Assembly (NCBI RefSeq): GCF_004342625.1
Contig: NZ_SMAH01000003.1
Coordinates: forward strand, 1 to 64,000
From: Tepidimonas ignava
Lineage (GTDB): Bacteria > Pseudomonadota > Gammaproteobacteria > Burkholderiales > Burkholderiaceae_C
Reading direction: 5' to 3'
Length of the DNA: 64,000 nucleotides
The notes beneath the pieces were generated by a model. The model had not been told where the DNA came from and searched no databases. It worked only from the letters and a program-made list of their open reading frames with translations. The translations under genes were made by a program, and so were the position numbers. This document shows positions 1-64,000 of this stretch, in pieces (positions within the stretch are counted from its first letter, which is position 1; every line of letters begins with the position of its first letter).

Positions 1-92
1 CGGCGCATCAGACCATCAAATCTGGGGGAAATTGTACTCGCAAACAGACAATAACACAAGAAAAATCATGCTGTTATGAATATTTCAGGGGC
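1..92. other. AT-rich stretch, no gene recognised
   Basis: This leader is much richer in A and T than the rest of the window, and the composition changes abruptly at about position 92, where recognisable transposase coding begins. The transposase reading frame stays open through it to the window edge, but the encoded residues do not resemble the missing N-terminus of an IS481 transposase. It may be another mobile-element end or a deletion junction. Nothing further can be said from the window. Confidence 0.5.
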
Positions 93-755
93 GACCATGG
101 AGTGTCGGCGCGCGAGGCATTGAGCGTGGATCGCCCCAGGACCAAGCCGTTCAAGGCCTACGAGCCCGGCTTCGTCCACATCGATGTGAAGTACCTGCCG
201 CAGATGGCGGACGAAACCGCGCGGCGTTACCTGTTTGTGGCCATTGATCGCGCCACCCGCTGGGTGTTCGTGCGTGTCTATGCCAGCAAGAGCGCTACCA
301 ACGCCCGGCGCTTCCTGAAGGAATTGCACAAGGCCGCTGCCTTCCGTATCCGAACGATCCTGACCGACAACGGCAAGGAATTCACGGATCGCTTCATCAC
401 ACGGGGAGAGCGTACGCCGACCGGCAGGCATCAGTTCGATCAGCTCTGCGAGGAGCTAGGCATTGAGCATCGCCTGACCCGCCCAAAACACCCGCAGACC
501 AACGGCATGGTTGAACGCTTCAACGGGCGCATCGCCGACATCCTGCGCACCCATCACTTCCATTCCGGCGAAGAACTTGAGGCCACCATCCTGCGGTATG
601 TCTGGCTGTACAATCACCAACTGCCACAGAAAGCCTTGGGGCATGTCAGCCCCATCCAGGCCATGAAACAATGGCAGCGATCACACCCCGAACTGTTCAA
701 CAGACGTGTTACCAATCAGCCGGGACACGACAGCTATGGCATTCAGCTATGCTGA
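93..755 (+). pseudogene. IS481-type transposase, 5'-truncated
   Basis: This is the catalytic (integrase-core) half of a DDE transposase of the IS481 type. The three catalytic acidic residues are visible: Asp in HIDVKY (codon at 183), Asp in LTDNGKEF (366) and Glu in MVERFNGR (513). Their spacing of 61 and 49 residues fits the family. The N-terminal helix-turn-helix half is missing: homology starts near HGVSAREAL, and a GTG at 102 is the first plausible in-frame start. No left terminal inverted repeat is visible, and the right end was not resolved in the 127 bp before pelA. It is a remnant and probably cannot move by itself. Its base composition is less GC-rich than that of the neighbouring pel genes. 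Confidence 0.85.
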
Positions 756-882
756 CTGATTGAGGCGGATGATGAAGAGCGGCACCGCAGCCAGCCCACT
801 ACGACCGCTTCAACGCTTCACCCTACGCCGGCGCGTCGCCAAGAGGAGCTTGTCAGCTTTAGGCTGATATGATGATGGGGTT
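756..882 (+). promoter_or_regulatory. Region between IS remnant and pelA
   Basis: These 127 bp must hold the pel promoter unless transcription enters from the insertion-sequence remnant. A TATGAT at 868-873 resembles a -10 element, with a TTGTCA at 850-855, but the spacing of 12 bp is too short for a standard sigma-70 promoter. A GAGGAG lies at 844-849, and GATGATGGGG just before the ATG at 883 may serve as ribosome-binding site. No FleQ-like box was recognised. Confidence 0.3.
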
Positions 883-3618
883 ATGTTCTTGAATCTAGGC
901 CGATTCAGCCTCGGAATCCTCGCTCTGCTCGCCCACCTCGGCGGCTGGGCACAGGCGCCGTCGGTGGCGTTGTACTACGGCGAGACCTGGCGGCCCGAGC
1001 TGACGGCGTTCGACATCGTCGTGCTGGAACCCGCCTACGGCCACGATCCCCAGCGCCTGCGCGCGCCGGGGATGGAGCCGTTCGCTTACGTCAGCGTAGG
1101 GGAGCTGCCCGACCACCACCCCGGCGCCGCGCAAGCGCCAGCCGGGTGCCTCTCGTCGGTGCGCAACCCGCACTGGGGCGCACGGATCTGGAACCACGCC
1201 GAGGCGGCGTGCCGCGGATTCTGGATCGAGCAGGTCTTTGCGCCGTTGTGGCAGCGCGGCTGGCGCGGGTTTTTTCTCGACACGCTGGACAGCTACCGGC
1301 TCGACCCCCAACTCGACCCCACACGCCAGCAAGCCGCTCTGGCGGAACTCATCCGCGCCATCCGGCAACGCGCCCCTCAAGCGCGCCTGATGCTCAACCG
1401 CGGCTTTGAGCTTTTGCCGCAGGTGGCCGACGCGGTGGAGTTGGTGGCGGCGGAATCGCTGCTGCACCGCTTCGACGCCGCCCGCGGCGCTTACAGCCCC
1501 ACGTCCGAGGCCGACCAGCAGTGGCTGCTGCAGCAGCTGCGCCAGGCGCAGCAGCGCTATGGCAAGCCGGTGGTGGTGATCGACTACGTCGCGCCCGCCG
1601 AACGCGCGCAGGCGCGCGAAGTGGCCAAGCGCATCGAGCAGCTGGGCTTCATCCCCTACGTCACCGACGGGCTGTTGCAAGGCGTGGGCGTTGGGCGGGT
1701 GGAAAGCCTGCCGCGGACGTTGTTGATCCTGCTGGACCGTCAGCGCCACCCCGATTTGCAAACCACACCCATGCTGCGCTGGATCGATATGCCAGCCCAA
1801 TATCTGGGCTACCGCACCGAAGTGGTGTCGCTGCAGGGGCCCTTTCCGCAGGAGCCGCTCAGCGGGCATGTGGCCGGCATCATCGTTTGGGGCGAGGGCC
1901 CGGCGCCCGATCCGGCGGGATTGCACGCCTTTTTGCGCCGCGCGCGGGCCGAAGGGCTGCCGATCCTGGTGCTGAACGAGTGGACGCTGGATCCGCGCGT
2001 GCTGGATCCAGCGCTGCGCACGGTGCGCATCGCGGCGCAGACCCCGCTGCAGCACGAGCGGCTCGGCGCTGAAACCCGCCCGCCGGCCCGACTGCCGGGG
2101 CCGGCGACGGGCCTGGCCGGCCCCGACCTGCGCCGCTGGGCGTGGGCCGGGACGGGGGCGTTGGTCGGCGCCGCGCCGTGGGGCGGCTTTGCGCTGCAGC
2201 CGGCGCTGGTGGATTTCGTGCCAGGTTTCAAGCAGGTGCGTTGGCTGCCCGATCCGTTTGCGCTGCTGACCGAAGCGCTGCGGCTGCCGCCGATGCCGGC
2301 GCCGGACGTCACCACCGAAAGCGGGCGGCGGCTGCTGACCATCCACATCGACGGCGACGGCTTCGTCAACCGCGGTGAATGGCCCGAGCGCCCCTTGGCG
2401 GGCGAGGTGCTGCGGCGCTTCATTGAGCGCCACCCTTGGCCGCACAGCATGTCGCTGATCGAGGCCGAGCTTTCGCCGCAAGGCCCCTATCCGGACACTG
2501 CCGAAGAAGCGCAGCGCATCGCGCGGCGTCTGTTCGAACTGCCATGGGTGGAAGCCGCCACCCACACTTTCAGCCACCCCTACCGCTGGCAGCTGCTGGA
2601 GCAGTCTGCGCGCAACGGCGACGATGTCACCGAGCTGAATTACAATCTGGCCATCACCGGCTACCAATTCAATATGCGGCGTGAGGTCGAAGGCAGCGTG
2701 TCGTTCATCCGCGGCCTGTTGCCATCGGGCAAAGACGTGCGGCTGCTGTTCTGGTCCGGCGACTGCAACCCGAGTGCCGACCAAATCGTCCACGTGCGAC
2801 GCGCCGGCCTGCTCAACCTCAACGGAGGCGATACCATCAAAAGCCAGCAATGTCCGAGCCTGACCTGCGTGGCCCCGATAGGCGTCGTCAAGGACGGGCA
2901 GTTGCAGGTCTATGCACCGCTGGCCAACGAAAACCTCTACACCAACCTGTGGACTGGGCCGTTCTGGGGCTATCAACGCGTTATCGAAACGCTGGAAATG
3001 ACCGAGCGGCCCCGCCGCCTGAAACCCGCCAGCATCTACTACCACACCTACTCCGCCTCCAAGCCCGCCTCGCTGCAGGCGCTGGAAAAAGTCTATGCGT
3101 GGGCGCGCGCGCAGCCGCTGCACCCGCAGCCGGTCAGCGCCTACGTGCGCAAGGTCGAAGATTTTTTTGAGCACGTCGCGGTGGCGCGGCTGGCCGACGG
3201 GCGCTGGCTGCTCAAGGGCCGTGGCGATCTGCGCACCGTGCGCCTGCCGCCGGGCAGCCGCCCCGACTGGGCGCGCAGCGCAGGCGTGGCCGGCTACGCC
3301 GACCATCCTTCCGGCACGTATGTCCATCTGGCCAGCCTGCCGGCTGAGCTCGCGCTGCGCGAGGCAGCCGGCACCGACGATCCCCCTTATCTGATCAGCG
3401 CCAACGCCGCCATCGACCAGCACGAGGCCGTGGCGGCGCAGCGCTGGCGCTGGCGCTTGCAAGGCCACGTCCCCGTGGAAGCCGAATGGCGCGTGCCGGA
3501 CGGCTGCCGCCTGATCCCTGCCACTTCCGCCACGGTGACCGCATCCGCAGGTCACCGCGTTCGCGTCACGAGCCCCCATGCAACGGTCACCCTGGACATC
3601 GACTGCACGCCCCGCTGA
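883..3618 (+). CDS. pelA: PelA, Pel polysaccharide hydrolase/deacetylase
   Basis: Periplasmic bifunctional enzyme of Pel exopolysaccharide export. It partly de-N-acetylates the GalNAc-rich polymer and has a glycoside-hydrolase domain that can cut it. The 911-residue protein is close to the Pseudomonas aeruginosa PelA length. Residues 1-24 are a signal peptide ending in GWAQA. An N-terminal alpha-1,4-galactosaminidase-like domain follows; E191 in AAESL is the likely catalytic acid by analogy. A polysaccharide-deacetylase domain shows D490-G-D492 and the metal-binding pair H561/H565 in HTFSH. The gene heads the seven-gene pel operon, and pelB starts inside its 3' end with a 41-bp overlap. The assignment rests on domain order plus operon context. 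Confidence 0.95.
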   Translation: MFLNLGRFSLGILALLAHLGGWAQAPSVALYYGETWRPELTAFDIVVLEPAYGHDPQRLRAPGMEPFAYVSVGELPDHHPGAAQAPAGCLSSVRNPHWGARIWNHAEAACRGFWIEQVFAPLWQRGWRGFFLDTLDSYRLDPQLDPTRQQAALAELIRAIRQRAPQARLMLNRGFELLPQVADAVELVAAESLLHRFDAARGAYSPTSEADQQWLLQQLRQAQQRYGKPVVVIDYVAPAERAQAREVAKRIEQLGFIPYVTDGLLQGVGVGRVESLPRTLLILLDRQRHPDLQTTPMLRWIDMPAQYLGYRTEVVSLQGPFPQEPLSGHVAGIIVWGEGPAPDPAGLHAFLRRARAEGLPILVLNEWTLDPRVLDPALRTVRIAAQTPLQHERLGAETRPPARLPGPATGLAGPDLRRWAWAGTGALVGAAPWGGFALQPALVDFVPGFKQVRWLPDPFALLTEALRLPPMPAPDVTTESGRRLLTIHIDGDGFVNRGEWPERPLAGEVLRRFIERHPWPHSMSLIEAELSPQGPYPDTAEEAQRIARRLFELPWVEAATHTFSHPYRWQLLEQSARNGDDVTELNYNLAITGYQFNMRREVEGSVSFIRGLLPSGKDVRLLFWSGDCNPSADQIVHVRRAGLLNLNGGDTIKSQQCPSLTCVAPIGVVKDGQLQVYAPLANENLYTNLWTGPFWGYQRVIETLEMTERPRRLKPASIYYHTYSASKPASLQALEKVYAWARAQPLHPQPVSAYVRKVEDFFEHVAVARLADGRWLLKGRGDLRTVRLPPGSRPDWARSAGVAGYADHPSGTYVHLASLPAELALREAAGTDDPPYLISANAAIDQHEAVAAQRWRWRLQGHVPVEAEWRVPDGCRLIPATSATVTASAGHRVRVTSPHATVTLDIDCTPR

Positions 3619-6600
3619 GCGTCCGGCGCGCGCCGTGCCGCCTTGGAGCGTCGCGCTGCTGGCGCTCGGGGTGGCGGCAGGGCTGGCGGCGCTGCAGTGG
3701 CGGCAACACGCCGGCGGCTCCAGCCATCAGGCTCAGGCGCTCGAACGCCTCGTGCAAGCCGTCGCCCCCGAAGACCCGCGCTCGGATTCAACGGCCCTGA
3801 TGGCCGAAGCCGAACGCCTCTTGCAGGAACGCCGCTCGGCAGAGGCGCTGGCGCTGCTGACGGCGCTGCAAGCCCAAGGCAGCGTGGAACAGCAAGCGTG
3901 GGCCCGGCAGCGCGCTTGGTATGCGCGCTGGCAGCTGTGGCACGCGCAGGGCTGCGCCGACCCCAAAAACAAGGCGGTGGCGTGCGAGGCCGACGCCGGC
4001 GCGCTCACCGCCGACGCCTGGCCCCTGCTGCGGGAGCCCGAAACCGCGCTGCCGCCCGCCATGCGCGAGCTGTTGCAACAGTGGCTCTGGCAGCGCGCGC
4101 CGCTGGATCAGCTGCGCGCGCAAGCCCAGGCGCTCACCGCCCCCAACCCCGCCTTTGCGCCGCTGCCTGAGATCCTGAGCCGCGCCGCCCAGGCCGCGCT
4201 GGCGGCAGGGCTGCATCGGCGCAGCGCGGAGCTGTGGCTCTGGGCCGCCGAGCTCAGCCCGCCCGGCGCGCAGCGGCTGCACGCCTGGGGCCAAGCGTTG
4301 CGCGCGCTGGAAAGCGCCGGCCAATGGCCGCTGCTGCTGCGCTGGCTGCAAGACCACGAGGATTGGTTCGCCCACGACCGTCAGAGCTTGCTCGAGGCGG
4401 TGCGGCTCAGCCGCGCCGCCGGCCAGCCGAAATTGGCGTTGCGCTACGTCAACAAGCTGCTGGCCCTCACCGAGCGGACGGCCCCCGCGCCGACACCCCA
4501 AGCGGCTCGCTTGAGCGACGCCAGCGCCATGCCCGGCTGGGCGCTGGGCCCGCGGCTGTGGGCGTGGCAACGCGCGCAGGCCTACGCAGCCGTATCGCCC
4601 GGCGGCTGGCGGCGCATCGCCTGGCCGACATCTGAAACGGCAACCCCTTCCCACCCTGTGCCTAGCGCCAAGCCGACCCTCGACTTAGAGGTCATGGAAC
4701 TGGCCTATCAAGTCTTTCTGGAAAACCGCAAGCTTGACAACGCGCTGGCGCTGGCACAGCGCGTGGTGCAGCAGCGCCAAGACGACCTGCGTTGGCTGCG
4801 CCGGCTGGCCCAGGTGGCGGAATGGAACCAGCGCCCCGAGCTGGCGCTGGAATCATGGTGGCAGATCGCGCGCCTAAGTGACGAAGCTGCAGCCTGGCAA
4901 GCTGTGCGACGCCTCTCAATTGGTTTGCTGCGCGACGACGCCTATGTCGCTTACCTGCAGCAGCGGCTGCGCCGCCAGCCCGCAGAGGCCGCGACCTGGC
5001 TGGAGCTGGCCAGCGTGCAGGAGCGGCTCGGCGCCCCGGAGTCAGCCTGGCAAACCCTGCAACGCGGCTGGCAACATCAGCCCGATGCGGCGCTGGCGCG
5101 CGCTCTGGCCGAATTGGCCGAGCGGCTGGGCCGCGCGCGCGAGGCCCTTGTTTGGTGGAGCCGCAGTGCCGCGCTGCCTTGGCCGGCGGAACTGGCGCAA
5201 CGCGTGGCGCTGTTGCATCTGCTGCTGGACGAGCGTGAACAGGCGCTCATGGTGCTGCGTCAAGCGCAGGAGCCGCAGACCGGCACTGCCGAGGCCGACG
5301 ACTACCGCCGGCTGCGCGCCGAGCTGGCGCTGGAAAGCGGCGACGCCGACGACGCGAGCCGCCAACTGCGCGTCTTGGCCGAGCGGCCGCAGGCCAGCGC
5401 GCAAGACCTGGCCGACTGGGAATACGCCCTCGAAGTGGCCGGGCGCGATCTGGATGCGGCGCAAGCCGCAGCGCTGCTGTGGCACCGCCACCAGCAGGAG
5501 GACGCGCTGATCCGCGCCGTCACCCGCTGGCAAAACCACGCTCGGCTGGATGCGGCGCAAACGCTGCTGGCCTCGCTGACCGAGGCGCAGCGCGCCCAGC
5601 TGGAGCGCAACCCGCGCTACCTGGTGGCCGCCGGACGCCAGGCATGGCAAACGGGCCAATGGCCCGAGGCGCGCCGCCTCTACGGCCTGGCGCTGCAACG
5701 CGCGCCGCAAGACGCCGACATCGTGGAGGCCGCCCTGTGGTTCACGCTCGACACCCAGGACGTGGCCGCGGTGCGCCGCCACTGGAGCCGCCATGGCGCC
5801 GTGGTGCAAGACCGGCTGGAGCTGCGCGTGGCGATGGCCCTCACGCTGGGCGACGTGGCCGAAGCGTGGCGCCTGACCGCCCCTACCCTGCGCGAGCGCC
5901 GCCACGACCCGCTGTGGCTGACCCAAGCCGCCGACATCCTGCAAGCGCTGGATCGGCACGACGAAGCCTGGCAGCTGCGGCTGCACACCTGGCGCCAGCT
6001 GCGCCACCAACCGCTGGCGCCGCAGACCATGCTGCCGATCCTGCGAGCGCGGCTGAGCGCCTTTTTGCAGCCCGGCGACGCTGAGTGGGCCGCGCTGCGC
6101 GAGGTGGCCGCGCTGCCCGACACCGCCGCGGCGCGCCGCGTGCTGCTGGCGCAGTGGATCCTGCGCGGCCAGTATTCCGCCGCACGCGCCTGGATGCTAC
6201 GCCGCGTGGTGCAGGGTCTGGCCCAGCCGGGCTGGGCCGAGCTGGCGGTGGCCCTGGCCGAAGACGACCGCGAAACCCTGCAGCGTCTGCTGGACGACCC
6301 GCGCCCGCTGCCGCGGCGCGACATCGTGCAAGCCGCCCGACGGCTGGACGAGGCGCAAGCCGCCACACTGGCCGCCGAAGGGCTGGAGCGCTACCCCGAC
6401 GACGACCTGCTGCACGAGCAGTGGGTGGCCCTCACGCGCAGCCAACGCAATCGCTTTAGCGTCGAGCTGCAACGCACCGAGCGCGTCGCCTGGGACGATT
6501 TGCATACGCTGTTGGACTGGCAGGCGCTGTTGACCCCGCATCTGCGCTTCAGCGTCACGTTGCAGCGCTTCGACCGCACCCTGCAGCGGCCCGATCTGCT

Positions 6601-7369
6601 CGGTGCGGCGCCAAGTGAGCGGCAACTGCAGCTGCGCCTGGATGCGGGCGATGCGCGCGCTGCCTGGCAGTGGCGTCTGGGTTGGATGGAGGCGCTGGGC
6701 TCGCACACCTCGTTGGGCTTGCGCTGGCAGCACCGCTGGGATCGCCTGCAGCTCGGCCTGGAAGCCGCCTGGGGCGAGCCAGCCAGCGCCAGCGACAACC
6801 TGCGCCTGATCGGGCTGCAGGACTGGCTGGGCGCCGACCTCGTCTGGCCGTTACAACCCACGCTGGCACTTAACGTGCGGACAAGCGCCGCGCGCTGGCG
6901 CGCGCAGCCTGACGGGGCCTCCCTCGGTCGCGGGCAGCGGTTGGACGTGATCCTCAGCTGGCAGGCCGAAGGCAACCCGCACGGCCTGCGCGTCGATCTG
7001 GGCTGGAACCGGCAACGCTACCGCGCCACCGACCCCAACACCCTGCCGGCCCTGCGCGCGCTGTTACCGGCGGGCACCACCCTGTTCGCGCCGGATGCCT
7101 TCGTGCCGCGCAGCCGCACGCAGTGGGCGCTGACCGTCAGCCACGGGCTAACGCTGCAGGCCGAGCCGCGGCGGGGCTGGCTGCCGTATGCGGCGCTGAC
7201 CTGGTCCACCGACAGCGAACTCGGGGTCGGCCTCGGCGGCCAATTGGGCCTCGCGGGCAGCGTGCTGGGCCACGACCGCGGCCTGATTGGGCTTCAGCTC
7301 GACCGCAACCTCGGCACCAGCCCCAGCTTGACCCGCCGCCTGCTGCTGCGCTACTGGGCCGATTGGTGA
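3578..7369 (+). CDS. pelB: PelB, TPR/outer-membrane Pel export porin
   Basis: Outer-membrane secretin-like component of the Pel exporter. In the family a long periplasmic TPR scaffold binds PelA and a C-terminal beta-barrel forms the export pore. The protein has 1263 residues. A hydrophobic segment at about residues 24-42 anchors it, followed by some 900 residues of Ala/Leu/Arg-rich helical repeats of TPR type. From about residue 960 the sequence alternates polar and hydrophobic residues and ends in YWADW, an aromatic C-terminus typical of outer-membrane barrels. The start lies within pelA, implying translational coupling. The length fits P. aeruginosa PelB. No frameshift was seen. Confidence 0.93.
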   Translation: MQRSPWTSTARPAERPARAVPPWSVALLALGVAAGLAALQWRQHAGGSSHQAQALERLVQAVAPEDPRSDSTALMAEAERLLQERRSAEALALLTALQAQGSVEQQAWARQRAWYARWQLWHAQGCADPKNKAVACEADAGALTADAWPLLREPETALPPAMRELLQQWLWQRAPLDQLRAQAQALTAPNPAFAPLPEILSRAAQAALAAGLHRRSAELWLWAAELSPPGAQRLHAWGQALRALESAGQWPLLLRWLQDHEDWFAHDRQSLLEAVRLSRAAGQPKLALRYVNKLLALTERTAPAPTPQAARLSDASAMPGWALGPRLWAWQRAQAYAAVSPGGWRRIAWPTSETATPSHPVPSAKPTLDLEVMELAYQVFLENRKLDNALALAQRVVQQRQDDLRWLRRLAQVAEWNQRPELALESWWQIARLSDEAAAWQAVRRLSIGLLRDDAYVAYLQQRLRRQPAEAATWLELASVQERLGAPESAWQTLQRGWQHQPDAALARALAELAERLGRAREALVWWSRSAALPWPAELAQRVALLHLLLDEREQALMVLRQAQEPQTGTAEADDYRRLRAELALESGDADDASRQLRVLAERPQASAQDLADWEYALEVAGRDLDAAQAAALLWHRHQQEDALIRAVTRWQNHARLDAAQTLLASLTEAQRAQLERNPRYLVAAGRQAWQTGQWPEARRLYGLALQRAPQDADIVEAALWFTLDTQDVAAVRRHWSRHGAVVQDRLELRVAMALTLGDVAEAWRLTAPTLRERRHDPLWLTQAADILQALDRHDEAWQLRLHTWRQLRHQPLAPQTMLPILRARLSAFLQPGDAEWAALREVAALPDTAAARRVLLAQWILRGQYSAARAWMLRRVVQGLAQPGWAELAVALAEDDRETLQRLLDDPRPLPRRDIVQAARRLDEAQAATLAAEGLERYPDDDLLHEQWVALTRSQRNRFSVELQRTERVAWDDLHTLLDWQALLTPHLRFSVTLQRFDRTLQRPDLLGAAPSERQLQLRLDAGDARAAWQWRLGWMEALGSHTSLGLRWQHRWDRLQLGLEAAWGEPASASDNLRLIGLQDWLGADLVWPLQPTLALNVRTSAARWRAQPDGASLGRGQRLDVILSWQAEGNPHGLRVDLGWNRQRYRATDPNTLPALRALLPAGTTLFAPDAFVPRSRTQWALTVSHGLTLQAEPRRGWLPYAALTWSTDSELGVGLGGQLGLAGSVLGHDRGLIGLQLDRNLGTSPSLTRRLLLRYWADW

Positions 7370-7412
7370 TCCTTGCCTTCAACCCCAACAAACCATGACA
7401 AAGGAACCCGCC

Positions 7413-7934
7413 ATGCGACGACGCTCCTTGCTGATCGCCACCGCCGCTGTGTTGAGCTTGAGCGCCTGCTCCACGGTACAACGCTCCAGCCGCTCCACGT
7501 TGCAGCCCAATGCCGTGTGGGCAGTGGCCCCTTTCAGCAACCACACCGAAACCCCGATGGCCGGCCGTCGTGCGCAGAGCATCGTCACCGAATGGCTGGC
7601 CGCGTCCGTGTCGCCGTCGGTGGTCACGCCCCCGGTGGAGTGGCTGGATGAAAGCCTGTTTGAAAAAGGCCAATTGCGCAGCACGCCCGAGCTGTTGCAA
7701 TGGGCCCAGTCCGCTGGCGCGCGCTACCTGGTCATCGGCCAGGTTTCGGAGTGGCGCTACAAGGTCGGCGTCGATGGCGAGCCGGCCGTGGGCCTGGCGC
7801 TGACGGTGCTGGATGTCGGCAGCGGCCAGCGTGTTTACAGCGCCGTTGGCGGCAAGAGCGGCTTTTCGCGCGAATCGCTGGCCGGCGTGGCGCAAAAGCT
7901 GGTGCGTGAGCTGCTGGGGCCGCTGGCGCCATGA
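7413..7934 (+). CDS. pelC: PelC, outer-membrane lipoprotein
   Basis: Small lipoprotein which in P. aeruginosa forms a dodecameric ring on the periplasmic face of the PelB pore. The start at 7413 is preferred because AAGGA lies 7 bp upstream. It gives a 173-residue protein (P. aeruginosa about 172) with a classic lipoprotein signal, MRRRSLLIATAAVLSLSAC, with the lipobox Cys at residue 19. An ATG at 7395 would add six residues. The body has the CsgG-like layout of lipoproteins of this family (NAVWAVAPFSNHT early). The stop overlaps the pelD start by 4 nt. Confidence 0.92.
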   Translation: MRRRSLLIATAAVLSLSACSTVQRSSRSTLQPNAVWAVAPFSNHTETPMAGRRAQSIVTEWLAASVSPSVVTPPVEWLDESLFEKGQLRSTPELLQWAQSAGARYLVIGQVSEWRYKVGVDGEPAVGLALTVLDVGSGQRVYSAVGGKSGFSRESLAGVAQKLVRELLGPLAP

Positions 7935-9235
7935 CAGCGCTGGCCTTGCGCTCCAGCCCCACACTGGCGCAGCGTTGGGATCACGCCCAGCCTCGCCCGT
8001 GGGCGCTGATCGAAGCCGTGGCGCTTCCGCTGCTGGCGGGGCTGCTAACCTTAGCGGTGGGCAGCCCGGGCTGGTTAAGCGGTGAGCGGGGTTTTCCGTG
8101 GGCGTGGCTGGCGCCGTGGATCGTCACGCTGCGCTACGGCACCCTGGCTGGCGCGCTGGCCGCCGCGTCGCTGACCGCCGTCGGCATGGTATGGCTGGGC
8201 GCCAGTTTCGCCCAGGACGACGGATCGGGCTGGGCGGGGGGCTGGATCGTCACCCTGATCCTGGGCGAGTTCGCCGACCGCTGGATCGAGCGGATGCGCC
8301 GGCATCAAATTGAGCGCGACTACGCCGAAGATCAGCTGCAACGCTTGAGCCGCCAGCACTACACCCTGCGCCTGTCGCACGATCGACTTGAACAGGAGCT
8401 GCTGCACCAGCCGCTGACGCTGCGCGCGACGCTGGAGCAGCTGCGCCGCCTGGGGCCGGATACCCCCGATGGCGAGGCAGGCCGCCTGCTGCTGCAGCTG
8501 CTGGCCGGCTTTGCCAAGGTGCAGCAGGCCACGCTGCACCGGCTCGACGAGGCAGGCCGGCCTGACCCCGCGCCGCTGGCGCACTTGGGCCCGCCGCAGC
8601 CCCTCAATCCTGATGACCCGATGGTGACCCAGGCGCTGCGGCGAGGCCGGCTCGCCCACGTGCGCGACGTCGCGGAGCTGGCCGCCTCGCGCTACCGGGT
8701 CGTGCTGCCATTCGGGCTCGACGGTCAGGCGGCGCAGTGGCTGCTGGCGGTGCATCACCTGCCGTTTCTGGCGCTGCACGATGGCACGCTGGTGGCGCTG
8801 CAGGTGCTGTGCGACGACTTCGCCGCGTTGCGCCAAGCGCGTCTGAGCACGGCCGACGTGCTGCGCCGGCAGCTTGGCTGCGCCGCGGATTTCGCACTGG
8901 AGCTGCAGCGGCTGCATCGGCTGCAGCAGCGCTGGGGCCTTTCTTCGACGCTGGGCGTGCTGCAAGCCCGGGACGCGGCGGCTGCCAACTGGCTGCCGCG
9001 GATTGCAGCGCAACTGCGCTCGCTCGACCTCAGCTGCGAGCCGGCTCCAGGTCGTCTGCTGGTGTTGTTGCCGCTGACGCACGGAGCAGGCAGCGAAGGC
9101 TTTTTTCAACGCTTGGAGCAGTGGCTGCAACAACAAGGAGGGGGCGGCTTGTCTGAGGCAGGCTTGCGCTGGCGCGTGCGCACGCTGGATGCGCCGCCGG
9201 CTGAGCTGCTGCGCTGGGGCACGGAGGGCCCATGA
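7931..9235 (+). CDS. pelD: PelD, c-di-GMP receptor of Pel export
   Basis: Inner-membrane receptor that switches on Pel synthesis when it binds c-di-GMP. The 434-residue protein has four predicted N-terminal membrane helices (about residues 25-115), a coiled segment (about 115-160), a GAF domain and a degenerate GGDEF domain. The degenerate GGDEF keeps the inhibitory-site motif RxxD as R363-S-L-D366, matching R367/D370 of P. aeruginosa PelD. Arginines near residues 413-417 could supply the further ligand contact. R147 is a candidate for the contact made from the helical stalk. No GGDEF active-site motif remains, so it binds but should not make c-di-GMP. Overlaps of 4 nt on both sides tie it to pelC and pelE. 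Confidence 0.93.
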   Translation: MTALALRSSPTLAQRWDHAQPRPWALIEAVALPLLAGLLTLAVGSPGWLSGERGFPWAWLAPWIVTLRYGTLAGALAAASLTAVGMVWLGASFAQDDGSGWAGGWIVTLILGEFADRWIERMRRHQIERDYAEDQLQRLSRQHYTLRLSHDRLEQELLHQPLTLRATLEQLRRLGPDTPDGEAGRLLLQLLAGFAKVQQATLHRLDEAGRPDPAPLAHLGPPQPLNPDDPMVTQALRRGRLAHVRDVAELAASRYRVVLPFGLDGQAAQWLLAVHHLPFLALHDGTLVALQVLCDDFAALRQARLSTADVLRRQLGCAADFALELQRLHRLQQRWGLSSTLGVLQARDAAAANWLPRIAAQLRSLDLSCEPAPGRLLVLLPLTHGAGSEGFFQRLEQWLQQQGGGGLSEAGLRWRVRTLDAPPAELLRWGTEGP

Positions 9236-10242
9236 GACGGCTGCCGCGAGGCGCGCTGGCGGCGCTGGCCGGTGTGCTCGGCATCGGCCTGGAACTGGCA
9301 GCGCTGGCGACCTGGTTTGCGAAGGGGCTGGATCGGGCATCGCTGCCCGCGTTCTGGGCCGCGCACACGGCAGCCAGCGCGTTGCTGGCCGCTGCTCTGG
9401 CACTGGGCTTGGCCCGCAAGCGCACGCAACGTCGCCCGGCAGGGGTGGCGCTGGTTGGTACGCTGTTGATGGCCTGGCCGGTGCTGGGCTGGGCGCTGTT
9501 GCCGCTGGCGCTAGGGCGAATGCGCCGCCTGCAGCCCCGCCCGCCACGCCAACGCTTCGGCGAAGTGCGCTTGCCGCCGCTGGAGCGCATCGAACCCAGG
9601 CGCTTGGCGCGCCGCGTGGCGGGGCTTGGAGCGCAGGTGGCGCGCGGCTCTGCGCCGCTGCCGTTGCAGCAGCAAGTGCTGACCCTGCTGACGCAGCGCC
9701 CCTCCGCCGCCGGCAACCAAACCCTGGCTGCGCTGCGCGAAACCGGCCAGCTGGAGGATGTGCGGCTGCTGGCCTACGGCGTGCTCGACCGCCAGCAGCA
9801 GCGCCTGCAGAACTGGATTGCGCAAGCGCGCGCAGCGCTGCCCGCCGCCGCCGACCCGGCGCGGCTGTGGGCGCTGCTGGCCGAGCTGCACTGGGAGCTG
9901 GCGCACCAAGGGCTCGCCAGCGATGACCTGCGCGAGCACGCGCTGCAGCAGACCCTGCACTGGCTGCAGGCGCTGCAACAGCGGCAAGGCGAACTCGCGC
10001 CTAGGCTACGGCTGCTGCGGCTGCGGGCCTGGCTGGCCTTGGGCCGGCGCGACGCCGCCCGCGCCGAGGTGGAGGCGATGGCGCGCGAACCCAGCCCGGA
10101 TCCTGCCTGGCTGCCCTACATGGCCGAGTGGGCCTACGAGGCGAACCAACTGGATCTGTGCCGGCGCTGGCTCGGCCAGCTGCCCGCCACGCTGCTGAGC
10201 GACAAATTGCAACCCGTGGTTCGTTATTGGACGCGCGCATGA
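9232..10242 (+). CDS. pelE: PelE, inner-membrane TPR protein
   Basis: Inner-membrane partner of PelD and PelF in the Pel synthase complex. The 336-residue protein begins with two membrane helices (about residues 8-30 and 40-60, possibly a third near 65-88). It continues with a cytoplasmic helical region of TPR type rich in Leu, Ala and Gln. Sequence conservation in this family is low, so the name depends mainly on position between pelD and pelF, length and topology. ATGA overlaps link it to both neighbours. Confidence 0.88.
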   Translation: MRRLPRGALAALAGVLGIGLELAALATWFAKGLDRASLPAFWAAHTAASALLAAALALGLARKRTQRRPAGVALVGTLLMAWPVLGWALLPLALGRMRRLQPRPPRQRFGEVRLPPLERIEPRRLARRVAGLGAQVARGSAPLPLQQQVLTLLTQRPSAAGNQTLAALRETGQLEDVRLLAYGVLDRQQQRLQNWIAQARAALPAAADPARLWALLAELHWELAHQGLASDDLREHALQQTLHWLQALQQRQGELAPRLRLLRLRAWLALGRRDAARAEVEAMAREPSPDPAWLPYMAEWAYEANQLDLCRRWLGQLPATLLSDKLQPVVRYWTRA

Positions 10243-11753
10243 ACGCCGACGTGATGCTGCTGCTGGAAGGCACCTACCCTTACACCCGCGGCGGGGTGGC
10301 GGCCTGGGTCGATCAGCTCGTGCGCGCGCACCCGCAGCTGCGCTTTCATGCGGTCTATATCGGCGCGCGCGCCCGCGAAGCGGGCGCGCCGGTCTATACC
10401 CCGCCACCCCATGTGGCGGCTCTGGACACGATCTGGCTGTTCGAGCCGCAAGAGCTGCGCCCTCCGCCCGAGGTGCGCCGCCGCCTGCACGAACCCGCGC
10501 CGGCATGGCAAGCCGCCGTGCAGCGCTGGCACGACGTTTTTTTGGGCTTGCAGTCAGCGCCTGCCACGCTGGGGGCCGAAGTGGCCGAGGCGCTGCTGCG
10601 CGACGACGGGCTGCAAGCCCGGCACTATCTGCACTCGGACTTCAGCTGGACGATGATCGGCGAACGCTACCAGCGCCACTGCACCGACCCCTCGTTCGTC
10701 GATTACTTCTGGACCAGCCGCACGCTGCACGCGCCGCTGTGGACGCTGGCGCGCTGGGCGCGGCAGTTGCCGCCGGCGCGGGTGTATCACAGCATCTCCA
10801 CGGGCTACGCGGGGTTTCTCGGCGCGCTGCTGAGCCACCGCGACCGCCGCCCGCTGATCCTGACCGAACACGGCATCTACACCAAGGAACGGCAGATCGA
10901 CCTGGCGCTGGCCACCTGGGTGCCCGACAACCGCCACCCGCTGCTGCGCGACGACACCGAAACGCCTTACCTGCGCGGCATGTGGGCCCGCTTCTTTGAG
11001 TGGCTGGGCCGTTTTTGCTACGAGCGCGCCGACCCCATCGTGTCGCTTTACGAAGCCAACCGGCAACGTCAAATCCGCGACGGCGCTGCGCCCGAGCGCA
11101 CGCGCGTCATCCCCAACGGCATCGACGTGGAAGCGTTGGCGGCGGCGCGCCGCCCCGCCGGGGCTGCCATTCCGCGCGTGGCGGCGCTGATCGGGCGCGT
11201 GGTGGCCATCAAAGACATCAAGACCTTCATCCGCGCGATGCGCCGCGTGGCCAACCTGCGGCCTGACATCGAAGGCTGGATCGTCGGCCCCACCGACGAA
11301 GACCCCGACTACGCCGAGGAGTGCCGCACGCTGATCGAGCAGCTCGGGCTGCAGGATCGCGTCAAGATGCTGGGCCTGCAGCGCACGCCTGAAGTGCTGC
11401 CGCGCGTCGGCGTCACCGTGCTGTCTTCCATCAGCGAGGCGCTGCCACTGGTGGTGCTGGAAAGCCTGGCGGCGGGCATCCCCGTCATCAGCACCGACGT
11501 CGGCGCCTGCCGCGAGCTCATCGAAGGCTGCCCGACGGATGCGGACGACCTGGCGCTGGGCCCGGCAGGGCTGGTGGTGCCGCCGGCGCAACCCACGGCG
11601 CTGGCTGATGCCATCGTGGCGCTGCTGGACGACCCGCCGCGCTGGCATGCCATGGCCGAGCGCGGCCTGGCGCGCGTGCAGCGGCGCTACCGCGACCGCG
11701 ACATGCACGCCGCTTACCGGCAGCTTTATGCCGACGCTCTGGAGCGCGCCTGA
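10239..11753 (+). CDS. pelF: PelF, cytoplasmic glycosyltransferase (GT4)
   Basis: Glycosyltransferase that polymerises the Pel chain, using UDP-GalNAc/GlcNAc in studied species. The start at 10239 (MNADVMLLLEGTYPYTRGG) overlaps the pelE stop as ATGA and gives 504 residues, close to P. aeruginosa PelF (507). GT-B fold marks are the N-terminal YPYTRGGVA loop, the EHGIYTKER segment, NGID, and the C-terminal nucleotide-sugar motif E-x7-E within SISEALPLVVLESLAAG. There is no signal peptide, so it works in the cytoplasm with PelD, PelE and PelG. Confidence 0.95.
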   Translation: MNADVMLLLEGTYPYTRGGVAAWVDQLVRAHPQLRFHAVYIGARAREAGAPVYTPPPHVAALDTIWLFEPQELRPPPEVRRRLHEPAPAWQAAVQRWHDVFLGLQSAPATLGAEVAEALLRDDGLQARHYLHSDFSWTMIGERYQRHCTDPSFVDYFWTSRTLHAPLWTLARWARQLPPARVYHSISTGYAGFLGALLSHRDRRPLILTEHGIYTKERQIDLALATWVPDNRHPLLRDDTETPYLRGMWARFFEWLGRFCYERADPIVSLYEANRQRQIRDGAAPERTRVIPNGIDVEALAAARRPAGAAIPRVAALIGRVVAIKDIKTFIRAMRRVANLRPDIEGWIVGPTDEDPDYAEECRTLIEQLGLQDRVKMLGLQRTPEVLPRVGVTVLSSISEALPLVVLESLAAGIPVISTDVGACRELIEGCPTDADDLALGPAGLVVPPAQPTALADAIVALLDDPPRWHAMAERGLARVQRRYRDRDMHAAYRQLYADALERA

Positions 11754-11755
11754 CC

Positions 11756-13132
11756 ATGGCTGGCATCGGCTTTGAACTGCGCAAGCTGCTGGATCGCGGC
11801 ACGTTCTGGAGCGGGGCGCGCGCCTACGCCTACGCCGGGCTGATCGGCTCCGGGCCGTGGGTGCTGTCGATCCTGGGCATGCTGCTGGTCGGCATCCTGT
11901 GCGCCAGCATCGTGGTGCCGCCGTCGCTGGTGACGCAATTTCAAACCACCGTCACGTACCTGGTGGCCGGCAGCCTCATCGCCAGCGGCGGGCTGCAGCT
12001 GGTGCTGACGCGCTACTGCGCCGACCGCCTGTTTGAACGCCGCCCGCAGCGCGTGCTGCCCGCGCTGCACGGCACGCTGGCGCTGCTGCTGCCGCTGGCC
12101 ACGCTGGCAGGCGTCGGGGTGGCGCTGTGGCTGCCCGAGGTCAGCGGGCTTTACCTGGTGCTCGCGCTGGCGTGCTGGGTGGCGCTGTGCGCGGTGTGGA
12201 TGCTGGCGGTGTTGCTGTCGGGCCTGAAGCGCTACCGCGCGCTGGTGGCGCTGTTTGCCGCCGGCTATGGCAGCACCGTGTTGCTGGCCTATCCGTTCTC
12301 ACTGCTCGGCTGGGGGCTGGAAGGTCTGCTGGCGGCGTTCTTGATCGGGCAGCTGATCCTGCTGGGCGGCCTGTGGCAGGTCATCGTGCGCGGCTACCCC
12401 TCCGCCCACTGGGTGGGGCTGGATTGGCTGCGCCAGCCCCGCTTCTACCCCAGCCTGTGGCTCGCCGGCACGGCTTTCAACCTGGCGGTGTGGGCCGACA
12501 AATTCATCTTTTGGCTCGCCCCCGGCACCTCGGTGGAAGTCATCAGCGTGCTGCGCAGCAGCCCGGTGTATGACGTGCCGGTGTTTCTGGCCTACCTGGC
12601 CATCGTGCCTGGCATGGCGATTTTTCTCGTGCGCATCGAAACCGACTTTGTCGAGTATTACGACAAGTATTACGACGCCGTGCGCGGCGGCGGCAGCCTG
12701 ACCCACATCCAAACCCTGCGCGATGAAATGATCCTGACCGTGCGCACGGGGCTGGCGGAAATCGGCAAGTGGCAAGCGATTGCCACCTTGCTAGCGCTGC
12801 TGGCGGGGCCGGCCTCGTTTGAGCTGCTCGGGCTGGATGCGGCGCTGCTGCCGCTCTTTTACGTGCAGGTGATCGGCGCCGGGCTGCAAGTCATGATCCT
12901 GGCGCTGATCAACGTGCTCTATTACTTTGACCGGCGGCACGACGTGGCACTGCTGACCGTCGTGTTCTTCGTCGCCAACGTGGTTTTGACGCTGCTGAGC
13001 CTGGCCTTAGGGCCATCGTTTTACGGCTACGGCTTTGCCGCTGCCGCGCTGCTGACGGTGGCGCTGGGGCTGGTGCGGCTGGATCGGTGCCTGGGCCGGA
13101 TCGTTTTCGACACCTTCATGAAACAGCCGTGA
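11756..13132 (+). CDS. pelG: PelG, polytopic membrane transporter
   Basis: Inner-membrane protein with about 12 membrane helices that is thought to move the Pel chain across the inner membrane, related to Wzx-type/MOP flippases. Its length of 458 residues matches the family. The start is 2 nt after the pelF stop. It opens with MAGIGFELRKLL, a typical PelG N-terminus, followed by a first helix near residues 27-55. It is the last gene of the operon. The 78 bp after it hold a GGCCGCGGCC palindrome but no T-run, so no clear terminator was recognised. Confidence 0.94.
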   Translation: MAGIGFELRKLLDRGTFWSGARAYAYAGLIGSGPWVLSILGMLLVGILCASIVVPPSLVTQFQTTVTYLVAGSLIASGGLQLVLTRYCADRLFERRPQRVLPALHGTLALLLPLATLAGVGVALWLPEVSGLYLVLALACWVALCAVWMLAVLLSGLKRYRALVALFAAGYGSTVLLAYPFSLLGWGLEGLLAAFLIGQLILLGGLWQVIVRGYPSAHWVGLDWLRQPRFYPSLWLAGTAFNLAVWADKFIFWLAPGTSVEVISVLRSSPVYDVPVFLAYLAIVPGMAIFLVRIETDFVEYYDKYYDAVRGGGSLTHIQTLRDEMILTVRTGLAEIGKWQAIATLLALLAGPASFELLGLDAALLPLFYVQVIGAGLQVMILALINVLYYFDRRHDVALLTVVFFVANVVLTLLSLALGPSFYGYGFAAAALLTVALGLVRLDRCLGRIVFDTFMKQP

Positions 13133-13198
13133 GAGCTCAAGCCGGCGGCCGCGGCCACGCATCGCCAAACCCCCGCACCCGGCCCCGGCGGTCTGGGG

Positions 13199-13204
13199 TA
13201 CGAT
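13199..13204 (+). promoter_or_regulatory. Probable -10 element of the beta-CASP gene
   Basis: TACGAT lies only 6 bp before the ATG at 13211, so a transcript started here would be leaderless or nearly so. No convincing -35 element was found. The placement repeats at several other genes in the window. Confidence 0.35.
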
Positions 13205-13210
13205 GGCCCC

Positions 13211-14578
13211 ATGACCGTCACGATCCAGTTCCTCGGCGGAGCCGGCACCGTCACCGGCTCCAAGTACCTCCTGCGCCACGATGGCCAGCAGCTGCTGGTC
13301 GATTGCGGCCTGTTCCAGGGCTACAAGGCGCTGCGGCTGCGCAACCGCGCCCCGCTGCCCGTGGTGCCCGGCCACATTGGGGCGGTGGTGCTCACCCACG
13401 CGCACCTGGACCACAGCGGCTACCTGCCCTTGCTGGTGCGCGAGGGCTTTCACGGCAAGGTGTGGTGCACGCACGCCACGCGCGACCTGTGCGAGATCCT
13501 GCTGCCCGACAGCGCCCACCTGCTCGAAGAGGACGCTGCGTTTGCCAACCGGCACGGCTTTTCCAAGCACCAGCCTGCGTTGCCCCTGTACACGGTGGCC
13601 GACGCCCAACGCGCGCTGCGCCATTTGCACCCCCATCCGGTGTACCAGGCGTTCGAGCCGCTGCGTGGTTGGCGCGTGCAGTTTTTCGGTGCGGGCCACA
13701 TTCTGGGGGCGGCGCAGGTGCTGCTCGAGGTGGGCGGGCGGCGCATTCTGTTTTCGGGCGACCTGGGCCGCGCTGACGATGTGCTGATGCTGCCGCCCGA
13801 TCCACCGCCACAGGCCGACGCGGTGGTGGTGGAGTCCACCTACGGCAACCGGCAGCACCCCGCCGACCTCAACCTGATTGACGAACTAGGCCCCCTGCTG
13901 GCGCGCGTGGCGGCGCGCGGTGGTACCGCCGTGGTGCCGGTGTTTGCCGTGGGGCGCGCCCAGGCCATCCTGTACGCCATCGCGCAACTGAAGCGCCAGC
14001 GCCGTCTGCCTTCGGCGCTGCCCGTGTACCTGGACAGCCCGATGGCCATCCACGCCACCGCGTTGTTGCAGCAGCACCTGGGTGAGCACCGCCTCAACCA
14101 CCACGAGGTGCAGCAGCTCATGCGCTCCGTCAAGGCCACCTCCACACCGGACGAGTCCAAAGCCATCGCCCGCCAATCCGGCCCCAAGGTGATCCTGGCC
14201 GGCAGTGGCATGGCCGCCGGGGGCCGGGTGTTGCACCACCTCAAACTGTACCTGGGCGACCACCGGCACATGGTGATCCTGACCGGCTACCAAGCCCCCG
14301 GCACCCGCGGCGACAGCTTGCAGCGCGGCGCCGCGACGCTGCGCATCCACGGCGAAGACTGGCCGGTGCGCGCCGAAGTGGCGCAGTTGCAATCGGCCTC
14401 GGCCCACGCCGACAGCGACGGCCTGATGGCTTGGCTCGGCGCCGTCCCCGGGCAGCCGCAGCACACCTTCATCGTGCACGGCGAGCCCGACGCCGCCGAC
14501 GCGCTGCGCTGCCGCGTCGAGCGCGAGCTGCGCCGCAGCGCGCGGGTGGCGGAACATGGGGCGGTGTGGGCGGTGTAA
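13211..14578 (+). CDS. Beta-CASP metallo-beta-lactamase-fold hydrolase/RNase
   Basis: A 455-residue cytoplasmic protein of the metallo-beta-lactamase superfamily with a beta-CASP insertion, the group that includes CPSF-73/RNase J-like nucleases. The zinc motif T-H63-A-H65-L-D67-H68 is intact, and SGDLGR and GSGMAAGGRVLHHL are family marks. The C-terminal part has the RMM-like HADSDG segment. RNA or DNA cleavage is inferred from the family; the substrate is unknown. It lies 78 bp after pelG on the same strand but has its own candidate promoter, so a role in Pel production is not implied. It converges with the MocR gene, leaving 1 bp between stops. Confidence 0.85.
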   Translation: MTVTIQFLGGAGTVTGSKYLLRHDGQQLLVDCGLFQGYKALRLRNRAPLPVVPGHIGAVVLTHAHLDHSGYLPLLVREGFHGKVWCTHATRDLCEILLPDSAHLLEEDAAFANRHGFSKHQPALPLYTVADAQRALRHLHPHPVYQAFEPLRGWRVQFFGAGHILGAAQVLLEVGGRRILFSGDLGRADDVLMLPPDPPPQADAVVVESTYGNRQHPADLNLIDELGPLLARVAARGGTAVVPVFAVGRAQAILYAIAQLKRQRRLPSALPVYLDSPMAIHATALLQQHLGEHRLNHHEVQQLMRSVKATSTPDESKAIARQSGPKVILAGSGMAAGGRVLHHLKLYLGDHRHMVILTGYQAPGTRGDSLQRGAATLRIHGEDWPVRAEVAQLQSASAHADSDGLMAWLGAVPGQPQHTFIVHGEPDAADALRCRVERELRRSARVAEHGAVWAV

Positions 14579-14579
14579 G

Positions 14580-15971
14580 TCAGCCGCCGGTGACCTGCTG
14601 CAAAAACGCCCACACCCCCTCATCCTCGGTGAACGCAACGTTGAAGCGCAGCCACGGGCTGGGGTTGAGGTCCAGCGCGAACAGATGCCCTGGCCCCAGC
14701 AAAATGTCGTGCTCGGCCGCTTGGTACGCCAGCGTCGAGGCGTTGTCGATGCGGGGGTGGCGGGCCCACAAAAACATGCCGGCCCCGGGCTGGGCAAACA
14801 GCTCGAAGCCCAGCGTCTCCAGCCGCTGCGCGCAACGCTGCTGCGCCTGCGCCAGCCGTTGGCGCAAGGCACGCAAGTGCTTGCGCCAGCGCCCGTCGGT
14901 CAACGCGCCGTAGGTCAGGCGCTCGGCAAACTCGGATGAGGTCAGCCCGGCGATCATTTTGAGCTGCGCCAGATCCTCCAGCACGTCCGGGTGCGCGGCC
15001 ACGAAGCCCACACGCAGATTCGGCGAAATCGTCTTGGAAAAGCTGCCGATGTGCACGACCCGCTGCAGCTGATCCAGGCTGGCCAGCGAGGGCCGCGGCT
15101 CCGGGTCGAGGTCGGCGTAGATGTCGTTTTCGACGATGCGCAGACCATGACGCTCGGCCAACTGCAGCACGCGGTGAAGCTGGGCCAGGTTGGCCACCGA
15201 GCCGGTGGGGCTTTGCAGCCGCGGCTGGGTGAAAAAAACCGTCGGCTTGTGCTCGAGGATGCGCGCTTGCATCGTTTCGATGTCCCAGCCCCACGGCGTG
15301 CGTGGCGCGCCGATCAGGCGCGCGCCCAAAAAACGCAGCGAAAACAGCAGGTTCGGGTAGCCCGGCTCGTCCACCAGCACAGCGTCGCCGGGGCGTACCA
15401 AGCGGCGTGCCACCAGGTCCATGGCCTGGCTCGAACCCTGGGTCAGCAACACCTGGTCGCTGGTCAGCGCGATCTCCTGCTCGGCCAGCAGGTCACGCAC
15501 CAGCTGGCGCAGCGGCGTGTAGCCTTTGGGTTCGCCGTAGCCGCCAAGGTCCACCGGCTGGGCGGCCAATGCACGCAGGCTGCGTCGCACGCCTTCGCCA
15601 AACAGCCAGTCGTGCGGCAGCCAGCCGCAGCCGGGCTTGAGGCGCAGGTGACGGTTTTCAAACACGCGGCGCAGGTACCACATCGAGTCGAAGTGGTACT
15701 GGGGCCCAGAGTCCGGCGCCGCTTCGGGGCGGGTGTCGCGGCTGCGCACGAAAAACCCCGAGTGCGGGCGCGAAACGAAGTACCCCAGCGCCACCAGCCG
15801 GTCGTATGCATCGACCACCGTGTACACGCTGACGCCATGCGCGTGGGCAAACTGCCGGATCGACGGCGCCTTGGCCCCCGGTCGCAGGGCGCCGCTGCGG
15901 ATCAGCTCGCGAAAGCCATCGACGATTTGCAGCACGAGCGGAGTGGAGCTTTGGGGGTCGAGCGTAAACAT
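14580..15971 (-). CDS. MocR/GabR-type regulator (GntR + aminotransferase-like)
   Basis: Transcription regulator with an N-terminal GntR winged helix (about residues 8-75: APSIRQFAHAHGVSVYTVVDAYDRL) fused to a fold-type-I aminotransferase-like domain that binds PLP. It is 463 residues with the start at 15971 (MFTLDPQSS). An upstream extension is open but has no support. In the PLP domain, SFSKTISPNLRVG carries the lysine expected to bind PLP. It is divergent from gabT across 162 bp, the usual arrangement for GabR-like regulators that sense PLP with an amine substrate. GABA or 5-aminovalerate as effector is inference from context; PdxR is the alternative family. Confidence 0.88.
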   Translation of the reverse strand: MFTLDPQSSTPLVLQIVDGFRELIRSGALRPGAKAPSIRQFAHAHGVSVYTVVDAYDRLVALGYFVSRPHSGFFVRSRDTRPEAAPDSGPQYHFDSMWYLRRVFENRHLRLKPGCGWLPHDWLFGEGVRRSLRALAAQPVDLGGYGEPKGYTPLRQLVRDLLAEQEIALTSDQVLLTQGSSQAMDLVARRLVRPGDAVLVDEPGYPNLLFSLRFLGARLIGAPRTPWGWDIETMQARILEHKPTVFFTQPRLQSPTGSVANLAQLHRVLQLAERHGLRIVENDIYADLDPEPRPSLASLDQLQRVVHIGSFSKTISPNLRVGFVAAHPDVLEDLAQLKMIAGLTSSEFAERLTYGALTDGRWRKHLRALRQRLAQAQQRCAQRLETLGFELFAQPGAGMFLWARHPRIDNASTLAYQAAEHDILLGPGHLFALDLNPSPWLRFNVAFTEDEGVWAFLQQVTGG

Positions 15972-16133
15972 CGCGTTCAAGGTGTACCGGTGCCGCGGGC
16001 GGTACAGCCCTCTGCCGCCATGGCCCGCGCTGTATATGGTAGCGGGCGGCGCGATGCGCCAAGATGGCGACACTGCTGGCAGCGCCGCGCGCTGCCCCTT
16101 GGAACACTCGACCTTTTGGCTGGAGACCACACC
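15972..16133. promoter_or_regulatory. Divergent mocR/gabT promoter region with dyad
   Basis: The 162-bp divergent region contains a perfect inverted repeat, TGTACCG at 15983-15989 and CGGTACA at 16000-16006, with a 10-bp spacer. The same box (TGTACCGG) recurs twice upstream of gabD, so it is a candidate MocR operator. A TATATG at 16033-16038 may be a -10 for gabT, and its complement (TATACA) may serve the regulator. GGAGA at 16122-16126 is the gabT ribosome-binding site. Confidence 0.55.
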
Positions 16134-17444
16134 ATGCACCGCGACGCCCACCTGAGCACCGCCGCCCACACCAACGCCGCCTGGATGGCGCGGCGCCGCA
16201 CCGCCCTGCCCGCCGGGCTGGGTCAAACGTACGAAGTGTTCGCCGAACGCGCCCAAGGCGCCGAAATCTGGGACGTCGAGGGCAAGCGCTACATCGACTT
16301 CGCCGGTGGCATCGCTGTGCTCAACACCGGCCACCGCCACCCCGCCATCGTCGAGGCGGTTAAGGCCCAACTGGACAAACTGCACCACACCTGCTTTCAG
16401 GTGCTGGCCTACCAGCCGTACGTGGAGCTGGCCGAGCGGCTGATCGCCAAGGCCCCGGGCGACTTCGCCAAAAAGGCGTTTTTCCTGTCCACCGGCGCCG
16501 AGGCGGTGGAAAACGCGATCAAAATCGCCCGCGCCGCCACCGGGCGGCAGGCCGTCATCGCCTTTGGCGGTGGCTTCCACGGCCGCACGCTGCTGGGCAT
16601 GGCGCTGACCGGCAAGGTGGCCCCGTACAAGGCGGGCTTTGGCCCCTTCCCCGCCGAGATTTACCACGCCGAGTACCCCAACGCGCTGCACGGCGTGTCG
16701 GTGGACGACGCGTTGCGCAGCCTGCACCATATTTTCAAGTACGACGTCGAGCCGCAGCGGGTGGCGGCCATCATCCTGGAGCCGGTGCAGGGCGAGGGTG
16801 GTTTTTACGTGGCGCCGTTGGAGTTCGCGCGGGCGCTGCGCGCGCTGTGTGATCAGCATGGCATCGTGTTCATCGCCGACGAGGTGCAAACCGGCGCCGG
16901 ACGCACCGGCACCTGGCTGGCGTGTGAGCAGTGGGGCGTGGCGCCGGATCTCATCACGATGGCCAAAAGCATGGCCGGTGGTTTCCCGATTTCGGCCGTG
17001 ATCGGCAAGGCCGAGTTGATGGACGCCGTGCCGGCGGGCGGCTTGGGTGGCACCTACGCCGGGCATCCGCTGGCGTGCGCAGCGGCGCTGGCGGTGCTGG
17101 ACGTGTTCGAACGCGAACGGCTGCTTGAGCGCTCACGCGCCATCGGCGAACGGCTGCGTGCGGGGCTGACGGCGATGATGTCGCGCCACCCCGAAATCCG
17201 CGACGTGCGTGGCTTGGGGGCGATGGTGGCCATCGAGCTGTTCGAAGGCGGCGACCTCAACCGCCCGGCGGCCGAGCTGACCCGCCGCCTGTGCAACGAG
17301 GCGCTGCAGCGCGGCCTGGTGCTGCTGTCGTGCGGGCTGTACGGCAACGTCATCCGCATTCTGGTGCCGCTGACCGCCAGCGACGCGCTGCTGGACGAGG
17401 GTCTTGCCATCATGGAGCAGGCGCTCGTCGCGGCCAAGGGTTGA
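16134..17444 (+). CDS. gabT: 4-aminobutyrate/5-aminovalerate aminotransferase
   Basis: PLP-dependent omega-amino-acid transaminase of class III. It moves the amino group of GABA or 5-aminovalerate to 2-oxoglutarate, giving succinate or glutarate semialdehyde. It has 436 residues from the ATG at 16134, which has GGAGA 7 bp upstream. Family marks are STGAEAVENAIKIAR, FGGGFHGRT, ADEVQTGAGRTG and MAKSMAGGFP with the PLP lysine. It is divergent from a MocR regulator. Elsewhere in the window are gabD, gcdH and a CoA-transferase, so 5-aminovalerate (lysine catabolism, DavT role) is as likely a substrate as GABA. Confidence 0.93.
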   Translation: MHRDAHLSTAAHTNAAWMARRRTALPAGLGQTYEVFAERAQGAEIWDVEGKRYIDFAGGIAVLNTGHRHPAIVEAVKAQLDKLHHTCFQVLAYQPYVELAERLIAKAPGDFAKKAFFLSTGAEAVENAIKIARAATGRQAVIAFGGGFHGRTLLGMALTGKVAPYKAGFGPFPAEIYHAEYPNALHGVSVDDALRSLHHIFKYDVEPQRVAAIILEPVQGEGGFYVAPLEFARALRALCDQHGIVFIADEVQTGAGRTGTWLACEQWGVAPDLITMAKSMAGGFPISAVIGKAELMDAVPAGGLGGTYAGHPLACAAALAVLDVFERERLLERSRAIGERLRAGLTAMMSRHPEIRDVRGLGAMVAIELFEGGDLNRPAAELTRRLCNEALQRGLVLLSCGLYGNVIRILVPLTASDALLDEGLAIMEQALVAAKG

Positions 17445-17454
17445 TCGGCCCCGT

Positions 17455-17474
17455 GCCCGCTTGCTGAGGCGGGC
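17455..17474 (+). terminator. Weak hairpin after gabT
   Basis: GCCCGC (17455-17460) and GCGGGC (17469-17474) form a short stem with an 8-nt loop 10 bp after the gabT stop. There is no T-run, so this is at best a weak or Rho-assisted terminator. Confidence 0.35.
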
Positions 17475-17498
17475 GGTGTGTCAACCCCAATGCGCCCA

Positions 17499-17534
17499 CG
17501 CAGCGCGACTTTGACCTTCGTCAAACGCGCTGCG
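17499..17534. promoter_or_regulatory. Nested perfect dyad with FNR-like core
   Basis: Outer arms CGCAGCGCG (17499-17507) and CGCGCTGCG (17526-17534) enclose inner arms TTTGAC (17510-17515) and GTCAAA (17520-17525) around CTTC. Only the AC at 17508-17509 is unpaired. The core TTGAC-N4-GTCAA has the geometry of CRP/FNR-family sites (FNR consensus TTGAT-N4-ATCAA). No T-run follows, which argues against a plain terminator. It lies 32 bp upstream of the candidate -10 of the binding-protein/c-di-GMP gene pair. Confidence 0.5.
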
Positions 17535-17565
17535 TTCCTCGGCCACGGCTGCGCCCCGGGGCACC

Positions 17566-17571
17566 TACACT
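17566..17571 (+). promoter_or_regulatory. Probable -10 of the binding-protein operon
   Basis: TACACT lies 37 bp before the ATG at 17609 and just downstream of the nested dyad. A good -35 was not recognised, which would suit activator dependence. Confidence 0.35.
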
Positions 17572-17608
17572 GTCGTCCTTGTCGCCACCACCAACCGACA
17601 AGGTGTCC

Positions 17609-18421
17609 ATGACGTCGTTGAGCATTGTCGTGCGCCGCGCAGCGCTTGCGATCCTGGGGGGCACGCTCGCGCTTGTGGCTCAAGCCGCCATCCCATCATC
17701 ACCGCGCCTGCAGCGCATTGCTGACAGCGGGCAGTTGCGGGTGTGCATCTGGCCGGATTACTACGGTGTTTCATACCGCAACCCGCGCTCGCTGGAGCTG
17801 TCGGGCATCGACATCGACAACGCACGCCACGTGGCGCGCGCCCTCGGGGTGCAGCCAGTGTTCGTCGACAGCTCGTTTGCACGCCTGATCGACGACCTGC
17901 ACAGCGACCGCTGCGATGTGGCCATGTTCGCCATTGGCATCACCCCGCAGCGGCAGGGCAAACTCGCGTTCACGCAGCCCCATTTGATCAGCGACGTGTA
18001 CGCCATCACCACCAAGGCCAACCCGCGCATCCAGCGTTGGGACGACATCGACAAGCCTGGGGTGGTGGTCGTCGTGGCCAAGGGCACGCTGCACGAGCCG
18101 CTGATGCGCGAGCGTTTGCGGGCTGCGGAACTGCGGGTGGTGGACACCCCCGCCGCACGCGAACAGGAAGTCTTGTCAGGCCGCGCCGACGTGTTCATGA
18201 CCGACTACCCGTTTGGCCGCCGCATGCTGGACCTCAACGACTGGGCACGTTTGATCGTCCCTCCCAGCCCCTACCATTTGACCCCGTATGCCTGGGCCAT
18301 GAAACCGGACGATGACGTGTTTCGTGCGCGCATCGACCAGATTCTGGCGGAGATGAAGGCCAGCGGCCTGTTGCGCAGCCATGCCAAGCGCCACGGACTC
18401 GAGCCCATCGTGGCCCCCTGA
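17609..18421 (+). CDS. Periplasmic amino-acid-type solute-binding protein
   Basis: A 270-residue family-3 extracellular solute-binding protein. Residues 1-27 form a signal peptide (hydrophobic ILGGTLALVAQAA). The mature part begins RLQRIADSGQLRVCI and keeps ligand-contact features of amino-acid-binding members: R in ITPQRQGK and D in SGRADVFMTDYPF. The ATG at 17609 is preferred to an upstream in-frame start at 17579 because it places the signal at the N-terminus. No ABC permease or ATPase is adjacent. Instead its 3' end overlaps the c-di-GMP enzyme gene by 41 bp, which suggests it presents a ligand to that sensor rather than serving transport. Confidence 0.85.
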   Translation: MTSLSIVVRRAALAILGGTLALVAQAAIPSSPRLQRIADSGQLRVCIWPDYYGVSYRNPRSLELSGIDIDNARHVARALGVQPVFVDSSFARLIDDLHSDRCDVAMFAIGITPQRQGKLAFTQPHLISDVYAITTKANPRIQRWDDIDKPGVVVVVAKGTLHEPLMRERLRAAELRVVDTPAAREQEVLSGRADVFMTDYPFGRRMLDLNDWARLIVPPSPYHLTPYAWAMKPDDDVFRARIDQILAEMKASGLLRSHAKRHGLEPIVAP

Positions 18422-21400
18422 ACCTGCGCCAGGGTCGCCACGGCGGCATGCGTCGGTGCGCCGCTGGGCCGCGACCAGCGCATGGCTCGTGGCCGGGCTG
18501 GCGGCGCTGTCGGTGGGGGCCACCGGGTACGTGTTGTGGACCCAACGCCACGACGCGCTCGAACGTGCCCACCACACCGTGGCGCTGCACGCCGCGGCAC
18601 TGGAAGACACCCTGACCCAAACGCTGCATGTGGTGGAGCTGACCGCCCGAACCCAGGCCGCCGATGGGCCGCCCGCACAACCCGCGGCCGACGTCTTGCT
18701 GGCCGCTATCCGGCCACTGCCCTTCGTGCGCTCGCTGTCGCTCACCGACGCCACTGGACGGGTGTTGGTCAGCTCCAACCCACGCAACGTCGGTCTGCGC
18801 ATCGATCTGGAAGCTCTGTATCCGGTCGGCCATCCCGAAGCCGACGTGGTACGCATCGGCAGCCCAGTGCAAGCACGCGACTGGAGCGACCGTGGTGTCC
18901 CCGCACCCGATGGGGTGGCACCCGTCCCAACCTTCGTGCCACTCGGCCTACCCCTAATCCAAGGTGAGCAGCTGCGCTGGATCGTCGTGGCGCTCAACCC
19001 GGACCATTTCACCGCGCAGGCGCAGCGCCTGTTCGGCCCCGGAACGCTGCAGGCGATGTGGCTGCGTTACGACGGCGCGCCGTTGTGGAGCACATCGACC
19101 GCGGGCACGGCAGGCGGCCTACCCGCCGAGGCACTGACCACGCTGGTGGGGTGGACCCACCAAACCATCGCCGACACGCGTACGCTGGCATCTGAGCACG
19201 TTCATGAGGCCCTGATCCTAGGCCACCGCACCTCAGCTCGCTACGCGGCCACGGTGGTGGTGTGGCAGCCCGAATCGGCGGCGTTGCAAGGCTGGCACAG
19301 GCAGGCCCGCTACGCGGTGTGGATGCTGGTGCCGTTGCTGGCCGCCCTGGTGGCGCTGGGGACTTTGTTGTGGCGTCGCGGCGTGGCGCTGGCGCGGCAG
19401 CAGCGGCAACTGCAGCTGGCCGCCAGCGTGTTCCACCACGCGCAGGAGGCCATCGTCATCACCGACCCCCACGGCACGATCGTGGATGCCAACGAGGCCT
19501 TCACCGCCATCACCGGCTACGACCGGCAGGAGGTGCTGGGCCGCAACACCCGCCTGCTCAGCTCCGGCCGCCAAGACCGTGCGTTTTACCAAGCCATGTG
19601 GGCCGAACTCATCGCCCACGGGCGCTGGAGCGGCGAAATCTGGAACCGGCGCAAAAACGGCGAGGTGTACGCTGAGCTGCTGACCATCAGTGCCGTGCGC
19701 GACGCCCAGGGGCGCGTGCAGCACTACGTCGGGATGTTTTCCGACATCACGCGCCTGAAGGAGCACGAGCAGGCGCTGCAGCGCATCGCGCACTACGACG
19801 CCTTGACCGGCCTGCCCAACCGCGTGCTGCTGCACGACCGGCTGCGCCAGGCCATGGCCCGCACACGCCGCAGCCAGCGCAAGCTGGCTGTGGTGTTTCT
19901 GGATCTGGACGGCTTCAAAGGCATCAACGATCGGCACGGCCACGCCGTGGGTGACCAACTGCTGGTGCAACTGGCGCAGCGCATGCAGCAGGCGCTGCGC
20001 GGCGGCGACACCCTGGGGCGCCTGGGGGGCGACGAGTTCGTGGCCGTGCTGCAGGACCTGGACGACCACACCGCCAGCATCCCGGTGTTGCAGCGGCTGC
20101 TGCTGGCCGCGGCCACGCCCGTTGTTGTCGATGGGCACACGCTGCAGGTCACGGCCAGTCTCGGGCTGGCGTTTTACCCGCAGCACAGCGACGTCGATGC
20201 CGACCAACTGCTGCGCCAAGCCGACCAGGCCATGTACCAGGCCAAGCTCAGCGGCAAAAACCGCTACCACGTGTTCGACGCCGAGCACGACGCCCATCTG
20301 CGCAGCCGCCACGAAATGCTGGAGGCTATCCGGCAAGCCCTGCACGAGGGGCAATTCGTGCTGCACTACCAGCCCAAGGTCAACATGCGCGACGGCACAG
20401 TCCTGGGCTTCGAGGCGCTGCTGCGCTGGCAGCACCCGCAACGCGGGCTGCTGGGCCCCGCGGCGTTTTTGCGCACCGTCGAGGAGCATCCGCTCGGGCT
20501 GGAGCTGGGCCGCTGGGTGCTGGCCGAGGCGGTGCGCCAAGTGGCGCACTGGAAGACGCAGGGCCTGCACACGCGCGTCAGCGTCAACCTGGACGCGCAG
20601 CAGCTGCAGGACCACACCCTGGTGCACGACCTTGAGCGGGTGTTGGCCGACCACCCCACCGTGCAGCCGCAGGACCTGTGCCTGGAAGTGCTGGAAACCA
20701 CGGCTGTTAGCGACATTCAAGCGGTGGTCGAGGTCATCGACGCCTGCCAGCGGCGGGGGGTGACGTTCGCGCTGGACGACTTCGGCACCGGGTACTCCTC
20801 GTTGGCCTACCTGCGCCAATTGCCAGCCCAGGAACTCAAGATCGACCAAAGTTTTGTGCGCGACATGCTGGAAGACCCAAGCGACCTGGCCATCCTGCAA
20901 GGCGTGTTGGCCTTGGCGTGGGCGTTCCAGCGCGACGTGGTGGCCGAAGGCGTGGAGACGGTCGAGCACGGCGCGATGCTGCTGCGCCTGGGCTGCGAAT
21001 GGGGCCAGGGCTGGGCCATCGCGCGCCCGATGCCCGCCGACGAAGTACCGGCTTGGTGCGCCCGCTGGCGCCCCCCTGCGGCATGGACCCAAGTGGGCCG
21101 CCTGGCCACGGACGAGGTGCCGGTGGTGTTCGCGATGGCCCACCACCGCCAGTGGATGCGCGCCATCCTCGCCTACCTGGACGGACGGCTCAACACCGCG
21201 CCGGAGCTCGACGCCGCACGTTGCACGTTCGGGCATTGGCTGGACCACCTGCCCGCCCACCACGCGTGGCGAGGCGACGGCCGGCTGGCCCACATTCAAG
21301 GTTTGCACCAGCAGGTGCACGACGACGCGGCGCGGCTGGTGGCGCTGGCGCGCGCAGGCACCACACCAATGGCCGACCACCCCGACCGGCAGGCCTTGCA

Positions 21401-21509
21401 AGCGGCCAGCGACGCGCTGATCGAGGCCCTGCTGCAGCTCACACAGCACCCGGTGGCACCTGCACCGCACCAGGCGCATCCCGCGCCACCGCCGCCAACC
21501 ACGCCTTGA
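18381..21509 (+). CDS. Membrane PAS-GGDEF-EAL-CZB c-di-GMP enzyme
   Basis: A 1042-residue bifunctional c-di-GMP protein. A membrane helix at about 34-54 and another at about 311-332 flank a periplasmic sensor region of about 255 residues. Then come PAS (about 343-465), GGDEF and EAL domains and a C-terminal CZB domain. The diguanylate cyclase motif is intact (G549-G-D-E-F553) with an inhibitory site R540-x-x-D543. The phosphodiesterase motif E678-A-L680, DDFGTGYSS, EGVE and the QG pair near WGQGWA are also present. The zinc-binding CZB shows H922-x-x-W925 and C948-T-F-G-H-W with later histidines. Both activities may be possible; which dominates cannot be read from sequence. A GTG at 18456 is an alternative start. 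The 3' end overlaps the convergent LysR gene by 71 bp. Confidence 0.92.
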   Translation: MPSATDSSPSWPPEPAPGSPRRHASVRRWAATSAWLVAGLAALSVGATGYVLWTQRHDALERAHHTVALHAAALEDTLTQTLHVVELTARTQAADGPPAQPAADVLLAAIRPLPFVRSLSLTDATGRVLVSSNPRNVGLRIDLEALYPVGHPEADVVRIGSPVQARDWSDRGVPAPDGVAPVPTFVPLGLPLIQGEQLRWIVVALNPDHFTAQAQRLFGPGTLQAMWLRYDGAPLWSTSTAGTAGGLPAEALTTLVGWTHQTIADTRTLASEHVHEALILGHRTSARYAATVVVWQPESAALQGWHRQARYAVWMLVPLLAALVALGTLLWRRGVALARQQRQLQLAASVFHHAQEAIVITDPHGTIVDANEAFTAITGYDRQEVLGRNTRLLSSGRQDRAFYQAMWAELIAHGRWSGEIWNRRKNGEVYAELLTISAVRDAQGRVQHYVGMFSDITRLKEHEQALQRIAHYDALTGLPNRVLLHDRLRQAMARTRRSQRKLAVVFLDLDGFKGINDRHGHAVGDQLLVQLAQRMQQALRGGDTLGRLGGDEFVAVLQDLDDHTASIPVLQRLLLAAATPVVVDGHTLQVTASLGLAFYPQHSDVDADQLLRQADQAMYQAKLSGKNRYHVFDAEHDAHLRSRHEMLEAIRQALHEGQFVLHYQPKVNMRDGTVLGFEALLRWQHPQRGLLGPAAFLRTVEEHPLGLELGRWVLAEAVRQVAHWKTQGLHTRVSVNLDAQQLQDHTLVHDLERVLADHPTVQPQDLCLEVLETTAVSDIQAVVEVIDACQRRGVTFALDDFGTGYSSLAYLRQLPAQELKIDQSFVRDMLEDPSDLAILQGVLALAWAFQRDVVAEGVETVEHGAMLLRLGCEWGQGWAIARPMPADEVPAWCARWRPPAAWTQVGRLATDEVPVVFAMAHHRQWMRAILAYLDGRLNTAPELDAARCTFGHWLDHLPAHHAWRGDGRLAHIQGLHQQVHDDAARLVALARAGTTPMADHPDRQALQAASDALIEALLQLTQHPVAPAPHQAHPAPPPPTTP

Positions 21510-22371
21510 ACACCGTCAGCGCCGCGCGCTCGGGGCCTTGGGGCTGCACCAGGTAGTAGGCCCGCCGTGCCTGCAGCGGCCGCGGGCAGGCCACCACCAG
21601 CGCGCCGCTGCTGAGTTCCTGCTGCACCAGCAGCGTGGGCATCAGCGCCACGCCCAGGCCAGCGATCGCGGCAGCCACCTGCATCGAAAACAGCTCGTAG
21701 CGCGGTCCGGCCATCGCGCGCGGCGCCTGCACACCCTGGGCCTCGAACCAGTCGCGCCACGCCTCGGGGCGGGTCGATTGCTGCAGCAGCGGCAGCTGCA
21801 CGAGCCCTTGGGGCGTCACCGGCTGCCGCTGGGGCAGCAAGCGCGGGCTGCACACCGGCAACACGTCTTCGTCCATCAAGTGGGTGGCGGTCGTCCCCGC
21901 CCACTGCTGCACCTGCTGCGGGGTGCCCGCCCACAGCGCGGCGTCGATGCCGGTGTCGGTGAACATGAACGGACGGGTGCACGTTTCCAGGTGGATCTGC
22001 AGCTGCGGATGCCGGGCGGCCAGCCGCGGCAGGCGAGGAATCAGCCAACGGGTGGCGAAGGTCGGCACCGCGGCCAGCGTGAGGCTGTCGCCCACACCGC
22101 CACGGCCCATCACGTCCGCGGTGTCGCGCTCCAGCGCGTCCAGGCGCTGGCGCACCTGCCGCGCGTAGTCGGCCCCGGCGGGGGTCAGCACCATGCCGTG
22201 ACGCGTGCGCCGAAACAAGGGCACGCCCAAAAAGTCCTCCAGCGCCGCCACCTGACGCGACACCGCGCCCTGCGTCAGCGCCAACTCCTGCGCGGCGCGG
22301 GTGAAGCTTTGGTGGCGGGCGGCGGCCTCGAAGCACTGCAAGGCTTGCAAGGTGGGCAGACGGCGACGCAT
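21439..22371 (-). CDS. LysR-family regulator (GcvA/GcdR-like)
   Basis: A 310-residue LysR-type regulator with an N-terminal winged helix (about residues 5-64: LQCFEAAARHQSFTRAAQELALTQ) and a periplasmic-binding-protein-like effector domain. It is divergent from gcdH and a CaiB-type CoA-transferase, so it probably controls glutarate use, with glutarate or glutaryl-CoA as effector (inference). A T-N11-A dyad lies 15 bp upstream of its start. Its 3' end runs 71 bp into the convergent GGDEF-EAL gene. Confidence 0.9.
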   Translation of the reverse strand: MRRRLPTLQALQCFEAAARHQSFTRAAQELALTQGAVSRQVAALEDFLGVPLFRRTRHGMVLTPAGADYARQVRQRLDALERDTADVMGRGGVGDSLTLAAVPTFATRWLIPRLPRLAARHPQLQIHLETCTRPFMFTDTGIDAALWAGTPQQVQQWAGTTATHLMDEDVLPVCSPRLLPQRQPVTPQGLVQLPLLQQSTRPEAWRDWFEAQGVQAPRAMAGPRYELFSMQVAAAIAGLGVALMPTLLVQQELSSGALVVACPRPLQARRAYYLVQPQGPERAALTVFKAWLAAVARDAPGAVQVPPGAV

Positions 22372-22490
22372 GGGGCGCTCCTTTTATGCGTACGGATCAT
22401 ATCTAAGCGCGCATTTTTCGTTTGCCCAACCCTCACCTGCAGGGGTAGCATCGACACCGTCTTTTAACTTAACCTGCACATCACGCAGCC
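22372..22490. promoter_or_regulatory. Divergent lysR/gcdH control region
   Basis: This stretch is more AT-rich than its surroundings. ATG (22386-22388) and CAT (22398-22400) form a dyad containing T-N11-A, the hallmark of LysR-type binding sites. No strong sigma-70 elements were found for gcdH. Confidence 0.45.
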
Positions 22491-23678
22491 ATGAGCATCA
22501 CCCGCACCACCTTCGACTGGGCCGACCCGTTTTTCCTCGACGACCAACTGAGCGCCGACGAGCGCGCGGTGCGCGATGCCGCGCGCGCGTACTGCCAGGG
22601 CAAGCTGGCGCCGCGCGTGCAACAGGCGTTCCGCCACGAGCAGACCGACCGCGCCATCTTCCGCGAGATGGGCGAGCTGGGGCTGTTGGGTCCCACGATC
22701 CCCGAGACGTACGGTGGCGCCGGTCTCAACTACGTCAGCTACGGCCTGATTGCGCGCGAGGTCGAGCGCATCGACAGCGGCTACCGCAGCATGATGAGCG
22801 TGCAGTCGTCGCTGGTGATGGTGCCGATTTACGAGTTCGGCACCGAAGCACAAAAGCAAAAGTACCTGCCCAAGCTGGCCAGCGGCGAGTGGGTGGGCTG
22901 CTTTGGCTTGACCGAGCCCAACCACGGCTCGGATCCGGGCAGCATGGTCACGCGCGCGCGCAAAGTGGCCGGAGGCTGGCGCTTGAGCGGCGCCAAGATG
23001 TGGATCACCAACAGCCCGATCGCCGATGTGTTCGTCGTCTGGGCCAAGGACGATGAGGGGCAGATCCGCGGCTTCGTGCTGGAAAAGGGCTGGCCGGGCC
23101 TGTCCGCCCCTGCCATCCACGGCAAGGTGGGGCTGCGCACCTCGATCACCGGTGAAATCGTGCTGGACGACGTGTTTTGCCCCGACGACAACGTCTTCCC
23201 CGAGGTGCGCGGCCTCAAAGGGCCGTTCACCTGCCTCAACAGCGCGCGCTACGGCATCGCCTGGGGGGCGCTGGGGGCGGCCGAAGACTGCTACCAGCGC
23301 GCGCGCCAGTACGTGCTGGACCGCCAGCAGTTCGGCCGGCCGCTGGCAGCGAACCAGTTGATCCAGAAAAAGCTGGCCGACATGCTGACCGAAATCGGCA
23401 TTGGGCTGCAGGCCTGCCTGCGGCTGGGGCGGCTCAAGGACGAGGGCAAAGCACCGGTGGAGCTGACCAGCGTGTGCAAGCGCAACTCGTGCGGCAAGGC
23501 GCTGGACATCGCCCGTATGGCGCGCGACATGATGGGGGGCAACGGCATCAGCGACGAGTACGGCGTGGCGCGCCACCTGGTCAACCTGGAGGTCGTCAAC
23601 ACCTACGAAGGCACGCACGACATCCACGCGCTGATTCTGGGCCGCGCCATCACCGGCATCGCGGCGTTTGCCAACTGA
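22491..23678 (+). CDS. gcdH: Glutaryl-CoA dehydrogenase
   Basis: FAD-dependent acyl-CoA dehydrogenase that oxidises and decarboxylates glutaryl-CoA to crotonyl-CoA. The 395-residue length is typical. The catalytic base is the Glu of [10 protein letters not shown] near the C-terminus. The N-terminal [10 protein letters not shown], the [15 protein letters not shown] flavin loop and [18 protein letters not shown] are strongly GcdH-like. The following CoA-transferase gene starts 8 bp after the stop, forming a two-gene operon under the divergent LysR regulator. Confidence 0.96.
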
Positions 23679-23685
23679 GCGCACC

Positions 23686-24867
23686 ATGCAACCCACCACC
23701 ACGCCGCCGCGCCCCCTGGCTGGGGTGCGCGTGCTGGACCTTTCACGCGTGCTGGCCGGCCCCTGGGCCAGCCAGATCCTGGCCGACTACGGCGCCGACG
23801 TGCTCAAAGTGGAACGCCCCGGCGCCGGCGACGACACCCGTGCCTGGGGCCCGCCCTGGTGGGGCGAAGGGCCCGCGCGCCAGTCGGCCTATTTCATCTG
23901 CGCCAACCGCGGCAAACGCTCGGTGGCCATCGACATCACCCAGCCCGAGGGCATCGCGCAGGTGCGCGCACTGGCGGCGCAGGCCGACGTGCTGCTGGAA
24001 AACTACAAAGTCGGCCAACTGGCCAAATACGGGCTGGACGCCGCCAGCCTCACCGCCCTCAACCCGCGGCTGGTGTACTGCTCGATCACCGGCTACGGTC
24101 AGCACGGTCCGCTGGCGCACAAGGCCGGCTACGACTTTGCCATCCAGGCCGAGGGGGGCTTGATGAGCATCACCGGCCAGCCCGACGGCGAGCCCCTCAA
24201 GGTGGGGGTGGCGGTGGTCGACGTGATGACCGGCCTGTACGCCACCACCGCGATCTTGGCGGCGCTGCACGAGCGCCAACACACCGGGCGCGGGCGCGTG
24301 CTGGACGTGGCGCTGTTCGACGTGCAGGTGGCGATGCTGGCCAACCAGGCCGCCAACCAGTTGGTCGGCGGTGTGACGCCGCGGCGCCTGGGCAACGCGC
24401 ACCCCAACATCGTGCCGTACCAGGCGTTTGCCACCGCGGACGGCCACCTGGTGCTGGCGGTGGGCAACGACGCCCAGTTTGCCCGCTTTTGCGAGGTGGC
24501 CGGCCACCCCGAGCTGGCGCAGGATCCCCGCTTTGCCACCAACCCGGCGCGCGTACAGCATCGCGACGAACTGGTACCCCGCATCGCGCAGTGGCTGCGC
24601 ACGCGCAGCAGCGCCGCCTGGGCCGAGGCGCTGGACGCCGTGGGTGTGCCCTGCGCCCCCATCCATGACATTGCGCAGGTCATGGCCCACCCCCACACCC
24701 GCGCGCGTGGCCTGGTGCTGGAGGGCACGGCGCAGCAACCACCGATGGTGGCGCACCCGGTGTGCTTCGATGGCCAGCGCCCTCGCTCCCCGCTGCCCCC
24801 CCCACCGTTGGGCAACGCCACGCCAGCGTGGATGCACCAGCGCCCAGCGCCGCGGGCGGAGGATTGA
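23686..24867 (+). CDS. CaiB/BaiF-type CoA-transferase (glutarate-active)
   Basis: Family III CoA-transferase of 393 residues. LAGVRVLDLSRVLAGPWASQ is the N-terminal signature, followed by LADYGADVLKVERPG. The catalytic Asp is expected in the GYDFAIQAEGG region that follows HGPLAHKAG. Next to gcdH it most likely activates glutarate to glutaryl-CoA using succinyl-CoA, like mammalian SUGCT; that substrate is inferred from context. The ATG at 23686 is preferred over an in-frame ATG at 23668 that lies inside gcdH. Confidence 0.88.
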   Translation: MQPTTTPPRPLAGVRVLDLSRVLAGPWASQILADYGADVLKVERPGAGDDTRAWGPPWWGEGPARQSAYFICANRGKRSVAIDITQPEGIAQVRALAAQADVLLENYKVGQLAKYGLDAASLTALNPRLVYCSITGYGQHGPLAHKAGYDFAIQAEGGLMSITGQPDGEPLKVGVAVVDVMTGLYATTAILAALHERQHTGRGRVLDVALFDVQVAMLANQAANQLVGGVTPRRLGNAHPNIVPYQAFATADGHLVLAVGNDAQFARFCEVAGHPELAQDPRFATNPARVQHRDELVPRIAQWLRTRSSAAWAEALDAVGVPCAPIHDIAQVMAHPHTRARGLVLEGTAQQPPMVAHPVCFDGQRPRSPLPPPPLGNATPAWMHQRPAPRAED

Positions 24868-25080
24868 GCTGGCCGGGGTTGCCGTCTTGCTTCGACATCG
24901 CGATACGGTGTGCGCTACCGCTGACGGTGCGTGGCGACGCTGTACCGGTTGGTCTGACCCCACAGCTGGGGCGCGGGTTGTCACCTTGTGTACCGGCGTG
25001 GGCCATGCAGGCGCGCTACAGTTACCCCATCACGCTGCCGCGGGCGCGCACTGACGCGCCGTGACCGAAGGACCTGACCG
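24868..25080 (+). promoter_or_regulatory. gabD promoter with two TGTACCGG boxes
   Basis: Two direct copies of TGTACCGG occur at 24941-24948 and 24989-24996, spaced 48 bp start to start. A TACAGT at 25017-25022 is the likely -10, so the second box overlaps the expected -35 position. The same box forms a dyad in the mocR/gabT promoter. AAGGA at 25068-25072 is the ribosome-binding site. No other gene is visible in these 213 bp. Confidence 0.5.
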
Positions 25081-26559
25081 ATGGACATGAAAACCTCCCC
25101 GCTGTCGCTGTTGAAGGACCCGACGCTGCTCAAAACCGACGCGCTCATCGATGGGCGCTGGGTTGCGGGTGAAGCGCGCTTCGATGTCATCGACCCCGCC
25201 ACCGGCGCCAAACTGGCCGACGTCGCCTGCCTGGGCCCGGCGGACGCCGAAGCGGCCATCGCCGCCGCCAACGCCGCCTGGCCGGCCTGGCGCAACAAGA
25301 CCGCCAAAGAGCGCGCCAACATCCTGCGGCGTTGGTACGAGCTGCTGATGGCGCACCAGGACGACCTGGGCCGCCTGATGACCGCCGAGCAAGGCAAGCC
25401 GCTGCCCGAGGCCAAAGGCGAGGTGGCCTACGGCGCCAGCTTTGTCGAGTGGTTTGCCGAGGAGGCCAAGCGCGTCAACGGCGAGACGTTGCCCACGTTC
25501 GACAACAACCGCCGGCTGCTGGTGCTCAAGCAGCCCATCGGGGTGTGCGCGGCCATCACGCCCTGGAACTTCCCGCTGGCGATGATCACACGCAAGGTTG
25601 CCCCGGCGCTGGCGGCAGGCTGCACGGTGGTCATCAAGCCGGCCGAGCAAACGCCACTGACCGCGCTGGCGGCGGCCGAGCTGGCGCTGCGTGCGGGCAT
25701 TCCGGCGGGGGTGCTGAACGTGCTCACCAGCGACGGCCCGGGCAGCGTGGCCATCGGCCAAGTGCTGTGCGCCAGCCCCGTGGTGCGGCACCTGAGCTTC
25801 ACCGGCTCCACCGAGGTGGGCCGCATCCTGATGGCGCAAAGCGCGCCGACGATCAAAAAACTGTCGCTGGAGCTGGGCGGCAACGCGCCCTTCATCGTCT
25901 TCGACGATGCCGACATCGACAGCGCCGTCGAGGGTGCGTTTGCCAGCAAATACCGCAACGCCGGCCAGACCTGCGTGTGCTCCAACCGCATCTACGTGCA
26001 AGAGGGGGTGTACGAAGCGTTCGTGCACAAGTTCGCCGCCAAGGTGGCCACGGCCAAGGTGGGCAACGGCTTCGAGGAGGGCGTCAACCAGGGCCCGCTG
26101 ATCGAAGAGGCCGCGGTGGAGAAGGTCCAACGCCACGTCGATGACGCGCTGGCCAAGGGGGCGCGGTTGCTGACCGGCGGCCAACGGCTCGGGGGGCTGT
26201 TTTACGCCCCCACGGTGGTGGCCGACGCCACGCCCGAGATGCTGTGCGCGCGCGAGGAGACGTTCGGACCGTTTGCGCCGGTGTTCAAGTTCCGCACCGA
26301 AGACGAGGTGGTGCGCATGGCCAACGACACCGAGTACGGCCTGGCGGGCTACTTTTACAGCCGCGACATCGGCCGCATTCTGCGTGTGGCCGAGGCGCTG
26401 GAGTACGGCATGGTCGGGGTCAACGTCGGCATCTTGGCCACCGAGCACGTGCCGTTCGGGGGTGTCAAGCAGTCTGGCCTGGGACGCGAAGGCTCGCACC
26501 ACGGCATCGACGAGTACGTCGAAATCAAATACGTGTGCATCGGCGACGTGCTCAAGTGA
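25081..26559 (+). CDS. gabD: Succinate/glutarate-semialdehyde dehydrogenase
   Basis: NAD(P)-dependent aldehyde dehydrogenase of 492 residues. It shows the Rossmann/cofactor segment ITPWNFPLAMITRKVAPALAAG, the catalytic Glu in LELGGNAPF and the catalytic Cys in NAGQTCVCSNR. A second Cys two residues after the catalytic one is usual for GabD. It oxidises succinate semialdehyde, or glutarate semialdehyde in the lysine route (DavD). The upstream TGTACCGG boxes tie it to the distant gabT/mocR locus. It has its own promoter and is followed by tRNA-Gly. Confidence 0.94.
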   Translation: MDMKTSPLSLLKDPTLLKTDALIDGRWVAGEARFDVIDPATGAKLADVACLGPADAEAAIAAANAAWPAWRNKTAKERANILRRWYELLMAHQDDLGRLMTAEQGKPLPEAKGEVAYGASFVEWFAEEAKRVNGETLPTFDNNRRLLVLKQPIGVCAAITPWNFPLAMITRKVAPALAAGCTVVIKPAEQTPLTALAAAELALRAGIPAGVLNVLTSDGPGSVAIGQVLCASPVVRHLSFTGSTEVGRILMAQSAPTIKKLSLELGGNAPFIVFDDADIDSAVEGAFASKYRNAGQTCVCSNRIYVQEGVYEAFVHKFAAKVATAKVGNGFEEGVNQGPLIEEAAVEKVQRHVDDALAKGARLLTGGQRLGGLFYAPTVVADATPEMLCAREETFGPFAPVFKFRTEDEVVRMANDTEYGLAGYFYSRDIGRILRVAEALEYGMVGVNVGILATEHVPFGGVKQSGLGREGSHHGIDEYVEIKYVCIGDVLK

Positions 26560-26603
26560 GCTGGCCGGGGCCGCCACCGCGCGCCGGTGCGGGCGGGTTG
26601 GGC

Positions 26604-26609
26604 TACAAT
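26604..26609 (+). promoter_or_regulatory. -10 element of tRNA-Gly
   Basis: TACAAT lies 14 bp upstream of the mature tRNA 5' end. Confidence 0.5.
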
Positions 26610-26623
26610 AGCGCCCAGCTTGA

Positions 26624-26697
26624 GCGGCTGTCGTTCAATGGTAGGACCTGAGCTTCCCAAGCTCAAGACGTGGGTTCGATTCCCATCAGCCGCTCCA
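26624..26697 (+). tRNA. tRNA-Gly (anticodon CCC)
   Basis: A 74-nt cloverleaf with encoded CCA. Acceptor arms GCGGCTG/CAGCCGC pair over 7 bp. The anticodon stem is TGAGC/GCTCA with loop TTCCCAA, giving CCC. The T arm is GTGGG-TTCGATT-CCCAT. Confidence 0.95.
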
Positions 26698-26706
26698 ACC
26701 CGATGC

Positions 26707-26730
26707 AAGCCCGCGCCCGCCGGGCTTTTT
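26707..26730 (+). terminator. Rho-independent terminator after tRNA-Gly
   Basis: AAGCCCG (26707-26713) pairs with CGGGCTT (26721-26727), and a run of five T ends at 26730. This is the clearest intrinsic terminator in the window. Confidence 0.85.
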
Positions 26731-26782
26731 GTTTGCGCCGACGTCCTGTCGGCGTGTCCCCGACGCGCAGGAACGCCACCCC

Positions 26783-27703
26783 ATGTTCAAAAACCTGACC
26801 GTGTTGCGGCTCGGCCAGCCCCTGCACGCCACGCTGGAGCAGGTGGAACAAGCGCTGCAAGCCCAGCCCTTCGTGCCGTGCGGCCCCACGCAAACCGAAA
26901 GCCATGGGTGGGTGCCGCCACGCGGCGAGCCCCATGCGCCGCTGGTGGAGTCGGTGGCGGGCCACTGGCTGATGCGCTGGCGGCTGGAGACCAAACGGGT
27001 GCCCGCGGCCGTGGTCAAGCGCGAGCTGCAGGCGCGCTGCGCTCAGATCGAAGCCGCCGAAGGGCGCCAGCCCGGTCGGCGCGAACAACGCGACCTCAAA
27101 GAGCAAATCACCCAGGAGCTGCTGCCGCTGGCGTTTGCCCAGGCCACCGAGGTGGCGGTGTGGCTGGATGCGCGCGCGCAGCGGCTGATGCTCGACACCA
27201 CGACGGCACGGCGGGTCGACGCGGTGACGACGGCGTTGGTCAAGGCCATCGACGGGCTGCGGCTGGAGCCGCTGAGCACTGCGCTGGCGCCCGCCAGCGC
27301 GATGACGGGCTGGCTGGCGGCCGAGCCGCAGGACTGGCCCGCGCACTTTGCCCCCGGGCGTGAGGTGGAACTCAAAGGCGACGGCGACAGCCCGCCGGTG
27401 GTGCGCTTTGCCCGCCACGTGCTGGATGTGGAGCAGATGCGCCAGCACCTGGCGCAGGGCAAGCGCCCCACCCGGCTGGCGCTGGACTGGGACGGCCGTG
27501 TGCAGTTTGTGCTGACCGAGTCGCTGCAACTGCGCCGCATCGCGTTTGCGGACGGTGTGTTCGAGCGCGACGGCCAGGCCGAGGGCGACCGTGGCTTCGA
27601 CGCCGACGCCGCGCTGGCCACCGGTGAGCTCAGCGCCCTGCTGGACGACCTCGTCGCCGCGCTGGGCGGCCTGCAGGCGGGCGCAGCGGCGCTCAGCCCT
27701 TGA
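26783..27703 (+). CDS. rdgC: RdgC, recombination-associated protein
   Basis: Nucleoid-associated DNA-binding protein that forms a ring on DNA and restrains RecA. It has 306 residues starting MFKNLTVLRL, a form typical of RdgC, with the family segments PFVPCGPTQTESHGWVPPRG and HWLMRWRLETKRVPAAVVKREL. The ATG at 26783 is chosen because the longer frame from 26729 crosses the tRNA terminator. The 3' end overlaps the convergent OsmC gene by 11 bp. Confidence 0.95.
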   Translation: MFKNLTVLRLGQPLHATLEQVEQALQAQPFVPCGPTQTESHGWVPPRGEPHAPLVESVAGHWLMRWRLETKRVPAAVVKRELQARCAQIEAAEGRQPGRREQRDLKEQITQELLPLAFAQATEVAVWLDARAQRLMLDTTTARRVDAVTTALVKAIDGLRLEPLSTALAPASAMTGWLAAEPQDWPAHFAPGREVELKGDGDSPPVVRFARHVLDVEQMRQHLAQGKRPTRLALDWDGRVQFVLTESLQLRRIAFADGVFERDGQAEGDRGFDADAALATGELSALLDDLVAALGGLQAGAAALSP

Positions 27704-28139
27704 GCACGGCGCCGCTGCCGTCGCGCACACGCACGTCGATCGGGATGCCCTCGCGCACGCTCATCGAGACGGTGCAAAAATCTTCGAACTGGGCCAGGAT
27801 GCGCTCGAGGTGCTCGTAGTCGGCACCCGGGCGCTCGAGTTGGATCTCGACCTCGATGCGCTGGATGCGCAGCCGCCCCTGCGCGTTGCGATCCACCGTG
27901 GAGCGGGCCGTGGCGCGCAGCGCACCGGGGTCGTTTTTGAACTTGCTCAGCGCAAAGGTGAGGCTGGCCGACAGGCAGTTGGCCACCGCCGCCAGCAGCA
28001 GGTGGTTCGGCGTCGGCCCCTGACCCTGCCCCAGCGGCGGCGGCTCGTCGCTGAACACGGCGGGCAGCGCCGCGCCAAAGTCGATCTCAAACTGGTACCC
28101 GCTGCGGCGGGTCAAGGTCACGGTCACGTTCTGGGCCAT
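27693..28139 (-). CDS. OsmC-family peroxiredoxin-like protein
   Basis: A 148-residue OsmC/Ohr-fold protein. The two conserved cysteines are present (VANCLSASL near residue 55 and FEDFCTVSM near 120). These act in thiol-dependent reduction of organic or sulfur peroxides in the family. The GPTPNHLLLAAVANC segment is diagnostic. It is divergent from a sulfide:quinone oxidoreductase gene, so a role in handling reactive sulfur species is a reasonable inference. Confidence 0.88.
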   Translation of the reverse strand: MAQNVTVTLTRRSGYQFEIDFGAALPAVFSDEPPPLGQGQGPTPNHLLLAAVANCLSASLTFALSKFKNDPGALRATARSTVDRNAQGRLRIQRIEVEIQLERPGADYEHLERILAQFEDFCTVSMSVREGIPIDVRVRDGSGAVLKG

Positions 28140-28249
28140 ACTGGGGATACTCCTAGGTCAGAAGGCAGGCGGGTTTGCGTTTTATCAAACCCGTCATCGC
28201 TCACGGCAACCATCATACATACCCTGTAGAGTACCTGTAGGAGGCAACC
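28140..28249. promoter_or_regulatory. Divergent osmC/sqr region with perfect dyad
   Basis: CGGGTTTG (28170-28177) and CAAACCCG (28186-28193) form a perfect 8-bp inverted repeat around an AT-rich loop, a possible operator for a sulfur-responsive regulator. Closer to sqr are two near-direct repeats, TACCCTGTAG (28219-28228) and TACCTGTAGG (28232-28241). TAGGAGG at 28238-28244 is a strong ribosome-binding site that fixes the GTG at 28250 as start. Confidence 0.5.
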
Positions 28250-29590
28250 GTGACTTCGCCACGATTGGACCGACGCGCCGCCCTGGCGCGCATGGCCGCC
28301 ATCGCCAGCGGCGCCGCTGCCCTGGGTGGGACGGCCACCCTGCCCCGCGGCGCGCACGCCGCGCCCCCATCAACGGTGAAAACATCCGCCCGCATCGCCA
28401 TCGTCGGGGCCGGCGCCGCGGGCCTGGCCAGCGCGTCGCGCCTGGCCAAACGGCTGCAGGGTGCGCAGATCACGTTGATCGACGCCCGGCGCGAGCACTT
28501 GTACCAGCCGGGCTTCACCTTGGTCGGGGCGGGCATCAAGCCCGCGTCGTACGTGCTGTCGAGCACCCAGGACTATATCCCCCAGGGCGTCGATTGGGTG
28601 CAGCAAGCCGCGGCCGAAATCGACCCCGAGGCCCGCAAAGTCGTGACGACCGACGGGCGCACCATCCCCTACGACTACCTGATCGTGGCCTGCGGGCTGG
28701 AGCTGAATTACGGCGCCATCGAGGGCATGGACATCGCGCTGATCGGCAAAGAGGGCATCGGCAGCGTGTACCACAGCCCGCAGGCGGCCGAACTGACGTG
28801 GCAGTCGATGCAACGCTTCGCCAACCAGGGTGGTGTGGCGCTGATGGGGCGCCCCCACACCGACATGAAGTGCGCCGGCGCGCCGCTGAAGTACACCTTC
28901 ATCACCGACGACCGCCTGCGCCGCGCCGGCCAGCGCGGCCGGGCCGAGCTGCACTACCTGGCGCCGCAAAAAACCTTGTTCTCGGTGCCGATCGTGGCCG
29001 AGAAGGTGCGCATGCTGTTCGCCCAGCGCGGTATCCAAACCCACATGGAACACCGCCTCGTGGCGCTGGACCCCGGTCGGCGCATCGCGACCTACGAAAC
29101 CCCCGCGGGGCGCACCGAGCTGCGCTGGGACTTCATCCACGTGGTGCCGCCGATGCGCGCCCCGGCGGTGGTGCGCAACAGCCCGCTGCCGTGGCAGGAC
29201 GGTCCGTTCGCACGCGAAAGCTGGCTGGAGGTGGATCGCGAGACCCTGCGGCACAAGCGCTACGCCAACGTCTTTGGCCTGGGCGACATCGCCGGTGTGC
29301 CCAAGGGCAAAACCGCGGCCAGTGTCAAGTGGCAGGTGCCCGTTGCCGTCGATCACTTGGTTGGCGACCTGGCCGGACGCCCTTCTGAGGAGCGTTACAA
29401 CGGCTACACCTCGTGCCCCTTGATCACCCGCCTGGGGCGCGCGATGTTGATCGAGTTCGACTACCACGACAACCTGTACGAATCGTTCCCCGGCTTCATC
29501 GCCCCGCTGGAGGAGCTGTGGGTGAGCTGGGTCATGAAGACGATGGCCCTCAAGCCCACCTACATCAGCATGCTGCGTGGCCGCGCCTGA
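28250..29590 (+). CDS. sqr: Sulfide:quinone oxidoreductase-like flavoprotein, Tat signal
   Basis: FAD-dependent pyridine-nucleotide-disulfide-type oxidoreductase of 446 residues that resembles type-II sulfide:quinone oxidoreductases. These oxidise sulfide and pass electrons to quinone. The FAD motif is RIAIVGAGAAGLASASRLAK (about residue 47 on). Candidate redox cysteines are in DMKCAGAPLKYTF and YTSCPLITRLG. The N-terminus LDRRAALARM followed by a hydrophobic stretch and AHA looks like a twin-arginine export signal, unusual for this group. The start is a GTG backed by TAGGAGG. A small membrane-protein gene follows after 21 bp. Confidence 0.88.
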   Translation: MTSPRLDRRAALARMAAIASGAAALGGTATLPRGAHAAPPSTVKTSARIAIVGAGAAGLASASRLAKRLQGAQITLIDARREHLYQPGFTLVGAGIKPASYVLSSTQDYIPQGVDWVQQAAAEIDPEARKVVTTDGRTIPYDYLIVACGLELNYGAIEGMDIALIGKEGIGSVYHSPQAAELTWQSMQRFANQGGVALMGRPHTDMKCAGAPLKYTFITDDRLRRAGQRGRAELHYLAPQKTLFSVPIVAEKVRMLFAQRGIQTHMEHRLVALDPGRRIATYETPAGRTELRWDFIHVVPPMRAPAVVRNSPLPWQDGPFARESWLEVDRETLRHKRYANVFGLGDIAGVPKGKTAASVKWQVPVAVDHLVGDLAGRPSEERYNGYTSCPLITRLGRAMLIEFDYHDNLYESFPGFIAPLEELWVSWVMKTMALKPTYISMLRGRA

Positions 29591-29611
29591 GCCCCGCTGG
29601 AGGAGTCCACG

Positions 29612-29962
29612 ATGAAAGAGTACGACCCGATGGTGTTTTTGGCGGTGTTTCAGGAAATGCTGGGCCCGCTGCTGTGGCTGCTGCCGTTGTTGGCGCTGGC
29701 GGCGGTGGTCGGCTTCGTCTGGGTGTGGCGGCGCGAGGGCGCCCTGGTCTCGCGCCGCTTGGTGCGCGCCGAACTGCTCGGACTGCTGGGTGGCGGGCTG
29801 GCCCTGGTGATCATGGCCATCGTGTCATCGTCTGGCTTCACCGACGCGGCCGGTCCGGCGGACTGGTTTTTGATCCTGATCGTGTACGGCGTGGGTTTCG
29901 TCGCCACCACCGTGGCCGCCTACACCGTGCTGGGCCTGCTGTGGCCCAAGCCCCGCGCGTGA
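29612..29962 (+). CDS. Small membrane protein (DUF5368-like)
   Basis: A 116-residue protein with three predicted membrane helices (about residues 18-38, 53-73 and 84-108) and a basic cytoplasmic loop RREGALVSRRLVRAE. It follows sqr by 21 bp with a GGAGGAG ribosome-binding site, so the two are cotranscribed. I recall similar proteins (DUF5368) beside SQR-type genes, but no function is known to me. It may anchor the flavoprotein or connect it to the quinone pool. Confidence 0.7.
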   Translation: MKEYDPMVFLAVFQEMLGPLLWLLPLLALAAVVGFVWVWRREGALVSRRLVRAELLGLLGGGLALVIMAIVSSSGFTDAAGPADWFLILIVYGVGFVATTVAAYTVLGLLWPKPRA

Positions 29963-29972
29963 TGGCGTTGAA

Positions 29973-30010
29973 GCCCCCTCGGTGCGGCGTGGTGCCGGCA
30001 CCGCTGGGGC
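29973..30010 (+). terminator. Large hairpin after the sqr operon
   Basis: GCCCCCTCGGTGC (29973-29985) pairs with GCACCGCTGGGGC (29998-30010) with two internal mismatches and a 12-nt loop. There is no T-run. It probably separates sqr transcription from jetA. Confidence 0.5.
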
Positions 30011-30047
30011 GGGGCGGCCCGTGGCCGTGGGGCGCGATGGCATCCCC

Positions 30048-30053
30048 TAGAAT
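30048..30053 (+). promoter_or_regulatory. Probable -10 of the jetABCD operon
   Basis: TAGAAT, 35 bp before the jetA ATG. No convincing -35 was recognised. Confidence 0.3.
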
Positions 30054-30088
30054 CGGGGCCCCCACGACACCCAGCCGCCCGCCCGCGC

Positions 30089-31396
30089 ATGTCGCTGCCC
30101 CCCGAGACCGACGCCGACGCCAGCCCCTTCGAGGCGTTTTTCCGCGACCCTGACGCCGCGCTGGGCACCTCGGTCGGGTGGGCGCTGGCCGAGCGCGCGC
30201 CGCTGATCGAAGCGCTGCGCGGCCTGCTCTCCGGCCCGGCGGCCTGGGTGCGGTTGCGGTTGTGGTGTTTTTTGGAGCTGGCCACGATCGCGCAAGGACG
30301 GCTGGACCGCGAGGCGTTGCAGCAGCGCTTCCACGCGGTGCAACCCGCGGCGCTGGAGCAGGTGCTCAAGCGCCTGCGCGAGCTGGGGTTGCTGGCCTGG
30401 GACGCCACCGCGCACGACTACACGCTGCCGCCCTTGGCGCGCCAATTGCACGCGCTGCTGGCCCCCTTGGCCCAGCCGCCCAGCGACGACGACGAGCTGG
30501 CGCCGCTGCTGGCGCAGGCCGCCGGCGCCCATGCGCTGGGGCTGACCCAGCCCGCGCAACTGCAGCACCTGCACGCGCAACTGGCGCGGCTGCACGACGA
30601 TTTTGAGGAGGCGATCACCAGCGGCTCCGAAGCGCGGCTGCGCGCGGTGCAGCCGCGCTTTGAGCGCGCGCTGGGCTTGGTGGAGCGCGCCGGCGAGGCC
30701 TTGACCGCGCTGATCCGCAGCGGCAGCGACCACCCCCGGCTGGAGCGCGAGGCGCGCGCGCTGGGCTACGCGCAGGCACGCTTGCTGGCCATGGCCAGCC
30801 AGTTCCACCGCGCGCTGCAGCAGCTTGACCGCCAACGCGTCACGCTGGGCAGCACCGGGGTGACCAGCTCCGACGTACGCGACTGGCTGCGCGGCTTGCC
30901 GGCGGCACAGCTGGCGCGGCTGGCCGAGGGCGCACTGCTGCACGGGGTGGCCCCGGTGTTCGTCAGCCAGCACGACCTGCTCGACGTCGCCGAGGCCGAG
31001 TGGGAGCGCGACCGCCCCGACCCCGCGCGCAGCCAAGCGTTGCCACCCCCGCACCGCGCCGGCACCGGGGACCTGGACGTGCCCCCACCGCCGGCCGAGT
31101 TGTTGGCGCTGATCGACGCGCTGACCCGCTGGCGTGAAGCCCAACCCCACCCCCACCCGCTGCCCGAGGCGGTGCTGGGTGGGCGTTACGCGCAGGCGGC
31201 CTACCGCCTGCAACTGCTGCCTTTGCTGGGCGACGCGCAGGCTGCGGCGCTGCAAGGCCCCACCGGCACGCTGGCACGCAGCGGCTGGCGTGCCGAGTTC
31301 AGCCCCACCACGATCGCGGTGGACGACGCCGCCGTGCAGCGCGTCAGCGACGGCACGCTGCTGCCCCCGCAACCTCTGGACACCCCCGGACCATGA
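30089..31396 (+). CDS. jetA: JetA, Wadjet kleisin-like subunit
   Basis: A 435-residue MksF/JetA-type kleisin of a Wadjet anti-plasmid system. It has a winged-helix-like N-terminal part (LRLWCFLELATIAQGRLDREALQQ, about residues 55-120), a long helical middle and a C-terminal winged-helix-like region. The sequence alone is not distinctive. The call rests on being first in a four-gene set with an MksE-like, an SMC-like and a Toprim-containing JetD-like protein in the order ABCD. The ATGA overlap with jetB shows coupling. The final residues, LDTPGP, recur near the JetB C-terminus. Confidence 0.85.
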   Translation: MSLPPETDADASPFEAFFRDPDAALGTSVGWALAERAPLIEALRGLLSGPAAWVRLRLWCFLELATIAQGRLDREALQQRFHAVQPAALEQVLKRLRELGLLAWDATAHDYTLPPLARQLHALLAPLAQPPSDDDELAPLLAQAAGAHALGLTQPAQLQHLHAQLARLHDDFEEAITSGSEARLRAVQPRFERALGLVERAGEALTALIRSGSDHPRLEREARALGYAQARLLAMASQFHRALQQLDRQRVTLGSTGVTSSDVRDWLRGLPAAQLARLAEGALLHGVAPVFVSQHDLLDVAEAEWERDRPDPARSQALPPPHRAGTGDLDVPPPPAELLALIDALTRWREAQPHPHPLPEAVLGGRYAQAAYRLQLLPLLGDAQAAALQGPTGTLARSGWRAEFSPTTIAVDDAAVQRVSDGTLLPPQPLDTPGP

Positions 31397-32097
31397 CGCA
31401 ACCCGACGACGCCGCCCTGCTCGCCGCCGAACTGTTGGCGCGCCGCTGGCTGCCGCGCCAGCACCCGCGCGTGCGCCGTGCCTTGGTCGATGCCGACCTG
31501 TGGGCCGCCGTGCAAGACCGGCTGGCCGCGGTGGGGCTGCGGCTGGTGGACAACATCTACGCCGACCATGTCACCGTGGCGCTGCTGCGCCCGGTGGAAA
31601 ACGCCGTCTTCGGCGACACGGGGCTGGCCACGCACAACAACATCGACCTGCCGCGCGACGCCATTTCGCTGCTGGTGGTGCTGTGGGCGCTGATCGTGCT
31701 GCCCAAGCGGGAGCGACAAGCCGCGCGGCAAGGCGACGCGGGCCAAGCCGAAATGTTCGCCGCCGAGCGGCCGCTGCCTGCGGCACGGCAGACCAGCCCG
31801 GTGGTGGCCTACCGCGCGCTGCTGGCCGACTTCGGTGCCCAGCTCGGGCGCAAAACACGCCTGGACGCCAACCTCAAACGGCTGGAAAACCACGGCTTCA
31901 TCGTTCGCCGCGGCGACGACATCGCCGAAGGCCCGCTGCTGGACCTGTTGCTGGACTACGACGTGCTGGCGCCGCGCGTGCTGGAGGGCACGCTGGCCGA
32001 GGTGCTGCAACGCGCGCGCCAGCGCGTGCTGGTCGAGCCCGACGCGCTGCCCGTGGACACCCCCGGACCCGACGCCGAAGCCTCCACCACCGATTGA
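31393..32097 (+). CDS. jetB: JetB, Wadjet MksE/KITE-like subunit
   Basis: A 234-residue MksE-like protein expected to have two winged helices (KITE fold) that bind the JetA kleisin and regulate the SMC motor. The segment HNNIDLPRDAISLLVVLWALIVLPKRERQ and the later LKRLENHGFIVRRGDDIAEGPLL wing are typical of MksE/JetB (DUF4194-like) proteins. It overlaps jetA by 4 nt and lies 11 bp before jetC. The acidic, proline-rich tail contains VDTPGP, a copy of the JetA terminus. Confidence 0.87.
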   Translation: MTQPDDAALLAAELLARRWLPRQHPRVRRALVDADLWAAVQDRLAAVGLRLVDNIYADHVTVALLRPVENAVFGDTGLATHNNIDLPRDAISLLVVLWALIVLPKRERQAARQGDAGQAEMFAAERPLPAARQTSPVVAYRALLADFGAQLGRKTRLDANLKRLENHGFIVRRGDDIAEGPLLDLLLDYDVLAPRVLEGTLAEVLQRARQRVLVEPDALPVDTPGPDAEASTTD

Positions 32098-32108
32098 CGC
32101 CAAGCCCT

Positions 32109-34916
32109 ATGTTTCACCTCAAGAGCCTGGAGCTGCTGCACTGGGACTACTGCCAGCGCCTGACGCTGCCGCTGGACGGCGCCATCATCACGGTGGCTGG
32201 CCCCAACGGGTCGGGCAAAACCACCCTGCTGGACGCCATGCGCACCCTGCTGGGCCTGGAATGCTCGGGCGGGCGCAGCTACAAAACCTACGCACGCCAC
32301 GCCAACGCCGACAGCGTATGGCTGCGCGCCACGGTGGACAACCGCCCGCGCACGCGCCAAAGCTCCAGCCGCCCCTTTGCGCGCAGCCTGCTGTACGCCG
32401 ACGAGGTGACGCTGGCGTGCCACATCGCGCGCAACGGCGGCGACTGGCAGCGCCGCTACTGGATGGGCGACGGCGACGTCCCCATCGAAGCGCTGCTGCA
32501 GCGCCCGGAGCGCGAGTGGCTGGGGCTGGAAGCCTGGCGCCGCCGGCTGGAAAGCGCCGGGCTGAGCCGCGCCATCGCGCGCGTGCTGGCGCTGGAGCAA
32601 GGCCAAACCGACCGGCTGTGCGAATACTCGCCGCGCGAGCTGCTGCGGCTGGTGTTCGACGTTTTTGGCGACCAGGAGGTGCTGGACCGCTACGAAGAAG
32701 CGCGCCGCCACCAACAGGCCGTGGCGGCCGAGCTGGAAGCTGCGCAGCGCGAGCTGGCCCACGGCCAGGCCCAACTGGCGGAACTGGCCAGCCGCGTCAA
32801 CCTGTACCGCCAGTGGCAGGCCCGCGTACGCGAACGCGACGCGCTGCAGCACGACATCATCCCCGCGCTGCAGTGGCATGGCGCGCGCCGCGACGCCGCC
32901 CAGCGGCTGTGGCAGGCCCACCGTCAACGTCAGCGCCTGGCACCCCTGGCGCAGCGTCTGGCCGCCCAACGGCAGGCCCTGGCGGCGCTGCACGAGCGCT
33001 GGCAGCAGGCCCGTCAGGTGCTGCACGGCGCCGACCAAGCCTACCAGGCCGCGCGCGACGACGCCGAGCGCCTGGGACGCCAACGCGACGTGCTGCACGA
33101 CACCCTGCAACAGCAAGCCCGGCTGCAGGCGCTGGCCGCCATCGACACCGACCACGGTGAGCTGCAACGCCGCCTCGACGCCCTGGTGGCCCAGGCGCAG
33201 CCGCTGCAAGCGCGGCTGGCGGCGCTGCAGCAGGAACGTCATCAACTCAGCACCGAGCGCGACCAGCTCAGCGACGGGCGCCGTGCCCCGCCCCCACCGC
33301 CCGACGTGGAGGCGTTTTTGCGCGAGCTGCGCCGCGCCAACATCGGCCACCATGTCGTGGCCGACGTCATCGACATCGCCGACGAGCGCTGGCGCGCCGC
33401 GGCCGAAGGCGTGCTGCGCGGCCTGCGCTGGGTGGTCGTGCTGGATCATGCCGACACGCAGGCCGAGGCCATGGCGTTGGCCGAGCGGCTGCGCTACCGG
33501 CATTACGTCGTGCCCCACGGTGACGCGGTGCCCGCCGACGTGCCACGCGACAGCCTGCTGGCGGTGCTGCGCGTGCGCGACACCCTGCCCGGCTGGATGA
33601 TCGAAACGCTGCGGCGCATCCGCCGCGTCGCCAACATCGACGAAGGCTTGCGCCTCGGCGGCGAGTGGATCACCCCCCAAGCCTACTGGCGCGATGGGCG
33701 CGGCGGCCGCAGCGTGTGGATCGAGCCGCGCGAGCACCAGTTTGGCGCCGCCGCCGTGCAGGCTCGCCGTCAGGCGCTGGACGAGCGGTTGGCCCAGCTG
33801 GACACCGAACACGCCCGCCTGCTGCAGCGCTTGCAACCGCTGCAACACGACATCGATGCCGTGCAGCAGGCGCTGCGCGGCGTCGGCGCGGCGCAGCAGC
33901 TTGCGCAACGCGCGACCGAATTTCAGCAGGCCCAAGCCGCCCTGCAGGCCCTGCAACCCGCGCTGGCCGACGCCCAGACCCGCATGGCGCAAGCCCTGCA
34001 GCAGCTCGAAGCGGCGCGGGCGCGCGAGCGTGAGCTGGACCGCCAGTACCACGCCGACCAGCAGCAGCTGCAGCACGACCAAAGCACGCTGGACGAGCAA
34101 ACCCGCCATGCCATGGCCGCCCTGCGCCGCGCCCGTGACGAGGCGGCGGCGTTGCGCCGCGACCGCTGCCCCCTGCCAGCGTCGTGGCGGCACAGCGCCG
34201 CCGTGCAGCCGTGGTGGGCGCAGTACGGCAGCGCCGAGGGCGCGCGCAACGAACTGGCGCGGCTGCAACGCGACCTGGACGAAGGCCAGTGGGAGACCGA
34301 CCCCAGCGTCGAAGAGCGCCACACGCTGATGCAGGCCAACGTCGTGCAGCAAGAACTCATCGTGCGCGAGCGCCAAGCCGGCAACGCTGCGGCGGCGCGC
34401 GCCGTCGACAACGCGCGCGAGCGCTACATCGACGTGCTGCGCTCCACCGTGCGGCGCTACCGAAAAAACATCGTCGAGCTGGGCCAACTGGCCGGCGTCG
34501 AGGTGCACGCCGAGCTGCCGCACCTGGACAACGACGACACCGTGCTGCGCCAGGCCGAGCTCAAGGTGCACTTCAACTTCGACGGCAAGGGCCACATTGG
34601 CCTCAACGACGGCGAAGCCTCGGGCGGCCAGCAGGTCATCAAGTCGCTGATCCTGCTGGTTGGCCTGTTGAAAGACGACGAGACCCCGGGCGGCTTTGTC
34701 TTCATCGACGAGCCGTTTGCCCACTTGGACGTGCGCAACATCCAGCTGGTCGGGCACTTCCTCAAGTCCACCCGCGCGCAGTACGTGCTGACCACCCCGA
34801 TCACGCACAACGTCGAGGTGTTCGAACCCGCCGACATCACGCTGGTGACCAGCAAAAAACCCGCCGGCGCGCGCTGGGCGCCCCCCATCGGCGTGCTGCA
34901 ACGCCGCCCGGCCTGA
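32109..34916 (+). CDS. jetC: JetC, Wadjet SMC-like ATPase
   Basis: SMC/MukB-like motor ATPase of 935 residues that extrudes DNA loops and recognises small circular DNA in Wadjet systems. Walker A GPNGSGKTT is at about residues 31-39. The ABC signature SGGQQ is near 837 and Walker B FVFIDEP near 866. Two long Gln/Arg/Ala-rich coiled coils (about 190-395 and 560-760) flank a hinge-like domain (about 400-550). The start at 32109 (MFHLKSLELLHWD) is 11 bp after jetB. A much longer in-frame opening upstream is a shadow of jetAB. Confidence 0.95.
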   Translation: MFHLKSLELLHWDYCQRLTLPLDGAIITVAGPNGSGKTTLLDAMRTLLGLECSGGRSYKTYARHANADSVWLRATVDNRPRTRQSSSRPFARSLLYADEVTLACHIARNGGDWQRRYWMGDGDVPIEALLQRPEREWLGLEAWRRRLESAGLSRAIARVLALEQGQTDRLCEYSPRELLRLVFDVFGDQEVLDRYEEARRHQQAVAAELEAAQRELAHGQAQLAELASRVNLYRQWQARVRERDALQHDIIPALQWHGARRDAAQRLWQAHRQRQRLAPLAQRLAAQRQALAALHERWQQARQVLHGADQAYQAARDDAERLGRQRDVLHDTLQQQARLQALAAIDTDHGELQRRLDALVAQAQPLQARLAALQQERHQLSTERDQLSDGRRAPPPPPDVEAFLRELRRANIGHHVVADVIDIADERWRAAAEGVLRGLRWVVVLDHADTQAEAMALAERLRYRHYVVPHGDAVPADVPRDSLLAVLRVRDTLPGWMIETLRRIRRVANIDEGLRLGGEWITPQAYWRDGRGGRSVWIEPREHQFGAAAVQARRQALDERLAQLDTEHARLLQRLQPLQHDIDAVQQALRGVGAAQQLAQRATEFQQAQAALQALQPALADAQTRMAQALQQLEAARARERELDRQYHADQQQLQHDQSTLDEQTRHAMAALRRARDEAAALRRDRCPLPASWRHSAAVQPWWAQYGSAEGARNELARLQRDLDEGQWETDPSVEERHTLMQANVVQQELIVRERQAGNAAAARAVDNARERYIDVLRSTVRRYRKNIVELGQLAGVEVHAELPHLDNDDTVLRQAELKVHFNFDGKGHIGLNDGEASGGQQVIKSLILLVGLLKDDETPGGFVFIDEPFAHLDVRNIQLVGHFLKSTRAQYVLTTPITHNVEVFEPADITLVTSKKPAGARWAPPIGVLQRRPA

Positions 34917-34922
34917 CGCACC

Positions 34923-36149
34923 ATGCCCACCGACTGGAACATCGTCGAGCATGGCCGCCACGCGCGCCTGCGCCAGCGTGTCGCCGCGCCTGACCCGGCG
35001 TCGCTGGCATGGATATCTCCGGAGCAGCGCGACATCCTGGCGCGCTGGCTGCCGTCGGACGCCACCACGCGGCGCCGGGACAGCCTGATGCGGCTGGCGG
35101 GCGCGCACCGTCTGGAGAGCGCCGAGGCACTGGCCTCATGGTTGCTGGAGCACGGCTGGGTGCGATGGCACGAACGCTGGCAGCGTGGCCGCTGGAGCTG
35201 GGAGGCCCTCTCGTGGCGCGATCTGGACACCTTGCGCGCCGAGCTGGGCGTTCAGGGACACCAGCAGCGCCGCGACGCTCGGCACGCCCTCGTGCAAACG
35301 CTGGCCGACTGGGCGGAGCGCTTGCCGACCGATGGCGCGACCACCGACGCGATCGTGGCCATGCACCGCCGGGCCGTGCAGGTGCTGCGCGACGAAGCCG
35401 CGCAAACCCCACTGCCCACGTTACGGTCGCGCGCGCACTGCGTGCAGACCCTGTGGATGTGGGGCCAGCAGCGCCGCACCGGTACACGCCGCGATTTTGC
35501 GCTGCAAGTCACCGGATCGACCAAGGGCCTCAGCCCCGCGGACTGGCAGTGGCTGGCGCGCCACTTCGACCTCGAGGCTTGGGGCGTGAGCGCCTTTGCG
35601 CCCGTGCTCTGGCTCGCGGGGCAGGCCCGGCTGTGTTGGCCCCATGGCCACGGCGTCGACTTGGCAGCGCTGCATATGGTGGCCGTGCCCATGGACGATG
35701 TGCGCGCCGTAGGAGCGCTGCAACCGCCGCCCCAGCGTTGGTGGTTGATCGAAAACCGCGCCAGTTTCGAGCGCCAGGCCGGCCAACGCGACGGCGACAC
35801 ACTGCTGGTGTGGATGCCGGGGCGTACCTCGCAGGCGTGGCAAGACACCTTGCTGCACCTGGTCCGACAGGCCCCCGCACCGCTGGCCATCAGTTGCGAC
35901 CTGGACCCCGCCGGGCTGGAAATGGCGCTGGCGCTGGGGCAGTGCTGGCAAGCCCTGGGGCAGCCGTGGGCACCTTGGCGCATGGAGGCGCAGCATCTGG
36001 ACGCCGCCGACACGCAACCGCTGGGCGACGACGACCGCCAGCGGCTTGCACGGCTGCTGGCACGCGACGACCTGCCCGCCGCCTTGCGGGCACTGGCGTT
36101 GCACATGCAACACACGGGCCGCAAGGCCGAACAGGAGGCTTGGTTGTGA
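34923..36149 (+). CDS. jetD: JetD, Wadjet Toprim nuclease
   Basis: A 408-residue JetD-type subunit (DUF2220-like) that cuts plasmid DNA once the SMC motor has engaged it. The C-terminal Toprim fold shows the metal-binding residues: E277 in WLIENRASFE and D326-x-D328 in CDLDPAGLE. The N-terminal half is the DUF3322-like arm. It follows jetC after 6 bp. The last codons overlap the GTG start of the next gene, so the exporter gene downstream is coupled to it. Which Wadjet subtype (I, II or III) applies was not resolved. Confidence 0.93.
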   Translation: MPTDWNIVEHGRHARLRQRVAAPDPASLAWISPEQRDILARWLPSDATTRRRDSLMRLAGAHRLESAEALASWLLEHGWVRWHERWQRGRWSWEALSWRDLDTLRAELGVQGHQQRRDARHALVQTLADWAERLPTDGATTDAIVAMHRRAVQVLRDEAAQTPLPTLRSRAHCVQTLWMWGQQRRTGTRRDFALQVTGSTKGLSPADWQWLARHFDLEAWGVSAFAPVLWLAGQARLCWPHGHGVDLAALHMVAVPMDDVRAVGALQPPPQRWWLIENRASFERQAGQRDGDTLLVWMPGRTSQAWQDTLLHLVRQAPAPLAISCDLDPAGLEMALALGQCWQALGQPWAPWRMEAQHLDAADTQPLGDDDRQRLARLLARDDLPAALRALALHMQHTGRKAEQEAWL

Positions 36150-36733
36150 TCGTTGGTGAAGCACTTTGGGTTTCCACCGGCGTGGTGGCGCTGGCGGAGA
36201 TGGGCGACAAAACGCAACTGCTGGCGCTGCTGCTGGCGGCGCGGTTTCGGCGTCCCTGGCCGATTGTGGCGGGCATCGTCGCGGCCACCGTGGTCAACCA
36301 CGCGCTGGCCGGGGCCGTCGGGGCGTGGCTGGCCTCGGCGGTCAGCCCCGCGGTGCTGCGTTGGGGATTGGGGCTGTCGTTCTTGGCCATGGCGGGCTGG
36401 ATGTTGATCCCCGACAAGGTGGACGAGGACGAGGTGCGCATCCCCCCGCGCTGGGGCGTCTTTGGTGCGACGCTGGTGGCGTTTTTTCTGGCCGAAATGG
36501 CTGACAAGACGCAAATCGCCACCGTGGCGCTCACCATCCACTACGCCGCACCGGTGCTGGTGGTGGTGGGCACGACGCTGGGCATGCTGCTGGCCGACGT
36601 GCCGGCCGTGTTCGTGGGTGACCGGCTGGCGCGGCGGGTTCCCATGAAGGTGGTGCACGCCATCGCCGCGGCCGTGTTTGCCGCGCTGGGCGTGGTGACA
36701 TTGCTGGGCGTTGGCGAGCGCCTGGACTTTTGA
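36146..36733 (+). CDS. GDT1/TMEM165 (UPF0016) cation exporter
   Basis: A 195-residue membrane protein with six predicted helices in two inverted halves. Each half carries the signature E-x-G/A-D-K-T-Q (AEMGDKTQ near residue 18, AEMADKTQ near residue 115). Bacterial members such as MneA export Mn2+; Ca2+ or H+ exchange is known in eukaryotic members. Start: GTG at 36146 overlapping the jetD stop, backed by AGGAGG at 36133-36138. The coupling to a Wadjet operon is unusual, and whether it serves the metal-dependent JetD nuclease is speculation. Confidence 0.92.
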   Translation: MIVGEALWVSTGVVALAEMGDKTQLLALLLAARFRRPWPIVAGIVAATVVNHALAGAVGAWLASAVSPAVLRWGLGLSFLAMAGWMLIPDKVDEDEVRIPPRWGVFGATLVAFFLAEMADKTQIATVALTIHYAAPVLVVVGTTLGMLLADVPAVFVGDRLARRVPMKVVHAIAAAVFAALGVVTLLGVGERLDF

Positions 36734-36833
36734 CAGGGCGCGCACGCTGGGCCACAATCGCATACATTCGTGCATGCTTATGCAGCAGCGCGGCATGAGC
36801 ACACCGCAGCGGCTGTCCCATCCGGAGACCCTC

Positions 36834-37859
36834 ATGCAGCAACCCTCTCTTACCCGCCGACACTGGCTGCGCACCGTCGCGGGCGCTTCCGCCGGGGTGG
36901 CCACGCTGGCGGCGGTGCCCGAAGTGCGGCTGTTCGCGCAACAGTTGCAGGATTTCATCGAAGGCCCACCGGTGCCCGACGTCAAGCCCGAGCGCCTCAG
37001 CCCCCACGTGTGGATGATCTACGCCCGCGACGGCTTCCCCACGCCGGACAACCGCGGCGTCATGGCCAACGTGGTGTTTGTCGTCACCTCGGTCGGCGTG
37101 GTGGTGCTGGACTCGGGCTGCTCGCTGCAGCACGGCCAGATGGCCATCCGCATGATCCGCACCGTCACCGACAAGCCGGTGGTGGCGATTTTCAACAGCC
37201 ACTACCACGGTGACCACTGGCTGGGCAACCACGCCTTCGTGGAGGCCTTCGGGGCGCAGCTGCCCATTTACGCCCTGCCGCACACGATCGAGCAAATTCG
37301 CGGCGCGGAGGGCAACCTGTGGCGCAGCCTGATGGAGCGCTGGACCAACCAGGCAACGATGGGCACCAAGGTGGTGCCCCCCAACCAGGCCACCGAGCAC
37401 GGGCGCACCTACCGCTTTGGCGACGTGACGCTGCGCATGCACCACTACGGCCGCGCACACACGCCGTCGGACCTGTGCATCGAAGTGGTCGAGGATCGCT
37501 TCACCTACGTGGGCGACATCGCGATGGAAAACCGCATCGCCAACATCGACGACGGCTCCTACCCGGGCACCTTCAAGTACTACGAGGCGCTGCAGCGGTC
37601 CGCCGGTGAGCAACTGTGGTGGCCCGGCCACGGCCGCGGCAGCAAGACGCTGCTCAACGACTACGGCACCTTCCTGCGCGGCATCTGGGAGCCCTGCGTG
37701 CAGGCGGTCAAAGACGGCGTGCCGCTGGAAAGGGCCAAGGAGCTGGTGCTCAAAGACCCGCGCGTGCAGACACGCGCCAAGAACATGGCCGGGTTCGAGT
37801 CCAACATCGGCAAGTACACGAGCCTGGCATACCTCGAAGCGGAAAAAGAGCTGTTCTGA
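36834..37859 (+). CDS. Exported metallo-beta-lactamase-fold hydrolase (SoxH-like)
   Basis: A 341-residue protein with a twin-arginine signal (LTRRHWLRTVAGASAG). A metallo-beta-lactamase domain has the zinc motif H123-Y-H125-G-D127-H128 and WWPGHGRGS near the C-terminal part of the active site. The ATG at 36834 is chosen for its upstream CGGAGA and because it puts the Tat motif at residues 7-13; earlier ATGs at 36774 and 36795 are in frame. Homologues annotated SoxH or quinoprotein-relay hydrolase share this layout. The substrate is unknown. Confidence 0.85.
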   Translation: MQQPSLTRRHWLRTVAGASAGVATLAAVPEVRLFAQQLQDFIEGPPVPDVKPERLSPHVWMIYARDGFPTPDNRGVMANVVFVVTSVGVVVLDSGCSLQHGQMAIRMIRTVTDKPVVAIFNSHYHGDHWLGNHAFVEAFGAQLPIYALPHTIEQIRGAEGNLWRSLMERWTNQATMGTKVVPPNQATEHGRTYRFGDVTLRMHHYGRAHTPSDLCIEVVEDRFTYVGDIAMENRIANIDDGSYPGTFKYYEALQRSAGEQLWWPGHGRGSKTLLNDYGTFLRGIWEPCVQAVKDGVPLERAKELVLKDPRVQTRAKNMAGFESNIGKYTSLAYLEAEKELF

Positions 37860-37860
37860 G

Positions 37861-37874
37861 CGTCCGTCAGGACG
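37861..37874 (+). terminator. Short hairpin after the SoxH-like gene
   Basis: CGTCC (37861-37865) and GGACG (37870-37874) form a compact stem-loop directly after the stop codon, without a T-run. Confidence 0.3.
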
Positions 37875-37961
37875 GGGAGCTCTGCGCACCCCGCAGCGCC
37901 CCCGGGGCAGGAAGCTCTGTCCACGTCCGCCACACCGAGGGGCGTCGCAGCCTCGGGCTAC

Positions 37962-37967
37962 TACAAT
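37962..37967 (+). promoter_or_regulatory. -10 element of the tupBCA operon
   Basis: TACAAT lies 8 bp before the tupB ATG at 37976, implying a leaderless or very short leader. It sits inside ACTA-CAA-TAGT, a small dyad that a tungstate/molybdate-responsive repressor could use. Confidence 0.45.
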
Positions 37968-37975
37968 AGTCCCCG

Positions 37976-38698
37976 ATGGGCACTTTGGGCGAAAGCGTGC
38001 GCCTGGCGTTCGGGCTGCTGCTGAGCGGCGATGCCGTGCTGTGGCACACCGTTGCGCGTTCGCTGCTGGTCAGCGGACTGGCTTGTGCCTTCGCCTGTGT
38101 GGTAGGCCTGCCGCTGAGTGCGTGGCTGGCGTTGGCGCGCTTTGCCGGCCGTGGCGCGGTGGTGACCGTGCTCAACGCGTTGCTGGCGGTGCCTTCGGTG
38201 TTGGTGGGGCTGCTGGTGTACCTGCTGCTGTCGCGCTCGGGCCCGCTGGGGCACCTGGGGTGGCTGTTCTCGCTGCACGCCATGGTGTTGGCGCAGGCCC
38301 TGCTCGTGCTGCCGCTGGTGGCAGCGCTGACGCGCCAGCTGATCGAGGACGCGCACGCGCGCGGCGGCGAGCAGCTGCAGTCGCTGGGTGCGGGGCGGGC
38401 GCTGCGCGCCCTGCTGCTAGCCTGGGACGAGCGCCACGCGCTGCTGACGGTACTGATCACGGTTTTTGGGCGCGCCATTTCCGAAGTGGGCACGGTCATG
38501 ATCGTGGGCGGCAACATCGAGGGCTATACCCGCGTGATGACGACCGCCATCGCGCTGGAAACCAGCAAGGGCGATCTGCCGCTGGCGCTGGCTCTGGGTC
38601 TGGTCTTGCTGCTGGTGGTGTGGGCGTTGCATGCGTTGGTGGCCGTGCTGCGCAGGCTCGGCCAGCGCGGCACGGCAGCCGTGGAGACGGCGGCATGA
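37976..38698 (+). CDS. tupB: TupB, tungstate ABC permease
   Basis: A 240-residue inner-membrane permease with five or six helices. Its cytoplasmic coupling loop EDAHARGGEQLQSLGAGRALRALLLA has the EAA-like form of tungstate and molybdate permeases, and RAISEVGTVMIVGGNIEGYTRVMTT is characteristic of TupB. The tupC start overlaps its stop (ATGA). Tungstate rather than molybdate specificity is supported by the TupA partner and by the nearby tungsten enzyme genes. Confidence 0.92.
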   Translation: MGTLGESVRLAFGLLLSGDAVLWHTVARSLLVSGLACAFACVVGLPLSAWLALARFAGRGAVVTVLNALLAVPSVLVGLLVYLLLSRSGPLGHLGWLFSLHAMVLAQALLVLPLVAALTRQLIEDAHARGGEQLQSLGAGRALRALLLAWDERHALLTVLITVFGRAISEVGTVMIVGGNIEGYTRVMTTAIALETSKGDLPLALALGLVLLLVVWALHALVAVLRRLGQRGTAAVETAA

Positions 38699-39420
38699 GT
38701 GCGACGCCGGTGTTCGAGCTGCAGGCGGCGGCCGTGCGCCTGGGCGCGGTGCAGGCGCTGCATGCCCTGGATCTGCGCATTCACGCGGGCGAGGCGGTGG
38801 CTCTGGTGGGTGCCAACGGCAGCGGCAAGAGCACGCTGCTGCGGCTGCTGCATGGTCTGCAGCCGCCCAGCAGCGGGCGTGTGAGCAGCGTGCCGCTGCG
38901 CGCGCAGGCCATGCTGTTTCAACGGCCCTATCTGCTGCGCACCAGCGCGCTGCGCAATGTGGCGCTGGCGCTGTGGCTGCGCGGCGCGCGCTGGACCGAC
39001 GCCAAGGTGCAGGCCATGCGCGCGCTGCAGCGGGTGGGGCTGGAGGGCCAGGCCAGCCGTGCGGCGCGCACGCTCTCGGGTGGCCAGCAGCAGCGCCTGG
39101 CGCTGGCGCGTGCCTGGGCCTTGCAGCCGCAGGTGCTGTTGCTGGACGAGCCCACGGCCAGCCTGGATCCGCACGCCAAGCGCGAGGTGGAGGCGCTGAT
39201 CGCGCAGTTCATGCAGGGCCGCACGGCAGCGGGCGCGCCGCTGACGCTGGTCTTTGCCAGCCACAACCTGGGCCAGGTCAAGCGCCTGGCCAGTCGCGTG
39301 CTGTATCTGGAGCGCGGGCGGCTGTTGGCCGATTTGCCGGTGCGCGAATTCTTCGACCACGAACGGCTGCAGGTGGTATCGCCCGAAGGGGCGCTTTTCG
39401 TTAAAGGAGAACTGATATGA
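38695..39420 (+). CDS. tupC: TupC, tungstate ABC ATPase
   Basis: A 241-residue ABC ATPase that powers tungstate import through TupB. Walker A GANGSGKST, Q-loop FQRPYLLR, signature LSGGQQQRLALARAW, Walker B VLLLDEPTASLD and the switch His in FASHNLGQVKRLA are all intact. The start at 38695 overlaps tupB by 4 nt, and the stop overlaps tupA by 4 nt, so all three subunits are translationally linked. Confidence 0.94.
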   Translation: MSATPVFELQAAAVRLGAVQALHALDLRIHAGEAVALVGANGSGKSTLLRLLHGLQPPSSGRVSSVPLRAQAMLFQRPYLLRTSALRNVALALWLRGARWTDAKVQAMRALQRVGLEGQASRAARTLSGGQQQRLALARAWALQPQVLLLDEPTASLDPHAKREVEALIAQFMQGRTAAGAPLTLVFASHNLGQVKRLASRVLYLERGRLLADLPVREFFDHERLQVVSPEGALFVKGELI

Positions 39421-40253
39421 GCGGCTCGAAAAAGAGAATCCAAAAGCTGTGGCGCTGGGTCGCAGCCTGGGGCCTGGGGCTGGGCCTGCTGACGGCTGCG
39501 GCAGCGCAAAGCATCGTCGTGGCTTCGACGACCTCCACCGAGCAATCGGGTTTGTTCGCGCACCTGCTGCCGCGCTTCACACAGCACAGTGGCATCGCGG
39601 TCAAGGTCGTGGCCCTGGGCACGGGGCAGGCGCTGGACATGGCCCGGCGCGGCGATGCGGATGTGGTCTTCGTGCATGACCAGCCGGCCGAGGAGAAGTT
39701 TGTGGCCGAAGGTTGGGGTCTGAAGCGCCTGCCGGTGATGTACAACGACTTCGTTCTGATCGGCCCCAAGGCGGACCCGCTAGGGGTCCGTGGCCATGAC
39801 ATCGTGGCGGCGCTGAAGAAGATCAGCGCGGCGGGTGCGCCGTTCATTTCGCGTGGCGACAAAAGCGGCACGCATGCGGCCGAGCTGCGGTATTGGACGC
39901 TGGCTGGTGTAGAGGACAAGGGCGCTGGGTACAGGGCCTGTGGCTGCGGCATGGGGCCGGCCCTCAATATCGCTGCCAGCAGTGGTGCCTACGTGCTGGC
40001 CGACCGCGGCACCTGGCTGAACTTCAAGAACCGCGCCGACCTGACCATCTTGGTCGAAGGCGACCAGCGCCTGTTCAACCAGTACGGCGTCATCGTGGTC
40101 AACCCGGCGCGCCACCCCCACGTCAACGTGCGCGATGCCCAGCGCTTTGCCGACTGGCTCGTCTCGCCCCAGGGGCAGCAAGCGATCGCCGACTATCAAA
40201 TCGCCGGCCAGCCGGTATTTTTCCCGAACGCAGCCCAGCAGGCGAGCAAATGA
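39417..40253 (+). CDS. tupA: TupA, tungstate-binding periplasmic protein
   Basis: A 278-residue periplasmic binding protein with an N-terminal signal peptide (about residues 1-30, GLGLGLLTAAAAQS). The ligand-binding STTSTEQSGL near the mature N-terminus is the TupA hallmark. ALGTGQALDMARRGDADVVFVHD and SRGDKSGTHAAELRYW are further family segments. A CGCGMG loop near residue 175 is notable. TupA proteins bind tungstate very tightly and prefer it to molybdate. The gene closes the tupBCA operon and lies about 1.5 kb from the aor genes. Confidence 0.94.
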   Translation: MSGSKKRIQKLWRWVAAWGLGLGLLTAAAAQSIVVASTTSTEQSGLFAHLLPRFTQHSGIAVKVVALGTGQALDMARRGDADVVFVHDQPAEEKFVAEGWGLKRLPVMYNDFVLIGPKADPLGVRGHDIVAALKKISAAGAPFISRGDKSGTHAAELRYWTLAGVEDKGAGYRACGCGMGPALNIAASSGAYVLADRGTWLNFKNRADLTILVEGDQRLFNQYGVIVVNPARHPHVNVRDAQRFADWLVSPQGQQAIADYQIAGQPVFFPNAAQQASK

Positions 40254-40311
40254 ACCGTCGAATGCCTACACTCGCACCTGCACAGCACTTTTCGCTGTGC
40301 AGAACCGGATC

Positions 40312-40425
40312 ATGAAGCTGTACCTCAAACCCGGCGCCTGCTCGCTGGCCGTGCACATCGTGCTGGAGGAGCTGGGCGTGCGCCCTGCGGTGCAGGCCAC
40401 CCTCAAGGCCGAGGATCTGGCCTGA
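40312..40425 (+). pseudogene. Glutathione S-transferase N-terminal fragment
   Basis: A 37-residue open frame beginning MKLYLKPGACSLAVHIVLEE, the start of GstA-like glutathione S-transferases with the SxxxH/GACSL motif. It ends at a TGA after EDLA. The remaining thioredoxin fold and the whole helical domain are absent, and the convergent regulator gene begins 3 bp later. It is a deletion remnant. Confidence 0.8.
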
Positions 40426-40428
40426 GCA

Positions 40429-41562
40429 TCAGGCCGCGGTGTCGGGCTCATCGCGGCGCTGGGCCAGCCGGCGATAGACGGTGGCGCGGCTGATGCCCAG
40501 ACGCCGCGCCGCTTCGGCCACGTTGCCTCCGGCTTCGGCGACGGCCTGACGGATCAGGGCCGCCTCGCGGCTGCGCAGCGGCACCGCCGCCGCGCCAACG
40601 GCCGCGCCAGCGTCGGCGCCACCGGTTTGCGCCCACACCAGCACCCGCAGGCCGCCCCAGGTCGGCACCTCCAGCGGCGGGCGCTGGCGCCGTGCAGCGT
40701 CGAACAGCATCGCCACCGGCAGCGCCAGCACCTCGCTGGCGTGCGGCCACGGCGCGCCGATGTCCAGCATGTGGGCCGCAGTTCGGTTGGCCGCCACGAT
40801 CATGCCCTCACCGTCCAGCGCCAGCAGCCCGTCGTCATCGTCGCCGGGCAGGTGGCCGGGCCACGTCAGCCGCAGGCGCAGCGTGTGCGACTGGGCCAGC
40901 ACCAACGCGTTTTCGATACGGCGCGCCGTCACCGCCACCAGGTGCTTCAGCGCCCGACGCTCGGGCGCGAGCACCCCGGTCAAATCCAGCATCCCCAGGC
41001 AAGCGCCGTCCGGCCCCCACAGCGGCGCGCCCGCGCACGAGTACACCGCGGTGTCTTCAAAAAAATGCTCGCCGCGGTGCAGCCACACCGGCGTAAGTTC
41101 GGCCAACGCAGCGCCGATGGCGGTGGTGCCCACGGTGCGCTCCGACAGGTCCACCCCGACGCGGGCGATCGCGTGCACGTGCACGTTGTGGTCATCGACC
41201 GGCCCATGCACGTCGATGACGACGCCGTCGGCGTTGGTCAGCAGCGCGAAGTAGCCGGTGTCGTGCATCGCCCGGCCCAGCGTTTGTTCGATCACCGGGG
41301 CCGCCACCCGACGCAGCTCGGCGCTGGCCTGCAGCGCCCGCCGTTGCGCCGCGGCGCTGACGGCGTCGAACGTGATGCGCTCGCGCGGCGAGCGCCCCCA
41401 CGCCAGGCAGCGCTGCCACGACGCCACGATCCACGGCTCCACGGCCGCGCTGGCCGGCGCTGGCCCCTCGTGCAGCAACCACCGCCGGCGCGCCTGCTCG
41501 ATGGCGCGCAAGCGCTCGCCCGCGGCGGCGGGGGCCACACGGTGCTCGACGCCTTGCGCCAT
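40429..41562 (-). CDS. GAF-PAS-Fis regulator lacking AAA+ domain
   Basis: A 377-residue regulator related to AcoR/sigma-54 activators. It has an N-terminal GAF-type sensor (about residues 55-205), a short PAS-like segment (LLALDGEGMIVAANRTAAHML) and a C-terminal Fis-type helix-turn-helix (GGNVAEAARRLGISRATVYRRL). The AAA+ sigma-54-interaction domain, with its GAFTGA loop and Walker motifs, is entirely missing, so it cannot act as a sigma-54 activator. The start is ATG at 41562 with AGGAG upstream; longer in-frame extensions run through the intergenic region. It is divergent from aorABC and is the likely regulator of that operon. Confidence 0.88.
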   Translation of the reverse strand: MAQGVEHRVAPAAAGERLRAIEQARRRWLLHEGPAPASAAVEPWIVASWQRCLAWGRSPRERITFDAVSAAAQRRALQASAELRRVAAPVIEQTLGRAMHDTGYFALLTNADGVVIDVHGPVDDHNVHVHAIARVGVDLSERTVGTTAIGAALAELTPVWLHRGEHFFEDTAVYSCAGAPLWGPDGACLGMLDLTGVLAPERRALKHLVAVTARRIENALVLAQSHTLRLRLTWPGHLPGDDDDGLLALDGEGMIVAANRTAAHMLDIGAPWPHASEVLALPVAMLFDAARRQRPPLEVPTWGGLRVLVWAQTGGADAGAAVGAAAVPLRSREAALIRQAVAEAGGNVAEAARRLGISRATVYRRLAQRRDEPDTAA

Positions 41563-41730
41563 GGTGCGGTTGTCTCCTGGTGCGGCCGCGAGCCGGCCAC
41601 GGTGTCGCATTTTGAGAATTTCGCACCGCCCTGGGGTAAACCCTAGGTGGTGCGGGGTTTTGTGCTGCCAAGAATAGCGCAAAACCCACACGCGGGTGGG
41701 GATGCCCCGCGCACCACCAGGAGACACACC
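41563..41730. promoter_or_regulatory. Dyad-rich region between regulator and aorA
   Basis: Two large inverted repeats lie side by side. The first has outer arms CGCACCGCC (41622-41630) and GGTGGTGCG (41646-41654), one mismatch, around a second near-palindrome CCTGGGGTA/AACCCTAGG (41630-41647). The other has arms GGGTTTTGTGCT (41655-41666) and AGCGCAAAACCC (41676-41687), 11 of 12 pairing, 9-bp spacer. They fit binding by dimeric regulators and possibly the divergent GAF-Fis protein. AGGAGA at 41719-41724 is the aorA ribosome-binding site. Confidence 0.6.
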
Positions 41731-42213
41731 ATGCAGAAGATGCTGCACATCGACCCGGCCAAGTGCACCGGCTGCCTCTCGTGCGAGATGGCGTGCTCGT
41801 ACGAAAACTATGGCGTCTTTGCCACCGCCAAGTCCCGCATCAAGGTGTTTGACTTCCACCACACCGGCCGCAAGGTGCCCTACACCTGCACCCAGTGCGA
41901 CGAAGCCTGGTGCTTGCACGCCTGCCCGGTGGAGGCCATCACGGTGGACAAGGTCACCGGCGCCAAGGTGGTCAGCGAATCGACCTGCGTGGGCTGCAAG
42001 GTGTGCACGATCGCCTGCCCCTTTGGCACGATCAACTACGTGGCCGAAACCGGCAAGGTGCAAAAGTGCGACCTGTGCGGCGGCCAGCCCGCGTGCGCCG
42101 AGGCCTGCCCCACCGGCGCCATCACCTTCATCGACGCCAATTGGACCGGCCTGGGCAAGATGCAGCAGTGGGCCGACAAGCTCGGCAACCAGCCCGCCGC
42201 CGCCACGGCGTGA
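41731..42213 (+). CDS. aorA: AorA, polyferredoxin subunit of tungsten AOR
   Basis: A 160-residue ferredoxin-type subunit with sixteen cysteines in four groups: CTGCLSCEMAC, CTQCDEAWCLHAC, CVGCKVCTIAC and CDLCGGQPACAEAC. This is enough for four [4Fe-4S] clusters. In the Aromatoleum enzyme AorA carries electrons between the tungsten subunit AorB and the FAD subunit AorC. The start has AGGAGA 6 bp upstream. It heads the aor operon; aorB follows after 53 bp. Confidence 0.92.
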   Translation: MQKMLHIDPAKCTGCLSCEMACSYENYGVFATAKSRIKVFDFHHTGRKVPYTCTQCDEAWCLHACPVEAITVDKVTGAKVVSESTCVGCKVCTIACPFGTINYVAETGKVQKCDLCGGQPACAEACPTGAITFIDANWTGLGKMQQWADKLGNQPAAATA

Positions 42214-42266
42214 GCGCCGTCCCATCGTTCCGTCACACAACGCCAACGCTTGCAAGGAGACCGATC

Positions 42267-44114
42267 ATGGCCTGGGCCGGAAAACTTTTGCGTGTCAACC
42301 TCACCGCCGGCACCTGCACGCCGGAGCCGCTCAACATGACCTGGGCGCGCCAGTACCTCGGCTCGCGCGGGCTGGGCAGCAAATACCTGGTCGAAGAAGT
42401 CGACCCCAAGGTCGATCCGCTGTCGCCGGACAACAAAATCATCTGGGCCACGGGGCCGCTGACCGGCACGATGGCCTCCACCGGCGGGCGCTACACCGTC
42501 ATCACCAAGGGGCCGCTGACCGGCGCCATCGCCTGCTCCAACTCCGGCGGCTACTGGGGCGCGGAGCTCAAGGCGGCTGGGTGGGACATGATCATCTTCG
42601 AGGGCAAGTCGCCCACGCCGGTGTACCTGTACATTCAGGACGACGTGGCCGAGCTGCGTGACGCCTCGCACCTGTGGGGCAAGAGCGTGTGGGACACCGA
42701 GCACATCCTCAAGACCAGCCTGCAAGACCCGCTGCTGCGCATCTCCAGCATCGGGCGCGCCGGCGAAAACCAGGTGCTGTTCGCCTGCGTCGTCAACGAC
42801 CTGCACCGCGCCGCGGGGCGCTCGGGCGTGGGCGCGGTGGCCGGCAGCAAAAACCTCAAGGCCATCGCGGTGCGCGGCACCAAGGGCGTGGGCAACATCC
42901 GCGACCCGCAGGCCTTCATGCAGGCCACGCGCGCCGCCAAAAAGGTGCTGGCCGACAACGCCGTCACGGGTCAGGGCCTGCCCAAATACGGCACCCAGGT
43001 GCTGATGAACGTCATCAACGAAATCGGCGCGCTGCCCACACGCAACCACCGCGACGTGCAGTTCGAAGGCGCCAACGACATCTCGGCCGAGGCCATGCTC
43101 AAGCCACGCCCCACCGACGGCAAGCCGCACCTGGTCACCAACCAGGCCTGCTTTGGCTGCACGATCGCCTGCGGGCGCATCAGCAAAATCGACGAAACCC
43201 ACTTCAGCGTGCAAAACAAGCCTCAGTACTGGGGCGCCAGCGGCGGCCTGGAGTACGAAGCCGCCTGGGCGTTGGGGGCGGCCAACGGCGTCAACGACCT
43301 CGAGGCCCTGCAATACGCCAACCTCATCTGCAACGAGCACGGCATGGACCCCATCAGCTTCGGCGCCACGGTAGGCGCGGTCATGGAGCTGTACGAACTG
43401 GGGGTGCTGACCAAAGAGCAAATCGGCCTCGAAGCCCCGTTTGGCTCGGCGCGGGCGCTGTGCGAGCTGGCCGACATGACCGCCAACGGCATCGGCTTTG
43501 GCAAGGAAATCGCCCTGGGCTCCAAGCGGCTGTGCGCCAAATACGGCCACCCCGAGCTGTCAATGAGCGTCAAGGGCCAGGAATTCCCTGCCTACGACAG
43601 CCGCGGCATCCAAGGCATGGGGTTGGCCTACGCCACCAGCAACCGCGGCGCGTGCCACCTGCGCGGCTACACGGTGGCCTCGGAGGTGCTGGGCATCCCC
43701 GTCAAGACCGACCCACACAGCACCGAGGGCAAACCCGAGCTGGTCAAAGCGTTCCAGGACGCCACGGCAGCGTTCGACTCGGCCGGCATTTGCATCTTCA
43801 CCAGCTTTGCCTGGACGCTGGCCGACGTCGCCCCGCAGGTGGCCGCCGCCTGTGGCGAGGAGTTCACCGTGCAGGAGCTCGAGCGCATCGGCGAGCGCAT
43901 CTGGAACCTGGAGCGCGAGTTCAACAACCGCGCCGGCTTCACCGCCGCCGACGACACGCTGCCGCCACGGCTGCTCAACGAGCCGGCCAAGACCGGCCCG
44001 GCCAAGGGGTTGACCAACAAGCTGCCCGAGATGCTGCCCAAGTACTACGAAGTGCGCGGCTGGGACGCCCAAGGGCGGCCCACGGCGGAGACGAAAGCAC
44101 GTCTGGGCCTGTGA
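42267..44114 (+). CDS. aorB: AorB, tungsten aldehyde oxidoreductase
   Basis: A 615-residue catalytic subunit of the AOR family. It binds a bis-pyranopterin tungsten cofactor and one [4Fe-4S] cluster and oxidises aldehydes to acids. Cluster ligands are C295-x2-C298-x3-C302 plus C509 (GIC), matching the archaeal AOR spacing. The N-terminal AGKLLRVNLTAGTCTPEPL, RYTVITKGPLTGAIACSNSGGYWG, and the later KGQEFPAYDSRGIQGMGLAYATSNRGACH are family signatures. Close neighbours aorA, aorC and a MoaD-like gene show the Aromatoleum-type complex. GGAGA precedes the ATG. Confidence 0.96.
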   Translation: MAWAGKLLRVNLTAGTCTPEPLNMTWARQYLGSRGLGSKYLVEEVDPKVDPLSPDNKIIWATGPLTGTMASTGGRYTVITKGPLTGAIACSNSGGYWGAELKAAGWDMIIFEGKSPTPVYLYIQDDVAELRDASHLWGKSVWDTEHILKTSLQDPLLRISSIGRAGENQVLFACVVNDLHRAAGRSGVGAVAGSKNLKAIAVRGTKGVGNIRDPQAFMQATRAAKKVLADNAVTGQGLPKYGTQVLMNVINEIGALPTRNHRDVQFEGANDISAEAMLKPRPTDGKPHLVTNQACFGCTIACGRISKIDETHFSVQNKPQYWGASGGLEYEAAWALGAANGVNDLEALQYANLICNEHGMDPISFGATVGAVMELYELGVLTKEQIGLEAPFGSARALCELADMTANGIGFGKEIALGSKRLCAKYGHPELSMSVKGQEFPAYDSRGIQGMGLAYATSNRGACHLRGYTVASEVLGIPVKTDPHSTEGKPELVKAFQDATAAFDSAGICIFTSFAWTLADVAPQVAAACGEEFTVQELERIGERIWNLEREFNNRAGFTAADDTLPPRLLNEPAKTGPAKGLTNKLPEMLPKYYEVRGWDAQGRPTAETKARLGL

Positions 44115-44116
44115 CC

Positions 44117-45394
44117 ATGCGGCACCACGTCATCCTGGGCGCAGGCCCGGCAGGCGTCATCGCGGCCGAAACCATCCGCAAGCACGCGCCGCACGACCGC
44201 GTCACGCTGGTGGGCGACGAGCCCGAGCCGCCCTACTCGCGCATGGCCATCCCCTACCTGCTGGTGGGCAACATCGACGAGCGCGGCACCTACCTGCGCA
44301 AGCACCCTGGGCATTACGCGGCGCTGGGCATCGACTGCGTGGCGGGCCGCGCCACGGCGGTGGACACCCAAGCGTGCCGCGTCACGCTGCACGACGGCCG
44401 CACGCTGGAGTACGACCGGCTGCTGCTGGCCACCGGCTCGCGCCCCGTCAAGCCTCCCATCCCCGGCGTCACGCTGCCGGGTGTGCACCACTGCTGGACG
44501 CTGGCCGACGCGCGCGCCATCCAGGCACTGGCCAAGCCTGGTGCGCGCGTGCTGCAACTGGGCGCGGGCTTCATCGGCTGCATCATCATGGAAGCGCTCA
44601 AGCAGCGGGGTGTGCAGCTGACGGTGGTGGAAATGGGCGATCGCATGGTGCCGCGCATGATGGGGCCGACCGCCGGCGGCATGATCCGGCACTGGTGCGA
44701 ACGCCAAGGCGTGCGCGTGCTCACCCAAACGCGCATCGAAGCCATCGAGCGGGCCGCGCCGCTGCGCGTGCGTCTGTCCGACGGCCAGCACGTCGAGGCC
44801 GACCTTGTCATCATCGCCGCCGGTGTCAAGCCGGCGATCGAGTTCCTGCAAGCCAGCGACATCCGCTGCCTGCAAGGTGTGCTCACCGACGAGCACATGC
44901 AAACCAACGTCCCCGGCGTGTACGCCGCCGGCGACTGCGCCGAAGCCTTCGACAAGGTCAGCGGCACCACCATCGTCAGCGCCATCCAACCCAACGCCGC
45001 CGAGCAAGCGCGCGTGGCCGCGCTCAACATGGTGGGGCTGCGCGCCGAGCTGCGCGGCGTCACCCAAATCAACGTGCTCGACACCCTGGGACTGATCTCG
45101 ACCAGCTTCGGCCACTGGCAGGGTGTGCCGGGTGGCGAGCGGGCCGAAGTGGTGGACGAGGTCCACCACAAGGTGGTGAGCCTGGCCTTTCACGGCGACC
45201 GGGTGGTGGGCTGCAACACGGTGGGCTGGACCGACCACGTGGGTGCCCTGCGCGGTTTGGTCGAAGGCCAAGTGCGGCTGGGGGCCTGGAAAGAGGCGCT
45301 GCTGCGCGACCCCACGCAGTTCGCGGCGGCGTACCTGGCCTGCGCGCAAAGCCAGCACCGCTGGAGCGGCGCGCTCGATGGCGGGCGGCGCTAG
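44117..45394 (+). CDS. aorC: AorC, FAD/NAD(H)-binding subunit
   Basis: A 425-residue flavoprotein of the pyridine-nucleotide-disulfide reductase fold without a redox-active disulfide. The FAD motif is HHVILGAGPAGVIAAETIRK; an NAD motif VLQLGAGFIGCIIMEALKQR lies near residue 145; and TNVPGVYAAGDCAEAF is the second FAD-binding segment. In Aromatoleum this subunit couples the tungsten enzyme to NAD+. It starts 2 bp after aorB. Confidence 0.92.
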   Translation: MRHHVILGAGPAGVIAAETIRKHAPHDRVTLVGDEPEPPYSRMAIPYLLVGNIDERGTYLRKHPGHYAALGIDCVAGRATAVDTQACRVTLHDGRTLEYDRLLLATGSRPVKPPIPGVTLPGVHHCWTLADARAIQALAKPGARVLQLGAGFIGCIIMEALKQRGVQLTVVEMGDRMVPRMMGPTAGGMIRHWCERQGVRVLTQTRIEAIERAAPLRVRLSDGQHVEADLVIIAAGVKPAIEFLQASDIRCLQGVLTDEHMQTNVPGVYAAGDCAEAFDKVSGTTIVSAIQPNAAEQARVAALNMVGLRAELRGVTQINVLDTLGLISTSFGHWQGVPGGERAEVVDEVHHKVVSLAFHGDRVVGCNTVGWTDHVGALRGLVEGQVRLGAWKEALLRDPTQFAAAYLACAQSQHRWSGALDGGRR

Positions 45395-45403
45395 CATCGC
45401 AGC

Positions 45404-45655
45404 ATGAACGTCACCCTCAAGCTGTTCGCAACGCTCAGCGACCATCTACCGGCCGGCGCCCAGGGCAATCAAATCGTGTTGCCTGTGGCGCCGGGCACCA
45501 CGGTGCAGCAGCTCATCGAGCGGCTGCACCTGCCGCCCAAGCTCGTGCACCTGGTGCTGGTCAACGGCGTGTACATCCCGCCCGAGGCGCGCGCCGCCCG
45601 CGCGCTGACCGACGGCGACACCTTGGCCATCTGGCCGCCGATCGCGGGCGGATGA
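45404..45655 (+). CDS. aorD: MoaD/ThiS-like sulfur carrier (AorD)
   Basis: An 83-residue ubiquitin-like protein ending in the Gly-Gly needed for thiocarboxylate formation (WPPIAGG). The LVLVNGVYIPP and LTDGDTLAIWPPIAGG segments are typical of MoaD-like proteins encoded with tungsten AORs. It probably supplies sulfur for the tungstopterin dithiolene. It lies 9 bp after aorC. A TAGCAT at 45392-45397, overlapping the aorC stop, resembles a -10 placed as in other short-leader genes of this window. Confidence 0.88.
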   Translation: MNVTLKLFATLSDHLPAGAQGNQIVLPVAPGTTVQQLIERLHLPPKLVHLVLVNGVYIPPEARAARALTDGDTLAIWPPIAGG

Positions 45656-45972
45656 ACGACGGCGCACCTCCGGTCCCTTTGGCGGCCCGGGCCGATGCAA
45701 CGCGCGACGTCACCGCCAGCGCGGCGGAGTGGCGGCGCTTGGTGCGTCTGGCCACCGGCGTCGACCTTGCCGCCGACGCCAGCGCGTGCACGCTGCCCGT
45801 CGAGGGTGGCCAGGTGACGCTGTCGTGGCGACCGCTGCCGCCGTTGGCGTTGGGCCTGATGCGCCTGGAGCGCTTGCGCGTCCACGCCGCGTTCAGCCCC
45901 GACGTCACCCCTGAGGCGCGCCAGACCTTTTGGCGCCATTTCGATTTGCACACCCGGCGGGGTGGGGGCTGA
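45652..45972 (+). CDS. Uncharacterised protein at end of aor operon
   Basis: A 106-residue protein whose ATG overlaps the aorD stop (ATGA), so it belongs to the aor operon. No domain was recognised. It has one Cys (ASACTLP), an LSWRPLPPLALGLMRLERLRVHAAFS middle and an arginine- and glycine-rich end, HTRRGGG. No signal peptide or membrane helix is evident. A role in tungsten-cofactor insertion or enzyme assembly is suggested by position only. Confidence 0.75.
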   Translation: MNDGAPPVPLAARADATRDVTASAAEWRRLVRLATGVDLAADASACTLPVEGGQVTLSWRPLPPLALGLMRLERLRVHAAFSPDVTPEARQTFWRHFDLHTRRGGG

Positions 45973-45980
45973 GCCGGCGT

Positions 45981-45995
45981 CGCTCATGGCGAGCG
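45981..45995. terminator. Hairpin between convergent aor and hepT genes
   Basis: CGCTC (45981-45985) and GAGCG (45991-45995) form a small stem-loop at the end of hepT, 9 bp past the last aor stop. It could serve both directions. No T-run. Confidence 0.3.
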
Positions 45996-46523
45996 CGACA
46001 GCCGCTCTACGATGCGCTGAACATCGGATGCAAACGCGTCATCCCGAGGACCGATGCCAAGCTTGGTTTGGGACAGCGCCACCAGCCGCGCCGCGGTCAG
46101 AACCAGCTCGGGCAGCAACGCATGCAACGCGTTGAAATGCTCGGCAATGCTCCCATAATCGGTCTCGTACTCATGCGCGGCTTGGTTGCGGGCCAAGCGC
46201 AACGCCTGCCACGTCTCGACCGATGTGATCACGCCGGCCTTTTCAAAGTGCGCAAGCACATGCAAAAAATCGTCGGTGCGCTCCCCCAGCAACAGACTGG
46301 CATGCCGCATCGCAGCACCCACCGTGTCCTGCAGCTTGGCGTAGCGCTCGTTGAAGGCCGATAAGGTCTGGTACAGCGCTTCGTCCTTCTTGCGCGCCGC
46401 AAGCTCCGCGCCCGATAGCGGCCAAGGCAACTGTTGATCCGCCGCCACCAAAAAATAAACACTGCGTTGGATCGCGGTGAGCAAATCACCAAGGTAAGCT
46501 TTGAGATCCTGCAGGGATGTCAT
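45984..46523 (-). CDS. hepT: HepT-like toxin of HepT/MntA pair
   Basis: A 179-residue all-helical protein of the HEPN type. It carries the active-site motif R-x4-H-x-Y (RNQAAHEY in RLARNQAAHEYETD), found in HepT ribonuclease toxins. The ATG at 46523 (MTSLQDLKAY) overlaps the mntA stop by 4 nt; a longer frame to 46586 would run into mntA. In studied pairs MntA neutralises HepT by AMPylating the tyrosine of this motif. The two genes are less GC-rich than their surroundings, which suggests acquisition. Confidence 0.85.
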   Translation of the reverse strand: MTSLQDLKAYLGDLLTAIQRSVYFLVAADQQLPWPLSGAELAARKKDEALYQTLSAFNERYAKLQDTVGAAMRHASLLLGERTDDFLHVLAHFEKAGVITSVETWQALRLARNQAAHEYETDYGSIAEHFNALHALLPELVLTAARLVALSQTKLGIGPRDDAFASDVQRIVERLSRSP

Positions 46524-46828
46524 GGCGACGGCCGATGAACCAACGCTGTGCCCGTGTCCCGGGCCATTTTCTGGAATGGCGACCACGGGGTCCCGCGGCA
46601 GTGGAACACCAAGTCAAATGGCAAGCCCAACCGCTGCTGCAACCGAAGTCCCAGGCGTGCCCGGTCTAAAACGGGTACGGGTTGGTTGGTTTCGATCAAC
46701 AAATCAACGTCACCACCACGGCGCGCGTCGTCCAACCGCGACCCAAACACAACCACCGTTGCATCGTCGCCGACGGTGGCCCGCACGGTTTCTTGGATGA
46801 TGCGTTGCTGCGCTGCGGTCAAACGCAT
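46520..46828 (-). CDS. mntA: MntA-like nucleotidyltransferase antitoxin
   Basis: A 102-residue minimal nucleotidyltransferase with the motif G-S-x9-D-x-D (FGSRLDDARRGGDVDLLIE), which binds metal and ATP. In HepT/MntA systems it is the antitoxin. It is the first gene of the pair and overlaps hepT by 4 nt. The start lies 21 bp from the 3' end of the tRNA-Lys gene on the same strand, so it may be cotranscribed with the tRNA or may mark an insertion beside it. Confidence 0.88.
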   Translation of the reverse strand: MRLTAAQQRIIQETVRATVGDDATVVVFGSRLDDARRGGDVDLLIETNQPVPVLDRARLGLRLQQRLGLPFDLVFHCRGTPWSPFQKMARDTGTALVHRPSP

Positions 46829-46849
46829 GATCGGCCACCAACCGACGTT

Positions 46850-46925
46850 TGGTGGGTCGTGCAGGATTCGAACCTGCGACCAACGGATTAAAAGTCCGCT
46901 GCTCTACCGACTGAGCTAACGACCC
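46850..46925 (-). tRNA. tRNA-Lys (anticodon TTT)
   Basis: A 76-nt cloverleaf with encoded CCA on the minus strand. Acceptor arms GGGTCGT/ACGACCC. Anticodon loop CTTTTAA within stem GCGGA/TCCGT(T) reads TTT. T arm GCAGG-TTCGAAT-CCTGC. Confidence 0.95.
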
Positions 46926-46960
46926 GTGCGGTACCGTTGAGGGGTAGCGCGAAAGCTTGC

Positions 46961-46966
46961 ATTATA
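46961..46966 (-). promoter_or_regulatory. -10 element of tRNA-Lys
   Basis: On the minus strand this reads TATAAT, a consensus -10, 35 bp upstream of the tRNA 5' end. It sits just beyond the tcdA stop codon. Confidence 0.55.
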
Positions 46967-46969
46967 GCA

Positions 46970-47803
46970 TCATGAAAAACGCGCCAGCCGATCCAGCACC
47001 CACCCCGCGGCGCATAGACCGAAGGTGGCCGTCACGGCCACCGACGAGCCGTAGCCGTGGCAGTTGAGGTTGCCCTCGCGGCCCAACGCGCACGATGGGT
47101 CGGGCGGGGCGACCGCCTCGCGGCTGAACACCGCGGTAACGCCGATGCGGCCCTGCCGCGGCGCCCCATGCTGGCGGCGCAACCGTTGGCGCAGCCGCGC
47201 CAGCAGCGGATCGTGCGTGGCCAGGGCCACATCGTCCACCTCCACCGCGTGCGCCAGCCGCTTGCCCCCCGCCGCGCCCACGGTCACGAACGGCACCTTC
47301 TGTGTCGCGCGCGCCCATGCCGCCAGGGTTTCCTTGGCCGCCATCTGGTCGCACGCATCGATAACCGCCAACGGGCGCGCTTCGCCCTGCGCGCGGCACG
47401 CCTGCTGCCACAGTTCGGCCCAGTTGTCCGGGGCCACGAAAGCGTCCACCGCCCGCACCCGACACCCGGGGTGGATGCCCGCGATGCGGGCCTGCATCGC
47501 ATGCACCTTGGCCATGCCCAGCGTGGCGGTGAGCGCGTGCACCTGGCGGTTGACGTTGGATTCGGCCACGTGGTCCAGATCGATCAGCGTGAGCGCCCCC
47601 ACCCCGCTGCGTGCCAGCGCCTCGGCCGCCCAGGAGCCCACGCCCCCCACGCCGACCACGACCACATGGCTCTCGGCGATGGTGCGCGCCCGACGCGCGC
47701 CGTACAGGCGCTGCACGCCACCAAAGCGGCGCGCCGGATCCCAGTCACCCGATGCCGCGTCGGGGGCCGGCGCGTGGGCGTGCGCGGAAACAGCCTTAGT
47801 CAC
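46970..47803 (-). CDS. tcdA: TcdA, tRNA t6A dehydratase (ThiF-like)
   Basis: E1-like ATP-dependent enzyme that cyclises t6A37 of tRNA to ct6A. Of its 277 residues, the Rossmann nucleotide motif VVVVGVGGVGSWAAEALARSG lies near residue 47. DLDHVAESNVNRQVHAL, VIDACDQMAAKE and LGREGNLNCHGYGSSV are TcdA/CsdL signatures. It overlaps the upstream yeeE-like gene by 8 bp and ends 45 bp before tRNA-Lys, whose T-loop family is a possible substrate class (tRNAs decoding ANN, which include Lys). Confidence 0.93.
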   Translation of the reverse strand: MTKAVSAHAHAPAPDAASGDWDPARRFGGVQRLYGARRARTIAESHVVVVGVGGVGSWAAEALARSGVGALTLIDLDHVAESNVNRQVHALTATLGMAKVHAMQARIAGIHPGCRVRAVDAFVAPDNWAELWQQACRAQGEARPLAVIDACDQMAAKETLAAWARATQKVPFVTVGAAGGKRLAHAVEVDDVALATHDPLLARLRQRLRRQHGAPRQGRIGVTAVFSREAVAPPDPSCALGREGNLNCHGYGSSVAVTATFGLCAAGWVLDRLARFS

Positions 47804-48911
47804 GCTCCAGCAACCAAAGCTGGAACCGAAAACCCGCCAGCGCCCCGAGCACGATGCCGACCAACGCCAGCACGCTGGTCAGGCTCAGCGTCGACACCCC
47901 GGAGAGCCCCTGCCCGATCGTGCACCCCATGGCGGTGACGCCACCCACGCCCATGCACAGCGCACCCACGATGTGCAGCGCGGTGTCGCGGGTGCCAGCA
48001 AAGCCCTCCCAGCGGAAGGTGCGCGTGGCCAGCGCCATCGCGGCGGCGCCGGCGACCACGCCCAACACCGACACCACCCCCAAGGTCAGCACCTTGTTGG
48101 CGTCGCTGTAGTAAATCAACCAGTCCAGCGTGTAGGCCATCGGGGCGGTGAAGGTCAAGGCCTCCATGCGCCCGCTTTGCGTGGCCACATAGACCGGCTC
48201 CAGCGTTTGTGGGTGTTCCGGCACAAACCCCAACCAGCCGGACACCGCCCACATCGCCGCCACCGTGGCGCCGATGCCCGCCCCCCCCAGCCATGCCTGG
48301 CCGCTGCCACGGAAGTCCGGATGCGACGCCGCCCAAACGACGAGCGCGGCCCCCACCCCCACGCCCAGCACCAGTGCCGTGGACGACGGCGCCCAGCCGA
48401 ACTGCTGCGCCAACCACGCCGGCAAGGGGCTGCCCGGCTGCAGGTCGAACGCCAGACGATCCACCGTGCGATCGCGCAACACCGCGGTGATGCCGCGCAA
48501 CGTGGCGTAGGCGGCAAACCCCATCACGAAAAAAACCACCAGCGCCTTGAGGCTGCCGCCACCCAGCCGCACCAGCGTCTTGCTGCCGCAGCCCGAGCCC
48601 AGCACCATGCCAAAGCCGAACAACGCCCCGCCCAGCAAGGCCGAGGCCCAAATAACACGCCCACTCCAATAAATGGTTTGGGTAGGGTCAACGAGCCCGG
48701 CCGCCGCCATCAGGTGAAAACCGATCATGGCCACGCCGATGGCCATCGCCCACATGCGCAGCCGCACGGTGTCGCCCATGTTGACGACGTCGCTGATGGC
48801 GCCCATCGTGCAAAAATGGGTGCGCTGGGCCAGTGCGCCAAAGACCGCCGAGACGGCGAAAGCCGCCGCCAGCACCGTGGCGTGCAAAGATTGAAAAGTG
48901 GTTTCGTCCAT
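47796..48911 (-). CDS. YeeE/YedE (TsuA-like) sulfur transporter
   Basis: A 371-residue membrane protein with about nine helices, of the YeeE/YedE family. TsuA-type members import thiosulfate through conserved cysteines. Candidate cysteines are in THFCTMGA (near residue 34), GSGCGSKTL (near 108) and AMGCTIGQGL (near 338), in the two halves of an internal repeat. It overlaps tcdA by 8 bp. ATTGTA at 48924-48929, TACAAT on the minus strand, is a -10 element 12 bp before its ATG. Sulfur supply for tRNA or cofactor thiolation is a possible link with its neighbours but unproven. Confidence 0.88.
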   Translation of the reverse strand: MDETTFQSLHATVLAAAFAVSAVFGALAQRTHFCTMGAISDVVNMGDTVRLRMWAMAIGVAMIGFHLMAAAGLVDPTQTIYWSGRVIWASALLGGALFGFGMVLGSGCGSKTLVRLGGGSLKALVVFFVMGFAAYATLRGITAVLRDRTVDRLAFDLQPGSPLPAWLAQQFGWAPSSTALVLGVGVGAALVVWAASHPDFRGSGQAWLGGAGIGATVAAMWAVSGWLGFVPEHPQTLEPVYVATQSGRMEALTFTAPMAYTLDWLIYYSDANKVLTLGVVSVLGVVAGAAAMALATRTFRWEGFAGTRDTALHIVGALCMGVGGVTAMGCTIGQGLSGVSTLSLTSVLALVGIVLGALAGFRFQLWLLERD

Positions 48912-48923
48912 GGTCGGGACGCG

Positions 48924-48929
48924 ATTGTA
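48924..48929 (-). promoter_or_regulatory. -10 element of the yeeE-tcdA pair
   Basis: TACAAT on the minus strand, 12 bp from the start codon at 48911, giving a very short leader. Confidence 0.45.
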
Positions 48930-48975
48930 GAGCGGGCCCGCGCCGCTTGCGGACGTCAGGCGGCTGCGCGAACCG

Positions 48976-49818
48976 TCACCGCAGACGGCTCAAACGTTCG
49001 CGCGCCGCGGCAGCCGCTTCGCTGTCGGGGTAGCGCTGCACCAGCGCCTGCCAGGTGGCCCGTGCGGCCTTGACGTCCTTGAGTTCAACCTGGCAGCTGG
49101 CGATGGCCAACATCGCCTCGGGCGCGCGCGGGTGGCGCGGGTAGGCGTCCAGCAAGCGCTGGTACGCGTCGATGGCAGGCTTGTAGTCGCGCGTGGCGTA
49201 CAAGGCGTTGCCGCGCCAGTACAGCGCCAGCGGCACATAACCGCTTTGGGGGTAACGTTGCACGAAGTCGGCGTACAGCTGCGCCGCGCGGGCGAACTCC
49301 GATGCCCGCAGCGCCGCCATCGCGCCTTCGAACGCGGCCTTTTCCTCCGGCCGGGCGGTGAACTCCTGCCCTTCGATCGAGACCTTGACCGGCTCCTGCG
49401 CGCGCAAGCGCTCGTCCAGCGCGGCCCACGCGTCGCGCTGCTGGCGCTGCAGCTCGGCCAACTGAAACGCCAGCTGCTCCTGCTGCCCACGCAACTGCGC
49501 CAGTTCGCGCCGCAACGCTTCGAGCTGGTTGGTTTGCTCCAGCAACCCGCGGCGCGCCGGGTCCAGCGCCGCCTCCAGCTCGGCCACGCGCTGCCGCGCC
49601 GCTTCCAGCTCTTGACGCTGCGCCTCCAGCGCCTGCCGCTGCGCCTCGACGCGGCCACGCAACTCCAAAATCGCGCGGCGCGCCTCGTCGTCGCTGAACA
49701 GCGCCCACGCCGGCTGCGCCACCCCACCCAGCAGGGCCAACGCCAGCCACCAAGCCCCCAGGCGCGGTGTACGGTTCGGCACGCTTCGGCCGCTGCGGTG
49801 GTTGGGCATCATCGGCAC
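48976..49818 (-). CDS. cpoB: CpoB (YbgF), Tol-Pal coordinator
   Basis: Periplasmic protein that coordinates peptidoglycan synthesis with outer-membrane constriction. The 280 residues comprise a signal peptide (about 1-39, ending PAWA), a Gln/Arg/Glu-rich coiled coil (about 45-130) and a C-terminal TPR domain (FEGAMAALRASEFARAAQLYADFVQRYP onward, three repeats). It is the last gene of tolB-pal-cpoB, 14 bp after pal. Several closely spaced start Met are possible. Confidence 0.93.
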   Translation of the reverse strand: MPMMPNHRSGRSVPNRTPRLGAWWLALALLGGVAQPAWALFSDDEARRAILELRGRVEAQRQALEAQRQELEAARQRVAELEAALDPARRGLLEQTNQLEALRRELAQLRGQQEQLAFQLAELQRQQRDAWAALDERLRAQEPVKVSIEGQEFTARPEEKAAFEGAMAALRASEFARAAQLYADFVQRYPQSGYVPLALYWRGNALYATRDYKPAIDAYQRLLDAYPRHPRAPEAMLAIASCQVELKDVKAARATWQALVQRYPDSEAAAAARERLSRLR

Positions 49819-49832
49819 GCTCCTGCTGCGCT

Positions 49833-50423
49833 TCAGCGGTAAACGAATTCAACGCGGCGATTGCGGCTCCAGGCCTCCTCGCCGCTGCCGGGCACGGCCG
49901 GTTTTTCCTTGCCGTAGCTCACCGACTCCATTTGCTCGTCCTGCACGCCCAGCAGCGCCAGCGCACGGCGCACCGCGTCGGCGCGCTTTTGCCCCAGCGC
50001 CAGGTTGTACTCGCGGCCACCGCGCTCGTCGGTGTGGCCTTCCAGCACCACGCGGCGCTTGCGGTCGGCGTTGAGGAAGCGCGCGTGCGCTTCCAGCGTG
50101 GCCATGTACTCGGGCTTGACGACGTACGAGTCAAAATCGAAGTAAATAACCCGCGCCACGTTGGCCGGCGGCTGCGCCGTTTCGGCCGGCGCCGCTTGCG
50201 CCGGGGTGACCGCACGGCCGTCCACACCGCCGCTGGCCGCGCCGCCTGCGGCGCCGCCCTCACCGCCCGCGCCGACGGGCGCCGGACTGCGGTCGGTCAC
50301 CGGGGCGCCGCCTTCATCCAGCGGCACGCTTGAACACCCCGCCATCAACGCGGCGGCGAGCACGAACGGGGTCAGACGCGCCAGCGGGCGCGCGGAGGTG
50401 GGTCGCTTGTTCATCGGGTTCAT
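49833..50423 (-). CDS. pal: Pal, peptidoglycan-associated lipoprotein
   Basis: OmpA-like outer-membrane lipoprotein that links the membrane to peptidoglycan. From the Met at 50423 the lipobox LMAGC places the lipid-modified Cys at residue 30. A Gly/Ala/Pro-rich linker follows, then the OmpA domain YFDFDSYVVKPEYMATLEAHARFL with the diaminopimelate-binding EGHTDERGGREYNLALGQKRA. An in-frame ATG at 50465 has GAGG 10 bp upstream and could be the true start, with a long n-region. It lies between tolB and cpoB on the minus strand. Confidence 0.93.
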   Translation of the reverse strand: MNPMNKRPTSARPLARLTPFVLAAALMAGCSSVPLDEGGAPVTDRSPAPVGAGGEGGAAGGAASGGVDGRAVTPAQAAPAETAQPPANVARVIYFDFDSYVVKPEYMATLEAHARFLNADRKRRVVLEGHTDERGGREYNLALGQKRADAVRRALALLGVQDEQMESVSYGKEKPAVPGSGEEAWSRNRRVEFVYR

Positions 50424-50477
50424 GTCGTTGGGTTGAAGGGGATCCAAAACGTTGGGCATCGCCATGGTGTCGAGACC

Positions 50478-51791
50478 TCAAGCCATCCACGGGCCCCAGT
50501 CGGGCTCGCGCACGTTGCCTCGCGCGTTGAGGCGGGCCTTGACGCGGCCGTCCAGGCTGGTGGTCATCAGCGCTTCGCGCCCCTGGGTGCGGGTGGCGTA
50601 AATGATCAGGCGGCCGTTGGGCGCGAAACCCGGGCTCTCGTCGGCCTGGGTGTCGGTCAACGCCGTCACGGCGCCGCTGCTCAGGTCCATCAGGCGCAAC
50701 TGAAACGCGCCGCCCTGACGCGTGACGTAGACCATGTGGCGGCCGTCGGGGCTGATGGCGGGCGAGATGTTGTAGCCGCCATCGTAGGTGACGCGCGTCA
50801 CCTCGCGCCCATCCGGGGTCATGCGGTAAATCTGCGGCGAGCCGCCGCGGTCGCTGACGAAGTACACCGATTTGCCGTCCGGCGCGAAGGCCGGTTCGGT
50901 GTCGATGCCCCCGGTCTGCGTGATGCGCTGCGGCTGGCCACCGTCCAGGTCCAGCGCGTAGATCTGCGAGCTGCCGGCCAGCGTCAGCGTCGCGTACACC
51001 CGGCGACCGTCGGGCGACCAGGCCGGCGCGCTGTTGGAACCACGAAAACTGGCCAACAGCCGCCGCCGTCCGGTGGCGATGTCGTGCACGTAGATGACGG
51101 GCTTGCGCGCTTCGAACGACACGTAGGCCAGTTGCGCGCCGTTGGGTGACCAAGCGGGCGAGATGATCGGCTCACGGCTGGTCAACGCCGGCTGGGCGTT
51201 TTCGCCATCCGCATCGGCCACCCACAGGCGGTGTTGTCCCCCCTGCTCGCCAACGTAGGCGATGCGGGTGGCAAACACCCCGCGCTCGCCGGTCAGTTTT
51301 TCGTAAACGTAGTCGGCGATGCGGTGCGCCGCCAAACGCAACTGACCCGCGCCGACCGGGTAACTTTGCCCGCCCAGGTCGGTGCCGCGCACCGCATCCC
51401 ACAGCCGAAACCGCACATCAAAGCGGCCATCGGCCAATGGGCGCACGCTGCCGGTGATCAGCGCATCCACCCCTTGCGCCTTCCACGGCGCCAGATCCGG
51501 GCGGGTGGTTTCGTCCAGGCCCTGGGTCTGGCTGGGCACTTGCCGCAACAGCCCGCTGCGCACCAGGTCGGCCGCAACGATCGCCGGCACATCCTGCGGC
51601 AGGCCACCCGGTACGCGCCACGGCGCCACCGCAAAGGGAATCTGCTGCATGCCCACGCCGGTGACTTCGACGCGGAACTGCGCGCGCGCCCACGGCGCCG
51701 CCAGCGCTGCGGCGGCCGCGCCCAGCCACTGCCGCCGATGCAGCGCCCAGGGGTTATCTGGAAAAGGGTCGATCGAGGAGGTCGTCGTCAT
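50478..51791 (-). CDS. tolB: TolB, periplasmic beta-propeller
   Basis: Tol-Pal component of 437 residues. A small N-terminal domain is followed by six-bladed beta-propeller repeats such as SREPIISPAWSPNGAQLAYVSFE, SNSAPAWSPDGRRVY and DTEPAFAPDGKSVYFVSDRGG. The start at 51791 is chosen because a longer frame to 51920 would cover the divergent msbA-like gene. The signal region HRRQWLGAAAAALAAPWARA carries a twin arginine. tolQRA are not next to it; the gene upstream is the divergent exporter. Confidence 0.94.
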   Translation of the reverse strand: MTTTSSIDPFPDNPWALHRRQWLGAAAAALAAPWARAQFRVEVTGVGMQQIPFAVAPWRVPGGLPQDVPAIVAADLVRSGLLRQVPSQTQGLDETTRPDLAPWKAQGVDALITGSVRPLADGRFDVRFRLWDAVRGTDLGGQSYPVGAGQLRLAAHRIADYVYEKLTGERGVFATRIAYVGEQGGQHRLWVADADGENAQPALTSREPIISPAWSPNGAQLAYVSFEARKPVIYVHDIATGRRRLLASFRGSNSAPAWSPDGRRVYATLTLAGSSQIYALDLDGGQPQRITQTGGIDTEPAFAPDGKSVYFVSDRGGSPQIYRMTPDGREVTRVTYDGGYNISPAISPDGRHMVYVTRQGGAFQLRLMDLSSGAVTALTDTQADESPGFAPNGRLIIYATRTQGREALMTTSLDGRVKARLNARGNVREPDWGPWMA

Positions 51792-51913
51792 GCGCAATAC
51801 GTCGCCCAGGAGACTCGCCCAGACGAGGAACGGATAATAACGGATCGGCCAAGCGCCTTCGCGGTTGGAACGCTGGCCGGTACGACCGAGTTCCCCACCC
51901 CCCTGGATCGACG
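51792..51913. promoter_or_regulatory. Divergent tolB/msbA promoter region
   Basis: 122 bp between divergent genes. An ATAATA at 51835-51840 gives TATTAT on the minus strand as a possible tolB -10. No good element was seen for the plus-strand gene and no strong ribosome-binding site for either. Confidence 0.3.
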
Positions 51914-53689
51914 TTGACATCCACCGCCCCCACCCCGCCCTCGGCCCCGCTGCATCAGCGTTTGCGGCGGCTGTGGCCGTATTTTCGCCCTGCCCGGGTC
52001 GGCCTGGGGCTGGCGTTGCTCGGCGCGCTGCTGGCCGCCGCCACCGAGCCGGCCATCCCGGCGTTGCTCAAACTGCTGCTGGACGAGGGGTTTGTCGCCG
52101 GGCAGGTGCCGCTGTGGGCGGTGCCACTGGCGCTGATCGGGCTGTTTGCGCTGCGGGGACTGGCCACCTTCGTCGCCCAATACGGCTTGGCCTACACCGC
52201 CAACGGTGGCATGGTGGCGCTGCGCCGCGTGCTGTTCGAGCGGCTGGGACACGCGGAGCTGCGCCTGTTCGCCGAGCACAACGCCAGCCAACTGGCCAAC
52301 ACCGTGGTGTACGAGGTCAACAACGGCGCCGGGCAACTGGTCGGGGCCTTGCTGACAGCGGTGCGCACGGCACTCACCATCGTGGCGCTGCTGGGGTATT
52401 TGCTGTGGCTCAACTGGGCGCTGACGTTGGTGGTGCTGGCGATGTTTCCGCCGATGGCGTGGGGCATGCGGGTGCTGTCGCGGCGGCTGTACGGGGTGAC
52501 ACGGCGCAGCCAGGACGCCACCGACGCGCTGGCCTACGTCGTCGAAGAAAACGTGCTGGCCCACCGACTGATTCGCTTGCACGAAGCGCAGGCGCAGCAA
52601 CAGCAGCGGTTCGACCGCCTCAACCAGACGTTGCGCGGCCTGGCGCTCAAGAGCACCGTGGCCGCCGCACTGATGACCCCGCTGACCCAGCTGCTGGCGG
52701 CGGCGGCGTTGTCGGCGGTGATCGTGATGGCGCTCGTGCAGGCGCAAGGTGGGGTGTCGGTGGGCAGCTTCGTGGGCTTCGTGACCGCGATGCTGATGCT
52801 GGTGACGCCGCTGCGCCAACTGGCCGACATCGCCACGCCGATCACGCGCGGGCTGGCGGCGCTGGAGCGCGGGCTGGCCCTGCTGGAGGCCACGCCGTTG
52901 CAAGCCGGCGGACAGCACGACACACCCCGCGTCCACGGCGCCATCGCGTGGGACGACGTGTGGGTGCAATACCGCCACGGCGCCGGGCACGCGCTGCAGG
53001 GGGTGACGCTGCACGTCCAACCCGGCGAGGTGGTGGCGCTGGTAGGCCCGTCGGGCTCGGGCAAAACCACGCTGGTCAATCTGCTGCCGCGCTTTGTCGA
53101 GGCCAGCCGCGGACGGGTCTTGCTGGACGGGCGCGACGTGCGCGAGTGGGACCTGGTGGCGTTGCGGCGACAGTTCGCCATGGTCAGCCAAGACGTCGTG
53201 ATGCTCAACGACACGGTGCGCGCCAACGTCGCGCTGGGCGACCCCAACCCGGACGACGCGCGCGTGCAGGCGGCCCTGGCCGCGGCCAACTTGGACGACT
53301 GGTGGCCGACGCTGCCCCAAGGGCTGGACACGGTGGTCGGCCACAACGCCGCGCAACTGTCGGGCGGACAGCGTCAACGGCTGGCGATTGCCCGCGCCAT
53401 CTACAAAGACGCGCCGGTGCTGATCCTGGACGAGGCCACGTCGGCGCTGGACAACACCTCCGAGCGGCTGGTGCAACAAGCCCTGGCACGGCTGATGACC
53501 GGGCGCACGACGCTGGTCATCGCGCACCGCTTGTCCACCATCGAACACGCTGACCGCATCGTGGTGCTGGAAGGAGGCTGCGTGGTCGAACAAGGCACGC
53601 ACGCGCAACTGCTGGCCGCGGATGGCCTGTACGCGCGGCTGCACGCGCGTGGCGAGGCGGCTTTTGCTGGCGACGGCCCCCAGGGGTGA
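51914..53689 (+). CDS. msbA: MsbA-like lipid ABC exporter
   Basis: A 591-residue half-transporter: six membrane helices in residues about 25-310, then an ATPase domain. Walker A GPSGSGKTT, signature LSGGQRQRLAIARAIYKDAP, Walker B VLILDEATSALD and the H-loop IAHRLSTIEHADR are intact. MsbA flips lipid A-core across the inner membrane; a different lipid or peptide substrate cannot be excluded. The start is a TTG at 51914, as no ATG lies nearby. It ends 47 bp before the pseudogene at 53737. Confidence 0.88.
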   Translation: MTSTAPTPPSAPLHQRLRRLWPYFRPARVGLGLALLGALLAAATEPAIPALLKLLLDEGFVAGQVPLWAVPLALIGLFALRGLATFVAQYGLAYTANGGMVALRRVLFERLGHAELRLFAEHNASQLANTVVYEVNNGAGQLVGALLTAVRTALTIVALLGYLLWLNWALTLVVLAMFPPMAWGMRVLSRRLYGVTRRSQDATDALAYVVEENVLAHRLIRLHEAQAQQQQRFDRLNQTLRGLALKSTVAAALMTPLTQLLAAAALSAVIVMALVQAQGGVSVGSFVGFVTAMLMLVTPLRQLADIATPITRGLAALERGLALLEATPLQAGGQHDTPRVHGAIAWDDVWVQYRHGAGHALQGVTLHVQPGEVVALVGPSGSGKTTLVNLLPRFVEASRGRVLLDGRDVREWDLVALRRQFAMVSQDVVMLNDTVRANVALGDPNPDDARVQAALAAANLDDWWPTLPQGLDTVVGHNAAQLSGGQRQRLAIARAIYKDAPVLILDEATSALDNTSERLVQQALARLMTGRTTLVIAHRLSTIEHADRIVVLEGGCVVEQGTHAQLLAADGLYARLHARGEAAFAGDGPQG

Positions 53690-53724
53690 CGCACGACCCG
53701 CTGTGGTTTGGCCTCGCTGCCCGC

Positions 53725-53730
53725 TACACT
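53725..53730 (+). promoter_or_regulatory. -10 element before the ATPase pseudogene
   Basis: TACACT, 6 bp before the ATG at 53737; retained although the gene is broken. Confidence 0.35.
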
Positions 53731-53736
53731 GCGCCC

Positions 53737-54674
53737 ATGGCCGAAAAGCAATTCAACACCGCCGGCCCCAGCAAGCCGGAGCTGCACTACCTGCTGGATC
53801 CGCTGGAGCGGGTGGATTTGCAAGAGATCGAAGCGCTGGTCGAAGCGCAGCGCTACGTCGTGCTGCACGCCCCGCATGAGGTCGACGCGCTGGTGGGCGG
53901 CACGCTCATTTCACTGCTGCGCTAAATCCGCGCCGGCTACGCGCAGCGCCCGCAGGCTTTTCCGCAAACGGTGGTGCTGTGCGGCGTGCGCGAGCAGCGC
54001 GTGCACCGCGTCATCAGCCGCTTGCTGGCCAGCGAGCATTCTGATGACACGTTGCCCACCGACGACGTGGAGTACGTGGTCGACCTTGGCCTCATCACCA
54101 CCCGCCCGCAGCTGCGCATCGCCAACCGCATCTACCCCGAAGTCATTCCGCGCGAGCTGACCTGGACGCGGCAAATCACCATCGCGCACGAGCAGGCCTG
54201 GTACCTCACGCCTGAGCGCCGGCTCGACATGCCCAAGCTGCTGGCGGCGTTTCAGCAGTTCTTCCGCGAAAACGCCGACGCCTGGATCGAGCGCTTTCAG
54301 TACAGGAAGCTGGCCCACAGCTGCTGCTGCAGGCGTTTTTGCAGCGCATCGTCAACGGCGGTGGGCGCATCAGCCGCGAGTATGGCTTGGGGCGGCGGCG
54401 CACCGACCTCTTGATCGAGTGGCCGATCGACGAAGCGCAGGGGCTGCTGGGGCCGCTGCAGCGGGTGGTGCTGGAGCTCAAGATCGTGCACAAGAGCCTG
54501 GAGGCCACGCTGCACGAGGGGCTGGCCCAGACGGCGCAGTACGCCGACCACTGCGGCGCGGATGAGGCGCACCTGATCGTCTTTGACCGCCGGCCGGGTA
54601 TCCCATGGGACGACAAGATCTGGCAGCGCACCGAGCAAGTCGGCAGCCGCACGGTGGGGGTGTGGGGGATGTGA
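53737..54674 (+). pseudogene. AAA-ATPase/PD-(D/E)XK family gene, decayed
   Basis: Pieces of one gene of the family with an N-terminal AAA-like ATPase and a C-terminal PD-(D/E)XK nuclease. The frame begins MAEKQFNTAGPSKPELHYLL and runs to VVLHAP, where the Walker A loop should follow but is deleted. After LISLLR a TAA at 53923-53925 stands where the family has a Gln codon, a C-to-T change. The frame then continues IRAGYAQRPQAFP. Near 54302-54306 one base is lost, shifting EAGPQLLLQAFLQR into another frame, which runs to 54674. The nuclease core R-R-x-D-L-L-I and LELKI are still readable. It is clearly non-functional. Confidence 0.88.
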
Positions 54675-54681
54675 AGTCGCC

Positions 54682-56172
54682 CTACAGCAGCACGATGTCG
54701 TACTGCTCTTGCGTCATGGCGCTTTCGCTCTGCAGCGAAATCGGCTTGCCGATGAAGTCCGACAGGCCCGCCAGGTGCTGGCTTTCCTCGTCCAGGAAAC
54801 GCTCGATCACCGCGGGCGCGGCCACGATGCGAAACTCGCGTGGGTTGAAGGCGCGCGCCTCGCGCAAAATCTCACGCAGGATGTCGTAACAGACGGTGCG
54901 CGCGGTGCGCACGCGGCCGCGGCCGTCGCACGCCGGGCAGGTTTCCGTCAGCATCTGCGCCAGCGACTCGCGCGTGCGCTTGCGCGTCATTTCCACCAGC
55001 CCCAGCGCCGAAAAGCCCCCCACCATCGTCTTGACACGGTCGCGCGCCAGTTGTTTGCGCAGCTCGGCCAGCACGGCTTCGCGGTGCTCTTCGCGCGCCA
55101 TGTCGATGAAGTCGATGATGATGATGCCCCCCAGGTTGCGCAGCCGCAACTGCCGCGCGATGGCCTGCGCGGCTTCTAGGTTGGTGCGAAACACCGTGTC
55201 GTCGAAGTTGCGCGCGCCCACAAACGCGCCGGTGTTGACATCGATCGTGGTCAGCGCTTCGGTCTGGTCGATGATCAGGTAGCCGCCGCTTTTGAGGTCG
55301 ACGCGCCGGCCCAGCGCGCGCAGGATCTCCTCGTCCACTTGAAAGGGCTCGAAAATCGGCCGCTCGCCACGGTACAGTTGCAGCCGCTCGGCCACCTGCG
55401 GCGTGTATTCCTGGGCAAACGCCTGCAAGGCGGCAAACTGCTCGCGCGAGTCGACCTGGATCGAGCGCGTGGCGGGCGTGGCCAAATCCCGCAGCACGCG
55501 CTGCACCAGGGTCAGCTCCTCGTACAGCAGGGTCGGGGGGCGGGCGCTGTTGGCACGCTCGCGGATGCGCTGCCATGTTTTGCGCAGGTAGGCGATGTCA
55601 TCGGCCAGCTCCTCGTCGCTGGCGTCTTCGGCGTTGGTGCGCAGGATGAAGCCACCGCCGCCCTCGCCCACCAGCGACTGCAAGCGCTGGCGCAGGGCCT
55701 CGCGCTGGGCGCTGGGGATTTTTTGCGACACCCCGATGTGTTCGTCGTGCGGCAGAAACACCAGCAGCCGCCCCGCTATACTGATCTGCGCCGTCAGCCG
55801 CGCGCCTTTGCTGCCGATGGGGTCCTTGAGCACCTGCACCAGCAGCGACTGGCCCTCGAACACCTGGCGCTCGATGGGCGGCGGCGCGGGGCGCCCGCCC
55901 CCGTGGTCGGCGTCGGCGCGCGCGGGGCCGAACCGCTGCTGGATGTGCGGCAGCAAATCGGCCACATGCAAAAATGCCGTGCGTTCCAAGCCGATGTCGA
56001 TGAACGCCGACTGCATGCCCGGCAGCACACGCTGCACCCGCCCGACGTAGATGTTGCCCACCAGCCCGCGCTCCAGCGCGCGCTCGATGTGCACCTCCTG
56101 CACCGCGCCTTGCTCAATGATGGCCACGCGCGTTTCCTGCGGCGACCAGTTGATGAGGATGTCGTGCGTCAT
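54682..56172 (-). CDS. rng: Ribonuclease G
   Basis: Endoribonuclease that matures the 5' end of 16S rRNA and degrades some mRNAs. It has 496 residues from the ATG at 56172 (MTHDILINWSPQETRV). An S1-like RNA-binding domain (about 35-130, with AFIDIGLERTAFLHV) is followed by the RNase E/G catalytic core. That core has DVNTGAFVGARNFDDTVFRTN and GIIIIDFIDM, which carry the metal-binding aspartates, and CPACDGRG for the zinc link. It is last in the yebC-to-rng cluster, 11 bp after maf, and ends 7 bp from the convergent pseudogene. Confidence 0.95.
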   Translation of the reverse strand: MTHDILINWSPQETRVAIIEQGAVQEVHIERALERGLVGNIYVGRVQRVLPGMQSAFIDIGLERTAFLHVADLLPHIQQRFGPARADADHGGGRPAPPPIERQVFEGQSLLVQVLKDPIGSKGARLTAQISIAGRLLVFLPHDEHIGVSQKIPSAQREALRQRLQSLVGEGGGGFILRTNAEDASDEELADDIAYLRKTWQRIRERANSARPPTLLYEELTLVQRVLRDLATPATRSIQVDSREQFAALQAFAQEYTPQVAERLQLYRGERPIFEPFQVDEEILRALGRRVDLKSGGYLIIDQTEALTTIDVNTGAFVGARNFDDTVFRTNLEAAQAIARQLRLRNLGGIIIIDFIDMAREEHREAVLAELRKQLARDRVKTMVGGFSALGLVEMTRKRTRESLAQMLTETCPACDGRGRVRTARTVCYDILREILREARAFNPREFRIVAAPAVIERFLDEESQHLAGLSDFIGKPISLQSESAMTQEQYDIVLL

Positions 56173-56183
56173 GGCGTGCAAGG

Positions 56184-56819
56184 TTACCGCAGCGGGGTCA
56201 GGCCGGCGCGCGCCAGCAGCTCGCCGGTCTCGAACGCCGGCAGGCCGACGATGCCGCTGTGGCTGCCATGGATGCGCCGTACCCACAGCGCCGCCACACC
56301 CTGGATGGCGTAAGCGCCGGCTTTGCCCATCGGCTCGCCGCTGGTGACGTAGGCGTCGATCTCCGCCGAGGTCAGCCACTTGAACAGCACCCGCGAGCGG
56401 CTCAGCCGCAGCCAGCGCCGCGGGCCGTGCGCCACCGCCACGGCGGTCAGCACCTCGTGCGCACGCCCGCTCAAGCGCGCCAGCATCACCGCCGCGTCGG
56501 CGGCGTCGGTGGGCTTGCCCAGGATCGCGCCGTCCACGGCCACCGTGGTGTCGGCGCTCAGCACCACGCCCGCCGGCCAGCTGCGGCGGCGCAGGCGGGC
56601 CACCGCCGCGGCCAGCTTGGCGCGCGTCACACGCCGCACGTAGGCGGCGGGCGGCTCGTTCGGTGCGGGCACTTCCAGCTCCTCGGGGTCTTCGTGCGCG
56701 TCGGGCAGCAGCGGCACCGGTGTCACGCCCCAGGTGCGCAGCAGCTCGTGGCGGCGCGGGCTTTGCGACGCCAGATAGACCCAGGGGCGGCCATCGGTGG
56801 GCAGGTCGGGCGGGCTCAT
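56184..56819 (-). CDS. maf: Maf-family nucleotide pyrophosphatase
   Basis: A 211-residue Maf/YhdE-type enzyme that hydrolyses non-canonical or pyrimidine nucleoside triphosphates. Signature LASQSPRRHELL near the N-terminus, the catalytic Asp in SADTTVAVDG, LGKPTDAADA and KAGAYAIQG are all present. It overlaps rlmH by 4 nt. Confidence 0.94.
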   Translation of the reverse strand: MSPPDLPTDGRPWVYLASQSPRRHELLRTWGVTPVPLLPDAHEDPEELEVPAPNEPPAAYVRRVTRAKLAAAVARLRRRSWPAGVVLSADTTVAVDGAILGKPTDAADAAVMLARLSGRAHEVLTAVAVAHGPRRWLRLSRSRVLFKWLTSAEIDAYVTSGEPMGKAGAYAIQGVAALWVRRIHGSHSGIVGLPAFETGELLARAGLTPLR

Positions 56820-57286
56820 GCGCGGTGGTAAGGATGTCCGTGAACGATGGACCAGGCGCGGTACAACTGTTCCAACAGCACCACGCGCGCGAGCGCGTGG
56901 GGCAACGTCAGGTCCGACAGGCGCAGCCGCTCGTGGGCCTGCTCGCGCAACGCCGGGTTCAGCCCATCAGGGCCGCCGATCAACAGCGCGACGTCGGCGC
57001 CCAGATGCTGCCACCGTTGCCAGCGTTGGGCGAGCTGCTCGGTGGTGCAGCGCTGGCCGCGCTCGTCCAGCGCAACCACGTGGGCGCTTTTGGGCAGGGC
57101 GGCACGCAGCCGCTCGGCTTCGGCGGCCATGCAGGCCTCGGCCCCGCGCGTGTCGGTGCGCGGCTCGGCTTTGACGGTCTGCAGCACGACGCGCTGCGTT
57201 GGCGGAAAGCGCTTCAAGTAATCCGCGCACGCGGCCTCGGCCCAGTCGGGCAAGCGCTGCCCGACGGCCAGCACGTGGATTTTCAT
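56816..57286 (-). CDS. rlmH: RlmH, 23S rRNA pseudouridine methyltransferase
   Basis: A 156-residue SPOUT methyltransferase that methylates pseudouridine 1915 of 23S rRNA. It begins MKIHVLAVGQRLPDWAEAAC. The SAM-binding trefoil-knot segments VALDERGQ, ALLIGGPDGLNPALR and LPHALARVVLLEQLYRAWSI are conserved, ending GHPYHR. It overlaps both maf and rsfS by 4 nt. Confidence 0.96.
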   Translation of the reverse strand: MKIHVLAVGQRLPDWAEAACADYLKRFPPTQRVVLQTVKAEPRTDTRGAEACMAAEAERLRAALPKSAHVVALDERGQRCTTEQLAQRWQRWQHLGADVALLIGGPDGLNPALREQAHERLRLSDLTLPHALARVVLLEQLYRAWSIVHGHPYHRA

Positions 57287-57753
57287 GCTGGATCGGCAGC
57301 GCTTGCGGGACGCCGGCGCCGCGGCGCCCGGTTGGACGCTGGGGCCGCGGTGGTGGCAGGGGCGGTCCCCGAAGCGGCGGTCCGCGTGGCCGCGCGACGC
57401 AGCCGCACCGGCTTGTCGCCCCAAATCTCCTCCAGCCGGTAGTACTGGCGGATGGCCGGCTGCATCACGTGCACGACGGCGGCGCCGCAGTCGACGATGA
57501 TCCACTCGCCGTTGTCCTCGCCCTCCAGCCGGGGCTTGGGAAAGCCGGCCTCCACGACCTTGTCGCGCACGCTGGCGGCCAGCGCCTTGGTTTGGCGGTT
57601 GGAGGTGCCGCTGGCGATGATGACGCGCTCGAACAGCGGGGTGAGCGCCTGCGTGTCGTACACGCGGATGTCCTGCGCTTTGACGTCTTCCAGGCCATCG
57701 ACGATGGCACGCTGAAGTATTTGGATGCGGCGTTGGGCGGCGGTGTCGGTCAT
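57283..57753 (-). CDS. rsfS: RsfS, ribosome silencing factor
   Basis: A 156-residue protein that binds ribosomal protein L14 and blocks 30S/50S joining in stationary phase. The conserved core is ALEDVKAQDI-like: GLEDVKAQDIRVYDTQAL, SNRQTKALAASV, GEDNGEWIIVDCGAAVVHVM and RQYYRLEEIW. An unusual basic, Ala/Pro-rich tail of some 40 residues follows the core. Overlaps with rlmH and nadD are 4 nt each. Confidence 0.95.
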   Translation of the reverse strand: MTDTAAQRRIQILQRAIVDGLEDVKAQDIRVYDTQALTPLFERVIIASGTSNRQTKALAASVRDKVVEAGFPKPRLEGEDNGEWIIVDCGAAVVHVMQPAIRQYYRLEEIWGDKPVRLRRAATRTAASGTAPATTAAPASNRAPRRRRPASAADPA

Positions 57754-58373
57754 GGATCGGTGGGTGAAGGGAGACGGTACAAACCGTGTTCGACAATATA
57801 CCGCGCAACCGCCACCGGCACCAGCGCGCGCAGCGCCGCTTCGTCGGCGCCTGCGGCCACGGCTGCACGCACGGCGGTGGAGCTGACCGGCAGCGGCGGC
57901 AGCTCCAAGCTCAGGGCACAGGCCCCGGGTGGACCTGGGGCGACGCAGCCCGGCCGCTGCGCCACCACCACCGTGGCCAGCGCCAGCACGTCGCGCCAGC
58001 GTTTCCAGGTGGGCAGCGCCGCCCACTGGTCGGCCCCCAGCAGCAGCAACAGCTCGGCCGCGGGGTGCTCGGCACGCAGCTCGGTCAGCGTGTCCACCGT
58101 GTACGAAGGCCCCGTGCGCCGCAGCTCGCGCGCGTCCAGCACCACGCCGGGCAAATCGCCAAACGCCCGTTGGCACATCGCCAGCCGATGCGCCGCGTCG
58201 GTCAGCGGGCGTGCCTTGTGCCAGGCCTGCCCGGTGGGCACGATGTGCAGCGCATCGAGGTCTAGCTGCGCCAGCGCCGCCTCGGCCAGCGCCCGGTGCG
58301 CGCGGTGGGGCGGGTCAAACGCCCCACCCAGCACACCGACACGGCGCCGCTGCGGGGCTGGCCGCTCGCTCAC
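57750..58373 (-). CDS. nadD: NadD, nicotinate-nucleotide adenylyltransferase
   Basis: NAD biosynthesis enzyme joining ATP and nicotinate mononucleotide. It has 207 residues from a GTG at 58373 whose first bases overlap the hemF stop (GTGA). The nucleotidyltransferase motif is [19 protein letters not shown], with SYTVDTL and [11 protein letters not shown] later. SSTAVRAAV is the usual ISST(x)IR variant. A longer frame into hemF was rejected. Confidence 0.94.
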
Positions 58374-59284
58374 AACCAATCCCGTCGCACCAAAAATTCG
58401 GTCAGCAGGCGATGCTCCGGCGTGCCCGGCGCCGGTCGCTCGTCGTAGGCCCAGCGCACCAGCGGCGGCATCGACAGCAGGATCGACTCGGTGCGCCCGC
58501 CCGACTGCAAGCCGAAGTGCGTTCCACGATCCCACACCAGGTTGAACTCGACGTAGCGACCACGCCGGTACAGTTGGAACTGGCGCTCGCGCTCACCGTA
58601 AGGCGTGTCCTTGCGCCGCTGCACGATGGGCACGTAGGCGTGCAAAAAGGCATCCCCCACCGCCCGTGTCAGCGCCAGCCCGCCTTCGACGCCGAGTTCG
58701 GTGAGGTCGTCGTAAAAAATGCCGCCGATGCCGCGCTGTTCCCCCCGGTGGCGCAGGCAAAAATAGTCATCGCACCAGGCTTTGAAGCGCGGGTATTTGT
58801 CGTCGCCAAACGGCGCCAGCGCCTGCGCGCAGGTACGGTGAAAATGCACCGCGTCCTCTTCGAAGCCGTAGTACGGCGTCAGGTCCATGCCGCCGCCGAA
58901 CCAGCTCACCGCAGCGCCACCCTGGGGGCGTGCCGTGATCATGCGCACATTCATGTGCACGGTGGGCACGTACGGGTTGCGCGGGTGGAACACGAGCGAC
59001 ACGCCCAACGCCTCGAAGGGCGCGCCCGCCAGCTCCGGCCGGTGCTGGGTGGCCGAGGGCGGCAGCCGCGGGCCGCTGACGTGGGAAAACCCGCAGCCGG
59101 CGCGCTCGAACACCTCGCCGCCTTCCAGGATTTGCGTCACGCCGCTGCCTTGCAGCGTGCTGCCGGGCTCCTTTTCCCAGGCGTCGGACAGGAACGATCG
59201 CCCGTCGATTTCGGCGATCGCGCTGGTGATGCGTGCCTGCAAGCCCAGCAGGTACTCGCGCATCGTAGGCACCGGGTCGTTCAC
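58370..59284 (-). CDS. hemF: HemF, oxygen-dependent coproporphyrinogen oxidase
   Basis: Aerobic haem-biosynthesis enzyme converting coproporphyrinogen III to protoporphyrinogen IX. The 304-residue length is typical. Signatures [43 protein letters not shown] and [15 protein letters not shown] are intact. It follows purD after 42 bp, the only real gap in the cluster before maf. Confidence 0.97.
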
Positions 59285-59326
59285 GGCTGCTCTCCTCTGA
59301 AGGTCGCCCAGGGTGGCCGCGCGGCC

Positions 59327-60625
59327 TCAACCGCGCGCCAGCGCCCGGTGGCCAATGTCACGCCGGTATTGCATGCCGGCCAGGCGCACGCCATCGACCA
59401 GCGCGTAGGCCCGCGCGCGCGCGGCGGCCACATCCGTGCCCAGGGCCGTGCAGCACAGCACCCGCCCACCGCTGGCGACCAAGCGCCCGGTCGCGTCCAG
59501 CGCGGTGCCGGCATGGAACACCATGGCGTCGTCGCCGTCGGCCGGCAGCGCTTCGATGACGTCGCCCTTGCGAGGGTTGAGAGGGTAGCCCTCGGCGGCC
59601 ACCACCACCCCCAGCGCCACGCGCTCGTCCCACTGCAGCGTCACTTGGTCGAGCCGCCCTTCGGTGGCCGCCAGCAGCACCGGCACCAGGTCGCTGCGCA
59701 GCCGCATCAGGATGGGCTGGGTTTCGGGGTCGCCCATGCGGCAGTTGAACTCCAGCGTGCGCGGCGTGCCGTCCGGCGCGATCATCAGCCCGGCGTACAA
59801 AAAGCCCGTGTAGGGCGTGCCTTCGGCCGCCATGGCGCGCACGGTGGGCTCGATGATGTCGCGCATCACGCGCGCGTGCACCTCGGGCGTGACCACGGGC
59901 GCGGGCGAATAGGCCCCCATGCCACCCGTGTTGGGGCCGGCGTCGCCGTCGAGCAGCCGTTTGTGGTCCTGGCTCGTGGCCAGCGGCAGCACGTGCTCGC
60001 CGTCCACCAGCACGATGAAGCTGGCTTCCTCGCCCTCCAGGTACGACTCGATGACCACGCGCGCGCCCTCGGCGTTGTGCTGCACGCCCAGCCGGTTGTC
60101 CAGCAGCATGAAGTCGATCGCCTCGTGCGCCTCGGCGGCCGTCATCGCCACCACCACGCCTTTGCCGGCGGCCAGGCCATCGGCCTTGACGACGATGGGC
60201 GCGCCGACGCGCTCGACGTAGGCGTGCGCGGCGGCCGCGTCGGCAAAGGTCTCGTGCGCCGCGGTCGGGATGCCGTGGCGCTGCATGAACGCTTTGGCAA
60301 AGGCTTTGGAGCTCTCCAGGCGTGCCGCGGCCTGCGTCGGCCCGAAGATGCGCAGCCCCGCGGCCCGGAAGGCATCGACGATGCCGGCGGCCAGCGGCGC
60401 TTCGGGCCCCACCACGGTCAGGTCGATGCGCTGCTCGCGCGCCCAGTCGCGCAACGCCGCCACGTCGCTCAGCGGCACGTTGGTCAGACGCGGGTCGCGC
60501 GCGGTGCCGCCGTTGCCCGGCGCCACGAACACCTGCGCCGCCTGCGGCGACTGCGCCAGCTTCCACGCCAGCGCATGCTCGCGGCCGCCCCCCCCCACCA
60601 CCAGGATGCGCAGCCCGCCGCTCAT
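59327..60625 (-). CDS. purD: PurD, GAR synthetase
   Basis: ATP-grasp enzyme joining phosphoribosylamine and glycine in purine synthesis; 432 residues. N-terminal [20 protein letters not shown], the ATP-grasp segments [15 protein letters not shown] and [14 protein letters not shown], and the C-domain [13 protein letters not shown] and [13 protein letters not shown] are diagnostic. It overlaps yebC by 4 nt. Confidence 0.97.
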
Positions 60626-61347
60626 AGGTCGAGCTCCGCGTTGTGGAACACCTCCTGCACGTCGTCCAGGTCTTCCAGCGCGTCCAGCAGCTTTTGCATG
60701 CGCTGCGCGTCCTCGCCGCTCAAGGCCACGGTGTTGGTGGGACGCCAGGTCACCTCGGCCATCGCCGGCCTCAACCCCGCGGCTTGCAGCGCGTCGCGCA
60801 CCGCTTCGAACTGCGTCGGCGCGGTCAGCACCTCGATCGAGCCGTCATCCTGCGTCAGCACGTCGTCGGCGCCGGCTTCCAGCGCCACTTCCATCACCTT
60901 GTCTTCGGACACGCCGGGCTCGAACACGATCTGCCCGCAGTGCTGGAACTGAAACGCCACCGAACCCTCGGTGCCGAGGTTGCCGCCATGCTTGGAAAAC
61001 ACATGCCGCACCTCGGCCACCGTGCGCACGCGGTTGTCGGTCATGCAGTCCACGATCACCGCCGCGCCACCGATGCCGTAGCCCTCGTAGCGCACCTCCT
61101 CGTACTGCACACCTTCCAGGTTGCCGGTGGCTTTGTCGATGTTGCGCTTGATCGTGTCGGCGGGCATGTTGGCCGCTTTGGCCTTTTCGATCGCCAGCCG
61201 CAGGCGCGGGTTGGCCGCCGGGTCACCACCGCCTTGGCGCGCCGCGATCATGATCTCGCGCACCACGCGCGTCCAGATGCGCTGGCGCTTTTCATCCTGC
61301 CGCGCCTTGCGGTGCTGGATGTTGGCCCACTTGGAATGTCCTGCCAT
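60622..61347 (-). CDS. yebC: YebC/PmpR-family regulator/translation factor
   Basis: A 241-residue conserved protein beginning [21 protein letters not shown]. Family members act as DNA-binding regulators or, per more recent work, relieve ribosome stalling. [25 protein letters not shown] and GPGGAAVIV-like [15 protein letters not shown] are typical. It is the first gene of the eight-gene minus-strand cluster and is divergent from a HerA-like ATPase gene. Confidence 0.96.
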
Positions 61348-61445
61348 GCGAACCTCGTCGTCGTTTGCGTCGTTCGTCCAGCCCCCGCAGGGGCAATCCG
61401 TTATTCTACGCGGCACCCCTGTTGCAACCCGATCCTCCACGACCC
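61348..61445. promoter_or_regulatory. Divergent yebC/herA-like promoter region
   Basis: 98 bp. TATTCT at 61401-61406 is a possible -10 for the plus-strand gene. No clear element was seen for yebC. Confidence 0.25.
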
Positions 61446-62966
61446 ATGAGCGCTTCCATCCTCGTCGCCCGACGTGACGCCACCGAGTGCCACCTGCTGC
61501 TGGACAAGGCCAACCGGCATGGCCTGATCACCGGCGCCACCGGCACCGGCAAAACCGTCACCCTGCAAACGCTGGCCGAAGGGTTTTCGCGCCACGGCGT
61601 GCCGGTGTTTCTGGCCGACGTCAAAGGGGACCTGACCGGCATCAGCCAGCCCGGCCGCATCGAGGGCAAACTGGCCCAGGTGCTGGCCGAACGCGGCCTG
61701 CCCGCCCCGCAGCCGGCCGCTTGCCCGGTGACGCTGTGGGACGTGTTCGGCGAACAAGGCCACCCCGTGCGCGCCACGGTGTCGGACATGGGCCCGCTGC
61801 TGTTGGCACGCATGCTGGGCCTCAACGACACCCAGGCCGGCGTGCTCAACCTGGTGTTCAAGATCGCCGACGACCAGGGCCTGTTGCTGCTGGACCTGAA
61901 GGACCTGCGCGCGATGCTGCAGCACGTCGGCGACAACGCGCGCCAATTCACCACCGAGTACGGCAACATCAGCGCCGCCAGCGTGGGCGCCATCCAGCGC
62001 GGCCTGCTGACGCTGGAACAACAAGGCGCCGAGCGCTTTTTTGGCGAGCCGATGCTCGACATCGCCGACCTGATGCAGACCGTCGACGGGCGTGGCGTCG
62101 TCAACATCCTGGCCGCCGACAAGCTGCTGACCGCGCCGCGCCTGTACGGCGCGTTTCTGCTGTGGCTGCTGTCGGAGCTGTTCGAGGCGCTGCCCGAAGT
62201 GGGCGACCTGGACAAACCCAAGCTGGTGTTTTTCTTTGACGAAGCGCACCTGCTGTTCGCCGACGCGCCACCGGTGCTGCTGGAGCGCATCGAACTGGTC
62301 GTGCGGCTGATTCGCTCCAAGGGCGTGGGGGTGTACTTTGTGACGCAAAACCCGCTGGACGTGCCCGACAGCATCCTGGGCCAACTGGGCAACCGCATCC
62401 AGCACGCCCTGCGTGCCTACACACCGCGCGACCAAAAAGCCGTCAAGGCCACCGCGCAAACGATGCGACCCAAGCCAGGGCTCGACCTGGAGCGCGCCAT
62501 CACCGAACTGGGCGTCGGCGAGGCGTTGGTCAGCCTGCTCGACGCCAAAGGCCGCCCCAGCGAAACCGAGCGCGCCTGGGTGTTGCCGCCGGCCAGCCGG
62601 CTGGGCCCCATCACCCCTGAGGAGCGTGCGGCGCTGCTGCGCGGCTCGCTCGTGGCCGGGGTGTACGAGCAAGCGGTGGACCGCGAAAGCGCCTACGAAC
62701 GGCTGCGCGCCGCCCACGCCGGCGGCGCGGGGGCGGCTGGCGCCGCGTCCGCAACCGCGGCGCCCACCGTCACGGCAGGCACCGGCTTGGGTGGCCTGGT
62801 CGGTGAGCTGCTGTTGGGCCGTACCGGGCCGCGCGGTGGTCAGACCGACGGTTTGGTGCAGACGGTGGTCAAGACGGCGGTACGGCAGGTCGGCGCCCAG
62901 CTCGGACGTGAACTGGTGCGCGGGCTGTTGGGTGGCCTGGTGGGTGGCAGCAGCCGACGCCGTTGA
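61446..62966 (+). CDS. HerA-like DUF853 (YjgR) ATPase
   Basis: A 506-residue HerA/FtsK-clade ATPase of the DUF853/YjgR group. Walker A is [11 protein letters not shown] (about residues 30-40) and Walker B is [14 protein letters not shown]-terminal Gly/Ala-rich stretch (about 425-500: [31 protein letters not shown]) ends in basic residues. The biochemical role in bacteria is unclear to me; helicase or DNA translocase activity is inferred from the fold. The ATG at 61446 gives a start [11 protein letters not shown] typical of the group. Confidence 0.88.
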
Positions 62967-63021
62967 CCCGGCCTGGCGGCGTTGCGGGTAATTCCGAGCC
63001 CCCTGCGCCGCGGACGGCGCC

Positions 63022-63027
63022 TATACT
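63022..63027 (+). promoter_or_regulatory. -10 element of the PAS-protein gene
   Basis: TATACT lies 9 bp before an ATG at 63037 that opens an 8-codon mini-frame (MKRPATPC). That mini-frame overlaps the ATG of the PAS gene at 63057 and could couple translation. Confidence 0.35.
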
Positions 63028-63056
63028 GCAACCACCATGAAGCGGCCTGCCACACC

Positions 63057-64000
63057 ATGCTGATTGCGTTTGCCCTGCTCGGGTGGGCCTGCGCCGCTGC
63101 GGCAGGCTGGGCGTGGTGGCGCGCCCACGATCGGCAGCGCCGCACCCAGGGGCTGCTGGACGACGAGCGCCAGCGTTTTTCCGAGCTGCTGGACCGGCTC
63201 GACATCGCGCATTGGCGCCGCAACCTCGACAGCGGCGAGCTGTGGTGGTCGGCGGTGTTTCGGCGCATGCACGGCATCGGCCCCGAGGAGGCCGCCGCCC
63301 GGGAAAACGCCCTGCGCCACCTGGTCCCCGACGACCGCGCCCGCGTCAACCAGGAACTGGAGCAAGCCTACCAACGCGGCCAGGGCGAAACGCACTACCG
63401 CGTGCGCCAACCCGACGGCCGCGTCACGCACCACCTGCTGCGCATCACCGTCACGCGCGACCCCGCCAGCGGCCAACGCATCGCCTACGGCATCAACATC
63501 GACATCACCGAGCGCGTGCGGCTGGAAGAGGCCCTGCGCCAGCGCAGCGCGTACCTGGAAGCGATCGTGCACAACCTGCCGATGGGTCTGAGCGTGTTCG
63601 ACCGCGACCTCAAACTGCGGGTGTGGAACGCCGAATTTGGCCGTGTGCTGGAGCTGCCCGCCGAGCTGCTGCGCGAGGGGGTGGACTTTGGCGACCTGAT
63701 CCGGGTACCGGCCAGCCGGGGCGAGTACGGACCGGTGGACGTCGAGCAAGCCGTGGCTGAGCGGCGCGCGCTGGCGCTGCGCTTCGAGCCGCACCGCCTT
63801 GAGCGCACCCGCCCCAACGGGCGCACCCACCTCGTCATCGGCGAGCCGATCCATGTCGATGGCGAGTTGCTGGGCTTTGTCACGACCTACACCGACATCA
63901 CCGACGAGCAACGCCAACGCCTGCGGCTGGAGCGCACCGTGGACGTGCTGCAAACCCTGGTGGCCAACATCCCGGTCGGCGTGTCGATGGTCGATGGCGA
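63057..64000 (+). CDS. Multi-PAS membrane sensor protein, 3' end outside window
   Basis: The first about 314 residues of a larger signalling protein. A membrane helix (about 3-21) is followed by a short charged linker and a PAS domain (about 42-155, ending GINIDITERVRLEEAL). A second, PAS_7-like domain (about 165-285: IVHNLPMGLSVFDRDLKLRVWNAEF, ending TTYTDITDEQ) follows, and a third begins at LVANIPVGVSMVDG. The output domain lies beyond the window; a histidine kinase or GGDEF/EAL enzyme is most likely. The frame is open to the edge. Confidence 0.85.
   Translation, partial: MLIAFALLGWACAAAAGWAWWRAHDRQRRTQGLLDDERQRFSELLDRLDIAHWRRNLDSGELWWSAVFRRMHGIGPEEAAARENALRHLVPDDRARVNQELEQAYQRGQGETHYRVRQPDGRVTHHLLRITVTRDPASGQRIAYGINIDITERVRLEEALRQRSAYLEAIVHNLPMGLSVFDRDLKLRVWNAEFGRVLELPAELLREGVDFGDLIRVPASRGEYGPVDVEQAVAERRALALRFEPHRLERTRPNGRTHLVIGEPIHVDGELLGFVTTYTDITDEQRQRLRLERTVDVLQTLVANIPVGVSMVDG

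Follow-up and report, generated by a model that had tools for sequence, protein, structure and literature searches.

AcoR, a member of the AcoR/DhaR group of GAF regulators, which are sigma-54 enhancer-binding proteins, recognises a palindrome of the shape TGTnnCA-n3-TGnnACA. For the tungsten aldehyde oxidoreductases, the aor operon of Aromatoleum aromaticum has been reported to consist of aorABCDE (PMC6365974), the same gene set as is found here, and the available part of that paper describes neither a regulator nor a promoter for it. The window, by which we mean the whole analysed stretch of 64,000 nucleotides from Tepidimonas ignava, contains such an operon together with a gene for a GAF-Fis transcription regulator, the two diverging from an intergenic region of 168 bp, with the regulator on the minus strand and aorABCDE on the plus strand (Table 1). 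The closest named aorA is that of T. aquatica, at 98% identity, followed by those of T. thermarum, T. alkaliphilus and T. fonticaldi. It is worth adding that a metallo-beta-lactamase-fold protein is encoded at 36711-37859, upstream of the tungstate-type transporter.

Table 1. Coordinates in the window of the genes, repeats and predicted promoter elements around the aor control region.
Feature	Position	Strand	Remarks
Tungstate-type ABC transporter genes	37976-40253	+	Beyond the regulator gene, seen from aor
Transporter permease	37976-38698	+	A general ABC permease model fits best, then TupB, below its cut-off
Transporter ATPase	ends 39420	+	TupC-like by position
Transporter binding protein	39417-40253	+	TupA the sole NCBIfam match, at 220.6 bits (cut-off 400)
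GAF-Fis transcription regulator, 377 aa	40429-41562	-	Pfam GAF PF01590 at 108-220, HTH_8 PF02954 at 329-368
Site A, TGTCGCATTTTGAGAAT	41603-41619	+	Predicted operator of the divergent GAF-Fis protein, centred at about -71 with a start near 41682; absent from the original prediction
First inverted repeat	41622-41654		Site B with outer arms at 41622-41630 and 41646-41654; core alone conserved
Site B, CCTGGGGTAAACCCTAGG	41630-41647		Conserved palindrome, nested core of the first repeat, centred at about -43 from the predicted start
Second inverted repeat	41655-41687		Arms 41655-41666 and 41676-41687; -10 in the loop; not conserved
-10-like hexamer AAGAAT of the aor promoter	41670-41675	+	Weak; start predicted at about 41682
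aorA, ferredoxin-like iron-sulfur subunit of tungsten aldehyde oxidoreductase	41731-42213	+	4Fe-4S families
aorB, tungsten-binding large subunit (AFOR_N, AFOR_C)	42267-44114	+	PF02730, PF01314
aorC, FAD/NAD(P) reductase subunit	44117-45394	+	PF07992 (scan from 44141)
aorD, MoaD/ThiS-like protein	45404-45655	+	PF02597

The arrangement that best accounts for this region is probably an activator-dependent promoter of the sigma-70 type in three parts: a palindrome (A) for the GAF-Fis protein, a second palindrome (B) for another activator, and a weak -10. The aorA of the window served as query for homologue searches at the family and order levels. At the family level aorA was found in 86 of 299 genomes, and the upstream DNA of 83 was analysed, with three partial matches (G279, G244 and G112) left out; the promoter elements were first read by eye in these 83 regions and then quantified. 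Site A, with the consensus TGTYKCAnnnTGAGAAT (at least 12 of 14 positions), is present in 50 of the 83 regions, against 0.12% of shuffles. Site B has the consensus CCTAGGGTTnnCCCTAGG, and in 43 of the 50 loci the distance between the start of A and the best match to CTAGGGTTnnCCCTAG within 330 bp is 28, 29, 39, 40, 41 or 50 bp, a phased spacing found in 1.2% of shuffles. The best B lies elsewhere in the other seven (L007, L008, L026, L036, L042, L050 and L066), of which L007 and L008 are sister Tepidimonas with a degenerate B. In 39 of the 43 loci a CAACAAT-like heptamer follows, 37-38 bp on from the start of B. The columns between B and the heptamer carry at most 0.46 bit each in a set of 52 loci, made up of the 50 A-bearing loci and two from other families; B was picked in that set from among a few permitted offsets as the best match, so that its column counts are conditional. 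The loci share descent, so that counts over them are not independent. The search that gave the nearest named aorA yielded 80 loci, of which four (L273, L276, L277 and L281) were used, and A, B and the -10 can be read in all six aligned Tepidimonas genomes, including the window, B being degenerate in two.

B is a palindrome held rigidly about 42 bp upstream of the inferred start, next to a weak -10 and with no -35, which is the layout of a class II promoter. No consensus sigma-70 -35/-10 pair was found at the aor promoter, and the weak -10 and missing -35 imply that activators would be needed. A sigma-54 promoter was also considered, and was rejected for want of a -24/-12 element: the best score in the intergenic region is 8 of 12, no candidate with GG-N10-GC reaches 9, and only three of the 83 aor loci score 10 of 12 within 200 bp. 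The regulator itself points in the same direction. Its matches to the Fis-type HTH (PF02954, 45.1 bits, cut-off 22) and to GAF (PF01590, 26.1 bits, cut-off 22.4) are above threshold, and Pfam detects only GAF and HTH-type matches in it and no AAA+ domain; an AAA+ sigma-54 interaction domain with GAFTGA was not found, and the DhaR model gives 66.1 bits against a cut-off of 551. With neither an AAA+ domain nor a sigma-54 element detected, sigma-70 is to be preferred to sigma-54. We note separately that in many relatives (L012, L013, L063 and others) the -10 is followed by CCTATGCA-N6-TTCATAGG-like repeats or by CCTATGCA...CATAGG, both of which are absent in the window; the TGCA-N6-TGCA form seen in L040, L062 and L075 presumably resembles the operators of BoxR and BzdR.

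The original prediction for this region was of two adjacent large inverted repeats at 41622-41687, in the control region of aor, and on both points it holds: every arm is in place, and the block ends 43 bp ahead of the ATG of aorA. In the first repeat the outer arms CGCACCGCC and GGTGGTGCG are paired at 8 of 9 positions, and the nested arms CCTGGGGTA and AACCCTAGG at 7 of 9; in the second, GGGTTTTGTGCT and AGCGCAAAACCC are paired at 11 of 12. When A, B and the -10 are mapped onto the window, the first repeat is seen to be B with non-conserved flanks, and the second a repeat with the -10 in its loop. Rarity was judged from 2000 dinucleotide shuffles of the 168-bp region, with spacers of 3-20. 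By itself the first repeat is nothing unusual: 34% of shuffles contain arms of 9 bp with at most one mismatch, and 13% contain arms of 14 bp with at most three. Arms of 12 bp with no more than one mismatch are found in 1.2% of shuffles, and 22 of the 760 tiles into which the window was divided have them.

Both repeats had been read as operators for dimeric proteins, with a regulator that responds to tungsten or redox state suggested as one possibility at the second. The presence of both repeats in the sequence and the rarity of the 12-bp arm speak for this, as does a shorter version of the second repeat in T. aquatica (GGTTTTGAG/CGCAAAACC, 9 bp, 8 of 9 pairs). However, a repeat with 12-bp arms and no more than one mismatch is missing in all five other Tepidimonas: there is none in the 170 bp before aorA in T. 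fonticaldi, T. thermarum, T. alkaliphilus and L007, and in T. aquatica the second repeat has eroded on one side, with 4 of 12 positions changed in the left arm, none in the right, and 8 of 12 pairs left. The 9-bp repeat is likewise absent in three of those four regions, and T. alkaliphilus has one 9-bp repeat, elsewhere, over its own B. The two arms of the second repeat are thus neither conserved nor covarying in close relatives. For the first repeat, symmetric pairing about the axis of B exceeds that of slid controls at the outer three pairs of a 16-bp core (31, 25 and 34 of 52 loci). The inner GGG/CCC pairs do equally well when slid by one, so that the dyad of B rests on the outer three pairs. 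From 8 bp outward, which takes in the outer arms, pairing is at the control level over the 52 loci. In T. aquatica the outer arms are still paired at 8 of 9 positions, with a different mismatch, and B is a better dyad, CCTAGGGTAAACCCTAGG, paired at 8 of 9 positions where the window's copy is paired at 7. What survives of the operator proposal, and of the expectation that the arms would recur upstream of aorA in relatives, is the nested palindrome B, which at 16-18 bp is conserved and of operator type; the outer arms and the second repeat do not share in this, and that both large repeats are operators is very improbable. No evidence for a tungsten- or redox-responsive site was found at the second repeat, and a site there for a tungstate or Mo regulator was rejected as the repeat is not conserved. 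We propose instead that the second repeat is a species-level coincidence, or an embellishment around the -10.

A different use of the same symmetry would be secondary structure, as hairpins in the leader transcript of aor or of the opposite-strand regulator, or as extrusion in the DNA. Considered jointly, the two repeats do stand out: when 41620-41690 is folded as a single RNA strand, a pair of neighbouring hairpins forms at -45.1 kcal/mol (z -7.3, with none of 200 shuffles as stable), in a test that is post hoc because the block was picked for its repeats. Tiles of the window match this energy in 22 of 6393 cases, and a z of -7 was reached by no tile in a sample of 640 (20 shuffles per tile); the opposite strand folds at -34.6 kcal/mol. 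In T. aquatica the first hairpin is kept, with two changes that preserve pairing (GU to GC and GU to AU) and one that breaks it. These observations favour a structural role, but the counterpart in T. aquatica folds at only -28.8 kcal/mol (z -3.4), and in the other four Tepidimonas z lies between -1.4 and 0.4. In addition, the block is almost wholly upstream of the predicted start, and the aor-leader version requires a start further upstream. No Rfam match was found in 41300-41900 up to an E of 5, on which ground a riboswitch or structured leader was rejected, and at gathering thresholds Rfam finds only two tRNAs in the whole window. We regard secondary structure as the purpose of the repeats as improbable, although the double hairpin of the window and T. 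aquatica possibly has a local role at the species level. Since the repeats are eroded and the hairpins lose stability in sister species, the large repeats are treated here as species-level features, and B as the conserved core.

The GAF-Fis protein is more likely to bind the neighbouring palindrome A than the repeats. The main reason for assigning A to this protein is that recognition helix and site covary. The helix reads SRAT in all 22 A-type regulators for which it is complete in the fetched DNA, while the short regulator of L017 has GRNT and a site TGTTCCAnnnTGGGACA, and five long AcoR-like proteins near aor loci that lack A have SRNT, four of them with GAFTGA. A is absent from 33 of the 83 aorA loci, and some of these carry a related pattern, A', which is TGTnCCAnnnTGGnACA-like and lies 41-43 bp from B in L017, L040, L047, L055, L069, L075, L077 and L081, and 20-21 bp from B in L023, L027, L037, L059 and L067; the matches are 9 to 12 of 12, and 0.9% of shuffles reach 10. 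Two of the five neighbourhoods with SRNT proteins (L193 and L194, around the aor loci L068 and L070) have no A' site. A also goes together with the regulator gene. A homologue of the regulator is divergent beside aorA in 44 of the 83 loci, and A is found in 39 of these 44, against 11 of the 39 loci without one. The 39 regulators at A loci are at least 49% identical to that of the window, and the five at loci without A (L017, L055, L056, L057 and L068) about 31%. Among the 11 A loci with no divergent gene, L011 has just 310 bp upstream and L082 has a homologue on the same strand. In a survey of 300 genomes of the order, 26 proved to have aorA, and four of these belong to the same family as the window. 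Outside that family 21 upstream regions were read, with one more partial match set aside: both regions next to a divergent regulator gene have A, and the 19 that lack this gene do not. From this agreement we infer that A is the binding site of the divergent GAF-Fis protein.

The same layout is found in front of other genes. A joint search for A followed by CTAGGGT, allowing 25-43 bp between them, gave 31 matches in 29 of the 299 family genomes and none in the reversed control, many of the matches being aor loci already counted; the spacings are 39 (11 matches), 40 (12), 41 (6), 28 (1) and 29 (1). A narrower form of A, TGTYTCAnnnTGAGAAT, which misses the window's own copy, gave 32 matches in 27 of 200 genomes, again with none in the reversed control. 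Among the 30 narrow-A loci read, 28 precede aorA, the small subunit of a Mo-hydroxylase, a PQQ dehydrogenase or a metallo-beta-lactamase-fold protein (the exceptions being L353 and L378), and at a loose threshold (7 to 13 of 13) a phased B-like core accompanies 27, all but L353, L368 and L378. The Mo-hydroxylase large subunit of L199 has aerobic CO dehydrogenase and glyceraldehyde dehydrogenase as its best models and is below both cut-offs. The PQQ protein of L162 is above the cut-off of the methanol/ethanol family, and PQQ alcohol dehydrogenases with the A/B layout come from two genomes of one genus (G254 and G070). Of 28 chosen non-aor loci, 27 pass the site filter, the failure being L139, before a TonB-receptor-type gene, and by reading, a -10-like hexamer is at the same place, or within 2 bp of it, in 26 of the 27, L239 having none. 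Two regulators, one with a TOBE domain and ModE-like (L202:7938-8795) and one with HTH and PBP_like domains (L204:4272-5444), are encoded beside clusters of transporter and Mo-hydroxylase genes with an A+B promoter. A metallo-beta-lactamase-fold protein other than that of the window, L364:1639-2751, also has an A+B promoter.

One protein might serve both palindromes: two dimers of the GAF-Fis regulator would then sit on the same helical face, one at A and one at B, and no other protein would take part. The phasing of A and B, the B-like core beside nearly all of the narrow-A sites and the palindromic form of each site are all compatible with this. On the other hand, the CCTAGGG half-sites of B are unlike the TGTnnCA and TGAGAAT of A, B-like sites stay in place where A' replaces A (L017, L040, L055, L075 and L077, with 10 to 13 of 13), and B occurs without A elsewhere. 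We consider it unlikely that the GAF-Fis protein occupies both sites, and prefer a separate activator on B.

B without A was followed through the family genomes. Searched for alone as CTAGGGTTnnnCCTAG, B is found in 93 of the 299 genomes, with 124 strand matches against 28 in the reversed control (manual count). Reading of 83 non-aor B loci showed an A-like site 39-40 bp away in about 23 (manual count, at least 13 of 17 positions), and the others adjoin LysR, aldehyde dehydrogenase or unassigned genes. As B stands without A before genes as unrelated as these, it may be read by more than one protein. B-like palindromes without A are found beside a LysR gene in L094, L096, L099, L144, L155 and L171, the LysR assignment being confirmed in L096 and L144 and made by look in the others. 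Aldehyde dehydrogenase genes (PF00171) adjoin a B-like site, again without A, in L110 and L111, and in L110 the opposite flank of the site carries an AraC-type regulator. In L097, L117, L124, L142 and L146 an invariant CTAGGGTTTTCCCTAG is placed some 28 bp ahead of the earliest start codon that could be used; the protein that follows is GNAT-like by look, with no Pfam match at 1e-8 in L117.

In the genome of the window, B-like sites with at most three mismatches number 16 strand matches, including the aor site, against 8 in the control, and A-like sites with at most two mismatches number 8, also including the aor site, against 2. No related function was seen in the genes around three of the B-like and two of the A-like sites. 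A shared extra regulator was sought in 20 aor neighbourhoods (19 of them without A, each read in part) and in six of 20 further ones, and none stood out in this non-exhaustive reading. Nor could any of the nine LuxR-type proteins of the window's genome be tied to B. In its 6-n4-6 form B probably resembles the sites of NarL/FixJ-type regulators, such as StyR and TodT. Six spellings of B were sought in the open-access literature and led to one unrelated paper only. The CrbR motif was rejected as an identity for B, since the motif given in the available part of PMC5715377 differs from it.

The sequences themselves show the conservation, spacing and phasing of the elements, the association of A with the regulator gene and the covariation of helix and site; binding, activation, the start and the signal are predictions of the following mechanism, which these results suggest. 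The divergently encoded GAF-Fis regulator would bind A, some 70-80 bp upstream of the start, and a second, putatively dimeric activator would occupy B at about -42, beside RNA polymerase as in class II promoters. With A and B on the same face of the helix, GAF-Fis at A would help the second activator at B, or be helped by it, at the weak -10. The signal sensed by the GAF domain may be related to an aldehyde or alcohol, a suggestion prompted by the occurrence of one promoter layout before tungsten, molybdenum and PQQ oxidoreductases; it is a weak one, as one of the enzymes is CO-dehydrogenase-like. More broadly, and tentatively, it is quite possible that a single family-wide code of A, B and -10 in fixed helical phase has placed these tungsten, molybdenum and PQQ oxidoreductases under AAA+-less GAF-Fis proteins, which would no longer remodel sigma-54 polymerase and would cooperate with the B factor at sigma-70 promoters.

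A three-part promoter of this kind is not described in the available parts of PMC6365974, PMC13328260, PMC5715377 and PMC12997753, or in open-access listings. With this proposal the regulation of tungsten aldehyde oxidoreductase operons in bacteria has a model that can be tested, and we found none in the open-access literature, consulted mostly as listings. It links, through one promoter layout, enzymes that need different metals or cofactors, and it presents a GAF-Fis regulator that would have to act without an AAA+ motor. The protein that binds B becomes a concrete target for DNA-affinity capture.

The closest known relatives of the system, besides the aor operon of A. aromaticum, are of two kinds. 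The regulator resembles those of the AcoR/DhaR type in its GAF sensor, its C-terminal Fis HTH and its divergent orientation, and A is likewise palindromic and of the same general shape as the AcoR site. It differs from them in having no detected AAA+ domain and no sigma-54 promoter, in the right half-site TGAGAAT, and in the recognition helix, which is SRAT rather than SRNT. The promoter resembles the class II activator-dependent sigma-70 promoters, such as those of the StyR/TodT or CRP/FNR type, in that a palindrome is found at about -42, with a weak -10 and no -35.
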